NCBI GenBank assembly: GCA_948468385.1
Contig: CAOKHZ010000020.1
Coordinates: forward strand, 17,814-81,813
Length of the DNA: 64,000 nt
Direction of reading: 5' to 3'
DNA from: an uncultured Faecalicatena sp.
Lineage (GTDB): Bacteria > Bacillota > Clostridia > Lachnospirales > Lachnospiraceae
Each line of letters starts with the position of its first letter. Position 1 is the first letter of the stretch. The notes beneath the pieces are model-generated. The model saw only the letters and a program-made list of their open reading frames with translations. It ran no database searches and was not told where the DNA came from. Positions 1 through 64,000 of this stretch are shown here, piece by piece. The translations under genes and the position numbers were made by a program.

Positions 1-127
1 CCGTCTTTTGAATATTTACGTAAATATATCCCACCACCGTGCGTAAGGCGCAGGATGAACTTGCCAAGTTGGGCGCTTCCGAAATATTTTATGAAAATCT
101 AAAATTCACTTTGTTTTATCGTAAAAT
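1..127. other. Left window edge, no assignable gene
   Basis: Two short frames read in from the left edge on the plus strand. One is 33 codons long and ends in TAA at 100-102. The other starts at a GTG at 39, is rich in K, L, E and F, and runs into the downstream gene's 3' end. I recognise neither. They may be the end of a neighbouring gene or chance frames. Confidence 0.25.
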
Positions 128-150
128 AAAGAGGCTTGTCAAGCCCCTTT
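120..150 (-). terminator. Intrinsic terminator of the GH43 operon
   Basis: On the minus strand a 10-bp stem (128-137 paired with 141-150, one G-T pair, 3-nt loop) is followed by ATTTTA. It lies 24 bases beyond the GH43 stop codon, so it most likely ends the esterase-GH43-GH78-GH43 transcript. Confidence 0.7.
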
Positions 151-173
151 ATGAGATATGCCTACTCAACCTT

Positions 174-1868
174 CTATCGTGATTCACACGAAATCCCTTT
201 GTAACAAAACCAATCAAAGGCGGCATATTGCTGATATTCTTTGCCGTTTCCGCTTGCGAACATCCCGACATACGTTCCAAGAAAGCCGCCCGAGGTTTCC
301 GAACCGAGAAGACCGCCGTCTTCGTCTCTGGCAATATACTTCTTCTCCTCTTCGTCCTTCACATACATAGAAATCTTTTGTCCTTCTGCCTCGATTCCCA
401 AAACCGCTTCTTCCTTTTCCCATGGGATGCTTCCGCATCGTTCCTTATGAAAATTTTCCATGTTATCTTTGTATGTCAAACTCGATTCCAGAGAAGCATA
501 CCCCTTCACCACGCGAATCATTTTCACATCATTCTCCACAGCCATTTCCATGCGTATGGAATGAAAGTCATTTTGCAACAAAATAATCCCTGCCGTTTGG
601 CTTTCCACAGGTGAGAAAACAAGTTTTGTCTCCGCCGTAAAACGAATGTGCCGCTGCCGCCGCCCCAGGAAACCCGCACAGCACACGGTAGGCTCCACAT
701 TTACAAACAGAGGGTTATTCGTCCTTTTTTCCATCGGAAAGGCGCACAGTTTGATTTTCAAAAAACCTTGTTCCACCTTACATGTGTCCTTTTCCGGCGT
801 GCCCAGAAAATTCCAGTAATCCGCCAATTCCTCCTTTTCAAATTCATCCCGCTCCGGCTCCTCTTCCACTTCAAATATCGGAAGGTTTGGCGCAGGATAT
901 GTCCATTCCACTTTGCCGCTTCCCGGACATACGATTGGCCACCCATCCTCCCATTCTACGGGAACCAGAAACGTTTCCCGCCCCATATTTTTGTGATATC
1001 CCCCGTAAGGTCTTGACCCTAGCAGCACCATGTACCAGCTCCCGTCTTTTAATTCCACGAGATCACCATGCCCCACATTGTCAATCGGATATCGAATTCC
1101 CAAATGCCGGTGCGTCAAAATCGGGTTCCCCCTATAATTCTCATAAGGCCCTTCTATATATTTACTTCTCGCAACAACAACCGAATGGTAATGTTCCGTG
1201 CCGCCCTCCGCGGTCAACAAATAATACCACTGGTCTTTCTTATAGAGATGCGGACTTTCCGGCGACCACGCACCTTTCATGGCGCCATTCCATATACTGG
1301 TCGCTTTTCCTTTCAAAGTGAAATCTTCCAAATCTATCTCATTCAAATCTATCTCATATAGAAGAATCTCGTTGTCCCGCACGTCCACCGTCCCATCTTC
1401 CGTCAGGAAATGCGGCTTCCCGTTTTCATCCACGCCATCCGCCACATTTCCCGTCGTGAGTAAATATGTTTTTCCGTTTTCGTCCACGAAAAGGGAAGGG
1501 TCAATCCCATACGCCCCTTTCATCCAATGTGGATTCGACCACTCTCCGGCTGGATCTTTTGCGGTTACGATAAAATTAAATCCATGATCCACATTCGTCG
1601 CACTGACATAGTACATGCCATTGTAATACCGGATTGTCGGCGCCCAGATCCCATAGCTCATGTTTTCCGCGTTCAGCGGTAATTGCTCCAGCCTATCCAA
1701 CACATGCCCAATCTGTTCCCAATGGGCTAAATCTTTACTGTGGAAAATTGGTATTCCCGGAAAATATGCAAAGCTTGAAGCAACCATGTAAAAATCATCT
1801 TCCACGCGAACAATGGAAGGATCTGGATAGAACCCCGGCAAAATTGGATTTTTTATTTGATAGTCCAT
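174..1868 (-). CDS. GH43 beta-xylosidase / alpha-L-arabinofuranosidase
   Basis: A 564-residue glycoside hydrolase family 43 enzyme. The family removes xylose or arabinofuranose from xylan, arabinan and their oligosaccharides by an inverting mechanism. The five-bladed propeller carries the expected acids: base Asp16 in YPDPS, Asp123 in GIDPS, and the acid Glu in SPESPH near residue 215. The last third looks like the concanavalin-like C-terminal domain of GH43 xylosidases. There is no signal peptide, so it probably acts in the cytoplasm on imported oligosaccharides. The ATG at 1868 is chosen because GGAG lies 9 nt upstream; longer frames lack a site. It is the last gene of an operon with GH78-like, GH43 and esterase genes. 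Xylosidase and arabinosidase cannot be told apart by eye. Confidence 0.9.
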   Translation of the reverse strand: MDYQIKNPILPGFYPDPSIVRVEDDFYMVASSFAYFPGIPIFHSKDLAHWEQIGHVLDRLEQLPLNAENMSYGIWAPTIRYYNGMYYVSATNVDHGFNFIVTAKDPAGEWSNPHWMKGAYGIDPSLFVDENGKTYLLTTGNVADGVDENGKPHFLTEDGTVDVRDNEILLYEIDLNEIDLEDFTLKGKATSIWNGAMKGAWSPESPHLYKKDQWYYLLTAEGGTEHYHSVVVARSKYIEGPYENYRGNPILTHRHLGIRYPIDNVGHGDLVELKDGSWYMVLLGSRPYGGYHKNMGRETFLVPVEWEDGWPIVCPGSGKVEWTYPAPNLPIFEVEEEPERDEFEKEELADYWNFLGTPEKDTCKVEQGFLKIKLCAFPMEKRTNNPLFVNVEPTVCCAGFLGRRQRHIRFTAETKLVFSPVESQTAGIILLQNDFHSIRMEMAVENDVKMIRVVKGYASLESSLTYKDNMENFHKERCGSIPWEKEEAVLGIEAEGQKISMYVKDEEEKKYIARDEDGGLLGSETSGGFLGTYVGMFASGNGKEYQQYAAFDWFCYKGISCESR

Positions 1869-1906
1869 TTTATTTATCTCCACGCCTTTCACAGTTTTAC
1901 CGCAAG

Positions 1907-4333
1907 TCACAATAGGTTTTCTCCGCCGTGCAACGCGACTTCCCGTCCATCCGGGTACACGAACGTGCCGTTCATTCCTTCCGGCAAAATGACTTTGCCG
2001 CTTAGAGCACCGTCCGCTTTTTGATAAGAAAAGCTTACCATGCCCCTCGGGGTCACCGCTTCCCCTTCCAAATCCGGCAAATACTCCAGATGCGGCTCAA
2101 TCCGCACATGATTCCAGCTTTCATCCGTCGGCCTCACGCCTGAAAATGCCCGGATGAATTCATACAACGGTAACGCGCTCCATGCATGACAGTCGCTTCT
2201 ATTATTTACCGGCTCTTCTGGACAAGCAGTGCAGCCTTGTCCCGGCAATGCGGCCCAGCGCATGATGTTCTCTTCCGTCTCTTCATACACCCCGGCCTTT
2301 TCCAGCGCACGGAACCACTCGTACGCCGTGGAAAAGGAACAACGAATCACGTCCTCTTCCCGCAATGCGTTCTTCAACGCGCGGCGCTGTTTCTCTTCGT
2401 CCCCTATGCCATTTATCACCGCCCAGGCCTGCGCATGCTGACTGTATTGCACGTACTCTGGTCCTTCACGATACATTCCTCTTTTCTCATCCCAACAAGA
2501 TGCTTCCACTAAATCCACGATTTTCTTTCGCCGTGCACGGTACTCCTCGGCCATGCCGTGACGCGCCGCTTTTTCGTTCAACCTCGCGCCGCATTCCAAC
2601 GCGTAAGCATACATCAGATTGATAATCGTGGACGGGCCCTTTCGCACGGCCGACGGAACACCGCCGGTTTCCTTCCATGCCTCCTGCCAGTCGACAAATT
2701 CCCAAAATCCAATTCGTCCTAACAAGCCGTCCTCGCCAATCTTTCTGTCATAATAACCCAAAATGGTATCCACGTCGGGCAGATAACGGCGAACCGTCTC
2801 CAGGTCACCCGTCTGCTCGTAATATTCCAACATCATGTAAATATAATGCAAAGAAAACGTCGAAATCACCTGACAGTACGCCGATGGATATTTCCCATGA
2901 ATCAGGCCGTCCGGAAGCATGGAATAGTGGAAATCCTTCAAGGCCTTTTTCGCCATCCGCACGTCGCCGCTCGCCACATAGGTAAACATCGCCTGCAGCC
3001 TGGTGTCCATCGAAAATTGCATTTGCTCATAATACGGACAATCCATGTACGTTTCCATCATGCAGTTTTCCAGCGTGCGCACGCTCAGTTTCCAGACTTC
3101 CTCCACCCACTCTTTCGAGGATTTTACCCACGACGTCGTCTGCAACGGGTAGCCAGTCTTTCTAAATGTCGGTGCTGCTATTTCCAATGCCTCTCCGGCC
3201 GTCTCCACATGAATCCGCAGAAAACGGAACGTCCGATACCAAAACGGCTCGTAAACAACCGCTTCTCCGCTTAACGTGACAGTATCCGTCAAGCCGACGA
3301 TTTCCCCGTTCTCCACGTCGTCCCTGCGAATTGGCCTGCCCTCGGCGGCCGCCTTCTCATTCACGAACTTCTCAAAATAGGTAAACGAAACGGTACTGCC
3401 TTGTCCACCCGAAAAAGCATAACGCGGATACCCGTTTTTAATCACGCCCGCGTCCAAAATGATGTCCAGGCTTTCATTCTCCGGCACCGTAATCTTCTTT
3501 TCTTCCAGAATCCCGCTTGCCGCCGCATTTCCCTTGCACAATTCTTTCGCAAAACCATCTTCCGTCTCGTACAAGAGCGGAATTTCCCGCTCCTGCATGC
3601 GAAAACGGGGCAAAAGGCCGACCAATTCCCGAAACTCGCTCGCCACCACGGGCTCTAACTGACTTGGCACGCCCCATTCCGCCTGCTGCCCACGCTCTTT
3701 GTTACCACAGTCTTGTCGGCCACGCTCCTTTTGACCATTTACTTCACATTCCTCTTTCGTCAATTCCCAACCGCTTTTTTTCCAATCACACGGGCTATAC
3801 CGAAAGTCGATTTCCTCGCATACAGCTCCCAGATTTTCCGTAATCTGGTTCGACTTCAAATAAAAGCTTTCATCCAAATATACGCTCCAGTCCGCCTTGC
3901 CCGTCGTCACGGTCGCAAGCGTCTTGCCCGCTTCATTTCGAATGTCTCCTTCCACCGCCAGGCGATGCCCGCCGCCAGGCGTGAACACGCCGAAAATGGC
4001 AGCCCGCTCGTCCCACTGCGCCACGGATAAATCCGGATGATTGTACAGAACCTGCACCGCAAACACGTTCTTTCCCACCGTCAAATATTCCGACACGTCC
4101 ACCGTCTCATAATAACAACGATTCAAGTCTCCCTTGCATGGGCCGGACAATACCGGCCGTTCATTAATCCATAAACGATAGCGCGAATTTGCCGTGATAT
4201 CCATCGTCAACCCGGCCTTTTCCGCCAAATCCAACTCACAACGATAGTAGGCGAACCGCCCCGTCAGATCACACTCGCGCCCCCTGCTCTTTTCTGTCAC
4301 TCCAAGCCACATAGCCTCTTTCCACATCATCAT
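1907..4333 (-). CDS. GH78-like alpha-L-rhamnosidase family protein
   Basis: About 808 residues. An N-terminal beta-sandwich region (RLWINERPVL, NPxVQVLYNHP-like) precedes an (alpha/alpha)6 barrel of the Bac_rhamnosid6H type. GH78 enzymes cut terminal alpha-L-rhamnose from pectin side chains and plant glycosides. The catalytic signature here is the variant DCPYYEQMQ, in which the acid Glu is kept but the Arg of the usual DCPxRE is replaced. The GATTIWE motif near the C-terminus of typical members is not seen, so the specificity is uncertain. The start overlaps the upstream GH43 stop as ATGA; three ATGs follow GGAGG at 3, 6 and 9 nt, so the true start is 4333, 4330 or 4327. No signal peptide is visible. 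Confidence 0.78.
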   Translation of the reverse strand: MMMWKEAMWLGVTEKSRGRECDLTGRFAYYRCELDLAEKAGLTMDITANSRYRLWINERPVLSGPCKGDLNRCYYETVDVSEYLTVGKNVFAVQVLYNHPDLSVAQWDERAAIFGVFTPGGGHRLAVEGDIRNEAGKTLATVTTGKADWSVYLDESFYLKSNQITENLGAVCEEIDFRYSPCDWKKSGWELTKEECEVNGQKERGRQDCGNKERGQQAEWGVPSQLEPVVASEFRELVGLLPRFRMQEREIPLLYETEDGFAKELCKGNAAASGILEEKKITVPENESLDIILDAGVIKNGYPRYAFSGGQGSTVSFTYFEKFVNEKAAAEGRPIRRDDVENGEIVGLTDTVTLSGEAVVYEPFWYRTFRFLRIHVETAGEALEIAAPTFRKTGYPLQTTSWVKSSKEWVEEVWKLSVRTLENCMMETYMDCPYYEQMQFSMDTRLQAMFTYVASGDVRMAKKALKDFHYSMLPDGLIHGKYPSAYCQVISTFSLHYIYMMLEYYEQTGDLETVRRYLPDVDTILGYYDRKIGEDGLLGRIGFWEFVDWQEAWKETGGVPSAVRKGPSTIINLMYAYALECGARLNEKAARHGMAEEYRARRKKIVDLVEASCWDEKRGMYREGPEYVQYSQHAQAWAVINGIGDEEKQRRALKNALREEDVIRCSFSTAYEWFRALEKAGVYEETEENIMRWAALPGQGCTACPEEPVNNRSDCHAWSALPLYEFIRAFSGVRPTDESWNHVRIEPHLEYLPDLEGEAVTPRGMVSFSYQKADGALSGKVILPEGMNGTFVYPDGREVALHGGENLL

Positions 4334-5685
4334 TTTCCTCCAAATTCCATCCATTCAAGTCTCATGCCATCCGCCTCCAAAAACCGCAGTCTTACTTCGT
4401 ATTCCCCGGCTCCTGCGGCAATGGTTCCACTCAACTGACGACCGTTTTCTATCCTTATTTCCCCGGCTTTCTCGTCATTCATCCAGATTTCTATGCGTCC
4501 GTTTCCTTCCGCCTCAATCCTCAATGATTCGAACCTTCGTACATCTTTTACATATCGAAAAACCACTTCGTCCCCAGGTCTGATATTGACCAGGGCTTCT
4601 TGCACTTCGCCCGCTTTTTCCGATACCGCGTCTATATAAACGCTTCCTCTCAGCCCGCATGCCTGATATCCCATGATTGTCTTGCCTTGCGAAAAAGGCT
4701 CTCCCGCACCCTGGGACGTCATCTTCACCTCCGGTATCGTGCCGTCCTCCAAAATCGTGATGGGTTCCACGCACAGACGACGGAATATTTTCGAATTACG
4801 GCTGCTTCGGTGGTAAAAAACATACCATTGTCCATGAAAGCATTCGATGGAACCATGATTATTCCAGGAAGACGGGTCGCACTGTGCATTATCAATAATG
4901 ATTCCCCTATACTCAAACGGCCCAAGCGGAGACGTTCCCGTCGCATATCCCAACGCCGTCGGCTTGCCTCTCTCAACATCGGCAAACACACTGTAATAAA
5001 GATTCCCTATTTTCCTTACGGACGAACCCTCATGGAAAAAATGCTCTTCCTCCGTAAGAACACGGTTCCTAATCCATTCCTTTTCAAAAGAACGCATGTC
5101 TTTCTTCAGCTTTGCCGCATGCGAGCGAAACTGTCCCCAGTAATAATACGCCTGCCCGTCGTCATCAACGAACACCGCCGGGTCGATTCCACTGCATGGA
5201 AGCCGCACCGGATTGGCAAACGGCCCTTCCGGCTTGTCTGAAACCGCCACGCCCTCGCTTCCGTCCGCCATGCAAAAATATAAATAATACGTTCCGTCTT
5301 TCTCAATACAGTCCGGCGCGAACAACAGCGGCGGCAGACTGCTTATATCCTGGCTCAGCACGAAATTGATATCGTCCTCTTCTGTCGTTTCCTGCATTTT
5401 CTTATCAAATTCCGTCGGCTCCTCTTCTTCCGTTTTATAGGAAGGATTTTCCGAATCCGGATACCACGGGACTTGTTCGCCCAAAAAGGCGTTTTCATAA
5501 ATACTCCAATGCCGCATGTCTGTTGTAGACACTACGGCATATCTCTCGCTGCAATATACAGTTTCATAATCATCATAGCTTCCGTATAGATACAGTTTTC
5601 CGTCAGGCATGACGTGGGCTTCGCTGTCCGGGATGTGAACATCCAACGGCAAAACCGGGTTTCTGGCATTTTCATGTTCTCTCAT
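4330..5685 (-). CDS. GH43 glycosidase with C-terminal CBM6-like domain
   Basis: A 451-residue family 43 enzyme, unlike the other GH43 in the operon. The propeller acids are visible: Asp in HIPDSEAH near residue 20, Asp in GIDPAVF, and Glu in HEGSS. The final 120 residues form a predicted beta-sandwich resembling carbohydrate-binding module family 6. Family members with this layout are usually arabinan- or xylan-active arabinofuranosidases or xylosidases. ATG at 5685 is preferred; a GTG one codon upstream is possible, and GAGGGGG lies 5 nt before it. The 3' end overlaps the GH78-like gene, so the two are translationally coupled. No export signal is seen. Confidence 0.85.
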   Translation of the reverse strand: MREHENARNPVLPLDVHIPDSEAHVMPDGKLYLYGSYDDYETVYCSERYAVVSTTDMRHWSIYENAFLGEQVPWYPDSENPSYKTEEEEPTEFDKKMQETTEEDDINFVLSQDISSLPPLLFAPDCIEKDGTYYLYFCMADGSEGVAVSDKPEGPFANPVRLPCSGIDPAVFVDDDGQAYYYWGQFRSHAAKLKKDMRSFEKEWIRNRVLTEEEHFFHEGSSVRKIGNLYYSVFADVERGKPTALGYATGTSPLGPFEYRGIIIDNAQCDPSSWNNHGSIECFHGQWYVFYHRSSRNSKIFRRLCVEPITILEDGTIPEVKMTSQGAGEPFSQGKTIMGYQACGLRGSVYIDAVSEKAGEVQEALVNIRPGDEVVFRYVKDVRRFESLRIEAEGNGRIEIWMNDEKAGEIRIENGRQLSGTIAAGAGEYEVRLRFLEADGMRLEWMEFGGK

Positions 5686-5700
5686 CACAACCCCCTCATT

Positions 5701-6645
5701 TCAGAACATGGCCGTTCCGTCCGGAATTTCCAACGCCATGCGTTTTTTCAGCCACTTGTCCGCCAGATGAATCCAATTCGCCACATTCTCATCCAATTCG
5801 TTCTTGACCGAGGCCGTGGCCTGCGTTCCCAGACATAACCCATGCTGTCCCTCTTCAAAGATATGTACCTCGTAAGGAATGTGATTGCGGCACAATGCTT
5901 CCGCCATCTTAATGGTATGAATCGGGTCTGCCAGATGGTCGCCCGCCGTCGCCCACAAAAACATCGGCGGCGTGCTCTCATTTACCAGGCGGCATGGGCT
6001 CACCTCCGTCGCCTGCTCGTCCGTGATGGACTCAGGTTCTCCCATATACGCCTTGATGCTGCTGAGAAACAACGCGTTATCGGTACTTTCACTGTGAATC
6101 AAATCCACGTAGTCACTCAACATATATGCCAGCACCGTTGCCACGGGGCGGATTCCCCCGGCATTGATTCCCAGATAGTCCGTGATGACGGGCTTATTGT
6201 AATGCACCGAATACATGGCACAATTGTGCGCCCCCGCCGAGAACCCGCAAAGCGCGATATTGTCCACATCCACCAGCCATTCATCGGCATGCTCGCTGAT
6301 ACAAACCATGGCCTTTCCGATGTCACGCATGGGCTGCGGGTGCCTGCAGTCCTTCTCCACCCACGCCTTTGACAAGTCCGGGATAATCTGGTCAAACGTG
6401 TTTTGTCCTTTATTCTCATTGTAAACCGCATAGCGAAGCACAAACACATGGTATCCCATGTTCAAAAACGCCATCGCGATTGGCTCTCCCTCTCGGTCTG
6501 AGCAATAGAGGTACGCGCCGCCGGGACAGATCAACACCGCCCCCCGCTTCTTCCCGTTCCTAAGCTCCACGGAATCATCCAACACGTACGTCGTCAATGT
6601 CACGTCGTCACGGTCTTCGTAAAGCTTGATCTTTTCATGTAACAT
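5701..6645 (-). CDS. Acetyl/feruloyl-xylan-esterase-like alpha/beta hydrolase
   Basis: A 314-residue alpha/beta hydrolase. The nucleophile elbow GFSAG is at 134-138 (Ser136). The acid is probably Asp236 in AGDHLAD and the base His268 in EGQHG. The CPGGAY loop at 40-45 would form the oxyanion hole. This is the BD-FAE/acetylxylan-esterase type of fold that removes acetyl or feruloyl groups from hemicellulose fragments. It is the first gene of the four-gene operon, with AGGAGG before ATG, and lies downstream of a putative YesN-activated promoter. Deacylation followed by the GH43 and GH78 enzymes makes a coherent cytoplasmic pathway. The precise acyl substrate is inferred from context only. Confidence 0.8.
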   Translation of the reverse strand: MLHEKIKLYEDRDDVTLTTYVLDDSVELRNGKKRGAVLICPGGAYLYCSDREGEPIAMAFLNMGYHVFVLRYAVYNENKGQNTFDQIIPDLSKAWVEKDCRHPQPMRDIGKAMVCISEHADEWLVDVDNIALCGFSAGAHNCAMYSVHYNKPVITDYLGINAGGIRPVATVLAYMLSDYVDLIHSESTDNALFLSSIKAYMGEPESITDEQATEVSPCRLVNESTPPMFLWATAGDHLADPIHTIKMAEALCRNHIPYEVHIFEEGQHGLCLGTQATASVKNELDENVANWIHLADKWLKKRMALEIPDGTAMF

Positions 6646-6767
6646 TTTTTCTCCTCCTAATCATTCCCACCAAAATCCATCTTCCGCTTATTAATAATGA
6701 TACCAGGATTCCAAAGTCATACTTTTTCATGCGGGCATGAAATGCATAACCCTTTACACCTGGTACC

Positions 6768-6833
6768 ATCATAAATGTTTTTCCTTGATTTTCCTCCCAC
6801 AAAAGCGACTTGCTTTGCCAAAAATCCGACCAA
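6768..6833 (-). promoter_or_regulatory. Candidate YesN-activated promoter for the esterase operon
   Basis: On the minus strand the half-sites GTCGGATTTTTG and GTCGCTTTTGTG recur as direct repeats with about a 21-bp period (6798-6830), followed by GGAAAA, then 15 nt, then -10 TATGAT (6768-6773). No consensus -35 is present, as expected for an AraC-type activator. The same block occurs upstream of the histidine kinase gene at 15128-15172, with the same 15-nt spacing to its -10. It lies just beyond the GH1 stop, so the operon can be transcribed independently of the transporter genes. Confidence 0.65.
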
Positions 6834-6850
6834 ATAATTTCAAATCACGG

Positions 6851-8194
6851 CTACCGTGTAAACCCATGATTTTTTATCACGTCACGATACCACCCCGCAC
6901 TTTTTTTAGGAATCCGCCTTAACGTCTCATAATCCGTATAATGCAAACCATAACGGAACGTATACCCGGCAGACCACTCGAAATTGTCCAAAAGCGACCA
7001 AACGTAATATCCCTTGACCGAAATGCCATCCTCCATCGCCTTGTAAAGCCACGTTAGAATCTGTTCCAAATAGTCAATCCGCTCCTGGTCGTCCAACAAT
7101 TTCTCCACGTCCGGCGAATCATCCTGCGGCAATCCATTCTCCGTGATGTAAATCGGAACGTCCACCTTGTATTTTTCCACTAACATGTGGAGCACTTGAT
7201 AGAGGGCTTCCGGGTGCGCCTCCGGCTTGTTCTGGTAATTGCCTCCCGCCTTCTCTATTTCCTCCTTGCGCTTTATCTCATCCGCATCGTCATAAATACC
7301 ATTATAAAAATTCAATCCATAAAAATCGATACACTCATGTATCGTGTCAAAATCCCCCTCACAAATATGCGGGGTCATGTCTTTCTCCTTCATATAGGCA
7401 AGCAATTCCTCGGAATAGCCATGCAAGAACAACGGATGCAGGAATATCCCATATCCTGCGATTTCATTATTATAGAAAGCAATTCCCTCGTCCTCCACAT
7501 TTCCCGGTCTGGCTGGATAATGCGGCCAGACATCCACGACGATTCCAATCTTGGCATGCTCCAAGTTTTTCTTGCGAAACAGCTTTACCGTCTCGCCATG
7601 ACATACCAAGAGATTATGCAGGCACTGCCTGGCGTATTTTTCATTTTTCAGCCCCGGCGCGAAAAATCCATAGGCATGCCCCACGTAAACCGCTATCGGT
7701 TCGTTAAACGTAACCCAAATATCCACATCCTCGCCAAAATTGTCGAGCAAAATATTGGCATAATTGGTAAACCACTGAACGACCTCACGATTGCCAAACC
7801 CGCCTTGTATCTGCAAGGCATACGGCAAATCCCAGTGATACATCGTGGCATTGGGAACAATTCCGTTTTTCTTTAAGCAGGCAATCAACCGCTTGTAATA
7901 GGCGATTCCCGCCGGATTCACCTCACCGGTTCCCTCCGGCAAAATCCGCGACCACGAAAACGAAAACCGATAACTCTTTATCCCCATGTTTTTCATGATT
8001 TCAATATCTTTCTCAAACAAATGGTACTGGTCACACGTCACGTCTGGTACCGTCCCATTCGCTATCTTGCCTGGAATCCGGCTAAACACGTCCCAAATGG
8101 AAGGCCCGCGCCCGTCCTCAAAGGCCGCTCCCTCCACCTGGGTCGCCGCCGTCGCCGTTCCCCATAAAAAATCCTCTGGAAATTCATACTTCAT
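6851..8194 (-). CDS. GH1 beta-glucosidase
   Basis: A 447-residue family 1 glycosidase of normal length. The acid/base Glu165 is in TFNEP and the nucleophile Glu352 is in ITENG. GH1 enzymes hydrolyse cellobiose and aryl- or alkyl-beta-glucosides with retention. No 6-phospho-site signature is obvious, and the neighbours are ABC rather than PTS genes, which favours unphosphorylated substrates. The ATG at 8194 is chosen because GGAGG lies 9 nt upstream. It follows the ABC permeases by 33 bp and is probably the last gene of the binding-protein and permease operon. No signal peptide, so cytoplasmic. Confidence 0.93.
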   Translation of the reverse strand: MKYEFPEDFLWGTATAATQVEGAAFEDGRGPSIWDVFSRIPGKIANGTVPDVTCDQYHLFEKDIEIMKNMGIKSYRFSFSWSRILPEGTGEVNPAGIAYYKRLIACLKKNGIVPNATMYHWDLPYALQIQGGFGNREVVQWFTNYANILLDNFGEDVDIWVTFNEPIAVYVGHAYGFFAPGLKNEKYARQCLHNLLVCHGETVKLFRKKNLEHAKIGIVVDVWPHYPARPGNVEDEGIAFYNNEIAGYGIFLHPLFLHGYSEELLAYMKEKDMTPHICEGDFDTIHECIDFYGLNFYNGIYDDADEIKRKEEIEKAGGNYQNKPEAHPEALYQVLHMLVEKYKVDVPIYITENGLPQDDSPDVEKLLDDQERIDYLEQILTWLYKAMEDGISVKGYYVWSLLDNFEWSAGYTFRYGLHYTDYETLRRIPKKSAGWYRDVIKNHGFTR

Positions 8195-8227
8195 TTTCTT
8201 TCGCCTCCCATACAACGCTTCCTCTAA

Positions 8228-9067
8228 TCACCCTTTCACACCGCCTGCCGTCAGTCCGGCGATAAAGTACTTCTGCGTGAAGATAAACAGCACGTACATC
8301 GGAATGATAATCATGCAGATTGCCGCCGTCAGTTGTCCCCATTCCGTGGAATACATTCCCTTGAAATTCAACAAACCGATTGAAAGCGGAAGTCCATCGG
8401 TTCTTGACAGCGTGGTCAACTGCGCCCACATCAACTCGCCCCACACAAAACAAAAGTCAAATACCAAGCAAGTCGCAACCGGTGCCTTCATAAGCGGCAC
8501 GATAATCTTCCTCATGGTTGTCATTTCCGTCGCCCCGTCAATCCGCGCGCTTTCAATCAGCTCCACCGGTATCGTCTTGAAGAAGTTCGACAAAATAATA
8601 ATCGTTCCCGGCAGCATCCATCCGATATAGGGAAAAATCATCGCGGCATATTTGACATTCAAAAGTCCCAATCGGGATACAATCATGTACTCCGGAATAA
8701 TGAGGGACTCCGTCGGCAACACCTGAATCAAAATCAGCAAAACCAAAATCAGTTCCGCCCCCGGTATCTTTAAACGGGATAGCGCATAGGCCGCCAGCAC
8801 CGCGAATACGATGGTGACCGACAGCGACACGACAGCGATGAAAATGCTGTTCAGCGCATATTCCCCTACTTTTCCAACCACAAACGCGTTGCTATAATTT
8901 TCAAAGTGCAACGTTTCCGGCAATGCCCATATACTTTGATAAAACTCCTGGTTATTCTTAAACGACGTATAAAAAGCAAATATCAGCGGAAATATGCTAA
9001 ACACCGCCATGACAATCAAAAAAACTCGGATAATCCATACGGATGCACTACCTTTTTTAGTATTCAT
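8228..9067 (-). CDS. Sugar ABC transporter permease, MalG/LacG type
   Basis: A 279-residue inner-membrane permease of the carbohydrate CUT1 class with six predicted membrane segments. The EAA loop that contacts the ATPase reads IESARIDGATEMTTM near residue 180. AAGGGGGG precedes the ATG. It overlaps the end of the partner permease gene by 11 bases. No ATPase gene is present in this operon, so a shared MsmK-type ATPase encoded elsewhere is likely, as is usual for CUT1 systems in Firmicutes. Neighbouring GH1, GH43 and GH78 genes suggest import of plant oligosaccharides or beta-glucosides. Confidence 0.93.
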   Translation of the reverse strand: MNTKKGSASVWIIRVFLIVMAVFSIFPLIFAFYTSFKNNQEFYQSIWALPETLHFENYSNAFVVGKVGEYALNSIFIAVVSLSVTIVFAVLAAYALSRLKIPGAELILVLLILIQVLPTESLIIPEYMIVSRLGLLNVKYAAMIFPYIGWMLPGTIIILSNFFKTIPVELIESARIDGATEMTTMRKIIVPLMKAPVATCLVFDFCFVWGELMWAQLTTLSRTDGLPLSIGLLNFKGMYSTEWGQLTAAICMIIIPMYVLFIFTQKYFIAGLTAGGVKG

Positions 9068-9947
9068 AGGTTTCCCCCCTTAATGCGAATCTTGCCGCAA
9101 TTACGAAAAATGATGCCAAAAGAACCAATACCGTTCCCAGTGCCGCGGCCGTGCCATATTCATTGAACGTAAAGCCTAACTGGATAATCTTCATCGGTGC
9201 CGTATACGTAAATTCCCCAGGGCCGCCTTTTGTCATCGCGTATACAATGTCATAAGACTTGAAGGACGACATCACCGTCATGGACAACTGTAATTTTAAC
9301 GTTGGCTTAATCAGCGGCAACATGATAATGCGAACCTGCTGCCAATAATTCGCCCCTTCCAGTCTTGCACATTCATACAAGCTGTCCGGCAGGGAGAGAA
9401 TCGCAGTCGTACAGAGCATCATCGTCACGCCGCAGCCTTTCCATCCCTGCACGATTCCCAACACCCACAATGCCAGATTAGGATCCGCCAGCCAGGCATG
9501 CTGCAGGCTCTCCAGCCCCAAAAGCGATAAAAGCGCGTTCAACAATCCATTGGATGATAACACGAACACGAACAGCAACCCCGTCACCGTCATGGGGAGC
9601 ATCGCTGGGCTGAAAAACACAAAACGGAAAAAGCTCTGCTCCTTCTTCCGCAGACGATACAGCAAAAATGCGTACAACATGCCAAGCAGCATGGAAACCG
9701 ACGTCGCGGTGAGTGCCAAAATAACCGAGCGTTTCAAAGTCACCAATGTAGTAGCCTCTGAAAAAACGGAAAGATAATTTGTGATTCCTACAAACTCCAC
9801 GCTGGAATTTCCGTTCCAGGAGCAAAATGAAAGTGCCACGTTCCAGAGCAGCGGCACAATCATGAACACGATAATCATGACCGCTGCCGGAGCCATGAAC
9901 AAATAACCCGTCAGCCTTTGATATCCTTGTACTTTTTTTTGTTTCAT
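9057..9947 (-). CDS. Sugar ABC transporter permease, MalF/UgpA type
   Basis: A 296-residue membrane permease with an EAA-like loop (YECARLEGANYWQQV near residue 205). It pairs with the MalG-type permease downstream. The ATG at 9947 has AGGGA 6 nt upstream; a TTG two codons earlier touches the ribosome site and is less likely. It sits 133 bp after the binding-protein gene, with a hairpin in the gap, a common arrangement that lowers permease expression relative to the binding protein. Confidence 0.92.
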   Translation of the reverse strand: MKQKKVQGYQRLTGYLFMAPAAVMIIVFMIVPLLWNVALSFCSWNGNSSVEFVGITNYLSVFSEATTLVTLKRSVILALTATSVSMLLGMLYAFLLYRLRKKEQSFFRFVFFSPAMLPMTVTGLLFVFVLSSNGLLNALLSLLGLESLQHAWLADPNLALWVLGIVQGWKGCGVTMMLCTTAILSLPDSLYECARLEGANYWQQVRIIMLPLIKPTLKLQLSMTVMSSFKSYDIVYAMTKGGPGEFTYTAPMKIIQLGFTFNEYGTAAALGTVLVLLASFFVIAARFALRGETYEY

Positions 9948-10033
9948 AACCAATCCCTTCTCTATTTAAACCCTGACAAATGAAAGAACGCTTCCCTCAC
10001 AGTCAGATATCGTTTCATCTTTTTTCAAATATA

Positions 10034-10059
10034 GGCTATATGACCAGAATCACATAGCC
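10034..10059 (-). other. Intercistronic hairpin after the binding-protein gene
   Basis: GGCTAT and ATAGCC, extended by TGA/TCA past one mismatch, form a stem around the 6-nt loop CCAGAA. There is no convincing U-run, so it is more likely a transcript-stabilising or partial-termination hairpin between binding-protein and permease genes than a full terminator. Confidence 0.45.
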
Positions 10060-10080
10060 CGCATCCTTTTCATTTACTCT

Positions 10081-11376
10081 TTACTGTAACTTCTGCCTCA
10101 TGCCCTCTAATTTCTCCAAAACGGCCTCTCCGTTGTAAATGTACTCCGAATGTGCCGAAACATTTAGATAGTCAGCAATTTCATCTGACAGATGCACCGG
10201 ATCGAGCACATGTACCCTATCCAAGTCTTTTGACACCATGGCGTAAAACTCGTCAGAGGTATCCACGTTCGCATTGGCAACCACCGCGCCGCCGTCCACC
10301 ATCGCCTGCATCACTTCGGTGCTCGTTAAATACTTCAATACTTCAATCGTCTCCTCCTCGTTCTGCACGTTTGCCGGTACGAAATAAACATCCGGCGCAC
10401 CGAGCAGGTTATGCAATCCCGTGTTGCTGAACGTCGGCATGCCCATGATGGTATAGTTTTCAATCCCCGTCGTTTCTATTATGTTCTTCGCCGCACTGTT
10501 GGTCGAAAAGATACATGCAATCTTCTCATTTGCAAAACCTGACGTGATCTCGTCAGTCGTTGCCGCCAAGGCACCTTCATCCAAGTAGAAATAATTCTCT
10601 GTAAAAACTTCCGCCGCCTTGTCAAATGCCGCTTTCACCCTTGGATCCGTAAACGGAATCTCGCCGTTGCAAAACGCAATCACTTCTTCCTCCGTGTCAA
10701 AGGCGTTCAAATAAGCTTGTTTTAAAACCCAGGATGCCACGCCTCCCTCGATGCCAAACGGCGCATACCCGGCCTCCTTCAGCTTCTTGGCAGCAGCCAC
10801 CAGCTCATCGTAGGACATGTCGTCCGACATTGTTACGCCCGCTTCCTTCAAAATGTCATTGTTGCAAATCATGACCGGATAGGCTGCCTGCCACGGTACG
10901 GCATATATCTTCCCGTCAATCGTCGCCGCCTCCCACATGCTTTCAGACATCGAGGCTTTCCACTCCGGATCCGCCTCCAAATACGACGTCAAATCCAATA
11001 ACATGTCAGCATCCTTGTAGTTCTGCAACTGACGGCAGGCAACGAAGGCAATATCAATGCTCTCATTTCCGCCTGATGCGAAGGTCGTTTTAATCGTCTT
11101 TGTGAGATCCTCTGCCGGCCATTGCTTTGACACGATATTGTACTCCGGGAACTTGGAAAGCGTCATTTGCGTTGCCGCGTTCAACGGAGCAAATCCCGTG
11201 ATGTCAATCATCAACGTAACCGTCGGCTTACTCGCGTCTTGTCCCGCATTTGCGTCGGAGCCACCGTCTCCCGCATCATTACCATCTGAGTTTTTGCATC
11301 CCGTTAATGCCAGCGTCCCCATCATGGTAACCGCCAACACCACTCCTAACATCTTCTGTAGCTTTTTCTTAAACAT
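10081..11376 (-). CDS. Lipoprotein sugar-binding protein of ABC transporter
   Basis: A 431-residue extracellular solute-binding protein of family 1. A basic N-terminus and hydrophobic stretch end in the lipobox LTGC near residue 27, after which a low-complexity D/G/N/A linker leads into the binding domain. It would be anchored on the outer face of the membrane and feed sugar to the two permeases downstream. GGGAG precedes the ATG. The 240-bp upstream gap contains a possible -10 TAGAAT but not the 45-bp element shared by the kinase and esterase promoters, so control by the adjacent YesMN system is not shown by sequence here. Confidence 0.92.
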   Translation of the reverse strand: MFKKKLQKMLGVVLAVTMMGTLALTGCKNSDGNDAGDGGSDANAGQDASKPTVTLMIDITGFAPLNAATQMTLSKFPEYNIVSKQWPAEDLTKTIKTTFASGGNESIDIAFVACRQLQNYKDADMLLDLTSYLEADPEWKASMSESMWEAATIDGKIYAVPWQAAYPVMICNNDILKEAGVTMSDDMSYDELVAAAKKLKEAGYAPFGIEGGVASWVLKQAYLNAFDTEEEVIAFCNGEIPFTDPRVKAAFDKAAEVFTENYFYLDEGALAATTDEITSGFANEKIACIFSTNSAAKNIIETTGIENYTIMGMPTFSNTGLHNLLGAPDVYFVPANVQNEEETIEVLKYLTSTEVMQAMVDGGAVVANANVDTSDEFYAMVSKDLDRVHVLDPVHLSDEIADYLNVSAHSEYIYNGEAVLEKLEGMRQKLQ

Positions 11377-11525
11377 CTCTTTTCTCCCTTCTGGAATATG
11401 TTTTTTACAGCATTCGTCGTCTCCTTCAAATCTGTTAGATTTATTCTACAGAATTATGGGAAGGCCGGATATTAGAAAAAACTGATATTTTATTAGTTTT
11501 TTTGATACCATTCACGGCCATCGTA

Positions 11526-11602
11526 ATATGTAGGCAAAACGCCATGCCCGCACGGAAGTGCTGCCTACATATCATGATAATGCCGCGAAGCGATCACTTC
11601 GC
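11526..11602. repeat. Compound hairpin region after the response regulator gene
   Basis: An 11-bp perfect inverted repeat (11526-11536 with 11562-11572) encloses a small GCAC-GGAA-GTGC hairpin, and a second hairpin, GCGAAG with CTTCGC (11585-11602), follows. No U-run is seen. The architecture (outer stem, inner hairpin, short spacer) resembles the compound hairpins at 18931, 32164, 46436 and 53026, although the sequence differs. Confidence 0.6.
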
Positions 11603-11616
11603 CCACATAAGCAGTC

Positions 11617-13257
11617 TTATCGCCGCTCATCCCCCTGCATCTCCTTGCGCACTTCCAAGGGCGTTTTCGACGTGACGTTTTTAAACACCTGAGAAAAATA
11701 TAAATAATCTGGAATCCCCACGCTTTCCGCCACCTCATACACCTTCATGTTTGTATTTTGTAAAAGATACGTCGCCTGGTCAATCCGCACTTTATTGATA
11801 TATTTTTTCAGCGAGTTCCCCGTCTCCGCCTTGAACATTCTGCTTAAATGCCCCGCAGAGATTTCCATCTTTTCCGCAATCTGTTCCACACTAATCTTCT
11901 CGGCATAATGCTCCTTCACAAACCTCATCACCTGCCGCACTTCTTTGGAATAGCCAGATATTCCATTCACTTCTTCTTTCAAATTTTGCAGGCACTTTCT
12001 CCACGCCAACATCATCTCATCAAAATATACCGCGTCAAAAATGTTCCCCTGCCATTCCTCCCGCCCGCCAATCGCATGCTTGCTCAGCAATTCTGCCAAA
12101 TTGACTTGTATGAAGCTTTGTGCCGCACTCTTTGTTCCCTTATACAATTCCTTCTGCACGGCATCCACCCATTCCTCCAGCTCCTGGTCACTAAACAAAT
12201 GAAACTGCCGGATACATTGTCCATGCAGCCTCGCCAATGTCTCCCCTCCATTTTCTTTCAAGCCTCCATTTTCTTTCAAGCCACCATTCTCTTTCGAGCC
12301 ACCGTTTTCTGTCACATGTCCATTAATGCCTCCCGCCGACTTTTCCACGCACTCCTTCAAATATTCTCCACGAATCCCCCCCTCCTCCAGGCAGCATTTC
12401 GCCCCTTCAAAAAAGGTTCGCTCCAACATGGCGGATGCCTTATGATAGCTGCCCGCAAGTCCCGCCGCGTCAAAGGGTGCGACGATGGCCGCCGAGATTC
12501 CCCGCCCGGCTGGCAGCTCCTCATTGATTTTTTCTAACATCCGCCTCACTTGCGTTTTCAAATTAAAAATATAGAGCGCGGAGTCCACCGTATGAATCAG
12601 AAGATACCATTCTTCCTTTCCCACCTGAAAATAACGGTGCTGCGAGCCTCCCAAATATTCCGTCATTTTCCGAACCACTATGGAAAAACATTCCTCGTCC
12701 AGAAAAAGCGCGTCCGGCACGTCACTTCTTAGTAATACCCCTAAAAATACGCCCGACTGTGAAAATCCGCATTCTCCTGTCAAAAACGCTTTCACTTCTT
12801 TCGTCTGCAATTTCACCCCGTGAAATAATTTTTGCACGAAGGCATTGCGTTCCGTCTCTCCCACGATGTCCGCGTCCTTTCGCTCCTTCCGGCATTTTTC
12901 CGCGACCTCGGAAACCGTTTTCGTCAATTCGTCCAAATGAATCGGCTTGGAAATATAATCGAGCGCGCCATAACGCATCCCCATCCTTGCATATTCGAAC
13001 TCCTCAAATCCACTAATCAAGACGACCGCGATTTGCGGACTTAACTTTTTCAATTCTTGCAATAGTTCAATTCCCGTCATGCCCGGCATGCTGATATCCA
13101 AAAGCGCGATGTCAAACGATTTCAATTTGGCTCCCGCCAATGCGTCAAATCCGTCTTTAAAACAAACCGCCTCGTCAATCCCCAGATTTTCCCACTGGAT
13201 GCCGTACGTGATTCCCTCCCGAATCTGCTTATCGTCATCTACCACCATCAACCTCAT
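11617..13257 (-). CDS. YesN-type response regulator with AraC DNA-binding domain
   Basis: A 546-residue response regulator. The receiver domain (residues 1-120) has the acidic pocket VVDDD and phospho-acceptor Asp54 in LLDISMPGM. A long linker leads to a C-terminal double helix-turn-helix of the AraC type (about 440-540). Four 18-bp tandem units in the linker encode repeated KENGGL. The start at 13257 is chosen because AGAGGG lies 7 nt upstream; it follows the kinase stop by 25 bp, so the pair is co-transcribed. YesMN systems sense extracellular sugar and activate polysaccharide-use genes, and the shared promoter element suggests this one activates its own operon and the esterase-GH43 operon. 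Confidence 0.92.
   Translation of the reverse strand: MRLMVVDDDKQIREGITYGIQWENLGIDEAVCFKDGFDALAGAKLKSFDIALLDISMPGMTGIELLQELKKLSPQIAVVLISGFEEFEYARMGMRYGALDYISKPIHLDELTKTVSEVAEKCRKERKDADIVGETERNAFVQKLFHGVKLQTKEVKAFLTGECGFSQSGVFLGVLLRSDVPDALFLDEECFSIVVRKMTEYLGGSQHRYFQVGKEEWYLLIHTVDSALYIFNLKTQVRRMLEKINEELPAGRGISAAIVAPFDAAGLAGSYHKASAMLERTFFEGAKCCLEEGGIRGEYLKECVEKSAGGINGHVTENGGSKENGGLKENGGLKENGGETLARLHGQCIRQFHLFSDQELEEWVDAVQKELYKGTKSAAQSFIQVNLAELLSKHAIGGREEWQGNIFDAVYFDEMMLAWRKCLQNLKEEVNGISGYSKEVRQVMRFVKEHYAEKISVEQIAEKMEISAGHLSRMFKAETGNSLKKYINKVRIDQATYLLQNTNMKVYEVAESVGIPDYLYFSQVFKNVTSKTPLEVRKEMQGDERR
12245..12316. repeat. Four tandem 18-bp units inside the response regulator gene
   Basis: Units at 12245, 12263, 12281 and 12299. 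The first two are identical and the third and fourth diverge by a few bases. Each encodes six residues close to KENGGL or KENGGS on the minus strand. The period is a multiple of three, so copy number could change without a frameshift. Confidence 0.9.
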
Positions 13258-13282
13258 TGCATTTCCCTCTTTCATCGCCATC

Positions 13283-15034
13283 TTACACCGTCTCTTCATG
13301 CACCCGGATTTCCACCCGACAGCCTTGTCCCTTTTTGCTGTGAATGGCAAACGAAGCCGCTTCCTTATAATATAAGCGCAAGCGTGAATATACATTTTTT
13401 ATGGCCACGCTCCCCGAAAGCTTTTCTACCTCATCGTTTTCCACGTCAGTGTCTTTTTCAAAGCCGACGCCCGTATCCTCAATACAAATAAAAATGTCTC
13501 CCGATTCCCGCCGCACGCAAATGGATATTGTTCCGCCCTCTACCTTGGGTTCGATGCCATGAATCATCGCATTTTCCAGAAGCGGCTGGACAATCAGCTT
13601 GGGAAAATACATATTTTCCAGTCCTTCTTCCAAACTGCGCGTATACCGTAGCCTTTCCCCAAACCGCATTTTCATAAGACTCAGGTATTTCTCCTGAAAA
13701 TCAAACTCTTCCCGAAACGTGATGAACTCCTTTCCCCGGCTCAGAACATAGCGATAGACGTCCGACAAAAGAAGGACTTGCTCCGCCACCTCCCCGTCAC
13801 GGTTTAGCACCGCCTTCCAATGAATGGAATCCAGCGTGTTATAGAGGAAATGCGGGTTAATCTGGGAAATCAGCGCCTGGAGCTCCGCCTCCTTTTTCTT
13901 GTCGCCAATCTGACGTATTTCCTCAATCATTTCTTCCAAACGAATCACCATCTTATTATACGACAACTGTAAGATTCCGATTTCATCATTGCGCCCGTCG
14001 TAGTCAATCAGCCGCATATCCCCGTCTTCAATCTGCCCAAATTTGCCAACCAATTCGTAAATGGGCCGCACAATATACTTTTTCTGTATCAGGATGTACA
14101 CAAGCACGAAAAGCATGCAAATCAAAGTCGCCATCCCGATAACGGCACAGACCAAAATCACTCCGGCAAAATATTCCATGTAGGAATACACGCTGACAAG
14201 GTAGCCATCCACCACGGAACTATATTTATAGATATAAATTCTGCCCCCGCTCCAAAAGCTACCCTCGCCATTCTTTTTCAAATTTTTTTCAAACTTCTCC
14301 ACTCCCTCGATTTGCGTCCCCAAACCCTCCTTGTTTTTGGCCGACAAAATATTTCCCCGCGAATCCAGCAAAAAATAATCCAATGTCCGATCCGCCAGAA
14401 AGTCTCCATATACATGATATAATTCTTCCTCCCTGACACTCACGTACAAGATACCAAGTGTCTCCGAAAAATCATTGGAAAAGAAACTGTCCACCAGACC
14501 ACAATACGTCAGTACGTCCCCCGAGTAAGAATACTTGACATATGGCGACTTTTGCATCCCGCCTGATAAGGTCCAACAGTCATAACTTCCTGGATTATCC
14601 GCAAAATAGTCTTCCACTTCCTTTTGAAATCCTTCCTCCATGTTTTCGATATACATGCCGCCCTGCATCAGGATGCCGCCGTTTTCCACCACGCAAATGT
14701 TTTCGTAAATATCACTTTGTTTCACGAACTCTTCCAAAAAATCTTTTGCATCAACATAATCCTTTCGTTTCGGCTCCCCGCTTCCCAGCCGTTGCAATGG
14801 ATAATTGACGATGCACGCGTCCCGTATTCCCTCCGTCTGCCGCCACTGCGTCTCCAGATTCTCCAGCGCGCGATCCAACATCTGCCACGTACTTTGATAT
14901 GAATTGTCCACGGAAAACGACAAAAAATACACGCTGATGCAGATTCCCGCCAAAAAGAGCGGTACGATAATCATCACCCCGCTCAACAATAAAACCTTTT
15001 TGGATAAGGAAAAATTTAAAAATCTCTTTTTCAT
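13283..15034 (-). CDS. YesM-type sensor histidine kinase
   Basis: A 583-residue membrane kinase. One membrane segment near residues 15-38 and another near 280-310 bracket an extracellular sensor domain. A HAMP-like linker, a His_kinase region with QINPHFLYNTLD (the phosphorylated His), and an ATPase domain with PxLLENAMIHG and EDTGVGF follow. It is the partner of the adjacent AraC-type regulator. The ATG at 15034 has GAGG 6 nt upstream. The transcript probably starts near 15100 from a promoter that shares its activator site with the esterase operon. Confidence 0.93.
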   Translation of the reverse strand: MKKRFLNFSLSKKVLLLSGVMIIVPLFLAGICISVYFLSFSVDNSYQSTWQMLDRALENLETQWRQTEGIRDACIVNYPLQRLGSGEPKRKDYVDAKDFLEEFVKQSDIYENICVVENGGILMQGGMYIENMEEGFQKEVEDYFADNPGSYDCWTLSGGMQKSPYVKYSYSGDVLTYCGLVDSFFSNDFSETLGILYVSVREEELYHVYGDFLADRTLDYFLLDSRGNILSAKNKEGLGTQIEGVEKFEKNLKKNGEGSFWSGGRIYIYKYSSVVDGYLVSVYSYMEYFAGVILVCAVIGMATLICMLFVLVYILIQKKYIVRPIYELVGKFGQIEDGDMRLIDYDGRNDEIGILQLSYNKMVIRLEEMIEEIRQIGDKKKEAELQALISQINPHFLYNTLDSIHWKAVLNRDGEVAEQVLLLSDVYRYVLSRGKEFITFREEFDFQEKYLSLMKMRFGERLRYTRSLEEGLENMYFPKLIVQPLLENAMIHGIEPKVEGGTISICVRRESGDIFICIEDTGVGFEKDTDVENDEVEKLSGSVAIKNVYSRLRLYYKEAASFAIHSKKGQGCRVEIRVHEETV

Positions 15035-15077
15035 ACTCAACCTCGTACCTTTTAAAACACATCTTTCTTCTATTTTT

Positions 15078-15172
15078 TATATGATTCTTTCTTATATGAT
15101 TCTTATATGATATACCTCTTTCGCTGTTTTTCCTCTCACAAAAACGACCTCTTTTTTCAAAAATCCGACAAA
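15078..15172 (-). promoter_or_regulatory. Autoregulated promoter of the kinase/regulator operon
   Basis: On the minus strand a 45-bp block (15128-15172) matches the element at 6789-6833, including direct repeats with GTCGGATTTTTG. GGAAAA is followed by 15 nt and -10 TATCAT (15107-15112), the same spacing as at the esterase promoter. Downstream, three direct copies of TTATATGAT occupy 15078-15111 and overlap the -10. Confidence 0.65.
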
Positions 15173-15190
15173 TCGCAAATCTCCTCATAG

Positions 15191-15226
15191 AAAAAGACAT
15201 CCTACCGTAACCTATACTGTAGGATG
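15191..15226 (-). terminator. Intrinsic terminator after the JAMM two-gene operon
   Basis: CATCCTAC and GTAGGATG (15198-15205 and 15219-15226) form an 8-bp stem followed on the minus strand by TCTTTTTC. It ends the transcript of the 62-residue gene and insulates the kinase promoter just downstream. Confidence 0.8.
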
Positions 15227-15242
15227 CCCTTTCCCCAATTGC

Positions 15243-15431
15243 CTATAATCCATATTTTTTTGCAAATAAGCGTCCTCGTGCTTTTGCTTTCGAAAGTTCC
15301 AACAAACTGATATCCGTTTTTCTTTCAGATACAATTTCATGCGCAAGGAGCCCATCCGCAACTTCTTGTGCGACTTTTTTCTGAGATTCAAATGAATCAC
15401 TTAAACATGTTTTTTTCACTGTTTCTTCCAT
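15243..15431 (-). CDS. Small hypothetical protein coupled to the JAMM gene
   Basis: A 62-residue, charged, probably helical protein with no membrane segment. GGAGG lies 8 nt before the ATG and starts right after the stop codon of the JAMM-domain gene, so translation of the two is coupled. An intrinsic terminator follows. I do not recognise the family. Given its size and linkage it could be a partner, substrate or inhibitor of the JAMM protein, but nothing in the sequence proves a role. Confidence 0.7.
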   Translation of the reverse strand: MEETVKKTCLSDSFESQKKVAQEVADGLLAHEIVSERKTDISLLELSKAKARGRLFAKKYGL

Positions 15432-15444
15432 GGCCCGAACCTCC

Positions 15445-16041
15445 TTATTTGTAATATAGTCCCATTTGCTTTAATTCCTTGAGCAAGCCTTTTGTCAAAT
15501 CATATGCTTTCTCATCAGATTCCGCCTCTGCTATCGGCTTTGAATATTTAATCATCACATTTCGAACATCTTCAAAATTATATGCAGAATGCTTCATAAT
15601 ATAATGTATTACCCCTTGATTTGTTACAGCTAAAATCATCTTAATATTACGATATAACACAAATGTACTCAAATCATCATATGACAATGTTTGCGGAGCC
15701 GGATGATTATGTAAAATAACAATGACGACATCATTTGTTGATTGCAATAAATGGCTTGAATAAACATCAGATTCAATCTCAACAGAATGTCTATCTCCAT
15801 ACGCAATTCCAAAATCAGGAGTTTTTTCTAAAGAATCCTCTTCCATTTTATATGTAATCGCTATCTCATTGCCATCATTCTCTTCTCTGGAAATAATTAG
15901 CACTTCTTTGGCAAGTGCTTGAATAATCTTGCATTGTTTATCTGTTAATCCTTCATAACGAATATAGGGAACCTTTTCAATTGCCGTATCTGTAATTTCT
16001 ATTTTTGAGAAACGCCTTTTTGCCATTTCTAAATCTTTCAC
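15445..16041 (-). CDS. JAB/JAMM (MPN-fold) metalloprotease-like protein
   Basis: A 198-residue protein with the metal-binding signature HNHPAPQTLSYDD near residues 116-128, which fits H-x-H-P-x5-S-x-x-D, plus an upstream Glu candidate in VEIESD. This is the core of JAB/JAMM domains found in RadC-like proteins and deubiquitinase-like peptidases. The rest of the protein does not match RadC: there is no helix-hairpin-helix. The GTG at 16041 is preferred because AAGGGGG lies 8 nt upstream; the ATG at codon 6 has no site. It is followed by a coupled 62-residue gene and a terminator, so the pair forms an independent module of unknown role. Confidence 0.7.
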   Translation of the reverse strand: MKDLEMAKRRFSKIEITDTAIEKVPYIRYEGLTDKQCKIIQALAKEVLIISREENDGNEIAITYKMEEDSLEKTPDFGIAYGDRHSVEIESDVYSSHLLQSTNDVVIVILHNHPAPQTLSYDDLSTFVLYRNIKMILAVTNQGVIHYIMKHSAYNFEDVRNVMIKYSKPIAEAESDEKAYDLTKGLLKELKQMGLYYK

Positions 16042-16098
16042 TCAAACATCCCCCTTTGGTACCCTATTTAATTATAGTATGCCACAATAGGTGTCAAA

Positions 16099-16896
16099 TT
16101 ACAACGGCAAATTCTTCTTATCGAAGTATATCACTCCCGCCGCCATGCATGCAATTCCCACGACATAAAACGCCGCGCATCCCATCCAAGCCTCCTTCGT
16201 CCCCGCCGTCAACCCTTCGATGTCAAACAAGGTCAGCGGTGTCAAATAACGCAATTTTTCCAGGCTGTCACCGACCTGCGAGAGCATTTGCAGCAAAATC
16301 GCGTACACTACCGCGGCCGCCGAACAGCCGACGGCATAACGGGACTGGTTAAAGATACAAGAAAACAAGAAACAGATGCCGCCAAAAAACACCAATACGC
16401 CAAGCCATCCCACGTTCACCCGTAAAAATCCTTCCATGTCAAGTTCCCCATGAAACATCCCTTCCGCCAGAATCGCCATCACCGACGCGACTACCGCCAC
16501 GACCAGTACGCAGGTGACAAGCATCACCGCGACCTGCGTCAACGCAATCTGAACCCGCTTCTTCGGCGTGGCCAAAAGGTAGGCCATGGAACCGTTGTCC
16601 ACGTATCCAGCAATCAAATGCTTTGCCAAAATCACCAGATAAACTGCGGGAAAGGCCAAAAATATCATGCCGTAGAGGTAATTGGACACAAATTCCAGCA
16701 AATTCTCCCCCACCGTCGCCATGCCAAACGCCGCAAAAAGCTCCGGCATGCTTTCCGTCATCTGCCTTAGACTGTCCGCCATCTGCGGGTCAAACATGTA
16801 AATAATCGTCGCCGCATACATCAAAAGCACGCCGACGAAAATAACAAACAAGAAAAAGTTCGATTTCATTTCCTTCCAAAACAATACCCCGCTCAT
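16099..16896 (-). CDS. ABC-2 type transporter permease
   Basis: A 265-residue integral membrane protein with about six predicted segments, of the ABC-2/NatB-like class that exports drugs, peptides or lipids. It overlaps the ATPase gene upstream by ATGA, so the two are coupled. The TetR regulator upstream suggests induction by a toxic ligand. Substrate unknown. Confidence 0.85.
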   Translation of the reverse strand: MSGVLFWKEMKSNFFLFVIFVGVLLMYAATIIYMFDPQMADSLRQMTESMPELFAAFGMATVGENLLEFVSNYLYGMIFLAFPAVYLVILAKHLIAGYVDNGSMAYLLATPKKRVQIALTQVAVMLVTCVLVVAVVASVMAILAEGMFHGELDMEGFLRVNVGWLGVLVFFGGICFLFSCIFNQSRYAVGCSAAAVVYAILLQMLSQVGDSLEKLRYLTPLTLFDIEGLTAGTKEAWMGCAAFYVVGIACMAAGVIYFDKKNLPL

Positions 16897-17864
16897 CCTA
16901 CATGCACCCCTTTCCCGCGAACAACGCCGCCATCATTCTCTCCACTACTATCTTCGCCGCCTTTACCACCTTCCGACTCTCCATAAAAGTGCATAAACAG
17001 TTCTTCCAGGCTCTGACGCTGCGTCTGCAAGTCCACCACATGATACTTGCTGACCGTCTTCAAAAACACGTCCATGCTCCCTTGTATCTGCAAGCCGACA
17101 ACCGCGTCCTGCCGCCATACCTTTCCATGTTCCGACAAGGCGTATTCTTTCACAAATGCCCCGGCCTGTCCTTCGTTTGCAAACCGCACCTCGATTTTCT
17201 TTCCCTTGCTGTCCCGCAATTTCTCCACGTCCTCTACCGACACCAGTCTTCCCGCCTTGATGATGACCGCCCTCCGACACGTCTTCTCAATTTCCTCAAA
17301 CATGTGCGAGGACATGAGAATCGTCTTTCCTCGTTTCCTTTCTTCCAGAATCAGTTCGACAAAACGATTCTGCATCAATGGGTCAAGGCCGCTGGTCGGC
17401 TCATCGAGAATCAAGATGGACGGGTCGTTCATAAAGGCACAGACGATGCCGATTTTCTGCTTCATGCCTTTAGACATGCGGCTGATTTTCCCGTCGGGGT
17501 GAAGTTCAAAGCGTTCCATCAGTTCATCGGCTCGTCCCAAATCCTTCATTTCCTTCATCCGCGCCACAAAACGGACAAACTCCATCCCCTTCATCGAGTC
17601 GATAAAGGCAATCTCTCCGGGAAGGTAGCCAAGTGACCTTTGGATAACGTCGCGCTCTTTAAAACAATCCTTTCCGCGAATCTGCAGGCTCCCGCCGTCC
17701 GGCCGGATGAATCCCATCAACTGCCGGATGGTCGTCGTCTTGCCCGCCCCGTTGGGGCCTAAAAATCCAAGAACCTCCCCCTCGTCCACGCTGAAACTCA
17801 GATCAAACACGCCCCGTCCCTTGCCATAATCCTTCGTCACATGATTCACTTCGATGACTCCCAT
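16893..17864 (-). CDS. ABC transporter ATP-binding protein
   Basis: A 323-residue ATPase with Walker A GPNGAGKTT, signature region MSKGMKQKIG, and Walker B LILDEPTSGLDP. Unusually for a short ABC-2 ATPase it has about 90 extra C-terminal residues, ending in a Gly/Glu/Asp-rich tail. The ATG at 17864 has GGAGG 7 nt upstream; an in-frame ATG six codons earlier lacks a site. It works with the overlapping permease gene and follows the TetR gene on the same strand. Confidence 0.9.
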   Translation of the reverse strand: MGVIEVNHVTKDYGKGRGVFDLSFSVDEGEVLGFLGPNGAGKTTTIRQLMGFIRPDGGSLQIRGKDCFKERDVIQRSLGYLPGEIAFIDSMKGMEFVRFVARMKEMKDLGRADELMERFELHPDGKISRMSKGMKQKIGIVCAFMNDPSILILDEPTSGLDPLMQNRFVELILEERKRGKTILMSSHMFEEIEKTCRRAVIIKAGRLVSVEDVEKLRDSKGKKIEVRFANEGQAGAFVKEYALSEHGKVWRQDAVVGLQIQGSMDVFLKTVSKYHVVDLQTQRQSLEELFMHFYGESEGGKGGEDSSGENDGGVVRGKGVHVG

Positions 17865-17890
17865 TTGTATTCCTCCCTCCAATACTCGTC

Positions 17891-18050
17891 ACAGTCCGGC
17901 CAAGTCCGCACTGTAACGGCATATGACCAGTCAAGCGGATATTCGCAATCCGCTTTGCTACTTGCTCATAACCTCATTGCCGCTTCGCGATGGGCCATAT
18001 GCCTTGCCCCATCACGTTTCCGTACGGTCCGCGCGGTAAACGCGCAGACC
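17891..18050. repeat. Nested hairpins between TetR and ABC genes
   Basis: GGCATATG (17918-17925) pairs with CATATGCC (17996-18003) and encloses an 8-bp hairpin AAGCGGAT with ATCCGCTT (17933-17955). Flanking hairpins lie at 17891-17914 and 18026-18050 (GGTC, one mismatch, GCGCG). This 176-bp gap is almost wholly self-complementary, with no protein-coding signal. It may modulate read-through from tetR into the transporter genes. Confidence 0.65.
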
Positions 18051-18058
18051 TGGCCACC

Positions 18059-18682
18059 CTATAACCAATATTCCTCTTTATACGCCTCCCGCCGAAGCAT
18101 GCGGATCCAGCCGTCGTATTCTTTCTTTATCGCTTCCATGTCCCACCCGTTTCCCTGCATGTTTACCTCGCGCAAATATCCGTCCGACATCCACACGAGA
18201 AGTTTTAGAATGTGAAACGGATCGATTCCCTCACGGAACTTGTACGTGTCCACATGGGAAAAACATTGCCGGTACAGTGCCACTTCCAGTTCCTTATATG
18301 TTTTTTTCAGAAAGGGCGACACGTCCTCTTTTTCCGAAAAATACGTCCGCATCGCAAAATCCAGGAAATACGGATGCTTTTGCCAGATTTCCATTTTCTT
18401 TTGCGTAGAATACTCCAAAATCTCGAAAAAATCCGTAATCTCCATAAATTTCTCGTCAACTACCAGCTTGATCAGCATTTTTTTCAAATATTCAAAAAGA
18501 TACAAGTACAGCGATTTCTTATTATGAAAATAATAAAACAAAAGCCCCTTGGAAATCCCCGCCCTGGCCGCAATCACGTCGGTCGAGGCACGCCGGTAGT
18601 CGTTCTGTGAAAACACCTCGAACCCCGCGTTGATAATCCTCTGCCGCTTCTCCTTCGACAACCCTTCAAATTTGTCTGCCAT
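18059..18682 (-). CDS. TetR family transcriptional repressor
   Basis: A 207-residue regulator. The N-terminal helix-turn-helix reads TDVIAARAGISKGLLFYYF (about residues 30-48), and the C-terminal half is helical and would bind a ligand. The ATG at 18682 is chosen because a G-rich site precedes it; a start at 18712 is possible. A palindrome at 18724-18742 between promoter and start fits its own operator. It most likely controls itself and the ABC transporter downstream. Confidence 0.88.
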   Translation of the reverse strand: MADKFEGLSKEKRQRIINAGFEVFSQNDYRRASTDVIAARAGISKGLLFYYFHNKKSLYLYLFEYLKKMLIKLVVDEKFMEITDFFEILEYSTQKKMEIWQKHPYFLDFAMRTYFSEKEDVSPFLKKTYKELEVALYRQCFSHVDTYKFREGIDPFHILKLLVWMSDGYLREVNMQGNGWDMEAIKKEYDGWIRMLRREAYKEEYWL

Positions 18683-18723
18683 TCCCACACCCCCCGCTTC
18701 AGCCAATTCCATGCGCCGCATCC

Positions 18724-18780
18724 ATTGACCAGGTCGGTCAATCTTCATATCTATCATAGCGCATTGACTATTTTTTTCAA
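18724..18780 (-). promoter_or_regulatory. tetR promoter and palindromic operator
   Basis: On the minus strand -35 TTGAAA (18775-18780), 16-nt spacer and -10 TATGAT (18753-18758). A perfect inverted repeat ATTGACC-N5-GGTCAAT (18724-18742) lies just past the start point, and a further ATTGAC half-site lies inside the spacer. The placement suits repression by the adjacent TetR protein. Confidence 0.72.
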
Positions 18781-18903
18781 CCCCCTTTGTGATTACTTTT
18801 GCATTGTCAAATTTCTTGATTCTTGATATACTATAGATGCCGGGGACAAATGTTTTTGCTCCTCGATATATCAAGATATAAAATAATAGATATAAAATAA
18901 GTT

Positions 18904-18974
18904 CAAGAACGACACCGGCGTTCTTGCGGCGGCGCACAAGTCAGCTATGCTGACAAAATACATCTTTGTGCGCC
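18904..18974. repeat. Compound hairpin, copy of a dispersed family
   Basis: A simple hairpin (CAAGAACG with CGTTCTTG, 18904-18926) is followed by an outer 9-bp stem (18931-18939 with 18966-18974) that encloses GTCAGC-TAT-GCTGAC and then AAAATACATC. The inner sequence resembles the element at 32164-32208, while the outer stem sequence differs but still pairs. Confidence 0.65.
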
Positions 18975-18991
18975 TGCCATCCGCCGGAGGC

Positions 18992-19078
18992 ATATCAGAT
19001 GGGGGAATGAATCCCGCCACTGATACAAATATGTTGCTCACCGCCTATAGAGGCGGGAGTCATTCCCCCATCTGATAT
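18992..19078. repeat. Long hairpin with 27-position stem
   Basis: A 19-bp perfect inverted repeat (18992-19010 with 19060-19078) continues, after one mismatch, with 7 more base pairs (19012-19018 with 19052-19058) around a 33-nt loop. The right arm forms part of the 3' end of the DUF3990 remnant, so the hairpin probably inserted into or truncated that gene. Confidence 0.85.
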
Positions 19079-19529
19079 ACAAGTCCCCCCTCTGCCACTT
19101 GTTCCGCTCCATGTTAAAATATGCGGCCCTCGCAGATTTGTCCCTTCGCATTTTCTTGGCATACCACTCTTTTGACTCTGCCGTTTCGTACCTCTGAAAA
19201 CGGATTCTTTCGAAAGCCTTCTTGCTTTTTAACACGAATTGCTGCCCCAACTTGCCAAGATGCATCGCCTCGCGAAGCTGGCGATAAGAAATCGTCCCAT
19301 TCATAAAATCTTGTGCAAAAGAAAAATAACTATCGTCCGCCCGATATCCCACCATCACGTCAAATCTTTGATAATCCAGGGCAAACTCTTTTCCAATATA
19401 CCTTTTTGCCTCCAACGCAAGCCCGGAAGGGGTATCGAACTCCCTGTTTTCCAGCAGGATGGCCAGCCAATGGAGTATGCAATATGCATCATCGTTCAAG
19501 TCCAGAATCGACAGTCCGTCGCAATCCAT
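19038..19529 (-). pseudogene. Truncated DUF3990 family gene
   Basis: The frame encodes up to 163 residues that match what I know of DUF3990 proteins: LDLNDDAYCILHWLA, then VMVGYRADDSYFSFAQDF and RLGKLGxQxVLKS-like text. The normal N-terminal part, about 60 residues with the HGS and GFYxT motifs shared with ADP-ribosyltransferase-like folds, is absent. Its place upstream is taken by an 18-bp palindrome (19577-19594). The C-terminal 15 residues are encoded by the arm of the long hairpin. AAGGAG precedes ATGs at 19535 and 19529, so a shortened product could still be made. I judge it a remnant. Confidence 0.6.
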
Positions 19530-19629
19530 ATGCATCCACTCCTTCATGGAACACAACTTCTCGCAACAATTCTATCATACTCCCACGGGAGTATCTTGTC
19601 AGGTGGCAAAGCTACTTATACTACCAACT

Positions 19630-20481
19630 TCACCGCCTCACCACGTTCTCGTTTCTCCACTCCCTCGGCGACACCCCGTATATCTTTTTGAATGCCCGGG
19701 AGAAATGAAGCTGGTTTTCATACCCGACCGCCTTGCTTATGTCCCCGATGGAAAGAGCCGTCAATTTCAAAAGCTCCGTCGCCTTTATCATCCGGTAATT
19801 CAGCAAAAATTCCTGCGGGGACTTTCCAAGCCTTTGCTTGAATATCTTGCCAAAATAACTACGATTGATGCCGCATACTTCGGCGATGCCCTCCACGGAA
19901 ATGTCGTTCTGGAAATTCTGTTCAATATAAGCCATCGCTTCCTTAATGTAAAAATCTTGCAGTTTATTTCCCTTGCCCACGGGCGTGGTTCCCAGAGAAC
20001 GAATCATCGCGTCCAAAAACAAATACAAGTGTCCAATCAGATGAAAAGGCGACGCGTCCCCGTGATTCGCGATATAGAGCATCTCCTCCTTCATAATTTC
20101 CCGCACGTCCTTGAACTGCGCGTGATAAACCGGCGCGTCCACGGAAAAACCAGCCGAGTCCACGGCCTCCTTCACCCGTAACCCGTCAAATTCCAACCAC
20201 GTATACTCCCATGGAAATTCCTTGTCTGCAATATACGTGGCAATCTGTCCCGGGTAAAGCAAAAAGCCTTGTCCGCTCTTAATCTGGATTTCCCTGGTCA
20301 CCCCGTTTCGCCCGGTCGCGAACAACGTGCCGGTTCCCGACAAGACATAATGGAACAAGTAATGGTTGCGGGCCGCCGGTCCGTAAGAATGAGAGGGCGC
20401 ACACTGCTCCCAGCCAAACTGGTACAAGCCCAAATCCACAAAATTCTCCATTGGAAATACAGAAAACGTAAAATCATTCAT
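19630..20481 (-). CDS. AraC family regulator of alpha-galactoside genes
   Basis: A 283-residue regulator with an N-terminal cupin sugar-binding domain and C-terminal double helix-turn-helix (about residues 185-280, including SVEGIAEVCGINRSYFGKIFK). The layout matches MsmR/RafR-type activators. It is divergent from the binding-protein, permease and GH36 genes, which it probably activates when melibiose, raffinose or galactomannan oligosaccharides are present. The ATG at 20481 follows AAAGGCG; a longer frame lacks a site. Confidence 0.88.
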   Translation of the reverse strand: MNDFTFSVFPMENFVDLGLYQFGWEQCAPSHSYGPAARNHYLFHYVLSGTGTLFATGRNGVTREIQIKSGQGFLLYPGQIATYIADKEFPWEYTWLEFDGLRVKEAVDSAGFSVDAPVYHAQFKDVREIMKEEMLYIANHGDASPFHLIGHLYLFLDAMIRSLGTTPVGKGNKLQDFYIKEAMAYIEQNFQNDISVEGIAEVCGINRSYFGKIFKQRLGKSPQEFLLNYRMIKATELLKLTALSIGDISKAVGYENQLHFSRAFKKIYGVSPREWRNENVVRR

Positions 20482-20514
20482 ATTTTTTTCGCCTTTCGTA
20501 TGATGTATACTGTG

Positions 20515-20666
20515 GGACAAAACGTCCCGCCAAGTGTCCACACACTATGATACATCAAAACATACCCAAATGCTACATTACTTTCTACATATCCTCAAAA
20601 TGTCGCGTATTGGTATAAAATAAGTAAAATCAAGTTATTTTAACGAGCATTATGGTATGTTATAAT
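20515..20666 (+). promoter_or_regulatory. Divergent promoter region of the alpha-galactoside locus
   Basis: On the plus strand a perfect -10 TATAAT lies at 20661-20666 without a good -35 (TTTTAA at 17 nt), consistent with an activator-dependent promoter for the transport operon. A GGGAC-N5-GTCCC hairpin lies at 20515-20529 near the regulator start. The region in between is AT-rich. Confidence 0.5.
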
Positions 20667-20753
20667 CTTTTCACAAACAGATTTCGAAATCTCTTTATGT
20701 AGGAATTGTTTTATAACTTCCTAATACAACAAAAAGAAAGGGGCTATACTTTT

Positions 20754-22043
20754 ATGAAAAACAAAAAAAGATGGCTGTGTCTTGGCATGTCGGTCACGTT
20801 GCTGCTCACGATGCTACTTATCCCCGGCTGCCAGAGCAATCCTGACACCGAGGGAAAAATTGTAATCGAAATGGTACAGTACAAGCCAGAGGCGGTCGAA
20901 ATTTTCAACGCGTTGCAAGAAGAATTTAACGCGACCCATGATGACATTTATTTGAAAATTGATTCGCCGAATGATGCGATGACGATTATGAAAACACGTT
21001 TCATCCGTGAGGATTACCCGGACATCATCGGCATTGGCGGCGACATCAACTACTCCTATTTCGTGGACGCTGGGATTCTTGCCGACATTTCAGATTATTC
21101 GGGTCTAGACAAGATCAAGCCGGCTTACTTAGACATTCTGGAGGGCCTGGAGTTCGTCCCGACCGAGGGAACCTACGGCGTGCCTTACGTGGCCAACGCG
21201 GCCGGCGTGCTCTACAACCGCGAGATGTTTAAAGAGCACGGCTGGGAAATTCCCGAGACCTGGGACGAATTCGTCGACCTTTGCGATGAAATTGAAAAAG
21301 CCGGAATCCAGCCCTTATATTTCGGTTTCAAGGACGTATGGACCTGCCTCGCCCCATGGAACGCGCTGGCCGTCGACCTGGCTCCGGCAGACGTGTGTCA
21401 GCAGGTCAACCGCGGGGATACCACCTTCACGGACGAATACAGAGAGATTGCAGAAAAGATGCAGACGCTTCTGACTTATGGAGAGGACGGCCCGTTCGCT
21501 TACGGATACAATGACGCATGTACGGCATTCGCCAACGGGGAATCCGCCATGTTCACCATCGGAAGCTACGCCGTCCCGCAGATCAAGTCCGTAAATCCAG
21601 ACATGGACATTGACTCCTTCGTAATGCCTGGCAGCAACAACAAAGAAGACAATTACCTAAACTCCGGCGTTGACTTGCAGTTCTGCGTGACCGCCAGCTG
21701 TGAAAACAAAGAAGCGGCCTACGAGGTGTTGGATTTCCTGCTTGAACACGACAACGTCCAGGACTACCTTGACGACCAGAACGCAGTTCCTTGCGTGGAC
21801 GAAAAATTTGAGCTTGCCTCAATCTTAGACGGAATGAAAGACTATATCGAAGAAGGAAAAATGCACGACTACCAAGACCACTACTATCCGTCCGAGATGG
21901 CCGTGGACGCACAGATTCAGACCTTCTTAATCAAAGGCGACGTGGACGCTTTCTTGGAGAAATTTGATTCTGACTGGGCCAGGTACAACCGTGACATCAT
22001 CCAGAAGGTAAAGGATTATGAAACCGGCCAGGGAAAGTCGTGA
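20754..22043 (+). CDS. Lipoprotein alpha-galactoside-binding protein (MsmE-like)
   Basis: A 429-residue family 1 extracellular binding protein. The signal sequence ends at lipobox LIPGC near residue 28. It would capture raffinose-type sugars outside the membrane for the two permeases encoded next. The ATG at 20754 follows AAAGGGG by 10 nt. The link to alpha-galactosides comes from the GH36 gene at the end of the operon and the divergent MsmR-like regulator. Confidence 0.9.
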   Translation: MKNKKRWLCLGMSVTLLLTMLLIPGCQSNPDTEGKIVIEMVQYKPEAVEIFNALQEEFNATHDDIYLKIDSPNDAMTIMKTRFIREDYPDIIGIGGDINYSYFVDAGILADISDYSGLDKIKPAYLDILEGLEFVPTEGTYGVPYVANAAGVLYNREMFKEHGWEIPETWDEFVDLCDEIEKAGIQPLYFGFKDVWTCLAPWNALAVDLAPADVCQQVNRGDTTFTDEYREIAEKMQTLLTYGEDGPFAYGYNDACTAFANGESAMFTIGSYAVPQIKSVNPDMDIDSFVMPGSNNKEDNYLNSGVDLQFCVTASCENKEAAYEVLDFLLEHDNVQDYLDDQNAVPCVDEKFELASILDGMKDYIEEGKMHDYQDHYYPSEMAVDAQIQTFLIKGDVDAFLEKFDSDWARYNRDIIQKVKDYETGQGKS

Positions 22044-22058
22044 AAGGAGTGAGAGCAG

Positions 22059-22925
22059 ATGAAAAAAACACTTAGCCGAAACCAAACATTTTTACTCATT
22101 ACGATTCCGATTCTTGCCTTGTTCTTTTGCTTTAATACGTTGCCCTTGATTAAGGGCGTCATTTACAGCTTTACGAACTTCAGGGGCTATGGAAACTATG
22201 ATTTTGTCGGAATCCGCAATTATATTGACTTGTTCCAGGATGCCCGCGTGGGAAAATCCTACTTGTTTACCTTTAAATTGGCTGTGGCCTCCACGATCAT
22301 CGTAAACGTCCTAAGCCTGATACTGGCACTGGGCCTGAACTCGAAAATCAAGTTCAAGAGCGCGTTGCGTGGAATGTACTTCATCCCGAACATTTTAGGC
22401 GCCCTGGTAGTTGGTTATATTTTTAACTACTTCTTCACCTACATACTGCCGGCATTTTCTTCCATGCTTGGCGGCGAGGGCGGAAGCCTTTTGGCCAGCG
22501 AGAAATGGGCCTGGATCGCGGTCATGATTGTCTGCGCGTGGCAGTCCATCGCCATGAACACGATCATTTACATTTCCGGCTTGCAGACCGTTCCGCTTGA
22601 CGTATACGAAGCAGGATCGATTGACGGCGCTTATGGATTCACGAAGTTTTGGAAACTGACGTTCCCGCTGATTTTGCCATTTTTCTCCATCAACATGGTT
22701 CTCTGCTTGAAGAACTTCCTGATGGTGTTCGACCAAATCATGGCATTGACAAAAGGCGGCCCCGCACAAAGCACCGAATCCATCTCCTACCTGATTTATA
22801 ACAACGGTATGTCAGGCGGACAGTTCGGATTCCAGAGCGCGAACGCGGTCATATTCTTCATCGTGATCGTGGCCCTCTCCGTATTCCAGATGACCGTGCT
22901 CGGTAAAAAGGAGGAACAGCTATGA
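22059..22925 (+). CDS. Sugar ABC permease (MsmF-like)
   Basis: A 288-residue CUT1 permease with six membrane segments and EAA loop YEAGSIDGAYGFTKFW near residue 190. AAAGGAGTGAG precedes the start, and its end overlaps the next gene by ATGA. It forms the channel with the MsmG-like subunit. No ATPase gene is in this locus, so a shared one is presumed. Confidence 0.93.
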   Translation: MKKTLSRNQTFLLITIPILALFFCFNTLPLIKGVIYSFTNFRGYGNYDFVGIRNYIDLFQDARVGKSYLFTFKLAVASTIIVNVLSLILALGLNSKIKFKSALRGMYFIPNILGALVVGYIFNYFFTYILPAFSSMLGGEGGSLLASEKWAWIAVMIVCAWQSIAMNTIIYISGLQTVPLDVYEAGSIDGAYGFTKFWKLTFPLILPFFSINMVLCLKNFLMVFDQIMALTKGGPAQSTESISYLIYNNGMSGGQFGFQSANAVIFFIVIVALSVFQMTVLGKKEEQL

Positions 22926-23764
22926 AAAACGAAAAAGTAAAAGAAAAGTTCAATTGGCCCGTTACCATCCTATTGATTATCGGACTGGTAACCGTCATTT
23001 TCCCGCTCTACATGACCCTCATGATTGCATTGAAGCAGCCGACCGAGATGACGAACAGCATTTCCGGAATCCTCTCGCTGCCATCATCCTTAAGTTTTTC
23101 CAACTTCGCCGAGGCGATGCGGGTGACGGATTTCTGGCACTCCCTTACGAACAGTGCCATGATTACGCTTTTGACCGTGGGAATTTCCATCCTTTTACAT
23201 TCCCTGATTGGGTATGCGATTGGACGTAACATGAGCCAAAAGGGCTATAAACTGGCCTACCTTTACATCGTAAGCGGCATGTTCGTGCCGTTTGCCATCC
23301 TGATGATGCCCTTGGTAAAACAGACGGCACAGATGGGACTTGACAACATCGTGGGTGTTATCTTATTATATGTAGTGTTCTACATGCCAATGAACGTCCT
23401 TCTCTATACTGGATATTTGAAAAACATCCCGATTGCCCTGGAGGAGGCCGCCACGGTGGATGGGGCGAGCACTTGGAAGACTTACTGGAAAATCATCTTC
23501 CCATTGATGAAGCCCATGCACGCGACGGTGGCGGTATTGACCGCGCTCGGCACATGGAACGACGTGATGACGCCCCTCGTCATCATGTCCGGCAGCGAGA
23601 TGAACACGTTGCCTTTGGCACAGCTCAATTTCCAAACGCAGTTCGGGACGAACTACAACCTGGCATTCGCCTCCTACCTGCTCGCGCTGTTGCCGATACT
23701 GATATTCTATCTGTTCTGCCAGAAATGGATTTTGAACGGCGTGGTAAATGGAGCTGTAAAGTAA
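22922..23764 (+). CDS. Sugar ABC permease (MsmG-like)
   Basis: A 280-residue CUT1 permease with EAA loop LEEAATVDGASTWKTYW near residue 175. AAAGGAGG lies within the preceding gene. It completes the transporter. A 148-bp gap with a strong hairpin follows before the alpha-galactosidase gene. Confidence 0.93.
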   Translation: MKNEKVKEKFNWPVTILLIIGLVTVIFPLYMTLMIALKQPTEMTNSISGILSLPSSLSFSNFAEAMRVTDFWHSLTNSAMITLLTVGISILLHSLIGYAIGRNMSQKGYKLAYLYIVSGMFVPFAILMMPLVKQTAQMGLDNIVGVILLYVVFYMPMNVLLYTGYLKNIPIALEEAATVDGASTWKTYWKIIFPLMKPMHATVAVLTALGTWNDVMTPLVIMSGSEMNTLPLAQLNFQTQFGTNYNLAFASYLLALLPILIFYLFCQKWILNGVVNGAVK

Positions 23765-23846
23765 CAAACGTTAGATTTATACGCGTCTTTCCGGCCGACA
23801 TCATAAGCGGTCAGGACACAAGACACAGCATAAAAACAACGCTTCC

Positions 23847-23875
23847 ACATCCCCCTGGCAACCTCAGGGGGATGT
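23847..23875 (+). terminator. Hairpin between permease and alpha-galactosidase genes
   Basis: ACATCCCCCTG pairs perfectly with CAGGGGGATGT around a 7-nt loop. The following TGCTTTC is a poor U-run, so it may be a partial terminator or a processing/stability element setting the ratio of enzyme to transporter. Confidence 0.55.
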
Positions 23876-23912
23876 TGCTTTCACCTAAGTACAAGCGGAA
23901 AGGATGACTACC

Positions 23913-26096
23913 ATGGCAATTATTTTTAACGAGACTGAAAAAATTTTCAGCATACACACGAAAAATTCCACTTATCAGATGAAAGTTGACGCATATGGTT
24001 TTTTACTGCATTTATATTATGGCCGGCGCACGAACGGGACGGCGGATTATCTTCTGACCTACGCTGACCGTGGATTCTCCGGCAACCCATACGACGCGGG
24101 ACAAGACCGTACCTATTCCCTTGACGCGTTGCCGCAGGAATTTCCATGTCGGGGAAACGGGGACTTTCGAAGCCCCGCATTGGATGTCAAGGACGAGGGC
24201 GGCATCTATGGATGCGACTTGCGCTACGACGGCTACCGTTTGTCCAAAGGCAAATATGCCATCCCCGGACTGCCCGCAGCCTATGCCGATGAAGACGAAG
24301 CCGAGACGCTGGAAATCATCATGAAGGACGAAGCCTTGAACCTTCAGGTGCACTTGCTCTATGGTGTTCTCCCAAAGCTCGACATCGTCACCCGCAGCGT
24401 GCGGATTCAAAATGACGGGGAGAAACGTATTTTTCTGGAAAAAGTACAGAGTGCCTGTCTTGATTTCGTCGGAGGCCAATTTGACCTGCTCACGTTTTAT
24501 GGACGGCACGCCATGGAGAGAAACGTGCAACGCACCGCCGTCACACATACGTGCCAACGCATTTGCAGTCGGCGGGGAACGTCAAGCCACCAGTACAATC
24601 CGCTACTTTTGCTCGCCGAACAAGGCACGACGGAAGAACACGGCGCATGCTACGCCATGTCCTTTGTCTACAGCGGAGGTTTTCAGGGCGAGGCCGAACG
24701 TGACCAATTCAACCAGACGCGCATGATGCTTGGGCTCTGCGAAGAACAGTTCTCCTATCCATTGGCACCAGGCTCCGTATTTCACGCGCCCGAAGTCATC
24801 ATGACCTACAGCCAGGAAGGGTTAGGACAATTGTCACACAACCTGCATAAATGCATCCGGCGACACGTATGCAGGGGACATTACCGTGATGTCGTACGCC
24901 CCATCTTGGTCAACAGTTGGGAGGCCTCTTACTTTAACTTCAGCGGGCAAACCATCTTGGACCTTGCCAGGGAAGCGGCCGATCTCGGCGTGGAAATGCT
25001 TGTAATGGACGACGGCTGGTTTGGAAAGCGCGACGACGACTATAGCGGCCTTGGCGATTGGAACGTGAACGAACAGAAGCTTGGTTGTTCTCTCAAAGAA
25101 TTGGTAGACAACGTAAACGCATTGGGATTAAAATTCGGCATTTGGTTCGAACCGGAAATGATCAACGAGGACAGCGAGCTTTACCGCGCCCATCCGGATT
25201 GGGTGCTGGCCCTGCCGGAACGCAAACCGGTCAGGGGACGATATCAGCTCGTGTTGGATTTCTCCCGCAAGGAAGTCGTGGACGCCATCTACGAGCAAGT
25301 TTGTGCCATCTTGGACCAGGCCAATATTGAATACTTGAAATGGGACATCAACCGCAGTATTTGCGATGTTTATACACATGGAGAAAAGGCTCAGGAAACC
25401 GTACTCTATGATTATATGCTGGGATTATATGACTTTTTGGAACGGCTTGTGAACCGCTACCCGAAGCTCTTAATCGAAGGGTGCAGCGGCGGCGGCGGAA
25501 GGTTTGACGCGGGCATGCTCTACTACACGCCGCAAATCTGGTGCAGCGACAACACGGACGCCGTCGATCGGACGCGGATTCAATACGGAACCTCTTTCGG
25601 TTATCCTGTTTCCACCGTCGGTTCGCATGTCTCCGCCGTCCCGAACCACCAGACCGGACGAATCGTCTCCTTAAAGACGCGGGGAGTCGTCGCCATGTCG
25701 GGAACGTTTGGTTATGAGTTGGATTTTGGCAAGCTTTCAGAGGAAGAAAAGAGCGAAGTCCGCAGACAGATCGCCACCTACAAGGAACTGGCAGGATTAA
25801 TACAAAACGGAGATTATTATCGGTTAAGCAATCCGTTTACGGACGAAATCGCCGCCTGGGAAATGGTTTCCGATGATAAAGACGAGGCACTTGTCTTCGC
25901 CGTCATGTTGGAAATACATGGCAACATGCCCGTTTCCTATATCAAGGTGAGAGGACTTTCCGCCGACAGCTTCTATCTGGATGAAATGACACAAAAAGTA
26001 TATTCGTCCAACATGCTGATGGAAAGCGGACTCCCCGTCATGGCAGGGTTGGGGGCATATCAGGCGTTTTACTGGCACTTAAAGAAACAAGTGTGA
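23913..26096 (+). CDS. GH36 alpha-galactosidase
   Basis: A 727-residue family 36 enzyme of the usual long bacterial type. It has an N-terminal beta-supersandwich, a TIM barrel with nucleophile Asp in LKWDINR near residue 480, SSGGGRFD-like text and acid/base Asp in CSDNTDAVDR near 545. It cleaves terminal alpha-1,6-galactose from melibiose, raffinose, stachyose and galactomannan fragments. The ATG at 23913 has GGAAAGG 9 nt upstream; the ATG three codons earlier touches that site. No signal peptide, so it acts on imported sugars. Confidence 0.95.
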   Translation: MAIIFNETEKIFSIHTKNSTYQMKVDAYGFLLHLYYGRRTNGTADYLLTYADRGFSGNPYDAGQDRTYSLDALPQEFPCRGNGDFRSPALDVKDEGGIYGCDLRYDGYRLSKGKYAIPGLPAAYADEDEAETLEIIMKDEALNLQVHLLYGVLPKLDIVTRSVRIQNDGEKRIFLEKVQSACLDFVGGQFDLLTFYGRHAMERNVQRTAVTHTCQRICSRRGTSSHQYNPLLLLAEQGTTEEHGACYAMSFVYSGGFQGEAERDQFNQTRMMLGLCEEQFSYPLAPGSVFHAPEVIMTYSQEGLGQLSHNLHKCIRRHVCRGHYRDVVRPILVNSWEASYFNFSGQTILDLAREAADLGVEMLVMDDGWFGKRDDDYSGLGDWNVNEQKLGCSLKELVDNVNALGLKFGIWFEPEMINEDSELYRAHPDWVLALPERKPVRGRYQLVLDFSRKEVVDAIYEQVCAILDQANIEYLKWDINRSICDVYTHGEKAQETVLYDYMLGLYDFLERLVNRYPKLLIEGCSGGGGRFDAGMLYYTPQIWCSDNTDAVDRTRIQYGTSFGYPVSTVGSHVSAVPNHQTGRIVSLKTRGVVAMSGTFGYELDFGKLSEEEKSEVRRQIATYKELAGLIQNGDYYRLSNPFTDEIAAWEMVSDDKDEALVFAVMLEIHGNMPVSYIKVRGLSADSFYLDEMTQKVYSSNMLMESGLPVMAGLGAYQAFYWHLKKQV

Positions 26097-26189
26097 CGTA
26101 CTGTTTTCATTGCCTTACTACCCCAAGCGATTCCCCTGGATATGCACTTAACCATGCACTTCCTAATACTATATATGCGAATAAAGTTA

Positions 26190-26365
26190 GAAAATCTCAG
26201 GCTATATGTAACGCTTCGGACAAGTGGAGCGCTCCGAAAATCCGTGCCATAGATGTTAGATGCCAAGATGGAGGTCTCATGCCGACCACCTTGGCATCGT
26301 TACAGATATGTGCACTAGTTTCGGTAAAGCGCAACGTCGAAGCATACATATAACCTGAGATTTTC
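26190..26365. repeat. 176-bp imperfect palindrome between convergent genes
   Basis: The outer arms (26190-26216 and 26339-26365) match over about 27 positions with few mismatches. Further inward, GATGCCAAG pairs with CTTGGCATC and CGCT-CCGAAA with TTTCGGT-AAAGCG. The whole region can fold into a long, bulged rod with a loop near 26280. It lies between the GH36 and lacZ stop codons. It has no protein-coding signal. It could be a bidirectional terminator or the relic of a mobile element. Confidence 0.8.
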
Positions 26366-26381
26366 GACATTATCACATATT

Positions 26382-29300
26382 TCATTTCCAACTGATTGTG
26401 AACTGCAATTCGTAATCTTTCTTTACTGGATATTTGTACTCTGGTGCCGTGGCCGGCCCGCAGCTTCCGGTACCTATTCCCATCTGGAACGCACAAATCG
26501 TCACGTAAGTCCCGCTTTGTACTTCGTCCTCGCGGTGCTTCATCAGCATCAGTGCCTTGTCAGAATATGGCTTTATGCCCAATTCAAACGGTTTTTCCAC
26601 AGCCGTAAACGTAATCCGCCCTTCCCCGTCCGACAACGTCACATAACGGCAGTCACAACGGTTCCCGCTTTCCTGCGGGCGAATGTTTGGCTCCGTCATG
26701 TCCTTCACCGTGCAGCATACCTTTTCAATCTGTGCCTGATCCTTCATGTCAACGTATGATTCGCCATTTCTCGCCAGGTATTCCACCTCGTCAAACGCCG
26801 CGTCAAGCCGGAAGGCCTTGCCAAAACGTGGCACGAACCCGCCGCCCTTCTCACAGTGAAGCCTGCTCGTGACCAGGATGCCCTCCGCGCAGCTTTCGTA
26901 AACGTCGGTACAAGTAAAGACATGCTTCTTGCATCGAATCTCGCTGACCACCGTAATCTTATGATCCGCCCCGTCCGTCCCCATGTCCACGGAGACAATG
27001 TTCTCGCTAAATGGCACAAAATCCCCTATCACGCTACCAATAAAGCCTGTATCATTGTCCGTCGGGGCCCGGAACAGTATCGTGTACGGCAAGGCACATT
27101 CCAGATGACTCTTTCCCACGGTAATTTCCGGCTTCCCGTTCTGCCATGCATAAGACATGGCATTTTCGTCCGCCCCGTCCGTCTTCGGCTTTGGAAGGAG
27201 GACCGCTGTCAGCTCAAGCTGCTCCACCGCCACTTCCCGCTTTGTCACCGTGTCAACGGTCGTAATCGTCAACTGGCTGTCCGCCTCAAGGCTTGCCGGA
27301 AGTTCAAGTTCCACCACCGTCTTCGAAAGCGGCGCGACCGCGACTTTTCTTTCAAAGGACTTCACTTCCTTGCCGCCCTCCGTCAGACGGAATTTTAAAA
27401 GATAACGTGCACCGTCCGAAAACGCCATCGTGTTAAACACCTCGAAACGATTCATCCCCAGATAGGTAACGCGCAACGGGCGATATGCGAAACGCACGAT
27501 TTTCGCTCCCGTTGATGGCGTCCTATCCGGATAAAATATACCGTCCACGCAGAAATTACCGTCATGCTCCCACTCACCGTGGTCACCGCCGTACGTGTAG
27601 CTGCCATCCTCGTGCAACACCGCGTGATCGACCATCTCCCAGACACAGCCGCCCATCAGGTTGTCGTAACGATAAATTTCCTTCCAATAACTCTCGATAT
27701 TTCCCGGGCCAACTCCCATCGCGTGAGCGTACTCGCACAAGAAATAGGGTCGGTCGTTAAACTGCTCCGTCTTACTGTTCTTCTCTCCCACCAGATGGAC
27801 ATTTGCCACGGACGGGTACATCTCACTGCCCACGTCATACGCCTTGCGCTTGCTGTGCACGACGCTCTCATAATGCACCGGAATCCGCGTCACTCCCTTT
27901 AGCCACTTGTACATCTTGTCCGTGTTGGCATAACCGCCGGACTCATTGCCAAGGCTCCAAAGAATCACGCTGACATGCGTCTTGTCTCGATGGTACATCC
28001 GCTGCACGCGGTCCATAAAACGATTCTCCCACCGCGGGTCATGACTTAACGAATTATACGTCGGCGGGAGCTGGTGCGAAAACGTCCCATGCGTCTCAAT
28101 GTCCGTCTCGTCCACCACGTACACGCCCAGCTCGTCGCACAACTCCATGAACAGCGGATCCGGCGGGTAATGCGAAGTACGCACGGTGTCAATGTTATAC
28201 TCCTTGCATAGCAAAACGTCCCGCTCGATTTCGTCCGGCGTCATCGTGTAACCGTTCGTGCAGCTGGTGTCGTGATGATTGACCCCGCGGAACTTAATCT
28301 TGTGCCCGTTCAAATAGTATACGCAATCCTTGATTTCAATGTCCTTGAATCCAACCCGTTGCTTTATGCAGGTTCCTTCTATTTCATAATACAAATCATA
28401 GAGTGTCGGTTCCTCCGCGTTCCATTCCTTCACGTTCAGGCAATGGAACTTCGCCACCGCCTTTTTATCCTTTGACGAAACGGTCACGCTCTCGCTGATT
28501 CCATTACCGCACAAGGTAAACTTCACTTCTGCGTCCCTTGTCAGCGAAACGCTCGCCAGCGCACGGTAATACGCGCCGGATTCCGCCGTCTTTTCGCTTG
28601 TGTCAGCCGTCACTTCTTCTGTTCCTGCCGTCTCTGCCGCCTTGTTCACGTTCGCGACCTGCGCCTCCGTCATTTTCTTCATACGGAAGTCCACGTCAAG
28701 GATGTCCGTCTCGTTCCATTCATATAACAGCACGTCACGGAAAATTCCGTTGTTACGGAACATGTCCTGCGCTTCCAGATACGTCCCCGTACACCAGCGG
28801 TGAACCACCGCAACGATTTCATTTTCCCCGTCATGCATTTTCTCGCCAATGTCAAACTCCGCCATGTTGTGGGCACCTTCCGAATAGCCCACGAACTGCC
28901 CGTTGACATAAAGGTCGATACAGCTCGCCACGCCCAGAAAGCTTAATATATAACCCGCCTTCTTCTCTCCCACGTCCACCGTCTTGCGGTAAACGCCAAC
29001 GAAATTATACTCGTCCTCCGGCTGTTGCCAACGCGGCTTTATCCCCAGATCAGACCCCATCCAGCTAAAGGTCTTTCCCACCGCGTCCTCCTTCGGAATC
29101 TCCGGCGGGTTATAGGGGAACTGATAACGGGTGTTAAGGTAAAACGGCTTGTCATACCCCCGAAACTGCCAGCATGACGGCACGTCAAGCTTCTCAAATT
29201 CCACTTTGTCCGTGTCAAATTCGCTGGGCATCTGCGACGGAATCGGATAAAACTTGAAATCCCACTCCCCGCTTAAACACTTCACCTTGGAAGAGGCATA

Positions 29301-29441
29301 CCGCTTCTCCTTCGGCGTTACCTCATCCGCCTCCTCTCTCGTCGGAAACGGGATAAAATAACTGCGGGGAGCCAGCTTATTGATTTCCATGATGTCGAAT
29401 CGATAATAATTCTCTCTGTTAAGCTGGTATTTATAACCCAT
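26382..29441 (-). CDS. lacZ: GH2 beta-galactosidase, LacZ type
   Basis: A 1019-residue enzyme of normal LacZ length. Domain order is sugar-binding jelly roll, immunoglobulin-like, TIM barrel, second immunoglobulin-like and Bgal_small_N. The acid/base Glu is in LGNESGG near residue 440 and the nucleophile Glu in FLCEYAHAMG near 510. A Thr/Glu/Ala-rich stretch of about 25 residues near residue 280 is an unusual insert or linker. Start 29441 follows AGGTGG. It is the last gene of the kinase-araD-lacZ operon and would release galactose, or possibly arabinopyranose, from side-chain oligosaccharides. No signal peptide. Confidence 0.93.
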   Translation of the reverse strand: MGYKYQLNRENYYRFDIMEINKLAPRSYFIPFPTREEADEVTPKEKRYASSKVKCLSGEWDFKFYPIPSQMPSEFDTDKVEFEKLDVPSCWQFRGYDKPFYLNTRYQFPYNPPEIPKEDAVGKTFSWMGSDLGIKPRWQQPEDEYNFVGVYRKTVDVGEKKAGYILSFLGVASCIDLYVNGQFVGYSEGAHNMAEFDIGEKMHDGENEIVAVVHRWCTGTYLEAQDMFRNNGIFRDVLLYEWNETDILDVDFRMKKMTEAQVANVNKAAETAGTEEVTADTSEKTAESGAYYRALASVSLTRDAEVKFTLCGNGISESVTVSSKDKKAVAKFHCLNVKEWNAEEPTLYDLYYEIEGTCIKQRVGFKDIEIKDCVYYLNGHKIKFRGVNHHDTSCTNGYTMTPDEIERDVLLCKEYNIDTVRTSHYPPDPLFMELCDELGVYVVDETDIETHGTFSHQLPPTYNSLSHDPRWENRFMDRVQRMYHRDKTHVSVILWSLGNESGGYANTDKMYKWLKGVTRIPVHYESVVHSKRKAYDVGSEMYPSVANVHLVGEKNSKTEQFNDRPYFLCEYAHAMGVGPGNIESYWKEIYRYDNLMGGCVWEMVDHAVLHEDGSYTYGGDHGEWEHDGNFCVDGIFYPDRTPSTGAKIVRFAYRPLRVTYLGMNRFEVFNTMAFSDGARYLLKFRLTEGGKEVKSFERKVAVAPLSKTVVELELPASLEADSQLTITTVDTVTKREVAVEQLELTAVLLPKPKTDGADENAMSYAWQNGKPEITVGKSHLECALPYTILFRAPTDNDTGFIGSVIGDFVPFSENIVSVDMGTDGADHKITVVSEIRCKKHVFTCTDVYESCAEGILVTSRLHCEKGGGFVPRFGKAFRLDAAFDEVEYLARNGESYVDMKDQAQIEKVCCTVKDMTEPNIRPQESGNRCDCRYVTLSDGEGRITFTAVEKPFELGIKPYSDKALMLMKHREDEVQSGTYVTICAFQMGIGTGSCGPATAPEYKYPVKKDYELQFTISWK

Positions 29442-29544
29442 AATACACACCACCTTTTCTATCATTTTATTGCGTTTGAATTCATGCACCCGTTTGCACG
29501 CTTTCGCGCCGTCAAACAAGTACATTCTCATAGCTTAGGCATTT

Positions 29545-30240
29545 TTAGTTCTGTCCATAGTATGCGTTCGCACCATGTTTTCTATAATAATGTTTGTCCT
29601 GCAATTCCTGCGGGGCGGGCGCATTTTGCGGATTAATCATCTCGCAGCGAGCCGCCATCTTCGCCACTTCCTCCAAAACGACCGCGTTGTGCACCGCCTC
29701 ATGCGCGTCCTTGCCCCAGGTAAACGGCCCATGGTTCTTGCACAGCACCGCCGGTACCGCCACGTAATCCTTGTTCCTGCGTTCAAATTCATCGGCAATC
29801 AGAACGCCCGTGTTCAGCTCGTACGCCTCGTCAATCTCTTCCTTCGTCAGGTTGCGCACGCACGGAACCTCCCCGTAAATGTAGTCCGCATGGGTGGTGC
29901 CATAGCACGGGATATCCCTTCCCGCCTGCGCCCAACTCGTCGCCCAGGCCGAATGCGTGTGCACGATACCGCCAATATTTGCAAAACGGTTGTAGAGCAC
30001 CGTGTGCGTCGGCGTGTCGGACGACGGGTTATACTTGCCCTCCACCTTGTTGCCCTGCAAATCCACGACCACCATGTCCTCCGGCGTCAGCTTGTCGTAT
30101 TCCACCCCGCTCGGCTTGATGACGAACAGCCCCTTCTCACGGTCGATTCCACTGACATTGCCCCAGGTAAACGTCACCAACCCATGTTTGGGAAGGAGCA
30201 TGTTCGCCTCATATACTTCTTGCTTCAATTGTTCTAACAT
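29545..30240 (-). CDS. araD: L-ribulose-5-phosphate 4-epimerase
   Basis: A 231-residue class II aldolase-fold epimerase that converts L-ribulose 5-phosphate to D-xylulose 5-phosphate, the last step of arabinose use. Metal-binding His are in VHTHSAW (about 95-97) and CKNHGPF (about 170). GGAGG lies 7 nt before the ATG at 30240. It follows a ribulokinase-type gene after a structured 200-nt spacer and precedes lacZ. Confidence 0.95.
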
Positions 30241-30267
30241 AACTTTGCCTCCTTTACTATGAGCACT

Positions 30268-30439
30268 TGCAATGAACACTTGGCGAGGTTTCACACGAGC
30301 TTAGTGTGAATGCACTCCGCACTCCTTGGCGAGGTTCTTTACGAGCCTAGTCGTGCGGAGTTTCCTCTGTTCATGCTTACGTGCGAATGTAGTTACCTGC
30401 AACTTGGCGAGGTTTTTTCGAGCCTAGTGCAGCGTAACT
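30268..30439 (-). ncRNA. Three tandem covarying hairpins in the araB-araD spacer
   Basis: Three hairpins occupy 30268-30314, 30314-30361 and 30391-30439. On the transcribed minus strand each shows ACTA-R-GCTCG, 4-7 variable bases and AACCTCGCCAAG at its tip. The outer stems have different sequences but keep pairing: ACACT/AGTGT; a perfect 9-bp ACTCCGCAC/GTGCGGAGT; AGTTAC/GTAACT plus TGCA/TGCA. Conserved loops with compensating stems mark selection at the RNA level. The CCTC in each loop is complementary to the GGAGG of araD, so translation control is possible but unproven. I do not match it to a named RNA family. Confidence 0.7.
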
Positions 30440-30442
30440 TCC

Positions 30443-32041
30443 TTACATGCACTCCACTGCCGCACGTTCAATTGCCAGTCCTTTTGCGTACCGCGCCATA
30501 AATGCCTCGAATCCTTCCACGTCGGCCGCCACCGGATCCATGCGCTCGCCCTCTTCGCCGTGGAACACCTTCTGTGCCAGATAATCTGCAAGTGATTCAT
30601 CCTCCGCCTTATTCTTCATATAGGCCGCCAACAATGCCATGCCCCACGCGCCGCCTTCCCCGGCCGTCTCCATGACATACACGGGCGTGTCAATCGCCGC
30701 CGCCAAAATACCTTGTCCGACTCCCTTGGTCTTGAACAATCCGCCATGGCCGAGCATCTTGTCCAGCTCTACCTTTTCCTTCTTAATCAGGATGTCCATG
30801 CCCGTCTTTAACGCACCCAGAGACGTGTACAGATGCACGCGCATGAAATTCGCCAGATTCATCTTCGCGTCCGGCGTGCGCACGAACAAGGGACGCCCCT
30901 CGTTAAAGCCGGTCACATGCTCGCCTGAAAAATAATTGTACGCAAGCAATCCGCCGCAATCTTTGTCACCTTCCAATGCTTTGCGGTACAGCGTGCCATA
31001 CAAGGTGTTCATGTCCACTTCCACGCCATAGCTGGTGAGCGCCTCCTTAAACAAGTTCACCCAGGCATTTAAGTCTGACGTACAATTGTTGCAGTGCACC
31101 ATCGCCACCGGGTCGCCCGCCGGGGTCGTCACCATGTCAATTTCCTCATACGCCTTCGTCAGCGGCTTCTCAAGCACCGCCATGGCAAATACACTCGTCC
31201 CGGCCGAGACATTTCCCGTGCGCACCGCCACGCTGTTCGTCGCCGCCATGCCAGTCCCGGCATCGCCCTCCGGCGGACATAAAGGAACCCCCGCCTGCAA
31301 GTCACCGTCCGCATCTAAAACGCACGCGCCCTCTTTGGTAAGCGTCCCCGCCGTCTCACCGGCCACGAGCACCTTCGGCAAAATCTCGCGTAATTTCCAT
31401 CCATACTCCTTGTCCGCCACGAGTTCGTCAAACTGGCCAATCATCCGCTCGTCAAAATCACATTTCGCCGAGTCAATCGGGAACATCCCGGCCGCCTCGC
31501 CGACTCCCATCACCTTCTCGCCCGTCAGCCGCCAGTGAATATAACCGGCCAACGTGGTCAAATAGCTTATGTCCTTTACGTGCTCCTCGCCATTTAAGAT
31601 GGCCTGGTACAAATGTGCCACGCTCCACCGCTGCGGAATGTGAAAGCCAAACAACGCCGACAGCTTCTCGGAGGCCTCCTCGGTCATCGTATTTCTCCAC
31701 GTTCGGAATTCCGCCAAAAGACGGTCTTCCTTGTCAAATGGCAGATATCCGTGCATCATGCCGCTAAATCCAATCGCCCCCAGGCTTGTAAGCGTCACGC
31801 CGTACTGTTCCTTTACGTCTCTTTTCAAGTCCGCGTAACACCCCTTAAGTCCCGTCTCAATGTCTTCCATCGAATACGTCCAGATATTGTTTACCAGACG
31901 GTTCTCCCAATCGTGACTTCCCGTGGCAATCGGCGCGTTGTCCTCGCCAACCAATACGGCCTTAATCCTGGTGGAACCAAACTCGATTCCTAAAACGGCA
32001 CATCCCGCTTGTATCCACTCCGCTGCTTTTACTTTGTCCAT
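30443..32041 (-). CDS. araB: FGGY-family carbohydrate kinase, probable L-ribulokinase
   Basis: A 532-residue two-domain sugar kinase with [14 protein letters not shown] at the N-terminus (phosphate site), [11 protein letters not shown], and a C-terminal [13 protein letters not shown] and [12 protein letters not shown] (ATP site). FGGY kinases use ribulose, xylulose, glycerol and other polyols; the downstream araD makes L-ribulose the likely substrate. The symbol rests on context. GGAGG lies 9 nt upstream of the ATG at 32041. No araA isomerase is in the window, so it must be elsewhere. Confidence 0.8.
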
Positions 32042-32073
32042 ATGTATGAACCTCCCTTCATGCTCTAAAGATA

Positions 32074-32102
32074 ATGATAACATAGGCAAATATTGGACGC
32101 AA
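32074..32102 (-). promoter_or_regulatory. Promoter of the araB-araD-lacZ operon
   Basis: -35 TTGCGT (32097-32102), 17-nt spacer and -10 TATCAT (32074-32079) on the minus strand, about 35 bp upstream of the kinase start codon. No clear AraR operator is recognised. Confidence 0.55.
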
Positions 32103-32131
32103 GGAAATTCTGGCAAAGATTTTCACGAAAT

Positions 32132-32208
32132 CGAGTAGGGGGATTTTTCCCCTACTCGCGTGCCGGGCATCCGTCAGCTCCAGCTGACATACTCCCTTTG
32201 GATGCCCG
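32132..32208. repeat. Compound hairpin, dispersed family copy 1
   Basis: First a 10-bp stem CGAGTAGGGG with CCCCTACTCG (32132-32158). Then CGGGCATCC with GGATGCCCG (32164-32208) encloses GTCAGC-TCCA-GCTGAC and ATACTCCCTTT. The same first hairpin (one G-T change) and a similar second hairpin recur at 46402-46475. Confidence 0.75.
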
Positions 32209-32215
32209 TGTGTAT

Positions 32216-32243
32216 AAAAATGGAGCCGGTTTTCCGACTCCAT
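32216..32243 (-). terminator. Terminator of the decayed brnTA operon
   Basis: On the minus strand a 10-bp stem with an AAAA loop (32220-32229 with 32234-32243, one G-T pair) is followed by TTTTTATA. It lies directly after the antitoxin remnant and before the araB promoter. Confidence 0.8.
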
Positions 32244-32247
32244 CCCC

Positions 32248-32457
32248 CTAGATTGATATGCATTTTTTTACCAGTTCAGCATCACTCAGTGCCAAATCCA
32301 ACAAATGACTGAGAATTTTTGCTTAATCTGCGCCAAATGCTTTCACCTTTTTCATGTTATTTGGCGATATTTTAACCATCACCATATCCGTTCTATGAAA
32401 TTGCTTTAACATGTCACTTGTCATTTCCGGACAATCCTCGTCACATACAATTGGCAT
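32248..32457 (-). pseudogene. BrnA-type antitoxin remnant with internal stop
   Basis: Reading from the ATG at 32457, the frame gives 44 residues beginning MPIVCDEDCPEMTSDMLKQF, which resembles the DEDxPELTxE segment of BrnA antitoxins. It stops at TAA (32323-32325). The same frame then continues KILSHLLDLALSDAELVKKC to TAG at 32248, a sensible helical C-terminus. A single base change of Tyr TAT/TAC to TAA would explain the break. It overlaps the toxin remnant out of frame. Confidence 0.65.
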
Positions 32458-32585
32458 TTTTCGGCCGCAAAAACCTTAGACGCGGCTTCAAATCTTATTC
32501 CATGCTTATTAAAATTAGATTCCGCTTTTTCTTCATCCCATTCAAAAACCAGATCCCGATAATCAAGTTCGAAGTACTCATACAT
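32421..32585 (-). pseudogene. BrnT-type toxin remnant
   Basis: 54 codons with AAAGGAG 10 nt before the ATG. Residues 15-39 read FEWDEEKAESNFNKHG followed by FEAASKVF, the N-terminal signature of BrnT ribonuclease toxins. Intact BrnT has about 90 residues; here the frame runs into antitoxin sequence in the wrong frame, so the toxin's C-terminal half with its catalytic residues has been deleted together with the start of brnA. Confidence 0.75.
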
Positions 32586-32704
32586 CTTTAGTAATCTCCT
32601 TTATCCTTGTTCATTGTAGCATGAACCCCTAATGAATTCAACGCAGAATTTGAAAGCGTTCAAAATTTTTCTCAGAAACTATCATCTTTTCATGAAAAAC
32701 ACCC

Positions 32705-32733
32705 TTGACATTTCCCTTTTTTTTCATTAAAAT
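32705..32733 (+). promoter_or_regulatory. ssrA promoter
   Basis: A consensus -35 TTGACA (32705-32710), 17-nt spacer and -10 TAAAAT (32728-32733). Transcription would start near 32740, leaving a leader of about 65 nt to be removed by RNase P before the mature tmRNA end. Confidence 0.8.
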
Positions 32734-32805
32734 AATTATGCAATTCCTTGAAAGGTGTTTGCTCTTATAACCTTTCCTTTCACAAGGATTTTGCAAAACA
32801 TACAT

Positions 32806-33147
32806 GGGCTTGTACTGGTTTCGACAGGGATTCTGAAGATGGAGAAGCTATCCGCAGGCAGATGCGTCAAATCGCAACCTTAAAATTAAACGCTAACGAT
32901 AATTTCGAATTAGCTGCGGCCTAATTGCCGCATGTCAGCCCCGGGGCACCCGCACCTTGGGAATCTGGCACCGACCATGCGGGAAACGATATCGGCAAAG
33001 CTTTGAACCGGTAGGCGTATCATGAAGCTACTAAAACCGTAAGGATGTTCGTTTCCGTACGGCGGAGGGAATGAAAAGCAACGGACTATGATAGTAGAAG
33101 TACATGGGATGGATTTTTGGACGCGGGTTCGACTCCCGCCAGGTCCA
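32806..33147 (+). ncRNA. ssrA: Transfer-messenger RNA (tmRNA)
   Basis: The 5' end GGGCTTG pairs with 3' CAGGTCC (with G-U pairs) to form the tRNA-like acceptor stem. CTGGTTTCGACAGGG follows at the 5' side, and the T arm GCGGGTTCGACTCCCGC is at the 3' side. The resume codon GCT at 32892 opens the tag ANDNFELAAA, ending in TAA at 32922. CCA is not encoded. tmRNA with SmpB rescues stalled ribosomes and marks incomplete proteins for proteolysis. The tag is of the clostridial ANDNF type. Confidence 0.96.
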
Positions 33148-33153
33148 GTCACG

Positions 33154-33188
33154 AGGAAACGGCGAGAAATCGCCGTTTCCTTATTGTT
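33154..33188 (+). terminator. ssrA intrinsic terminator
   Basis: AGGAAACGGCGA pairs perfectly with TCGCCGTTTCCT around a GAAA tetraloop (33154-33181), followed by TATTGTTT. Confidence 0.9.
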
Positions 33189-33301
33189 TCATCCAAATTC
33201 GTCGCCTCCATGCAAGCAAGTACTTTCATCATACGGGAGGCCATGCCTTTTTCAGGCGAATATTTTAAATCTAAACATAACTAAAAAATACGCATAAGAT
33301 T

Positions 33302-34038
33302 TTAAATGTCCAACGCAGCATGATATCCCCAGTACACCGCGTTCGTGATGGTAGACACCTTCGCCGCGTCCCCGATGACCGCCACGTAAGGTGCGCAGTC
33401 ACGTAAGTCTTCCACCGCCAGACGGCAGCGGTTTTCCAACGAACCGCCGTATTCATCCGTCCTCTTATTAAAGTACGGGGACAGAAACTGGTTAATCAGC
33501 CACCCATGACCGCCATGAATCATCAGCATTTCAAAACCGGCTCGCTTCACCAACCCCGCCACTTCTTTGTAAGAAGCCACGATGTCGGCAATCATTTCCT
33601 TCGAAAGGGCCTTCACCTCGACCCCGTCCGGCCGTACCGTGTCCGACGGTCCCCACTGGTTCATCGACTTCTGCTTCGACTTGTCCGTCATATACGTGCC
33701 GCATACATGCCCGAATGCGACAATTCGATGCTTGGCATCGCTCCGTGCCTGCGAATGGCATCTGCGGTATACGTTGCCGAGGCCAATGAATTTAAAATCG
33801 CCGTGTCCAGATGATACGCATGGGAACCATCTGTTTTGGGATGCACCATCAATTCGCTGACCGTGACTGCGCCCGCGCCGCCTTTGGCACGTAATTCATA
33901 AAACGCCGTCGATTTCGATCCGATGCAACCGTCATTCGTAATGTCCGTCCCGCCCATCGGAGCGGAAAACATACGATTACGAAACGTCGTCCTTCCGAGC
34001 GTAATCGGAGAACATAAATGTGGATATTTGCGTTCCAT
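33302..34038 (-). pseudogene. Broken 2-enoate-reductase / old yellow enzyme family gene
   Basis: The first frame (34038-33688) gives MERKYPHLCSPITLGRTTFRNR, PMGGTD, ELSHSGMYA, typical of the FMN-binding TIM barrel. A frameshift near 33690 moves the match to a second frame (33691-33302) with MLMIHGGHGWLINQFLSPYF and NKRTDEYGGSLENR. After about residue 235 it jumps to VIGDAAKVSTITNAVYWGYHAA, the extreme C-terminus of the roughly 640-residue FAD/NAD(P)-containing family. So there is a frameshift plus an internal deletion of several hundred residues. Confidence 0.85.
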
Positions 34039-34084
34039 TGAAATCTCCTCCTCGTCTTTATCCTAATTCTACCTAATTCCACTT

Positions 34085-35644
34085 TTATGATTCGTAAAAC
34101 CGCATGTCATCCCATACTTCCATAAGCTGTCGGCGGTCTAACCGCTCCGTGCGGGTCTCCCGGTCATAAATGCGCACCGGGGAATCCGCCCCCTCAAACC
34201 TCTGCCAGTCCGGGTTCGGGTCACCGGTCTTTACAAAGGAAATCCAGTCCCCGTGCATTTCCTTAGAAATCTTTTCAAACACCTCTTGCGGCTCTCCGCC
34301 AAACGCAAAGTGACTAAACGGATGATCCGGCTTTACAAATACGGCCGGAAGTTCAAATGCATGGGAAGCCTTCCATCCGGACTCAATTCCCGATTTTGTC
34401 ACCAATTCATAGCGATACATCCAGACATTCGGCGTATATTGCCTTTGTGCCATCGCCACTTTGACCGCGGGCATCTCAAATGCGTAGTCCGTCGCAAAAC
34501 GAATGAACGGATCCCCGCCTATCTGCCTGGAATCCCTGGTAAGCGGCGGGATGACGGATGCCATCGAGACGGCACTGTCCCGAAACAGTGTAAACGACTC
34601 ATTCGCGGAAGAATGATAAAAATTCACAATCTTGGGAAGTGCTTTCGTATTTCCATTCTTCTCCAACATCTGCGTAATCATCGTCCAACTGTTTGGGAAC
34701 CCGGTATTTTCCGGATGCACGAACATGGTGCCCTCGTGCATGTTCGTTCCTATAATAATTCGAATGCCTTCCGCGCTTCCGCCCCGAATCGCGTCGATAG
34801 GCCGAACCGGCATCAAGTCGTCCTGTATCGGTCCCGGCAAAAACATCCCCGGATTCTTATATTGATGTTTTGCGGCCACATATTCGTTCCCTACCAGAAA
34901 CAGTCTGGGATCCTCCTTACGAAGCCGGGGAAGATCCTTCTCGGTCCAGTTCATGCCCTCTAAAAACAAATCAATATTTTCTCGCGCCATTTGATGTGTC
35001 ATCATGCAATTGGGAAGGCCGCTCTCAATGATTGCCTGCTGGAACGTTCCTTTCACGCCGGGACAAGCAAGCATGTTGACCACGGATGCCCCGCCCGCCG
35101 ATTCGCCGGCAATCGTAATGCGCTCCGGGTCACCGCCAAAAACTTCCACATTGTCATGGATCCAGTTTAATGCCAGAATCTGATCCGAAAGCCCGCAGTT
35201 GGACTCAAAATCCTCGCAACCGGGATACGTCGTAAAATCATAAAATCCAAGAATGTTGGTGCGATAATTAAAGGAAACGAACATCACGCCGTCCCTTGCA
35301 AACGCATCTCCATTGTACATTTCATCCGCAGAATATCCCGTATTATAACCGCCTCCATAAATCCATACGAACACCGGGAGTTTGTCCCCCATAAGCGGCC
35401 TCTGGACATTCACGGTCAAGCAGTCCTCATCCCCCATAACCTTCCCATCATTTAGCTGAATCGGAGCCGGGCCATATTCCTTTGCGTCGAAAACGCCCTC
35501 CCACGGCGTGACGGCCTGCGCCCGCTTAAAACGCAGCTCGCCCACGGGCGGCATGGCATAAGGAATCCCCAAGTATTCCACGAGCCCGTTTCGCTCATAT
35601 CCCTGCACTTTTCCGCTTGTCGTAGTCACAACATACTCACTCAT
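34085..35644 (-). CDS. Type B carboxylesterase
   Basis: A 519-residue carboxylesterase with nucleophile elbow GESAGGAS near residue 195 and N-terminal GIPYAMPPVGELRFK typical of the family. It hydrolyses carboxylic esters, perhaps on plant phenolics or glycosides; the physiological substrate is unknown. ATG 35644 has GGAGG 9 nt upstream, whereas an ATG three codons earlier abuts that site. Possible promoter TTGTAA-17-TATCAT lies just upstream, beyond the terminator of the neighbouring AraC gene. Confidence 0.9.
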   Translation of the reverse strand: MSEYVVTTTSGKVQGYERNGLVEYLGIPYAMPPVGELRFKRAQAVTPWEGVFDAKEYGPAPIQLNDGKVMGDEDCLTVNVQRPLMGDKLPVFVWIYGGGYNTGYSADEMYNGDAFARDGVMFVSFNYRTNILGFYDFTTYPGCEDFESNCGLSDQILALNWIHDNVEVFGGDPERITIAGESAGGASVVNMLACPGVKGTFQQAIIESGLPNCMMTHQMARENIDLFLEGMNWTEKDLPRLRKEDPRLFLVGNEYVAAKHQYKNPGMFLPGPIQDDLMPVRPIDAIRGGSAEGIRIIIGTNMHEGTMFVHPENTGFPNSWTMITQMLEKNGNTKALPKIVNFYHSSANESFTLFRDSAVSMASVIPPLTRDSRQIGGDPFIRFATDYAFEMPAVKVAMAQRQYTPNVWMYRYELVTKSGIESGWKASHAFELPAVFVKPDHPFSHFAFGGEPQEVFEKISKEMHGDWISFVKTGDPNPDWQRFEGADSPVRIYDRETRTERLDRRQLMEVWDDMRFYES

Positions 35645-35694
35645 CGCTTTCATCCTCCGTCCTATTTATGATATCATTTATAGCTTCATTTTAC

Positions 35695-35758
35695 AAAAAA
35701 GGAGCGCAAAACAATATCAGGATTCCATTCTTTTTGATATTATTTTGCACTCTTTTTT
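35695..35758 (-). terminator. Terminator of the AraC gene upstream of the esterase
   Basis: A near-perfect 24-bp stem (35695-35719 with 35735-35758) runs from A-rich to T-rich ends, so it can work in both directions. On the minus strand it follows the AraC stop directly and ends in TTTTTTG. Confidence 0.8.
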
Positions 35759-37038
35759 CACTCGGCAAATTCCATAGGCTTGTACATTTCCCGGTACTGC
35801 CTGGGCGTCATCTGCTTTTTCTCTTTAAATATCTTCCCGAAATAACTCTGGGACGGAAAGTTGACATACTCCGCGATTCTCGGCAACGGCTCGTCCGAAT
35901 AAATCAAAAGGTTCGCCGCCTTTTCCACCCGTACCTCGTTGACGAAGTCCTGCAGGCAGACCCCCGTCTCCTTCTTAAACAACCGTGACAAATAGCTGCC
36001 GCTGATTCCCAGCGTGTCGGCGATTTCCTCCAAATAAATCTTTTCCCTATAATTTTTACGCACGTAGTCCTTACAACGTTCCGTATACGAAGTATGGTGC
36101 TTCGTCTTCTGTCCCTGCACCAACTTCGTCAACTCTTCCACCGCATGGTTTCGATAGGTCAGAATCTGCACGACGTCATCACACTGCGAGCCCTTGTTAA
36201 TATAGAACCCGCTCACGCGGTAAGCCACGTAAGGCATCACGCCACCCTCGATGGCCGCACGGGCGCAAAGGGATGCCGCGACCGTCAAGAGATTCCGCCA
36301 GTGCGTCAACTCGTCCGATCCCAATTTCCCAATTTGCGTGTCCATCTCCTTGGAAAGCCGCACGGCTTCGCCGACGTTTCCATCCCGCACCATGTCGAGG
36401 AGCTTGCGTTCTTCCTGATAGGTATGCCGGTAAATGTCCTCTTCATCTGATTCTATGTTGAAACGAATCCGCTCCTTCTCTTCTTGTTCCTTCGTCACCT
36501 GCGAAAGATGATTGGCATCGACCAAATCCTGGTCCGTATATTCCTGCCCGACGACCAGCTTTGCCAGCATCCCGACCGCCTTCAAAGCCTCCATCAACGT
36601 GTGGTAATAAAGTCCCTTTTCCCACGCCTCGTCAACCCCGTATGTCCGATAAAAATGATGTCGCTCCACGCGCCCCATGCTCTTCGTACAAAGCGGTCCC
36701 ATCAAAAAGTATTCCCCGCCCCGTGTGACGCCGTCACCAGTTTCCCACCCAGAACCAACGGCACTCCCGGCCTCAGTCTGGCCGCCACTGACCTTCAAGG
36801 CTTCTCCTTGACCGGCATCCCTTTTCACGCACACGAAAAACGCCTGATATTCATCCATGAAAATGTAAGGCTCTTGTTGCGCGTCCGCCCCGTGCAGCAG
36901 CTTCGTCCGAAGCTTTTCGCTCTTATAAATCGGGTTGTACTCCGCATTTTCCTCATAAACGTCTAACTTCCCACCCCGCACGCAATAGATCCCCGTATGT
37001 AAAATCTGCGCCAGATGGCTTAAAATATAGGTTTGCAT
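35758..37038 (-). CDS. AraC family transcriptional regulator
   Basis: A 426-residue regulator. The last 100 residues form the two helix-turn-helix motifs (KIYLEEIADTLGISGSYLSRLFK and LPRIAEYVNFPSQSYFGKIFK). The N-terminal 300 residues are not a recognised cupin; a central helical region with YRHTYQEERKLLDMVRDG resembles other large AraC regulators of Lachnospiraceae. It may control the carboxylesterase downstream, from which a terminator separates it. Inducer unknown. Confidence 0.85.
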   Translation of the reverse strand: MQTYILSHLAQILHTGIYCVRGGKLDVYEENAEYNPIYKSEKLRTKLLHGADAQQEPYIFMDEYQAFFVCVKRDAGQGEALKVSGGQTEAGSAVGSGWETGDGVTRGGEYFLMGPLCTKSMGRVERHHFYRTYGVDEAWEKGLYYHTLMEALKAVGMLAKLVVGQEYTDQDLVDANHLSQVTKEQEEKERIRFNIESDEEDIYRHTYQEERKLLDMVRDGNVGEAVRLSKEMDTQIGKLGSDELTHWRNLLTVAASLCARAAIEGGVMPYVAYRVSGFYINKGSQCDDVVQILTYRNHAVEELTKLVQGQKTKHHTSYTERCKDYVRKNYREKIYLEEIADTLGISGSYLSRLFKKETGVCLQDFVNEVRVEKAANLLIYSDEPLPRIAEYVNFPSQSYFGKIFKEKKQMTPRQYREMYKPMEFAE

Positions 37039-37296
37039 ACGTTTAAATGCTCCTGGCTCCTAAATTTTTATCAAGATAATCCATTTTATCATTTTTCCGT
37101 CTTTCAACACAAGTGCTTTTCACAATTAATTTCTTCTTTATCTATTTTGGGTTCACTTTGTACAGAAAATCATCACTGTTACTATTCTCTTGAAGCAAGC
37201 AAAACTCTTTTCCTCAATTGCTTGATTCCCATTTCCGTTTATGATAGACTTACAATCAGAACCAAGAATACCAAAAACGCCAAGGTGGTGACATTT

Positions 37297-37509
37297 ATGA
37301 AATCGTTCAATACGACCGGGGCATGCATCCCAAACAATCATTACATGATAGATTTGAAAAGCCGCATGATTCAGATTAAGGCCATGATAGATGCAGGTGA
37401 ATATTTGACGATTAATAGAGCCAGACAATACGGAAAAACAACGATGCTAACCGCATTAAGAAATCATCTGCAAGAGTATGGGTTTGTCAAAACCAAAAAC
37501 GGGAAATAA
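37297..37509 (+). pseudogene. N-terminal fragment of AAA-ATPase-like/PD-(D/E)XK protein
   Basis: 70 codons starting MKSFNTTGACIPNNHYMIDL and INRARQYGKTT (a Walker A variant), which is how the AAA-ATPase_like plus PDDEXK_9 family common in Lachnospiraceae begins. The family protein has over 500 residues; here it stops after the Walker A helix. AAGGTGG precedes the ATG and a plausible promoter (TTGCTT-16-TATGAT) lies upstream. A C-terminal fragment of the same family is at 43149-43395 on the other strand. Confidence 0.75.
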
Positions 37510-37563
37510 TCGGAGAAACCGAACTAACCGAAGCAACGGTGTAGGAATTCATTCCCTTTCAAG

Positions 37564-37594
37564 CGAGGTGGCGGGTCACATGCCCGCCACCTCG
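37564..37594. terminator. GC-rich hairpin after the ABC exporter operon
   Basis: CGAGGTGGCGGG pairs perfectly with CCCGCCACCTCG around a 7-nt loop. It lies between the AAA-ATPase fragment and the exporter stop codon, with a weak T-run on the plus side. It may end transcription from either direction. Confidence 0.55.
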
Positions 37595-37651
37595 TTTCAT
37601 CACTTTCCACATTATACGCATTCACAATTCATGTCCGGCAGTTCATCTTGC

Positions 37652-39502
37652 TCACGCGCACTCCGACGTTTTCTCAAACTGGCTGTTGTATAGCTCCGCA
37701 TAGAAGCCATTTTTCGCAAGCAGTTCTTCGTGATTTCCCTGCTCGACGATGTCGCCGTCCTTCATCACCAGTATCATGTCCGCGTCACGAATCGTGGACA
37801 AGCGGTGGGCGATAACGAAACTGGTACGCCCCTTCATCAACGCGTCCATCGCCTTTTGAATCTGTATCTCGGTTCTCGTGTCGACCGAACTCGTCGCCTC
37901 GTCCAGTATCAAAATCTTCGGGTCGGCAAGAATCGCCCTGGCAATCGTCAGCAATTGCTTCTGGCCTTGCGACACGTTGCTGGCCTCCTCGTTTAACTCC
38001 ATGTCATAGCCGCCCGGCAATGTCTGCACGAAACGGTGTACCCGAGCCGCCTTTGCGGCCTCGACGATTTCCTCATCGGTAGCATCCAATTTTCCATAAC
38101 GGATATTATCACGGATGCTGCCATGGAACAGCCACGTGTCCTGCAACACCATGCCAAACATCATGCGCAACTCGCTGCGGTTGAAATCCTTGACATTGTG
38201 CCCGTCAATCAAAATCGCCCCGTCATTCACGTCATAGAAGCGCATCAGGAGCTTGATCATCGTCGTCTTTCCGGCACCGGTCGGACCGACGATGGCTATC
38301 TTTTGCCCTTCCTTCACCTTCGCGCTGAAGTCATTAACGATAATCTTATCCTTGTTATAGCCAAAGTGCACATGGTCGAACTCCACGTTTCCCCGCAGGC
38401 CTTCCACGGATACCGGGTCAGGCACCGTCTGGTCTTCCTCTTCTTCCTCAAGGAATTCAAAGACACGCTCCGCCGCCGCGGTCGCCGACTGCATCATATT
38501 GGCCACCTGCGCCATCTGTTGGATTGGTGACGTGAAATTACGCACGTACTGGATGAAGGATTGGATGTCTCCGACGGAAATGGCGCCGCGGATGGCCAGA
38601 TAGCCTCCCAAAATCGCCACGCCCACGTAGCCTAAGTTCCCCACAAAGCTCATCAACGGCATCATCAGTCCCGACAAGAACTGGGAACGCCATGCCGAAT
38701 CATACAGCGTATTGTTGGCCTCCTCGAACGTGGCCAGCACGTCCTCTTCCTTATTAAATACCTTCACGATGTTATGTCCGCCATAAACCTCTTCCACCTG
38801 GCCGTTCACCTTGCCCAAATACTCCTGCTGCCTGCGGAAATATTTCTGCGAATGCCCCATGATAGCCCCGACGAGCCCAAGGGAAAGAGGCAAAATCAAC
38901 AACGCCATCAACGTCATCGGCAAACTGATGGAAATCATCATTACCAGCACGCCAATCAGGGTCGTCACGGATGTCACGATCTGGGTGGCGCATTGGCTTA
39001 GGCTCTCACCCACCGTGTCCACGTCGTTCGTCACCCGGGAGAGAATCTCGCCATGTGTCTTGGTATCAAAATAATTCATCGGCATGCGGCTGATTTTCTC
39101 CGACAATTCCTTGCGGAACTGGTACGTCATCTTCTGGGAAACGTCGCCCATCATGTAACTCTGGATGCCTGAGCACAAACCACTGATGGCATACAATCCC
39201 AACGTGAACAATAAAATCTGTCCAATCTTTAAAAAGTCCATCCCGCTGCCGCCAGACACCTGGCTGACCAGCCCGGCAAAAATCTCCGTCGTGGCCATTC
39301 CCAAAATCTTTGGCCCCACGATACTAAACAAGGTGCCGCATATGGCGAAAAAGAAGATAAATCCCAAAAGTACCTTGTATTTCGCCATGTAACGAGCCAG
39401 CTTGAGAAGCGTTCCCTTCATGTCCTTGGCCTTTTCTCCCTTGCCAGGCATCCCGCCGCCATGCTTGCTCCCATTCTTTTTTCCATGCATCATCTTAGGC
39501 AT
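37652..39502 (-). CDS. ABC exporter half-transporter, subunit 2
   Basis: A 616-residue membrane-ATPase fusion. Six membrane segments precede an ATPase domain with Walker A GPTGAGKTT, signature VSQGQKQLL (LSGGQ variant) and Walker B LILDEATSSVD. With the preceding gene it forms a heterodimeric exporter of the LmrCD/BmrCD type, used for drugs, peptides or lipids. A His/Lys/Gly-rich N-terminal tail precedes the first segment. ATG 39502 overlaps the end of the partner gene and follows GGAGGAGG. Confidence 0.92.
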   Translation of the reverse strand: MPKMMHGKKNGSKHGGGMPGKGEKAKDMKGTLLKLARYMAKYKVLLGFIFFFAICGTLFSIVGPKILGMATTEIFAGLVSQVSGGSGMDFLKIGQILLFTLGLYAISGLCSGIQSYMMGDVSQKMTYQFRKELSEKISRMPMNYFDTKTHGEILSRVTNDVDTVGESLSQCATQIVTSVTTLIGVLVMMISISLPMTLMALLILPLSLGLVGAIMGHSQKYFRRQQEYLGKVNGQVEEVYGGHNIVKVFNKEEDVLATFEEANNTLYDSAWRSQFLSGLMMPLMSFVGNLGYVGVAILGGYLAIRGAISVGDIQSFIQYVRNFTSPIQQMAQVANMMQSATAAAERVFEFLEEEEEDQTVPDPVSVEGLRGNVEFDHVHFGYNKDKIIVNDFSAKVKEGQKIAIVGPTGAGKTTMIKLLMRFYDVNDGAILIDGHNVKDFNRSELRMMFGMVLQDTWLFHGSIRDNIRYGKLDATDEEIVEAAKAARVHRFVQTLPGGYDMELNEEASNVSQGQKQLLTIARAILADPKILILDEATSSVDTRTEIQIQKAMDALMKGRTSFVIAHRLSTIRDADMILVMKDGDIVEQGNHEELLAKNGFYAELYNSQFEKTSECA

Positions 39503-41855
39503 GAGCAACCTCCTCCTTTCCCACCTGCATATCCGAAAAATCCGCCTCGCCTTGCGCGACGTCACTTATCCCGCTTTGTGCATCTGCGCCTTGCAAAGCA
39601 ACATCTCTTCCATCTTGTGCCGCCTCACCCTGCGCCGAGTCTCCCATGTCGGCCGCAAGTTCCGCTTCGGAAAGCTGCGAACTGGCAATCTGCTGGTAAA
39701 CCTCACAAGATTTCAACAATTCCTTGTGCGTGCCGATTCCGGCAATCTTTCCTTCGTCCAGCACGATAATCTGCTCCGCGTGGAGAATCGTGCTGATTCG
39801 CTGCGCCACGATGATCACGGTACTTTCCGCCGTTTTCTCTTTCAACGCGCGCCGCAGCGCAACGTCCGTCTTGTAATCCAACGCCGAAAAACTGTCGTCA
39901 AAAATGAACACGTCCGGATGCCTGGCAACGGCACGGGCAATGGACAGACGCTGCTTCTGCCCGCCGGAAACATTGGAACCGCCCTGGGCAATCGGGCTTT
40001 CGTAACGCTTGTGCTTCGTCTCGATGAACTCCGTCGCCTGGGCGATGGCCGCCGCCTCCTCCATCTCCTCTTCCGCCCCGTCCGGATTGCCGAACATAAT
40101 GTTGGACTGAATGGTTCCAGAGAACAACACGCCCTTCTGCGGCACGTATCCCAGCTTGTCGCGTAAATCTTTTTGCGCAAGGTCGCGAACGTCGACCCCG
40201 TCCAACGTAATCTTTCCTTCCGTCACGTCGTAAAATCTTGGAATCAGGTTGATTACCGTGGACTTTCCGCTACCCGTGCTTCCGATGATGGCCGTCGTCT
40301 CCCCCGGCCTCGCCACGAAGGAAATGTCCTCGATTACATTTTCATCCGCCCCCGGATACTTAAACGACACATGGTCGAATACAACCTCGCCCTTCGCGTT
40401 TTCCGGCAGCGCAAGCGGATTCTCCGGATCCTGAATCATGTTCTCGCTGGTCAAAACTTCATTGACACGATCTGCCGCCACGGCAGCCCTCGGCAACATG
40501 ATGGAAATCACGCACAACATCAAGAAGCCCATGATGATCTGCATCGTGTACTGGATAAAGGCCATCATGTCCCCGACCTGCATCTGCCCTTTCGTGATGC
40601 TGTCCGCGCCGACCCACATGATGAGGACGGACACGCCGTTCATGACAATGGTCATAGCCGGCATCATGAATGCCATCACGTGGACGACGAACAAGTTCGT
40701 CTTCGTCAAGTCCTGATTGGCCACGTCGAAACGTTCCTTTTCATGTTCCTCCGTACTAAATGCCCGAATGACCGGCAGACCGGTCAAAATTTCCCGTGTG
40801 ACCAAATTCAAGCGATCCACGAGCTTTTGCATCACCTTGAACTTCGGCATCACGAACACGGACATCAAGACCATGATCAAGCCAATCAAGAACACGGCAA
40901 GCCCAATCACCCACAGCATGGAAATGTTGGTCTCAAACACCCTCACCAAACCGCCGATGGCCAGAATCGGCGCATAAAGCACGATCCTTAAAATCATCAC
41001 CGTCACGCCCTGAATCCGCTGGATGTCGTTCGTGTTCCTGGTAATCAAAGACGCGGTGGAAAACTTGTCAAACTCGTTGCTCGAAAAAGACACCACCTTG
41101 TTAAATACCTGGCGGCGCAGGTCACGCCCAATCGTCGCGCCCATACGGGATGCCATGAAGCCGACAAAAACGCTTAATATCATGACAAATAACGCGAGCG
41201 CCAGCATACGGCCGCCAACCGAAAACAAATAATCAAACTGCATCTTTTCCATGTCGATGCCCAAGTCTTCATAAGCGCTCTTAATATAAGTAACCGCTGC
41301 CTGCTCCACGATGGACTCCGGCAACGCGGACATCTGCCCATGGATGCCCTCTATCAATTGCGCACGCGCCTCATCCGGCAATAACCGCAAAATGTCGAAC
41401 ACGTCTGCATCGACCCCAAGCACCCCCTCCGGGACGTTCGCCTTCAACTGCTCCACAATTTGCCCCACGGTCTCGCTTCCGGTGCCGAAATTCTCCACCA
41501 GCATCATCGGAAGGCTCATCTCCCCGCACAGTTCGTCAAGCCGATCCTCGTCCTCCTGCACGTCCGCCTTCAAGACATAAGCCGCCTTCGCATACGTCAC
41601 ATCATCTTTCTCATACGCCGAGAGCACGTCTTCTTCCTGCTCCTTTGTCAAAAAGAGACAGACCTTCTCCATTTCCTCCACTGAAATCGCCGTCGGTATC
41701 ACGTCATCGACACCAGACTGCTGGATGCCGACATTGACGATGTTGGACGTATATGCCGGGAGTGACAAGTCACAATACGCCTGCAAGACCAACAACGCCA
41801 GAATCACGATGGCATACTTCCAATACCTGCCAATGTACTTAAATAAATTTTTCAT
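39495..41855 (-). CDS. ABC exporter half-transporter, subunit 1
   Basis: A 786-residue fusion of membrane domain and ATPase (Walker A GSTGSGKST, signature VSGGQKQRL, Walker B VFIFDDSFSALD). The Asp in place of the catalytic Glu after Walker B fits the degenerate site of heterodimeric exporters. About 170 acidic residues are inserted between the first and second membrane segments, and about 50 residues of Ala/Gln/Gly/Asp-rich tail follow the ATPase. These extras are seen in related clostridial exporters but are longer than the standard 580-residue form. MarR repressor gene upstream in the same operon. Confidence 0.92.
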   Translation of the reverse strand: MKNLFKYIGRYWKYAIVILALLVLQAYCDLSLPAYTSNIVNVGIQQSGVDDVIPTAISVEEMEKVCLFLTKEQEEDVLSAYEKDDVTYAKAAYVLKADVQEDEDRLDELCGEMSLPMMLVENFGTGSETVGQIVEQLKANVPEGVLGVDADVFDILRLLPDEARAQLIEGIHGQMSALPESIVEQAAVTYIKSAYEDLGIDMEKMQFDYLFSVGGRMLALALFVMILSVFVGFMASRMGATIGRDLRRQVFNKVVSFSSNEFDKFSTASLITRNTNDIQRIQGVTVMILRIVLYAPILAIGGLVRVFETNISMLWVIGLAVFLIGLIMVLMSVFVMPKFKVMQKLVDRLNLVTREILTGLPVIRAFSTEEHEKERFDVANQDLTKTNLFVVHVMAFMMPAMTIVMNGVSVLIMWVGADSITKGQMQVGDMMAFIQYTMQIIMGFLMLCVISIMLPRAAVAADRVNEVLTSENMIQDPENPLALPENAKGEVVFDHVSFKYPGADENVIEDISFVARPGETTAIIGSTGSGKSTVINLIPRFYDVTEGKITLDGVDVRDLAQKDLRDKLGYVPQKGVLFSGTIQSNIMFGNPDGAEEEMEEAAAIAQATEFIETKHKRYESPIAQGGSNVSGGQKQRLSIARAVARHPDVFIFDDSFSALDYKTDVALRRALKEKTAESTVIIVAQRISTILHAEQIIVLDEGKIAGIGTHKELLKSCEVYQQIASSQLSEAELAADMGDSAQGEAAQDGRDVALQGADAQSGISDVAQGEADFSDMQVGKEEVAHA

Positions 41856-41881
41856 GGCTCTTCCTTCCTTTCTTTCTACTT

Positions 41882-42472
41882 TTATAAATCACTGAAATCG
41901 CCGTATTTTTTATACTTTTGCATCTTGTCTTTAAATTCCTGCACTTTTGTCTCATATTCTTGCATTCGTTTTTCGCACTCCTGCATCCGTGCCTGATGCT
42001 CTCGCATTTTTTCCTTTGCCGCCCGTTCTCTTTCCTCTTCTTCCGCCTTGTTTAAATTATCACAAACTTGCATCAAGAGACGTTTTAATATGATTTTTTC
42101 TTCCATGCTCATTCCAGAAAAGACCGTCTCGTCCAGAGCTTCGCCCACCTTGCCCAGATTCTCCAAATACTTATGGCTTTTTTCCGTGACGGAAAGCCGC
42201 ATCACCCTCTGATCCTTCGAATCTGGACAACGCACCACGTACCCTTCCCTCTCCATCTTCTGGATAGAAGTCGTAATCGTAGAGGGCGTCACGTTCATCC
42301 GTTCCGCCAACTCCTTCTGGGACAACTCTTTGCCGGACAATGCCAGTAAAATGCCCGCCTGCCACAGTTTCATGTCGAACTTGGCGAATACCCTCTTGGC
42401 CTGCTCATCCATCATACAAGAAATCTGTTTAAACAATGCAATCGCGGGAATATCCGGATCCATGTACCACAT
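41882..42472 (-). CDS. MarR family regulator with coiled-coil tail
   Basis: A 196-residue winged-helix regulator. The recognition region reads LSQKELAERMNVTPSTITTSIQKME (about 48-72), and the wing is RCPDSKDQRVMRL. The final 55 residues form a strong coiled coil (repeated M/E/K heptads), longer than the usual 145-residue MarR. ATG 42472 follows GGTGG. It heads the exporter operon, and its promoter contains a 22-bp palindrome suited to repression by a dimer. Confidence 0.9.
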   Translation of the reverse strand: MWYMDPDIPAIALFKQISCMMDEQAKRVFAKFDMKLWQAGILLALSGKELSQKELAERMNVTPSTITTSIQKMEREGYVVRCPDSKDQRVMRLSVTEKSHKYLENLGKVGEALDETVFSGMSMEEKIILKRLLMQVCDNLNKAEEEERERAAKEKMREHQARMQECEKRMQEYETKVQEFKDKMQKYKKYGDFSDL

Positions 42473-42535
42473 CTTGATTCCACCTTTCGTAGCTTTCACA
42501 AATAACTCCATTCACCGCCCGGCATCACGCGGGCA

Positions 42536-42586
42536 ATTAGTTTGATATCTAACTAATAAGATACGATATAGTGCTTTGTTTGTCAA
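42536..42586 (-). promoter_or_regulatory. marR promoter with operator 1
   Basis: -35 TTGACA (42581-42586), 17-nt spacer and -10 TATCTT (42558-42563) on the minus strand. The palindrome ATTAGTT-N8-AACTAAT (42536-42557), symmetric but for one central pair, abuts the -10 and covers the start point. Confidence 0.8.
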
Positions 42587-42748
42587 GATACAATTTTTTA
42601 AATAATGTTGGATTTTTGAAATTTTTTCTTGTGAAATTTACATAAACTCTTTTAGATTCCTTGATTTTTGGCTCTTTTTCATACTTTTACAGACCATCAG
42701 AATTTGTAAAAAGACAAAATCCATAGGTTGCAGTTTATAAAAAATTAA

Positions 42749-42768
42749 TTAGTTTTCAAACAAACTAA
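42749..42768. promoter_or_regulatory. Second MarR-type operator candidate
   Basis: TTAGTTT-N6-AAACTAA, sharing the TTAGTT half-site with operator 1 and lying 192 bp further upstream, close to the promoter of the coiled-coil ORF. The rest of the AT-rich 42587-42907 gap holds no gene. Confidence 0.45.
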
Positions 42769-42807
42769 AATCCAGCGAATTCTGGGAAACGGATTTTGTA
42801 TCTTTCA

Positions 42808-42836
42808 TAGACTTCCCCTTGTTTTCGTGTTATACT
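42808..42836 (+). promoter_or_regulatory. Promoter of the coiled-coil fragment gene
   Basis: -10 TATACT (42831-42836), 17-nt spacer and weak -35 TAGACT (42808-42813), about 70 bp upstream of a start codon with AAGGAGGGG. Confidence 0.5.
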
Positions 42837-42908
42837 AGGAACACTTGATAGTCCTTGCGCAAAGCTGTTGAGAACATTGACTTAAGTAAGTACAAGGAGG
42901 GGAACCAT

Positions 42909-43217
42909 ATGACAGAGAACGAAAAGCTTGACCTGCTATTATCCGAAATGCAAGAAATGAAGGCCGACATGCAGGATATGAAGTCCGACATGAAAGGGAT
43001 GAAATCGGAGCTTCAGGAGACAAACCGCCGCATCACAAACGTGGAATTGCACCTGGAAAATCACACGGACAGAAATATCCAACTATTGGCCGAGAATTTT
43101 ATCAATCTCACCAACAAGCTCAACCAGGCGATTCCGGCCGCCGACAAGAACCTTGCAGCGTTTCTTATAGCACGCGATTCCATATCTATAAATTGTTCGC
43201 ATACCATGCTCCAATAG
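42909..43217 (+). pseudogene. Coiled-coil protein truncated by rearrangement
   Basis: Begins with a strong ribosome site and MTENEKLDLLLSEMQEMKAD, then M/K/D/E heptads and ELQETNRRITNVELHLENH, the pattern of small coiled-coil proteins common in Lachnospiraceae. After about residue 80 the reading continues antisense to a PD-(D/E)XK remnant, so residues 81-102 are not native. The product, if made, is a chimera. Confidence 0.65.
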
Positions 43218-43395
43218 CACCTCGTCATAACGATTATCCTTAATTTGTTGCATTGCCGCCTCGCACCCAGCATCAAATTTCCCGTTTTCCGCATATTTCA
43301 ACTCGATAACGATACCGATTTCCTCATCCTCAATTTCCACCATGATATCGCTGTATCCGTCTCCCGCTTCCGCATTCGAAACAACACTCCAACCG
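43149..43395 (-). pseudogene. C-terminal fragment of PDDEXK_9 nuclease-like protein
   Basis: Open frame reading SNAEAGDGYSDIMVEI, then IGIVIELKYAENGKFDAGCEAA and YRYGIACYKKRCKV. These are the PD-(D/E)XK core (Asp in GYSDI, E-x-K in IELKY) at the end of AAA-ATPase_like/PDDEXK_9 proteins. It has no start codon of its own, is joined upstream to a VWA remnant and downstream to the coiled-coil gene on the other strand. Confidence 0.75.
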
Positions 43396-43800
43396 TCCTG
43401 AAGTCCTCTTCAATATCTTTTAACCAATCGGCGGAAAGGGGCGCGCACGCGCGGACATTGCATGCCGTCTCGACCACCGTCTCATAGAGGACGGCCGTCC
43501 GTCGTAATGACAAACATCGTATGCTCCGGCACGTCCTCGCGGCGGGCGTATTTATGAATGTTGCCAATGTGATGGATGGCTCCGCCAATCGCGTCAAGCA
43601 AGGCGGTACAGCCCCGAACCGTATATTCCTCCTCCGTCATTTTCGGAACGTCCGAAAGATTCACGCGGTCGTGCAGCACCTCGCTCACGTTGTCAAATAG
43701 AATCGTGGATACATAACATTTTCCCAAACGCAATATTTCTGACTTTTTCCGCAACGCGCGCCATTGTCCCCAATCCTTCCTTTTGTTATGATAAAAACAC
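43395..43800 (-). pseudogene. VWA-domain protein remnant
   Basis: The first part reads VSTILFDNVSEVLHDRV, YTVRGCTALLDAIGGAI and HTMFVITTDG, a von Willebrand factor A fold lacking its MIDAS-bearing start. At about 43485 a deletion with frame change joins it to YETVVETACNVRACAPLSAD and DIEEDF, the usual C-terminus. Both the N-terminus and the middle are missing. Confidence 0.7.
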
Positions 43801-43899
43801 GACCGTCTGCTTGCGCATGACACCCGTGTTCATTTTCAATGTACGACGGGCGGCACAAAACCATGCAGTTGGCAATATTTTATAAAGGAGTCAGACACC

Positions 43900-46359
43900 A
43901 TGAACAAAAATCATGCCATTTTTTCCACGTCTTTCTGGATGGAACCAGTACAAGTTCCCGAAAAGCCGGACATTTCCGATTCGTATTTCGAACCTTACGT
44001 GATGGATGATGACGACCGATTCTACCAGGATTTGCGCCCCGCGCAATTCGTCTGCTGCCCGCTCACCGTCAGCAAACCAGTCAAAAAGGCCGTACTTTAT
44101 GCGACCGCCCATGGCATTTACACGCTTTACCTAAACGGGCAACGCATCGGCAACCAAGAATTCGCTCCCGAATTCAGCCCTTATCAGAAATGCCTGATGT
44201 ATCAGTCCTATGATATCACCCCGCTCCTTAAAATAAGCAATCCTGCAAATGCAGCCCCTAGCCTTCTCACAATGGTTGTCGCTGGCGGTTGGTGGTGCGG
44301 CCATGTCGGCCTAAGCGGTGACAATTGCCAATACGGCGACCGATTGGCAATCTTGTTGGAGTGCCATATCGAGTACGAAGACGGTGATTTTGAAATCAAG
44401 GATTTCTCCGAGGCTAAGTCAAGCCCCTCGCACATCCGTTATGCCGACCTGTCCGTCGGGGAATACTATGACGCGTCGGCCGCTCCCGATTGGAGGCGCG
44501 ACGGCTTGGATCGCAATGACGCACGAAGCGGCGACAGCTTTGGTGACGACAACGCGCGAAACGATGCCGGCACACACTGGTTGCCGCTCAAAAAAATCGA
44601 CTTGCCCATGGACAACCTCGTGCCGCAAATAGGCGACGGCGTGCAAATCATCAAACGGCTGACGCCGCACGCCCTCACGCAAATGCCCGATGGTTCCTGG
44701 ATATTGGACGTGGGGCAAAACATTGCCGGTTATCTGGAAATCTCCCTTGATGCAAAAGCCGGATGCAAAATCACTCTGGAGCACACGGAAATGCTGGATG
44801 AAAAAGGAGAATTCTTACGCTGCATCAAAGGCCGCCACAAGGAACAGCGGGACGTTTACATTACTTGTGACGGACAGCAAAGCTGGCATCCCTCCTTTAC
44901 CTACCACGGTTTCCGTTATGTGAAAATCACTGGCTGGCCCGGCGTTCCTTCCCTAAGTCAATTTCATGCCTGCGTACTTTCCACTCCTCTTAGGCGCACC
45001 GGATTTTTCGAGTGCAGTGACGCACGGCTCAACAAATTACATGAAAATATCTGGTGGAGCCAGCTCGCCAACACGATTTCCATTCCCACCGACTGCCCGC
45101 AACGCGAAAAGGCGGGATGGACCGGCGATGCCATGATTTATTCGGAAACCATGTGCCTGCTTTCCGATGCCGAAGCATTCCTGCGCCGCTGGCTTTCCTA
45201 CTGCCGCGCCGAACAGCGCCCCGACGGAAGCGTTCCCATGGTCGTGCCATACTTAAGACAATATGAAAAATTTGCCGCCAATGTCGGCTCGCACACGTCT
45301 GCCGGTTGGGGAGACGCCATCGTCATCATTCCGTGGAACCTCTATTTTCACAGTGGAAATGTGGAAATCTTAGAAGAAAACTATGCCGCCATGAAAGCCT
45401 GGGCATCTTATGCCGAATCACACGCAAGAAATGGCCTGCCTGCCAATTTTTCCGAAATGGATTCCGAACGCCAGAAGCGTCAAACATATCTCTGGAACAC
45501 GGATTTCTGCTTTGGCGACTGGCTGTTACCTAGCGTCATGAAGCAGCCCGGTGCCGTCCCGATGGACAGTGCCGCTAAAACGGCGGAATTGATGGCATCC
45601 GCCTACTATGCAAACACCATTTGGTTAATGGAAAAGGTCGCGAGCGTATTGAAAGAGCAAGAGGATGCCGCCTATTATCATGACCTGCACGAAAAAATCC
45701 GTGCGGCTTTCATGGCGGAATACGTCCGTCCCGACGGCACTTTAACCCACGAATTCCAAGGAGCCTATGTCGTCAGCCTCAAATTTCACTTAGTGCCTCT
45801 CAAATTGAGAGCCCAAGCGGCCAGACGACTTTGCGAACTCATCGCGCAAAATGACGATTGCCTGGACACCGGCTTTTTAAGCGTCCACCTGCTGCTCGAC
45901 GTACTCGCTGAAACCGGTCATGCCAATGTCGCCTACAAACTGCTGTTTCAAACAAAATGTCCCGGGTGGCTCTACATGATAGAACACGGCGCGACCACGA
46001 TATGGGAAACGTGGGACTGCATAGGGTCTGACGGAAGCATCGGCGCATATTCGTACAATCATTACGCCTTTGGCTGTGTCGGAAAATGGTTCTATACAAG
46101 GCTTGCGGGAATTGTCGCCCAAGCCCCGGGCTACCGAAAAGTGCGAATCCGCCCCGGCCATGACAGCGGCCTGACTCATGTCCGCGCCACCGTCGAAACA
46201 CCCTATGGCCCATTGACCGTGGCCTGGGAAATTCTGTCTGGAACATTGCGGGTTGAAACCGTGATACCAAAGGAAATTGATGCACGGCTTTCCCTCCCCG
46301 GCCGTGAAATCAAACTTGCGAATGAAAAAAGCCAAAACTGGTGTAGCCTCATAGACTGA
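43900..46359 (+). CDS. GH78 alpha-L-rhamnosidase
   Basis: An 819-residue family 78 enzyme with canonical motifs: N-terminal jelly roll (LYLNGQRIGNQEFAPEFSPY), DCPQREKAGWTGD near residue 398 with the acid Glu, and HGATTIWETWD near 700 with the likely base Glu. It removes terminal alpha-L-rhamnose from rhamnogalacturonan or plant glycosides. AAAGGAG precedes the ATG. It converges with the sulfatase/ABC operon. The segment at about 190-225 is Asp/Arg/Asn-rich and looks like a surface insert. No signal peptide. Confidence 0.93.
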   Translation: MNKNHAIFSTSFWMEPVQVPEKPDISDSYFEPYVMDDDDRFYQDLRPAQFVCCPLTVSKPVKKAVLYATAHGIYTLYLNGQRIGNQEFAPEFSPYQKCLMYQSYDITPLLKISNPANAAPSLLTMVVAGGWWCGHVGLSGDNCQYGDRLAILLECHIEYEDGDFEIKDFSEAKSSPSHIRYADLSVGEYYDASAAPDWRRDGLDRNDARSGDSFGDDNARNDAGTHWLPLKKIDLPMDNLVPQIGDGVQIIKRLTPHALTQMPDGSWILDVGQNIAGYLEISLDAKAGCKITLEHTEMLDEKGEFLRCIKGRHKEQRDVYITCDGQQSWHPSFTYHGFRYVKITGWPGVPSLSQFHACVLSTPLRRTGFFECSDARLNKLHENIWWSQLANTISIPTDCPQREKAGWTGDAMIYSETMCLLSDAEAFLRRWLSYCRAEQRPDGSVPMVVPYLRQYEKFAANVGSHTSAGWGDAIVIIPWNLYFHSGNVEILEENYAAMKAWASYAESHARNGLPANFSEMDSERQKRQTYLWNTDFCFGDWLLPSVMKQPGAVPMDSAAKTAELMASAYYANTIWLMEKVASVLKEQEDAAYYHDLHEKIRAAFMAEYVRPDGTLTHEFQGAYVVSLKFHLVPLKLRAQAARRLCELIAQNDDCLDTGFLSVHLLLDVLAETGHANVAYKLLFQTKCPGWLYMIEHGATTIWETWDCIGSDGSIGAYSYNHYAFGCVGKWFYTRLAGIVAQAPGYRKVRIRPGHDSGLTHVRATVETPYGPLTVAWEILSGTLRVETVIPKEIDARLSLPGREIKLANEKSQNWCSLID

Positions 46360-46401
46360 GGTTGCACCAATTTTATGCCTATCTTCATTTTCCATCGCAA
46401 T

Positions 46402-46475
46402 CGAGTAGGGGAGATTTTTCCCCTGCTCGTCGCGCCGGGACAGACTGCGTAAGGAGCATATACCTTTCTGTCCCG
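46402..46475. repeat. Compound hairpin, dispersed family copy 2
   Basis: CGAGTAGGGG with CCCCTGCTCG (46402-46429) followed by CGGGACAG with CTGTCCCG (46436-46475), enclosing CTGCGTAAGGAGCATATACC. Order, spacing and first-hairpin sequence match 32132-32208. It lies between convergent GH78 and permease genes. Confidence 0.75.
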
Positions 46476-46488
46476 TTGCATAACAACA

Positions 46489-46518
46489 GCGGCTCATTTT
46501 TGCGAGCCGCCGTAACTT
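46489..46518 (+). terminator. Terminator after the GH78 gene
   Basis: GCGGCTC and GAGCCGC (46489-46495 with 46504-46510) with the loop ATTTTTGC, followed by CGTAACTTTTT on the plus strand. Confidence 0.65.
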
Positions 46519-46545
46519 TTTAACCGAACTATGTTTTTTAATCTT

Positions 46546-47520
46546 TCAAGCCTGCGCCTGCGCCCTTTTCGCGAATTCCTGATCCGCCTTGATTTTGTCA
46601 ATCAGTCCCGTGTTGGCCGCATAGCTTAACAACACCAACAATATCAAGCCCTGGATAATCGTCTGCATGTTCGAATTCAATCCCACGATGGTAAGGCCCG
46701 ATGCCAAAAGCTTCATTGAGAACACTCCTATTGGAACGCTGACGGCCTTGTTGACATTTTTTCCGAGGAACTTACCTAAAAACATTCCGGTAAAGGATTC
46801 CATCTGCACCGGCATGGATCCCATCGCCGCCACATTGTCCACGCTCCCCTTCGATACATACATCAGTGCACCGATGGAGAAAAACACGCCCGTCAAGATA
46901 AAGCTCATCAGCTTTACCTTGTCTATGTCCAGCCCCGCGCCCATGGCAATAGCCGGATTTTCCCCTATCGCCTTCATGTTATGTCCTAGCACCGTGTATT
47001 CCGTAATGACATAAAACACCACGCACATTACGATCATAATGATAAAGCAGTATGGGCTTAAAGCAAGCTTCGTCATGTCGATTGGCAACGTGCAGCCTCC
47101 CGGATAAAAAATCCTCGGCACCGCTTCATAGACCATCGTCAATCCTAATGACAGCACGACGCACGGAACTCGAAACGCATTGTAAAGACCGCCTTGTATC
47201 GTCATCAGACCGGTTCCAATCAACAAGCAGAAGAAAATCAGCCCCGGAATTCCGGTTCCCGTGGCCACGGCCAGATTTCCACCGATGACCGCGCCGCAAA
47301 TCATCGAGGCGCCGCCCGCAAAATTCATCATTCCCATGTTCAAGTTCAACGTCAGTCCCAGACAGACAATCGTCCCCATCACGGACTGTCGAAGTGCCGT
47401 CATTAAAATCCGGCCGCTTATGAACGAGCCTTTTGTCGCCACCGCGAAAACGAGTAGTAATGCAATGGGCAAAATCAACACTTCCATGAGATTTTTGATA
47501 TAAACCATTCCTTTTTTCAT
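46546..47520 (-). CDS. Sugar ABC permease, RbsC/RhaQ type
   Basis: A 324-residue CUT2-class permease (branched-chain/ribose type) with 8-10 hydrophobic segments and the GNxxAxxxxG-like GENPAIAMGAG motif. AGGAG lies 6 nt before the ATG. It is the last gene of the sulfatase operon and one of two permeases flanking the binding-protein gene. Two different permeases plus a double ATPase and a type 1 binding protein is the layout of rhamnose (RhaSTPQ) or galactofuranose (Ytf) systems. Confidence 0.9.
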   Translation of the reverse strand: MKKGMVYIKNLMEVLILPIALLLVFAVATKGSFISGRILMTALRQSVMGTIVCLGLTLNLNMGMMNFAGGASMICGAVIGGNLAVATGTGIPGLIFFCLLIGTGLMTIQGGLYNAFRVPCVVLSLGLTMVYEAVPRIFYPGGCTLPIDMTKLALSPYCFIIMIVMCVVFYVITEYTVLGHNMKAIGENPAIAMGAGLDIDKVKLMSFILTGVFFSIGALMYVSKGSVDNVAAMGSMPVQMESFTGMFLGKFLGKNVNKAVSVPIGVFSMKLLASGLTIVGLNSNMQTIIQGLILLVLLSYAANTGLIDKIKADQEFAKRAQAQA

Positions 47521-47529
47521 ATCGTGCTC

Positions 47530-48708
47530 CTAGTTTGAACGTCGGGACATCAAATCTTCAATCGTATAATTGTCACAGATTCCCGCAAAATCTTCGGCAG
47601 TAAACTCTTCGTTAAAATAGTGTACCATGTTCATCATCTCTTCCGCATTATACGGCGGCACGTCCCCGACCACGTACTTCTCCATCGCCTCGAAATCCTC
47701 CACCGACTTGATTTCCATACTGTTTCTCGTCATTAATCTCGTTTCATCATCAATCATTTTACTCTCATCCAGCAAATAATTATACAGTGCAAGGAAACAC
47801 GTCATGGTAATGGCCGATTTGCCTCCGGTACAATATACCAACGTACCATTTTCCAGCAGTTGCTTGTCCGACGACGCATAACCGACCGTCGCCAATTTCA
47901 CGGAACCCACAAGTCCTTCCGTCACCATCGCCTGCGACACGCCGTCATTGGCAATGACACAGAAGATTCCGTCCATTTCTGGAAACGCGGAGGCAAACGT
48001 CGCCACGGCATCGGCATATTGCCCGCGGCTCTGATTGTCCGCCAACAACTCCATGTCGTCATGTTCGGCCACGAAATCAAGGAAACCTATTCCCCTATTG
48101 TCAATGGATTCGCTGATTCCCACCGTCATCCTAGCAATACACACCTTGCGGCATCCGGCCTCGTAAAGCGCCGCTCCGGCCGCATAGCCTTGTGCATAGT
48201 CGTCCTCGCAGACGCTGCCCAGATAATTCGCTTTTCCGGCCAGCTCCTTCGTCATCTCTTCCCCGATGTCCGGCTGATTGACCATCGGCACGTCTCCCGC
48301 CGCCTCCACGCAGGCCGCCGTCTTGACACAAGCGCCGATAATGCCGTCCGTATCCGAGGCCACCGCCGTCTCAATCGCCGCAATCGTATTTTCCGTGGTA
48401 TTCGAAGTCTCCACATAATTGAAGGTCACGTTGAAATGCTTTTCAATATATTCCAGCATCTGCTTTGTCTCCACTCCCTGACTATCCGTAAAATTTCCCA
48501 ACATGACAGTGATGTTAAAATGAGGTGCCGCCGCCAATGTCTCGTCCACGTCCGCCGCAGAAGTGTCCTCCAGCTTTGTCTGATTCTCTTCCTTTTGTCC
48601 GCCCTGCTCCTCCTTTTTGTCTTCTCCCGAGCTGCCGCATCCAACCATTGCAAATACCATTGCCGCACTCAGTAACAGTGCCGTCCATTTTTTAATCTGT
48701 CGTTTCAT
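47530..48708 (-). CDS. Lipoprotein sugar-binding protein, Peripla_BP_4 type
   Basis: A 392-residue binding protein of the ribose/rhamnose class. Lipobox MVGC near residue 24 is followed by a Glu/Lys/Gln-rich linker, then the two-lobed domain (VASDTDGIIGACVKTAAC, GIFCVIANDGVSQAM). It passes ligand to the flanking permeases. Given the convergent alpha-rhamnosidase, rhamnose or a rhamnosyl sugar is a reasonable but unproven ligand. Confidence 0.9.
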   Translation of the reverse strand: MKRQIKKWTALLLSAAMVFAMVGCGSSGEDKKEEQGGQKEENQTKLEDTSAADVDETLAAAPHFNITVMLGNFTDSQGVETKQMLEYIEKHFNVTFNYVETSNTTENTIAAIETAVASDTDGIIGACVKTAACVEAAGDVPMVNQPDIGEEMTKELAGKANYLGSVCEDDYAQGYAAGAALYEAGCRKVCIARMTVGISESIDNRGIGFLDFVAEHDDMELLADNQSRGQYADAVATFASAFPEMDGIFCVIANDGVSQAMVTEGLVGSVKLATVGYASSDKQLLENGTLVYCTGGKSAITMTCFLALYNYLLDESKMIDDETRLMTRNSMEIKSVEDFEAMEKYVVGDVPPYNAEEMMNMVHYFNEEFTAEDFAGICDNYTIEDLMSRRSN

Positions 48709-48807
48709 AACGTTTCTCCTTTTTCTTTTTCATTTTCATGAGTGTTTCCACATTCGCACCGCGTTCCCTGTTCTCTTCCTTTTTTGTCCACCGCCGTTTT
48801 CCCATCA

Positions 48808-49821
48808 TCAGGAAACCAATTTTCCCGAACTTCTGTCGTAAGACAAGCCTACGATTACGATAAACAACAATCCTTTGATCCCATTGATGATATTGGCATC
48901 CAAATTACATAACAAAAGCCCGTTGCTCAAAATACAGACCGTCATCGCGCCAAGAATCGCATTGATGATTTTGGAACGCTGTCCCCCTTTCAAAGGAAAG
49001 CCGCCAAGCGCGATACATGTCATCAGGTTAAACTCCGTGCCAGAACCGCTGGTATTGGAAACGCCGGCCGCCCGAAACAACGAGAAAATTCCCGCAATCC
49101 CCACGCAAACACCCAAAAACACATAGCCCCAGATGACATACTTGCTGACATTGATACCCGATTCCCGTGCCACCGTCCGATTTCCGCCGATAATTTTCGC
49201 CTTCTTCCCGATTCCGGTATATTCGAACAAATAATAGCCTGCCACAATAATTGCAATCAATACAAAAAGCTTGACCGCCACGTTGTCGATAAAGCGATAG
49301 TCATTGTAAGAAATATTGAGCTGGCCGCTTTCCGAACTCGTGGTCACCATGTTCAAGACCCCCATCAAGACCATTCGAAGCCCAAGCGAGCCGACGAACA
49401 CCGGTATCTTCAAATACAAGGCACAACATGCCACGCTGACCGAAGATGCCACCGGCACCAACACGCCCACGAACAAGGCGATCGCCAACGGAACCCGATT
49501 GGCCAGAATCATCGTCACGATGACAAATTCTGCCAATCCCATCGACGCGCCCACCGTAAAATCCATCCCGCCGTGCGCATATACGAACGAGGCTCCCACC
49601 GCTACGATAATCATGACAAACGATTGATTCAATATATTTGCCAGATTATTGGTGGAAAACAGATTTCCGCCGGTCGCGATGGCCAACGCCGTAACGACGA
49701 ATACGAATCCCGCGTAAGGAATCAGATTCATCACCAAATCCTTTTGCCGCGCCTTTTTATCAAGCTGCTGTTGGATCAGCAAATTTTCCTCACTCGTTCT
49801 TGACACTTGCTTACCGCCCAT
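48808..49821 (-). CDS. Sugar ABC permease, RbsC/RhaP type
   Basis: A 337-residue CUT2 permease with a cytoplasmic N-terminal tail of about 35 residues and 8-10 hydrophobic segments. GGAGG precedes the ATG. It is 18 bp after the ATPase gene and 100 bp before the binding-protein gene. Confidence 0.9.
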   Translation of the reverse strand: MGGKQVSRTSEENLLIQQQLDKKARQKDLVMNLIPYAGFVFVVTALAIATGGNLFSTNNLANILNQSFVMIIVAVGASFVYAHGGMDFTVGASMGLAEFVIVTMILANRVPLAIALFVGVLVPVASSVSVACCALYLKIPVFVGSLGLRMVLMGVLNMVTTSSESGQLNISYNDYRFIDNVAVKLFVLIAIIVAGYYLFEYTGIGKKAKIIGGNRTVARESGINVSKYVIWGYVFLGVCVGIAGIFSLFRAAGVSNTSGSGTEFNLMTCIALGGFPLKGGQRSKIINAILGAMTVCILSNGLLLCNLDANIINGIKGLLFIVIVGLSYDRSSGKLVS

Positions 49822-49839
49822 ATGCCCTCTCCCTCCTTC

Positions 49840-51345
49840 CTAAATAATGTATTCAATCACGTCATGCTCCCCAAGTTGTTCCTCACGTTTAAATTCCTTG
49901 GAAATCACTCCGTCTTTAAACAACAGCACCCTATCAGACATTCCTAAAAGCTCGGGCAATTCTTCCGAAATCAGGACAATGCCCTTGCCTTCCTTTTTTA
50001 ATCGCTCCATCAACCGATACATGTCCGTCTTGACACCGATGTCGATTCCCCTGGTCGGACAATCCATGATGAAAACATCACAATCATTACCCAGCCATTT
50101 GGAAAATGCCACCTTCTGCTTGTTACCACCGGAAAGTTCCTTGACCAATTGTTTGCCGTTACGGCATTTGATGCCGAGCTTTCCGATTTGCTCTTGCACC
50201 ACACTCTCTTCCTCGCCTGGGCGGATAAAGCCGACTTTATTTTCCAACTTGTCCCAGACCGGCACCAAGATATTGTTGGCAATGGAACCCGTCAAGACAA
50301 TGGATTCATTGTCCCTGTCCTTTGGAATATAAGCCATCCCATTTTTCACGGCAGACTGCGGGGACGTAATTTCCTTCCCTTTCCGCGGCAGTGTCACCGA
50401 ACCGGTCAGCACCTTGTCAATGCCGAACAACGCCCGCCCCACTTCATGCATGCCGCTGCCTGACAAACCGCCAAACCCCAAAATCTCGCCCGCGTGAACC
50501 TCCAGCGAAATGTTTTGAAACCACGGCCTGACGGAAATGTGATCCGCCTTTAACAACACCTCGCTCCCGCTGCTGCCACTTACATCGGCCCGATAATACT
50601 CACCGTTAATCTCACGGCCAACCATCAGCTTACGCATCCGTTCCACCGACATGCTTTCCTGGTCCAGCGTGTCAATGATGACCCCGTCACGCAGCACCGT
50701 AATCGTATTGCAGACCTCCATCAACTCGTCCAGGTCATGGCTGATGAAAAACACCGCCTTGTTTTCCTCATGCATTCTGCGAATCAAATTATAAATGATG
50801 GTGCGTCCTTTTTGCGCCAACGCCGTGGTCGTCTCGTCAATGATAAGCACGTCCGGCCCCGTCGACATCGCCCTTGCTATCTCCACGATTTTACGATCCT
50901 CGAAATTGAGCACCGACGTCATCATGTCGCCCCGGATGTCCGGTGCCCCAATGTCCGCCAGCACGGCATCCGCGGCACGATTGATTTTTTTCCAATCGAG
51001 AATTCCAAACTTTGAAAACTCGCCAAGCCGTCCGGCAAAAATGTTGGATGCCACCGTGATTCCCGGTATCGCCCCCATCTCCTGCACGATCATGCTGATT
51101 CCATGCCGCTGCGCGTCCACCATGTCCTTTGGGCTATACGGTTCGCCCTTGAGGTACAGTTCGCCGCTGTCAGCTTTCTGCAAGCCTGCCACGAGTGACG
51201 AGAACGTGGATTTCCCGGAACCGTTTTCACCAATCAGCCCCCGGATTTCACCCCGGCGAATCTCAATGTCAACATCAATCAGCGCCCTTGTCGGTCCGAA
51301 TGACTTGCAGATTTTTTTTGCGGTAATTAAATTTTCCTCCCGCAT
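49840..51345 (-). CDS. Sugar ABC ATPase with two nucleotide domains
   Basis: A 501-residue fused ATPase of the RbsA/MglA/RhaT class. The first domain has Walker A GENGSGKST and Walker B DVLIIDETTTALA. The second has a degenerate P-loop (GFGGLSGSGMHEVG) but intact LSGGNKQKVAFSKWL. It energises the two CUT2 permeases downstream. GGGGG precedes the ATG, 64 bp after the sulfatase gene. Confidence 0.93.
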   Translation of the reverse strand: MREENLITAKKICKSFGPTRALIDVDIEIRRGEIRGLIGENGSGKSTFSSLVAGLQKADSGELYLKGEPYSPKDMVDAQRHGISMIVQEMGAIPGITVASNIFAGRLGEFSKFGILDWKKINRAADAVLADIGAPDIRGDMMTSVLNFEDRKIVEIARAMSTGPDVLIIDETTTALAQKGRTIIYNLIRRMHEENKAVFFISHDLDELMEVCNTITVLRDGVIIDTLDQESMSVERMRKLMVGREINGEYYRADVSGSSGSEVLLKADHISVRPWFQNISLEVHAGEILGFGGLSGSGMHEVGRALFGIDKVLTGSVTLPRKGKEITSPQSAVKNGMAYIPKDRDNESIVLTGSIANNILVPVWDKLENKVGFIRPGEEESVVQEQIGKLGIKCRNGKQLVKELSGGNKQKVAFSKWLGNDCDVFIMDCPTRGIDIGVKTDMYRLMERLKKEGKGIVLISEELPELLGMSDRVLLFKDGVISKEFKREEQLGEHDVIEYII

Positions 51346-51409
51346 CGGATATTCCCCCTTTCTTTCATAATATAAAGTTTTAAAAGTACTTTCCTCCTGA
51401 AATCATAAC

Positions 51410-52852
51410 TTAATGTGTAAATAAACCGGCAAAAAATATCTCGCTCTCCTGCCACAATTCATCAAGATGATGACGCTTTAACAACTCCTGCCATGGTATG
51501 TAGCCGTCATGCAGACGCACCTCGTTTTCCAGCATTTCCATCATCCGTTCCCTTTGCTCGCGCCAGGCCGGATTTTTCACGATGTCACATGTTTGAAACG
51601 GATCCGCCTCCATATCATACATGCACACGGCCTTTCCTTCCTGGTTCGTCACCAACAGCCGCTTTCCATCAGTCAATGCCCTCCATGACGGCAATTCCCG
51701 ATTCTTCGCCTGATGGCACGGCACATAACTATATAAGTACACATATTCTTGCCCTTTTCGCGAAGGATCTTTCATTTCCCCACTCAAATCATGTCCGTCC
51801 ACTTTAGATTCAAATCGTAGTCCGGCCAAACCGGCCAGCGTCGGCGCCACATCGACCAACGACAAAAGCTGCCCCCGCTCTCCCGCCGGAATATGTCCCG
51901 GCCAGCTTATCACGAACGGTACTCTGGTGCTTTCGTCAAAATACATCTGCTTGTTCAAATATCCATGACTGCCCAACATGTCTCCGTGGTCAGACGTATA
52001 CACAAAAATCGTATCTTGAGACAATCCGCTTTCATCCAACCATTTCATCAGTCTTCCAATCTGCCGATCAATCAGTTCGATGTGGGCATAATAACCGGCA
52101 TAAAACTTTTGCAAGTCATACGGTTCAATGGATACCTCCCCTGCCCGCACCGGCTCCGAGACATTCTCCCGAAACGTCACATTTCGGCATAATGTCTCGC
52201 TTTTCTTTGGCTCCGGCAATCTCAGATAAGGATCGTGCGGCGCCCCATATCCTAAGAACAATGCAAACGGTTTCCTTTGTGCCTCGCTTTTTCGTTCTCC
52301 GTCTTGCACCTCGTCGAATCGACATTTCCCGCTACGCCGCTCCCCCACTACCTGCTCCAAAAATTGTAACGCCAACGTGGTTTCCCCTTCGGGCGCATAA
52401 CCTTCAATCGGAAACCGTTGGTTATTATTATCGTCATAATACCCCGACAGATAATCGTGATTACAGTTATTGGCGCGCCAATATTGAAACCCCAGCCGGT
52501 TATAATGTGTGATGAACTGGTCTCGCGGCGCACCTCCCAAATGCCATTTTCCCACGTATGCCGTAGTATAACCAGCTTGATTTAATACATCCGCAATCGA
52601 TGTACATTGTGGACGAATCGGCAAATCATTTGCCGCCGCGCCGTGCCGCAGGGCATGTTGCCCGGTCAGAAGCGTCCCCCGCGCCGGCACGCATACCGGA
52701 CAGTTGGAGTAGGCCGAACGAAAGACCGCCCCCCGCTTTGCCAACCGATCCAGATTTGGTGTCGTCACCTCCGTATTTCCCGCATATCCCACATCGCAAA
52801 AACGATGCTGGTCGGAAAACACAAAAATGATATTTGGTAATTTCGTTTTCAT
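51410..52852 (-). CDS. Type I sulfatase (formylglycine-dependent)
   Basis: A 480-residue alkaline-phosphatase-fold sulfatase. Cys54 in CVPAR is the C-x-P-x-R site to be oxidised to formylglycine; SDQH near 13-16 and TSDHGDMLGSHG near 275 bind the metal ion, and GKWHLGG is conserved. It removes sulfate (or acts on phosphonate esters in some relatives) from sugars. In anaerobes the Cys is matured by a radical-SAM enzyme, not encoded here. GAGGAG precedes the ATG at 52852; the longer frame lacks a site. No signal peptide, so it would act on an imported sulfated sugar. Confidence 0.9.
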   Translation of the reverse strand: MKTKLPNIIFVFSDQHRFCDVGYAGNTEVTTPNLDRLAKRGAVFRSAYSNCPVCVPARGTLLTGQHALRHGAAANDLPIRPQCTSIADVLNQAGYTTAYVGKWHLGGAPRDQFITHYNRLGFQYWRANNCNHDYLSGYYDDNNNQRFPIEGYAPEGETTLALQFLEQVVGERRSGKCRFDEVQDGERKSEAQRKPFALFLGYGAPHDPYLRLPEPKKSETLCRNVTFRENVSEPVRAGEVSIEPYDLQKFYAGYYAHIELIDRQIGRLMKWLDESGLSQDTIFVYTSDHGDMLGSHGYLNKQMYFDESTRVPFVISWPGHIPAGERGQLLSLVDVAPTLAGLAGLRFESKVDGHDLSGEMKDPSRKGQEYVYLYSYVPCHQAKNRELPSWRALTDGKRLLVTNQEGKAVCMYDMEADPFQTCDIVKNPAWREQRERMMEMLENEVRLHDGYIPWQELLKRHHLDELWQESEIFFAGLFTH

Positions 52853-52877
52853 TCCGACTCCTCTTTTTTGACTTGGA

Positions 52878-52940
52878 ACTATTGCAATAGTCATTTCTAA
52901 TGTACGACTCCATTTTAATCCACGCTTCATCGTTTGACAA
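52878..52940 (-). promoter_or_regulatory. Promoter and operator candidate of the sulfatase/ABC operon
   Basis: -35 TTGTCA (52935-52940), 17-nt spacer, -10 TAAAAT (52912-52917) on the minus strand. A perfect 14-bp palindrome ACTATTGCAATAGT (52878-52891) lies just past the start point. Next to it TCATTTCTAATGTACGAC (52891-52908) matches 16 of 18 bases of 43830-43847, upstream of the GH78 gene. Confidence 0.65.
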
Positions 52941-53003
52941 TTTTTTGCCTTGCCCAAAAACTACGAATTCTTGCTCCCACGTCACAAGATATATCCAGAA
53001 TAA

Positions 53004-53130
53004 AGAGTCCGGCCTGCCGGACTCTCGCGCCGGAGCGCGGCTGCGTCAGCAGCCATTTTCCTTAGGCGCGAAGTGCGCATCCCCCAGAGGGTTTCGTATC
53101 ATAGGGAACGAAGTTTCCTATGATACGAAA
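53004..53130. repeat. Compound hairpin cluster, dispersed family copy 3
   Basis: AGAGTCCGG with CCGGACTCT (53004-53025); then CGCGCC with GGCGCG (53026-53070) enclosing GGCTGC-GTCA-GCAGCC and ATTTTCCTT; then a 14-bp perfect stem (53092-53105 with 53117-53130). The second unit shares CTGCGTMAG and CCTT with copy 2. It fills the gap between the AraC gene and the sulfatase promoter. Confidence 0.7.
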
Positions 53131-53132
53131 AA

Positions 53133-53160
53133 AGCAGAAACCCGCCTCCAGATTTCTGCT
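53133..53160 (-). terminator. Bidirectional terminator of the AraC gene
   Basis: AGCAGAAA pairs with TTTCTGCT (53133-53140 with 53153-53160); TTTTTTCG follows on the minus strand and TTTTATTT on the plus strand. Confidence 0.75.
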
Positions 53161-53198
53161 TTTTATTTCCTTATTCGTATCATTGTACAATAGCAATG

Positions 53199-54134
53199 CT
53201 ATCCCTGATTATTTTTTCTGTACTTCAAAGGTGTAACGCCCTCCATTTTCTTGAAAATGGAAAAGAAGTAGTTCGGTGTATAGCCAACCTCATAGGCAAT
53301 TTGCTCTACCGGCAATTCCGATTCTGAAAGCAACAACTTTGCATGGTTTAGACGAACCGCGGTCAAGTATTCCACCACCGTCTGCCCCATGCATTTCTTA
53401 AACTCACGGCAAAGATAAAATTTACTCATATAACAAGCTTCTGCTATCTCGTCAATGGAATGAATGCGGACAAACTCCTGCTCAATATAACGGCAGACAT
53501 TGGCCAAACGCTCCGGCAATTGCACCCGTGATACAATCTGGTCGCAAGAGATAATCTTGGTCAACAACTCCCACAACAGCAAATTCAAAAGTAATTCATT
53601 GTTGACGCGCTCCGCGTTACAAGCATCGGCTATCTCCATAAATAGCACAAATACTTTTTCCTTCATCCCCAACGACACCTTGACGGAATGCTGGTCGTAA
53701 AATCGTTCAAACACTTCGCCCAACTGATGTCCTCGAATCTGCAGGCCATGATGCACCCAGTCCCCCGGCCCGACCGTATAGTAATAATGCTCCTTGCGGC
53801 AGTCAATAAAAAAACAGTCACCGGGATAAAAATCATATTCCTTGCCATCATATACAAGTCTTCCGTGTCCCTGCGTCGTATAGCAAACTTGAAAAGAATC
53901 ATAATCCTGCCGATGCATGTAAAATCCGTCCGGCGTGTTCAAGTTGACCGTCATGGATTCCAAATAAAGCAGATTTTGTCTGGCAAATTCGCCCGTGACC
54001 GGAAGAATTCTCCGCAAATCATGGCTTTTGCTCATATCCATGTCCCAATTTTTTCCATGCTCTTTAAAATACTCCCGGTAGGAGTCCACACCAGTCCCTT
54101 CCGGGAGTATTTTATTCTTCAATCGTTTTGTCAT
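53199..54134 (-). CDS. AraC family transcriptional regulator
   Basis: A 311-residue regulator with cupin domain (YHGRLVYDGKEYDFYPGDCFFIDC-like, residues 70-150) and C-terminal helix-turn-helix pair (SIDEIAEACYMSKFYLCREFK). It heads the sulfatase/ABC region and probably controls it. ATG at 54134 or TTG at 54140. The first 35 residues are an extension relative to relatives that begin near MSKSHDLRR, and this extension contains a 13-bp inverted repeat (54066-54078 with 54101-54113) that would form a terminator-like hairpin early in the message. Confidence 0.85.
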   Translation of the reverse strand: MTKRLKNKILPEGTGVDSYREYFKEHGKNWDMDMSKSHDLRRILPVTGEFARQNLLYLESMTVNLNTPDGFYMHRQDYDSFQVCYTTQGHGRLVYDGKEYDFYPGDCFFIDCRKEHYYYTVGPGDWVHHGLQIRGHQLGEVFERFYDQHSVKVSLGMKEKVFVLFMEIADACNAERVNNELLLNLLLWELLTKIISCDQIVSRVQLPERLANVCRYIEQEFVRIHSIDEIAEACYMSKFYLCREFKKCMGQTVVEYLTAVRLNHAKLLLSESELPVEQIAYEVGYTPNYFFSIFKKMEGVTPLKYRKNNQG

Positions 54135-54211
54135 AAGCAAAACAGCCCCTTCTAAAATCCATCATGGATTAAAAATTCATCTATTTTTAACCCTATTCCG
54201 GCATCAGGGAC

Positions 54212-54240
54212 ATTATATGATATTTTGTGCAAAAACGCAA
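54212..54240 (-). promoter_or_regulatory. Promoter of the AraC gene
   Basis: -35 TTGCGT (54235-54240), 17-nt spacer and perfect -10 TATAAT (54212-54217) on the minus strand; the transcript would begin near 54205, between uxaC and the regulator. Confidence 0.7.
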
Positions 54241-54260
54241 CGCCCTCTCCTCTGTTAATA

Positions 54261-55667
54261 TCAAACTTCAAACCCAAAATACTTCACGGCATTGCGATAG
54301 GAAACGCCCCTGACAATGTCCTCCAGCACTTTGTAATCCTCCGGATACTCTCCATTTTCCACCCATCCTCCGAGCAGTTCGCAGAGTATGCGGCGGAAAT
54401 ATTCATGCCTCGTATAGGACAAAAAGCTTCTCGAATCCGTAAGCATTCCTACAAAATTGGCCAGCATTCCCAGATTTGCCAGCGAAGTCATCTGCTCCGT
54501 CATGCCGGTTTTATGGTCATTGAACCACCATGCCGACCCTTGCTGAATCTTCCCTGCCGCACTGGAATCCTGAAAACATCCCAACACCGTTCCAATCACC
54601 GCGTTGTCGTTCGGATTCAATGAATACAAAATCGTCTTCGGGAGCTCATCCGTGCGGTTCAGGCTGTCAAGGAAATCTGCCAATTGATCCGCCGGGGCAT
54701 AATTATTGATACAATCATAGCCCGTGTCCGCTCCCAGCTTTTGGAACATCAACCCGTTATTGTTGCGTTTACAGCCAAAATGAAGCTGCATCACCCATCC
54801 CAGCCGGTGATATTCCCTTCCAAGGAATTGCAGGAACGCGGTCTTGTATTTTGCGATTTCCTCAAACGTGAGCGTCTCCCCTTTTAAGCCCTTCTGGAAG
54901 ATTCCTTCCACCTCTTCTTCCGCCGTCGGCACGCACACCACGTAGTCAATTCCATGGTCGGACACCTTGCAGCCCCTCTCGTCAAAATAAGCCATCCGCT
55001 TCAGAATTGCCCGTTTCAAGTCTGCAAAACTCTGGATTTCCATGTCACCGACCTCTGCCAACTTCCTTACATACTCCGGAAAAATCGCCGCCTCGACATT
55101 GGTCGCCTTGTCCGGCCTCCAAGCCGGCAGCACCTGCACGTCAAAGCTTTCATCCATCTTGATTTTTTCATGCCACTCCAGGGAATCCACCGGGTCGTCC
55201 GTCGTACAAATCAATGTGACGTTTGACTTTAAAATCAGTCCCCTCACGCTCATATCCGGCTCCTGAAGCTTTTTATTACAAAGGTTCCATACCTCCTCGG
55301 CGGTTTCCTCCCTCAAATGCCCCTCGTAGCCAAAATACCGTTTCAATTCCAGATGAGACCAGTGATAGAGCGGATTTCCAATCAATTTTTCCAACGTCTC
55401 CGCCCATTTCTGGAATTTCTCACGATCCGGCGCGTCCCCGGTGATATAGTACTCATCCACCCCGTTCGAGCGCATTTGCCGCCATTTGTAATGATCCCCG
55501 CCGAGCCAAACCTGCGTGATATTTTTAAACTGCCTGTCTTCCGCAATTTCCTGCGGATTGATATGGCAATGATAGTCCAAAACCGGCATGGTTTCAGCAT
55601 ATTCGTGGTACAGTTTTCTGGCACACTCCGTACTCAGAAGAAAATTTTCATCCATAAACGCTTTCAT
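54261..55667 (-). CDS. uxaC: Glucuronate/galacturonate isomerase
   Basis: A 468-residue uronate isomerase of standard length. It has the amidohydrolase-like signature VLDYHCHINPQEIAED near residue 28 and DSRSFLSYTRHEYFRRILC near the C-terminus. It converts D-galacturonate to D-tagaturonate and D-glucuronate to D-fructuronate. It is the last gene after the TRAP transporter, and feeds uxaB and uxaA, divergently encoded at 60312-63396. GGAAG precedes the ATG. Confidence 0.96.
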   Translation of the reverse strand: MKAFMDENFLLSTECARKLYHEYAETMPVLDYHCHINPQEIAEDRQFKNITQVWLGGDHYKWRQMRSNGVDEYYITGDAPDREKFQKWAETLEKLIGNPLYHWSHLELKRYFGYEGHLREETAEEVWNLCNKKLQEPDMSVRGLILKSNVTLICTTDDPVDSLEWHEKIKMDESFDVQVLPAWRPDKATNVEAAIFPEYVRKLAEVGDMEIQSFADLKRAILKRMAYFDERGCKVSDHGIDYVVCVPTAEEEVEGIFQKGLKGETLTFEEIAKYKTAFLQFLGREYHRLGWVMQLHFGCKRNNNGLMFQKLGADTGYDCINNYAPADQLADFLDSLNRTDELPKTILYSLNPNDNAVIGTVLGCFQDSSAAGKIQQGSAWWFNDHKTGMTEQMTSLANLGMLANFVGMLTDSRSFLSYTRHEYFRRILCELLGGWVENGEYPEDYKVLEDIVRGVSYRNAVKYFGFEV

Positions 55668-55715
55668 AATTCCAGACTTCCTTTCTATTTATAAATCTAA
55701 TTCTTTTCCATGCGA

Positions 55716-55733
55716 CGGGCGGACTCGCGCCCG
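55716..55733 (-). other. Short GC hairpin between dctM and uxaC
   Basis: CGGGCG pairs with CGCCCG around a 6-nt loop in a GC-rich stretch. There is no U-run, so it may only modulate uxaC expression relative to the transporter. Confidence 0.35.
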
Positions 55734-55743
55734 CCGCGCCGCA

Positions 55744-57051
55744 TCATACATACCCCATCAGGCTCGGCAGCCACAAGCTAATTTGCGGAATATAGGTCAC
55801 CAGCATCAGCACGATAAAGATGGCTGCAAAATAAATCAACAGCTGCTTCATGACCGTTTCAATCTTCACACCGCCAACCTTCACTCCGACAAATAACGTC
55901 GTTCCCACGGGCGGGGTGATGGTTCCGATGCAAAGGTTGAAAATCATCATAATGCCAAAATGTATCGTGCTCATCCCCAATGCCTGACAAACCGGCAGGA
56001 AAATCGGCGTAAAAATCAGGCAGGCCGGTGTCATGTCCATGAACGTGCCAACCACCAGGAGAATGAGGTTGATCATCAGGAAAATGACAATTTTATTATT
56101 GCTGATGGACAAAAGCCCGGTCGAAACCGCCTCCGGGATGTTCGTAAACGACATCACCCACGACATGATGCTCGACACCCCTATCAGGAAAATGATGATT
56201 CCCGTCATCTCCGCGCTGTCCTTCAAAATCGGCATAATGTCCTTTATCTTGATCGACTTGTACAAAAACAGCGACAGCAATAGGCTGTATACCACCGCGA
56301 CGACCGCTCCCTCCGTGGCCGTGAAAATACCGCTGATAATGCCGCCGATTACAATCACGATCAGCAAGAGACACGGCAGTGCCTGCACGAAAATGTTCCA
56401 TTTTTCCTTCATGGTATAAATCGTGTTACTGCGATATCCCCGTTTTCTCGCGATAAAGAAAATGACAAGCATGCAGGCCAGTCCCCATAAAATTCCCGGG
56501 AGATACCCCGCCATAAACAACGCCGCCACGCTCGTTCCGCCGCTCACAAGTGAAAATGTAATCATGACGTTACTCGGCGGAATCAAAAGCCCTGTCGGAG
56601 CGGTCGCGATATTCGCCGCCGCCGAAAAATTCGGGTCATATCCCTCTTCCTTCTCAATCGGCCCGATGATGGAACCCATGGCGGAAGCCGCCGCGGTACC
56701 GGAACCGGAAATCGCGCCAAACAGCATGTTGGCAAGCACGTTCGTCTCCGCCAAGGCTCCCGGCATCCGCCCCGTGATCACCTTGGCAAGATTGATGATG
56801 CGAACGGCAATTCCGCCCTTGTTCATGATATTTCCTGCCAGGATAAAGAACGGAATCGCCAGCAGGTTGAATACGGAAATTCCCGAAAAAATCCTCTGGG
56901 CACCGGTTAAAACCGCCACGTCCACGTCCATGATGGGGAGAATCGCACAAATGGAGGATATCCCCAGCGCGACCGCGATTGGCACGCCCGCCAAAAGCAA
57001 AACTACAAGTACGACCAATATAATCAATCCACAAACAATTGCAATGCTCAT
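55744..57051 (-). CDS. TRAP transporter large permease (DctM type)
   Basis: A 435-residue membrane protein with about 12 segments, the ion-coupled channel of a tripartite ATP-independent transporter. Conserved text includes IPFFILAGNIMNKGGIA and PTGLLIPPSNVMI. It is 12 bp after the small permease gene. Sitting with uxaC and the LacI regulator, it should import hexuronates such as galacturonate, glucuronate or their oligomers. Confidence 0.94.
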   Translation of the reverse strand: MSIAIVCGLIILVVLVVLLLAGVPIAVALGISSICAILPIMDVDVAVLTGAQRIFSGISVFNLLAIPFFILAGNIMNKGGIAVRIINLAKVITGRMPGALAETNVLANMLFGAISGSGTAAASAMGSIIGPIEKEEGYDPNFSAAANIATAPTGLLIPPSNVMITFSLVSGGTSVAALFMAGYLPGILWGLACMLVIFFIARKRGYRSNTIYTMKEKWNIFVQALPCLLLIVIVIGGIISGIFTATEGAVVAVVYSLLLSLFLYKSIKIKDIMPILKDSAEMTGIIIFLIGVSSIMSWVMSFTNIPEAVSTGLLSISNNKIVIFLMINLILLVVGTFMDMTPACLIFTPIFLPVCQALGMSTIHFGIMMIFNLCIGTITPPVGTTLFVGVKVGGVKIETVMKQLLIYFAAIFIVLMLVTYIPQISLWLPSLMGYV

Positions 57052-57063
57052 AACCTTCCCCTC

Positions 57064-57606
57064 CTACGCTTCTTTTTCTTTGGCGTGCTCGCCCGCGCCG
57101 ACAGATTCCTTCTCGCCGGCAGCCGCATTTGCCTGCCCGGTCACGAGATCAATAATATTTAACACAGAATACACCACGATCAAGACTCCCGAAATCGGAA
57201 TAATCGTGTACACGACTCCCATCGGCACGCCCAGAGAAGCCGTGGATTGTATCATGGTAAGCTTGACGATTGTAATGCCGCCGTATACCATGACCGCGCC
57301 GGCAAGCAACATGATCAAAACTTCCGACACGATACTTAATGCCTTCTGCACGCCTTCACTGAACTTGTCGGCAAGAAATCCCATGCGCATGTGGTCGCGC
57401 TTGCCAAACACATAGGCCGTGGCAAGCAGCGCCATCCACGTAAAGCTGTAGGTAAGAAGCTCTTCCGAGACGGTGCTCGGGCTGTTAAACACGAAACGGG
57501 TAATAATCTGATAGGTTCCGATGACCACCATCGCGGCAAAAATCAAGGCACTCGCAAAACTCAACACTCGGTCGATTCCTTTTCTGATAGCATGTAACGC
57601 ACTCAT
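57064..57606 (-). CDS. TRAP transporter small permease (DctQ type)
   Basis: A 180-residue membrane protein with four segments and the family text FVFNSPSTVSEELLTYSFTWMALLATAY. Its ATG touches the stop codon of the binding-protein gene, and GAGGGG sits inside that gene, so they are coupled. An acidic/Lys-rich C-terminal tail follows the last segment. Confidence 0.92.
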   Translation of the reverse strand: MSALHAIRKGIDRVLSFASALIFAAMVVIGTYQIITRFVFNSPSTVSEELLTYSFTWMALLATAYVFGKRDHMRMGFLADKFSEGVQKALSIVSEVLIMLLAGAVMVYGGITIVKLTMIQSTASLGVPMGVVYTIIPISGVLIVVYSVLNIIDLVTGQANAAAGEKESVGAGEHAKEKEA

Positions 57607-58665
57607 CTATTTCCCCTCCTTTGAACTTGTCGCATTTTTAGATTCTGCCATATGCTTTTCATTGATGGTCTGGATGTGCTCGTACAGTTCCCGGATACTC
57701 TCATTGTCAGCGAGCATTTCTTCCTGCACGTTTGCAACCTTCTCCTTGAACAGCTCGACATCCACGTCAATAAATTCCACGCCCATCTCGTTTTTCGCCG
57801 TTTCCTTCGCCTCCTCAATCTGTTTCTCCCACTCTTCCAGTTCTATCTCCGTCGAGAGGAGAGCCGCCTCCTGGAAAATCTCAAACTCCTCCTCGCTCAG
57901 ACCGTCCAAAAATTTCAAATTCCCCACCAGCACGTCCGGCACCATCTGGTGCTTGTTATAGGCGTAATATTTTGCCACCTCGCCATGCTTATTGTTGGTA
58001 AGAGCCAATTCATTGTTCTCGGCACCGTCAATCACGCCTTGTTGGATCGCGGTATATACCTCGCCAAAGCTCATCGGGGAAGCCGCCGCGCCGAATTCAT
58101 TACACATATTCACGCTGGCCGGGCTCTGTTGCACACGTATCTTCAATCCTTTCAAATCATCCGGCGTATAAATCGGAGTCTTTGCATAGAAACTCCTCGT
58201 CCCGGCATTGTACCAAGTCATCACCTGGAAGCCCGCCTCGTCCGTGGAACGATATACCTGCCGCATATAATCGACATCATTCATCGCCTCATGATAGGCT
58301 TCCTCCGAGGTAAACAGATACGGCATGCTAAACACCTCGTAAACATCCGCAAAATTTTCCAGGTTCGGCGTCCCCACCACCACGAAGTCAATCGCGCCGG
58401 TCTGCACCAGCTCAATTACCTTTGTCTGACCGCCGAGAAGCTCGTTCGGGTAAATCTGAACCTCGTACTTGTCCCCGAGATTTTCCTCAATATACTCCTT
58501 GAACTTCAAAAGCCCCAGATGCTCCGGATGCGTCTCTGACTGAGAATGCGCGATGCGGATGATCCGCTTGCCGTCTTTCAAGCCGCAGCCGCTCATGCAT
58601 ACGGTACTGGCCAAAATCATCGCGGCCGACAACGCTAAAACCAATGCCCTTTTTAATGCTCTCAT
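57607..58665 (-). CDS. TRAP transporter substrate-binding lipoprotein (DctP type)
   Basis: A 352-residue binding protein with lipobox MSGC near residue 26. The conserved Arg in GLKIRVQQS near 175 that clamps the carboxylate of TRAP ligands is present, which fits uronate binding. The C-terminal 80 residues are highly charged helices. It is the first gene of the TRAP-uxaC unit, preceded by a 250-bp structured leader. GAAAGGAATC precedes the ATG. Confidence 0.94.
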   Translation of the reverse strand: MRALKRALVLALSAAMILASTVCMSGCGLKDGKRIIRIAHSQSETHPEHLGLLKFKEYIEENLGDKYEVQIYPNELLGGQTKVIELVQTGAIDFVVVGTPNLENFADVYEVFSMPYLFTSEEAYHEAMNDVDYMRQVYRSTDEAGFQVMTWYNAGTRSFYAKTPIYTPDDLKGLKIRVQQSPASVNMCNEFGAAASPMSFGEVYTAIQQGVIDGAENNELALTNNKHGEVAKYYAYNKHQMVPDVLVGNLKFLDGLSEEEFEIFQEAALLSTEIELEEWEKQIEEAKETAKNEMGVEFIDVDVELFKEKVANVQEEMLADNESIRELYEHIQTINEKHMAESKNATSSKEGK

Positions 58666-58700
58666 CTTCTTTGATTCCTTTCTTTCATAATCAAACTGAC

Positions 58701-58850
58701 ATGTCGCCTGACGGCGACATCACCATGAGTCAAAGACCCCGCCGCAAGCAGCGGGGCATCAAACTTGAAACGCCCCGAGGGGCGGGGTATTTGACCCTCG
58801 CGGCAGTCGCCAAATGCCTGCAAGCAGTCACTTGGCTCGTTGCTCGCGGG
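58701..58850 (-). repeat. Multi-hairpin leader with alternative pairings before dctP
   Basis: ATGTCGCC with GGCGACAT (58701-58720). GTCAAA and TTTGAC (58729-58734 with 58790-58795) flank CCCCGC (58737-58742), which can pair with either GCGGGG at 58751 or GCGGGG at 58782. CGCCCC with GGGGCG (58771-58783) competes. GCCAA with TTGGC (58809-58836) encloses another hairpin. The region lies between lacI and dctP on the same strand. It has the look of an abundant clostridial intergenic repeat, from memory only. Confidence 0.6.
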
Positions 58851-58919
58851 AATAAAAGTCGCAATTCTTCGGAATCAGAAATCAACCATTACATAATCAA
58901 GGAACAACGCCTCGATCCG

Positions 58920-59915
58920 TCAGAAATCCGTTGTGCTGCGCTTCACCAAATGGCATTTCACCATTTGCTTCTGCTTCATGCTTTTTCCGCTTAACAAGGC
59001 CATGACCGAGTCTATCGCGGTTTTACACAATACCTCCGGCCTCGTGTCGACGGAAGTCAGCTCAGGCTCACAACTAATCGAAAGCTCAGAATTATTATAT
59101 CCAACGACATTGATTTCCCCCGGCACCTTGATGTCTCTCGCATGCATGTACTTGAGCGCGCCCACGGCCAGGCTGTCATTGACCGCAATCACACCGTCAA
59201 AATGCAGATTTCGCTGGCGCAGCAGCATGTCACGGGTGGCATAGATTCCTTGTTCCGTTTGGAGGATCCATTTTTCATTTATCTCCACCCCGTGCTCCTT
59301 AAATGCGGCCCGGTAGCCTTCCAGCTTGCGCCTCGCACTATAGGAATCCGAATCCGTCAAAAACAGAATCCGCTCTTTTCCCGCGAAAAGCAATTCGTCC
59401 GTCACGTCATACACTGCCTGAAAGTCATCTGCCAGAACGCAATAAATATGTTCCTCCTCCAGGTAACCATTAATCAAGACCACGGGAAGCTGCCCGGAAA
59501 CCTCTTTTATACAAGCATAGTAGTCCGCCGACTCATCCGCATAATCTGAACCGACTAAAAGCAACGCGTCGATCTGTTTCTTAAGAATCCGCTCCACGGC
59601 TTGTTGTTTGTCCTCCGCGTCATAGCCGCTGCAATACAAGATGCAATCATAACCATATCCCTGCAGGTTCTTTTCCAAATAAGAAACCGCTCTCGCCATG
59701 TAGGTGTCGGCGACATCCGGACAAATGATGCCCACCGCCTTCATGGAACCAAGCCCTAGCCCCCTGGCAAATACGTTCGGTGTGTAATGGTTTTCTTCCA
59801 TCACTCTACGCACCTTTTCCTTCGCCTTCTCGCTGACCTTCGGACTGTCATTCACGACTCTCGACACGGTGGCGATGGATACGCCCGCCAGCTTTGCAAT
59901 GTCATAAATATTCAT
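58920..59915 (-). CDS. LacI family regulator of hexuronate genes
   Basis: A 331-residue repressor. The N-terminal helix-turn-helix reads IYDIAKLAGVSIATVSRVVN, with the hinge helix after PNVFARGLG, followed by a periplasmic-binding-protein-like domain that would bind a uronate intermediate. ATG 59915 follows AAAGGAAG by 9 nt. Two copies of the palindromic core TGTAAGCCCTTACA, one in its own promoter and one in the uxaA promoter, identify its probable operators. It plays the UxuR/KdgR-type role by context. Confidence 0.92.
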   Translation of the reverse strand: MNIYDIAKLAGVSIATVSRVVNDSPKVSEKAKEKVRRVMEENHYTPNVFARGLGLGSMKAVGIICPDVADTYMARAVSYLEKNLQGYGYDCILYCSGYDAEDKQQAVERILKKQIDALLLVGSDYADESADYYACIKEVSGQLPVVLINGYLEEEHIYCVLADDFQAVYDVTDELLFAGKERILFLTDSDSYSARRKLEGYRAAFKEHGVEINEKWILQTEQGIYATRDMLLRQRNLHFDGVIAVNDSLAVGALKYMHARDIKVPGEINVVGYNNSELSISCEPELTSVDTRPEVLCKTAIDSVMALLSGKSMKQKQMVKCHLVKRSTTDF

Positions 59916-59949
59916 AATTCCACTTCCTTTAACCTTCATTCGTTTCCCG

Positions 59950-59981
59950 AAGTGTAAGCCCTTACACTTTCTTTCATTATA
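59950..59981 (-). promoter_or_regulatory. lacI promoter with operator A
   Basis: Perfect -10 TATAAT (59976-59981) with weak -35 TTGCAT 16 nt upstream. The palindrome AAGTGTAAG-CC-CTTACACTT (59950-59969) covers the start point, so the regulator represses itself and probably the TRAP-uxaC genes downstream. Confidence 0.85.
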
Positions 59982-60088
59982 CCACTCCGCACGGCGAATG
60001 CAATCCTTTTCTCACTGGCACAATTCACAATTTTCGTCCACGAAAATTGTGCATATCGACAGTTTAAATTTCATTTGCAAACTTTCTA

Positions 60089-60134
60089 TTGACGAATTCC
60101 TCACATGGGTGTACTCTTTGTGTAAGCCCTTACA
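60089..60134 (+). promoter_or_regulatory. uxaA promoter with operator B
   Basis: -35 TTGACG (60089-60094), 17-nt spacer, -10 TACTCT (60112-60117). TGTAAG-CC-CTTACA (60121-60134) sits over the start point. It is the same 14-bp core as operator A. The leader to uxaA is about 190 nt with no other clear signal. Confidence 0.85.
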
Positions 60135-60311
60135 TTTTCGTAACCAGTTTATACTCGCGGCCGATAAAATCTGCCGTGAGTATCACGCCAGCCACAGCCG
60201 CCTGGCGGTATGTTTTCCTTATGCGGCTGCGCGCACCATGCTATACCGAGCGGCAAATTTGTTCGTCGCCTGGTATGACCAATGGTAACAAGAAAGGAGG
60301 TTTCGTACCAC

Positions 60312-61796
60312 GTGCAGACATTTATAAAAATTCATCCCATGGATAAAGTAGCCGTTGCGTTACAGCCTTTGGCATCGCGGCAAACACTCTCCGTGGACGG
60401 TGAAGAGATCTTATTAATAGAAGAAATCCCGCAGGGACACAAATTTGCATTGTGCGATATTGCAAAAGGAGATTCCATTATAAAATATGGTTCTCCCATC
60501 GGCATCGCGACATGCGACATCAAAAAAGGCTCCTGGATTCACACGCACAACATGAAAACCGGGCTGGGGGAACTGCTCTCCTACACCTATACCCCGCAGC
60601 ATTCATCTCTTCCCGAAATGAAGGAAACACGCCATTTCCAAGGTTTCCGGCGTTCAAACGGGAAAGTTGGCGTTCGCAACGAGATTTGGATCATCCCCAC
60701 CGTAGGCTGCGTAAATAATGTCGCGACCGCCATCGAGCGAAAGGCGCAAGCCTATGTAAGCGGTTCCATCGATGCCATTGCCGCATTTCCCCATCCTTAC
60801 GGATGTTCCCAGATGGGGGAGGATCAGGAAAATACCAGACGCATTTTGGCTGACCTTATCTCACATCCCAACGCCGGCGGCGTGCTTGTTCTCGGCCTGG
60901 GCTGCGAAAACAGCAACATTGACGTATTAAAAGAATATCTCGGCCCCTACGATTCCGAGCGTGTAAAGTTCCTCGTGGCGCAGGAATCCGAACAAGAAAT
61001 CGAGGATGGGCTCGAACTTGTGAAAGAGCTTACAAAGTATGCCGGACAATTTGAACGAACGCCCATTCCTTGTAGCGAACTCATCATCGGCATGAAATGC
61101 GGCGGCTCCGACGGTCTTTCCGGCATCACCGCCAATCCGACTGTCGGCGCGTTTTCCGACCTTTTGATTGCCAACGGCGGCACCACCATTTTGACCGAAG
61201 TGCCGGAAATGTTCGGCGCGGAAACACTTTTGATGAATCGCTGTGAAAATGAAGCTCTCTTTACAAAGACAGTGGAACTCATCAACGACTTTAAAACCTA
61301 TTTTACCAGCCACAACCAGACGATTTACGAGAACCCGTCTCCCGGGAACAAAAAGGGCGGCATCTCCTCTCTCGAGGACAAGTCGCTCGGCTGCACGCAA
61401 AAGTCCGGTTCGGCTCCCGTAAAGGGCGTGCTCGCATACGGCGAACAAGTAACGACAAAAGGATTAAACCTTTTAAGTGCGCCCGGCAATGACCTGGTGG
61501 CCTCCACCGCCCTTGCCGCGTCCGGTGCCCACATCATCCTTTTTACGACCGGAAGGGGAACGCCTTTTGCCTCCCCCGTGCCCACCGTAAAGATTTCCAG
61601 CAATTCCTTGCTCTATGAGCACAAGAACAACTGGATTGACTTTGACTGCGGCACGATGGTTTCCGACACGAGTTTGGAAACCTTGGGCGAAGAACTTTTC
61701 CAATATGTAATGGACGTGGCCTCCGGCAAACAAGTAAAAGCGGAAGCGGCAGGCTTCCACGACATGGCAATTTTTAAGAAAGGCGTGACACTGTAA
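60312..61796 (+). CDS. uxaA: Altronate dehydratase
   Basis: A 494-residue dehydratase that converts D-altronate to 2-keto-3-deoxygluconate. The N-terminal SAF domain and the C-terminal catalytic part (GRSNGKVGVRNEIW-like, GMKCGGSDGLSG, FTTGRGTPFASPVPTVKISSN) are intact. GTG at 60312 is chosen: AAAGGAGG lies 11 nt upstream and the ATG ten codons earlier precedes that site. It precedes uxaB by 106 bp. Confidence 0.95.
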   Translation: MQTFIKIHPMDKVAVALQPLASRQTLSVDGEEILLIEEIPQGHKFALCDIAKGDSIIKYGSPIGIATCDIKKGSWIHTHNMKTGLGELLSYTYTPQHSSLPEMKETRHFQGFRRSNGKVGVRNEIWIIPTVGCVNNVATAIERKAQAYVSGSIDAIAAFPHPYGCSQMGEDQENTRRILADLISHPNAGGVLVLGLGCENSNIDVLKEYLGPYDSERVKFLVAQESEQEIEDGLELVKELTKYAGQFERTPIPCSELIIGMKCGGSDGLSGITANPTVGAFSDLLIANGGTTILTEVPEMFGAETLLMNRCENEALFTKTVELINDFKTYFTSHNQTIYENPSPGNKKGGISSLEDKSLGCTQKSGSAPVKGVLAYGEQVTTKGLNLLSAPGNDLVASTALAASGAHIILFTTGRGTPFASPVPTVKISSNSLLYEHKNNWIDFDCGTMVSDTSLETLGEELFQYVMDVASGKQVKAEAAGFHDMAIFKKGVTL

Positions 61797-61902
61797 AAAG
61801 CATCAGGCCAAACAATGCACAATATACCATCTACAAGGTAAGGCATGATGCCAAGAGCAGTATGCCAAACAATATGCAATAATCGAAGAGAGGCATAATA
61901 TC

Positions 61903-63396
61903 ATGAAAAAATTATCTTATGAAACATTAAAGGAACTTGGATATGACGGTTATCTTTTAGAGCACGCCAAGGAACGTGTTCTTCAATTCGGCGAAGGAAA
62001 CTTCCTGCGCGCCTTTGTCGACTATTTTATCGACGTTATGAATGAAAAAGCAGGATTTGACTCCAAGGTCGTGCTCGTCCAGCCGATTAGCGGCGGCGAC
62101 ATGATCCGAAACTTCATCAATGAGCAGGAAGGACTTTACACACTTTATTTGCGTGGAAATGAAAACGGAAAGAAAATCAACGAAAAGCGCGTGATTTCCA
62201 GTGTCAGCCGCTGCCTAAATCCCTACAGCGACTATGACACATATATGGCTTGTGCACAAAATCCAGACCTCCGCTTCATTGCCTGCAACACGACGGAAGC
62301 CGGCATCGCTTATGACCCGGCATGCCAATTTGCAGACAAACCGGCTTCCAGCTATCCAGGAAAATTGACCCAATTTTTATACGCAAGATATCAGGCTTTT
62401 GGCCAGGAAAAGGGGAAAGGCTTTGTCATCCTCTCCTGCGAGCTCATTGACAACAACGGAAAGGAACTGGAAAAATGCGTCCTTCAATATGCAGACCAGT
62501 GGAAGCTGGAAGACGACTTTGTCAAATGGGTCAAAGAGGAAAACGTCTTCTGCTCCACGTTGGTGGACCGCATTGTCACCGGGTATCCGAGAAATGAAGC
62601 GGCCGCACTCTGTGAAGAGTTGGGCTACGAGGACAATGTCATCGACACCGGCGAAGTCTTTGGCTTCTGGGTCATCGAAGGTCCCGAGAGCTTAAACGAG
62701 GAACTCCCCTTCGCCAAAGCCGGGCTTCCCGTCCTCATCACGGACAACCACAAGCCTTATAAGCAGCGCAAAGTACGCATTTTAAACGGAGCACACACCT
62801 CCATGGTACTGGGAGCCTATCTTGCCGGCAAGGATATCGTAAGAGATTGTATGGAAGACGAAGTCATTCGCGGCTTTATGAACCGAACCATTTATGATGA
62901 AATCATCCCTACATTGACACTTCCCAAGCAGGAACTGACCGAATTTGCAAGGGCGGTGACGGATCGTTTCAGCAATCCGTTTATTGATCACGCATTGCTT
63001 GCGATTTCCCTGAACTCCACGTCCAAATGGAAGGCGAGGGTACTGCCCTCCCTGAAAGGATACGTGGAAAAATACGGAAAGCTCCCGAAATGTATCACCG
63101 CCTCCCTGGCTTTTTATATCGCATTTTACCAAGGCGTCCGTCTGGATGAAATCGGATTTACCGGACTCCGCGGAACGGAAGAATACGCCATCAAGGACGA
63201 CCTCGACGTCCTGGAATTTTACGACGCACATAAGGAGGACGATTCCAAGACACTGGCAAACGCCGTCCTATCCAACAGCAAATTCTGGGGCGAAGATTTG
63301 ACGGACATTGCCGGACTTTGCGAGGAAGTTGCAAAAGGCCTTGATACCATCAAGGCGGACGGGGCATATGAACTGATGAAGCAATGCCTGAAGTGA
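61903..63396 (+). CDS. uxaB: Tagaturonate reductase (altronate oxidoreductase)
   Basis: A 497-residue mannitol-dehydrogenase-family enzyme. The N-terminal FGEGNFLRAFVDYF forms the NAD site, and the catalytic Lys is probably in KVRILNGAHTSMV near residue 295. It reduces D-tagaturonate to D-altronate with NADH. With uxaC and uxaA it completes the route from galacturonate to ketodeoxygluconate. The kinase and aldolase (kdgK, kdgA) are not in the window. AGAGAGG lies 9 nt before the ATG. Confidence 0.95.
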   Translation: MKKLSYETLKELGYDGYLLEHAKERVLQFGEGNFLRAFVDYFIDVMNEKAGFDSKVVLVQPISGGDMIRNFINEQEGLYTLYLRGNENGKKINEKRVISSVSRCLNPYSDYDTYMACAQNPDLRFIACNTTEAGIAYDPACQFADKPASSYPGKLTQFLYARYQAFGQEKGKGFVILSCELIDNNGKELEKCVLQYADQWKLEDDFVKWVKEENVFCSTLVDRIVTGYPRNEAAALCEELGYEDNVIDTGEVFGFWVIEGPESLNEELPFAKAGLPVLITDNHKPYKQRKVRILNGAHTSMVLGAYLAGKDIVRDCMEDEVIRGFMNRTIYDEIIPTLTLPKQELTEFARAVTDRFSNPFIDHALLAISLNSTSKWKARVLPSLKGYVEKYGKLPKCITASLAFYIAFYQGVRLDEIGFTGLRGTEEYAIKDDLDVLEFYDAHKEDDSKTLANAVLSNSKFWGEDLTDIAGLCEEVAKGLDTIKADGAYELMKQCLK

Positions 63397-63406
63397 AAGG
63401 TTATAA

Positions 63407-63450
63407 AACCGGCAGGAAAGCGGCTAAACGCCCTACCTGCCGGTTCAAAA
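63407..63450 (+). terminator. Terminator of the uxaAB operon
   Basis: AACCGGCAGG pairs with CCTGCCGGTT (63407-63416 with 63436-63445) around a 19-nt loop that can itself pair, directly after uxaB; CAAAAATAG follows, so the U-run is poor. Confidence 0.6.
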
Positions 63451-63505
63451 ATAGCTACTCAAAAAACGCTTCGTTTCCATTCAACCGATTGAGACTCCTG
63501 CCCAC

Positions 63506-63691
63506 TCAGACTGCCCATTCGCAGCACCTCACTTTCTTCATACTTTCCACAATCAAATCTACGTCATAATCCGGTGCAAATGAACTAGCCGCATCACAGA
63601 TGACTCGAATGGTTTCCTCATCTTCCTCCTCCGAAAGCTCGTACAAACACTTTGCCGCTTCCCCAGAGACGTTTTGTAAAGGACTTTTTAA
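63506..63691 (-). other. Open frame without start, probable gene remnant
   Basis: 61 codons read through on the minus strand with coding-like composition: GEAAKCLYELSEEEDEET and CDAASSFAPDYDVDLIVE. There is no ATG with a ribosome site. I do not recognise a family. It may be the C-terminus of a gene whose start has been lost, lying between uxaB and the Rpn-type gene. Confidence 0.4.
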
Positions 63692-63723
63692 TCAAGTTCA
63701 CAGAAAATTTAGATTTCAGGACA

Positions 63724-63762
63724 AAAAATAAGGCCGGGAACCTGTTTTTAGATTCCCGGCCT
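63724..63762 (-). terminator. Terminator of the Rpn-type gene
   Basis: AGGCCGGGAA pairs with TTCCCGGCCT (63731-63740 with 63753-63762), followed on the minus strand by TATTTTTTG. It lies 11 bp beyond the stop codon of the partial gene. Confidence 0.88.
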
Positions 63763-63773
63763 ACGGTTTTGTT

Positions 63774-64000
63774 TTATGCTGTCCGCTCTGCTTTCAATTT
63801 TTTTACTTCGTCAAGAGGAAGTCCTGCATATTCCGCAATTTTTTCAAGTGTCAAAATCCCATCTGCCAACATTCTCTTTGCGGAATTGATTGCTCCCTCT
63901 TTCAATGTCTGATTCCTCATATCTTCCATAGCCCGGCACATAATTTCGATTCCCTCCTTGCTCTCTTTGAAAAATCTCACCCTGTCTGCCAGTGTCCCAT
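63774..64000 (-). CDS. Rpn family recombination-promoting nuclease, C-terminal part
   Basis: The frame is open to the right window edge, and its last 75 codons are visible. GTLADRVRFFKESKEGIEIM, CRAMEDMRN and EKIAEYAGLPLDEVKKLK match the C-terminal end of Rpn/PD-(D/E)XK transposase-like nucleases that are multicopy in Lachnospiraceae. The catalytic domain lies outside the window. Such genes promote RecA-independent recombination or act in defence. Confidence 0.8.
   Translation of the reverse strand, partial: GTLADRVRFFKESKEGIEIMCRAMEDMRNQTLKEGAINSAKRMLADGILTLEKIAEYAGLPLDEVKKLKAERTA

Follow-up and report, generated by a model that had tools for sequence, protein, structure and literature searches.

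Palindrome-associated transposable elements and other IS200/IS605 derivatives have hairpin ends without inverted repeats and insert beside a short target. The BOX elements of Streptococcus pneumoniae, in the sections of PMC3049150 that describe them, have terminal inverted repeats and target duplications and are over-represented between convergent genes. REP/BIME repeats, in the part of PMC2817692 that deals with them, take alternating orientations and are accompanied by a RAYT gene that has REPs on both sides.

The 64-kb stretch of DNA analysed here (the window) holds one copy of an element that, judged from its sequence, appears REP-, BOX- or MITE-like in kind. Like BOX as characterised in those sections (PMC3049150), it is a short interspersed composite of exchangeable modules in variable number, with predicted stem-loops, no protein gene and copies that differ between relatives; unlike BOX, neither type of repeat stands out in it, and its main class of copies lies at Shine-Dalgarno (SD) sequences in the sense orientation. 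Set beside the element by description only, BOX would be the nearest known kind in modular build (PMC3049150, same sections), and the REP/RAYT repeats would be nearest in hairpin style, as far as that part of PMC2817692 portrays them. With REP/BIME (PMC2817692, same part) it shares short imperfect hairpins in many extragenic, clustered copies, whereas its tandem and composite units run head to tail in sense and do not alternate in orientation, and no Y1 gene was found in its own genome. It resembles bacterial MITEs, by the definition given in that portion of PMC3049150, in being small, non-coding, folded and multi-copy; unlike them, it shows only a weak sign of target duplication and, in the window copy, no terminal inverted repeat beyond chance. 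A literature search, with most subscription journals outside its scope, returned no paper on this hairpin repeat or on SD-directed insertion. We consider it probable that the element is a non-autonomous interspersed hairpin repeat, without a protein gene, that enters host SDs in the sense orientation and leaves them rebuilt.

Hairpin array in the spacer upstream of araD

The earlier note had pointed to three consecutive hairpins in this spacer, each with AACCTCGCCAAG and GCTCG and with outer stems that differ in sequence and still pair, and the window sequence confirms both the array (minus strand, 30439 to 30268) and the stems. Hairpin A (30391..30439; this and all following features are on the minus strand) has the outer stem AGTTAC/GTAACT and the core tip CTAGGCTCG...CCTCGCCAAG. 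Hairpin B (30314..30361) has the outer stem ACTCCGCAC/GTGCGGAGT and the same core tip, and hairpin C (30276..30307) has ACACT/AGTGT, in place of which the predicted fold prefers an alternative stem, TTCACAC/GTGTGAA, from 30310. The repeated unit extends beyond these hairpins up to the SD itself (30440 to 30251), giving an element copy of 190 bp with the modules A-B-C (30251..30440). Near its end lies the right-end motif GTGCTCATAG (30257-30266), followed by the putatively rebuilt SD TAAAGGAGG (30248..30256) ahead of the start codon of araD. On its left the copy abuts TAAGG (30441..30445), which is the kinase stop codon TAA plus GG and would be the left half of the interrupted SD. The downstream gene, araD (L-ribulose-5-phosphate 4-epimerase, 29545..30240), is firmly identified. 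For the upstream carbohydrate kinase gene (30443..32116, start codon as mechanically listed) the match to XylB falls short of the curated cut-off, which makes araB a probable name for it.

The predicted fold of the 206-nt spacer has an energy of -67.9 kcal/mol against a mean of -52.1 for shuffled sequences (z -3.69; 0 of 200 shuffles were as good). In this predicted fold GCAC after hairpin A (30381..30384) pairs with the GTGC that starts the right-end motif before the araD SD (30263..30266), forming a neck helix that encloses B and C; the same neck occurs in the S-type copies described below. The earlier note could match the array to no named RNA family, and Rfam gave no match for the window region or for 17 fetched loci; the sole entry listed for the window, with E 3.3, is located outside this region and misses its cut-off by a wide margin.

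A dispersed repeat with exchangeable modules

A covariance model of the core was built from 28 of 30 listed cores. In the window it gave three matches, which are hairpins A, B and C, and in the window's own 4.25 Mb genome (G000) it gave 75 matches at E<=0.1, in 55 clusters. The 12-mer AACCTCGCCAAG alone had 20 exact matches in that genome, against 2 for a reversed-pattern control. Across 61 genomes searched, the model was positive in 12/12 genomes of the genus, with 2 to 97 matches each (97 in G008 and 10 in G007), in 5/25 genomes of other genera of the same family and in 0/24 genomes of other families of the order. The exact core pattern occurs in at least 116 stretches of GTDB contigs, whose origin we sorted by title. 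Among the 116 listed, the 87 from Lachnospiraceae or similar gave 112 model matches at E<=0.01, and the 29 from unrelated taxa gave 10 at E<=1, two of them at <=0.01; since the pattern itself had pre-selected all of these stretches, nothing but the contrast in match strength is informative. The core loci are spread across Lachnospiraceae. On these sequence comparisons, the array before araD is a single copy belonging to a short, protein-free repeat dispersed over the genome and its relatives.

Most copies share a common order: a first hairpin (H1), an RYATTC-like linker, a second hairpin (H2), GTGYTCATAG (which is GTGCTCATAG in the window copy) and the SD. H1 has two forms, A-type (AGTTAC or a variant of it) and B-type (ACTCCGC or a variant of it), and H2 is either a hairpin with the core, as in C, or one that is short and variable, named S. 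UAR...YAA with an A.A mismatch is common to all hairpins, and the consensus of the module tip is CUARGCUCG...CUCGCYAAG. The arrangements found are A-S, B-S, A-B-C, A with B-C in its tip, and tandem units, the last with a unit length of about 99 to 104 nt.

Covariation was measured by pair counts with shuffled and slid controls, in place of R-scape. The S hairpin was aligned from 40 of 44 listed copies, leaving out three that were shifted by one base and one near-duplicate. In its 38 distinct rows, 96.1% of cells pair (83.0% when shuffled), 79 cells carry compensated double changes (22.9 expected by shuffling) and the covariation score is 0.474 (at most 0.088 with slid partners); as the copies are related, these figures are not probabilities. 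Further pair types in S showed no excess (18, against 18.0 in shuffles). The core stem varies little, with double changes in three of six pairs (5 cells). The mismatches of the neck and B stems comprise 18 G-T and 0 A-C, plus 21 of other kinds; this excess of G-T over A-C hints that the sense strand folds, as RNA or as single-stranded DNA. DNA-level palindrome correction is less likely as the sole cause of covariation in these stems; in the S stem, with 3 G-T and 4 A-C mismatches, it may be the sole cause. Selection on RNA structure, which the earlier note had proposed, is thus supported by the covariation of the S hairpin, more weakly by that of the core, and by the 18 to 0 ratio in the neck and B stems.

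Phages and plasmids were rejected as vehicles of spread: the A-module pattern was found in 0 stretches of viral contigs, and the A-S unit had no match in plasmids or phages. The bare core pattern matches 42 viral stretches (IMG/VR) exactly, some of which may be chance matches. Three other settings of the core were seen. In Dorea sp. D27, tRNA genes of an rRNA-tRNA region flank a pair of cores (locus L113, 3569-3656). At four loci in relatives (L077, L092, L132 and L160) the core tips a much longer imperfect inverted repeat, similar to palindromic miniature elements. At one locus (L017, about 3060-3130), viewed by eye only, a core pair apparently lies inside a broken-looking coding sequence.

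Placement at Shine-Dalgarno sequences and states of orthologous sites

The right-end motif is present in 35 clusters of the own genome, and for 32 of these an ATG ORF was counted no more than 45 nt away on the same strand, in a tally made by hand from the ORF listing with the start codons of C53 and C6:18034 corrected against the sequence. The three exceptions are C27 (at a contig end), C29:27176 and C9:84666 (ATG at 147). The remaining 20 clusters include four before an ATG with an SD (C23:35280, C4:172199, C5:56238 and C5:66167) as well as copies away from SDs, namely a AACATCCACTCAA-core type and 46-nt arrays, and most cores in other genera are likewise not at SDs.

Phase and orientation are near-constant in the SD-associated class. 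In 66 left ends from G000, G001 and G008, a start codon follows CATAG by 12 to 22 nt in 53, and TAAGG comes directly after CATAG in 35. Left flanks with a terminal GG number 51 of the 66 and are not GTAG; REP has a GT(A/G)G-type head before its hairpin. These counts keep a few false pattern hits (such as L011 and L205) and are biased, as rows from G001 and G008 were taken next to the starts of genes. The own rows alone gave a start codon in 27/31 and a GG left flank in 22/31. The same phase was seen in G006, G007 and G011 at the loci viewed (L056, L057, L059 and L353), and the right ends of L058 (G009) and L060 (G002) were unlike those of other copies. The genes downstream of the copies are unrelated in function. 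The earlier note had named random scatter without covariation as what would speak against it; the unrelated genes fit such scatter, but the copies are placed at SDs and their stems covary. A second type, AACATCCACTCAA-core-TTTCGGGATGGGCT... (L179, L180, L181, L182 and L210), was seen off SDs and in other orientations relative to genes.

To compare orthologous sites, we sought the orthologues of 36 element-following genes of the own genome with composite protein queries and fetched their upstream regions, with 11 congeners covered for the first 8 genes and two, G001 and G008, for the remaining 28; site states were assigned by pattern. Both empty and filled states, the mark of a mobile element, were found. 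In G001, 25 sites comprised 11 empty, 9 filled, 3 remnant and 2 with a core only (its GlgP was dropped from the count, since the contig starts inside the gene). In G008, 30 sites comprised 10 empty, 18 filled and 2 remnant. In nine further congeners 52 of 53 sites were empty, and the sole remnant (dnaB of G003) is probably a chance match in coding sequence. That the more distant congeners are empty suggests gain rather than loss.

The araD site is the cleanest pair. It reads TGTAAGG-AGGCAAAGTT-ATG in the sister genome G001 and TGTAAGG-190 bp-AGGCAAAGTT-ATG in the window, so the copy is absent at the same place in G001; the junction is TGTAAGG-AGGCAAAG in G001 and TGTAAGG + 190 bp + AGGCAAAG in the window, and the two are 98% identical over the araD piece compared. 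The araD site lacked the element in 10 of the 11 congeners viewed, some of which (araD of G005 and G009; 73% identity) may not be strict orthologues. Similar pairs with more divergent flanks were found at dnaB, C31_35459, C6_130575, C9_6901 and C9_45287, and remnants were found in relatives at C7_142095 and C6_38937.

Modules are also exchanged and nested at single sites. C51_636 has A-B-C in G000 and G008 and A-S in G001, with the same flanks. C35_17123 has B-S in G000 and G008 and a cut-down A in G001. At C23_45197, G001 has A-S and G000 has a B-C block inside the tip of A with the S stem unchanged; G008 and G000 differ in a similar way at C9_45287.

Two further observations concern site states. 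The same site has two units in G007 (L056) and one in G006 (L057), which indicates that whole units are gained or lost in tandem. L019, at a contig end of the own genome, apparently has the same left flank as L054 of G001; beyond it the G001 sequence continues to an SD and ATG, and the sequence that closes the own contig is unrelated, which has the look of an insertion.

Proposed insertion mechanism and regulatory readings

We suggest that the repeat consists of exchangeable hairpin modules ending in GTGCTCATAG-TAAGG, and that a copy would enter a host SD at RAGG|AGG, reading in sense. Upstream of the inserted copy, the first half of the host SD would be left in place, and because the element brings TAAGG, its own TAAGG would join the host AGG to form an SD again at the normal distance from the start codon. 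Such rebuilding may be why these insertions survive. The process would be a transposition-like insertion aimed at SDs and not random insertion followed by selection, and may involve an enzyme that recognises the sense-strand hairpin, as RNA or as top-strand single-stranded DNA. Phase and orientation argue for targeting over selection after random insertion; tight operons leave little free but the SD region, so selection alone could explain part of the position bias.

Target duplication gave a weak signal (1.75 against 1.54 matching bases, permutation p 0.043, at 20 sites of the own genome selected because both sides have GG). For a terminal inverted repeat, the best result in the window copy was 7/10 matching bases, which 198 of 500 shuffles reached. 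With a weak target duplication and no terminal inverted repeat, the movement looks more like single-strand, IS200/IS605-style transfer than like that of a classical MITE. The element shares with palindrome-associated and other IS200/IS605 derivatives the hairpin ends without inverted repeats and the short target alongside; unlike them, it has no matching transposase or parent element that we found.

Searches for an enzyme bear on a REP- or PATE-like origin as well, in which a Y1 transposase would move an IS200/IS605-type derivative with hairpin ends, no inverted repeats, a TAAGG target on the left and TAAGG at the right end. Consistent with this are the lack of a terminal inverted repeat, the left flank of TAAGG or similar together with the right-end TAAGG, and the mismatches in the hairpins. 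However, PF01797 (Y1 transposase) had 0 matches in the own genome at E<=1e-5, only one partial match in G001 and three partial matches in G008, despite its 97 elements; G007 had 11 Y1 matches with 10 element matches. Beside cores in other genera, no transposase was found among the 25 commonest of 144 Pfam families in 107 flanking ORFs (110 picked, with 3 long ones left out). We regard a Y1-moved derivative as quite improbable. PF00078 (reverse transcriptase) and PF01548 (IS110) each had 0 matches in the own genome at the same threshold, with 5 and 6 matches, respectively, in G008. Y1 transposase, reverse transcriptase and IS110 were all rejected as the mobiliser, since the own genome had no match and the counts did not track copy number; the own genome is about 94% complete, so absence there is no proof. 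The box sequences of attC-like recombination sites presumably do not fit the element.

A more specific form of SD-directed insertion is offered only tentatively. The element would be SD-homing, with a sense hairpin array that is recognised at its CUAR...YAAG tip and that an undescribed enzyme places in RAGG|AGG, perhaps via RNA; the half-SD would heal the site, and the tips would accept a B-C sub-element. If SD-directed insertion holds, gene start sites would be a landing platform for the element: as each insertion restores an SD, operons could take up copies and still be expressed. The structured leaders that precede many genes in common gut bacteria would then be insertion products and not selected regulators, and only a test would justify treating them as regulatory devices. 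The empty, filled, nested and remnant sites in relatives make the hunt for a hairpin-recognising enzyme practicable.

The earlier note had suggested that CCTC in the hairpin tips pairs with the araD SD and so tunes translation. CCTC is complementary to GAGG, but it is present in every core, the same before unrelated genes and away from genes and SDs, and the araD SD is unpaired in the minimum-energy fold of the spacer. The araD site, moreover, is empty in all but one of the congeners viewed, and the neighbouring genes have no common function. Across copies, the SD had a mean predicted unpaired probability of 0.59 when the leader was native and 0.48 when it was shuffled, and the SD was more open than shuffled in 49 of 68 rows (some sites entered twice), with the opposite or a tie in 19; the structure thus appears not to hide the SD. 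Given the genome-wide distribution, the empty sites and the predicted folding, araD-specific regulation was rejected, and tuning of araD through CCTC is highly improbable.

A broader regulatory reading is a dispersed cis-acting RNA, in which the CUAR...YAAG tip is the binding site of a host protein or RNase that controls stability, processing or translation of the downstream gene, the leaders having spread by duplication and recombination and been kept by selection. The strong sense-strand covariation, the sense orientation at a fixed distance from the start codon, the several sites common to G000, G001 and G008 and a structure that leaves the SD open all fit such an RNA. It accords less well with downstream genes that are unrelated, sites mostly empty in most congeners, module make-up that varies at one site and copies that lie away from start codons or in other orientations. 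Occurrence before rplF and infA is patchy as well: in other genera some genomes have cores ahead of these genes, inconsistently, in 4/21 rplF rows and 1/14 infA rows, and three of these five rows (L088, L096 and L172) were fetched because they bear cores. A conserved rplF or infA leader was rejected on these counts. Tandem cores before rplF or infA in a few genomes are reminiscent of ribosomal-protein leader RNAs, from which the element differs in having no Rfam match and in not being conserved at these genes. We consider a dispersed cis-acting RNA unlikely as the origin of the array; the element may still have a role in mRNA stability or processing.

Of the 21 rplF rows, 10 (L088, L096, L172, L367, L370, L373, L378, L379, L380 and L384) have a different, conserved motif of the form ACTGAAAACAGAGC...GCTCYGAAAATYTAAGTTAGGAGG immediately ahead of rplF, with or without core hairpins; it is possibly a separate rplF leader.
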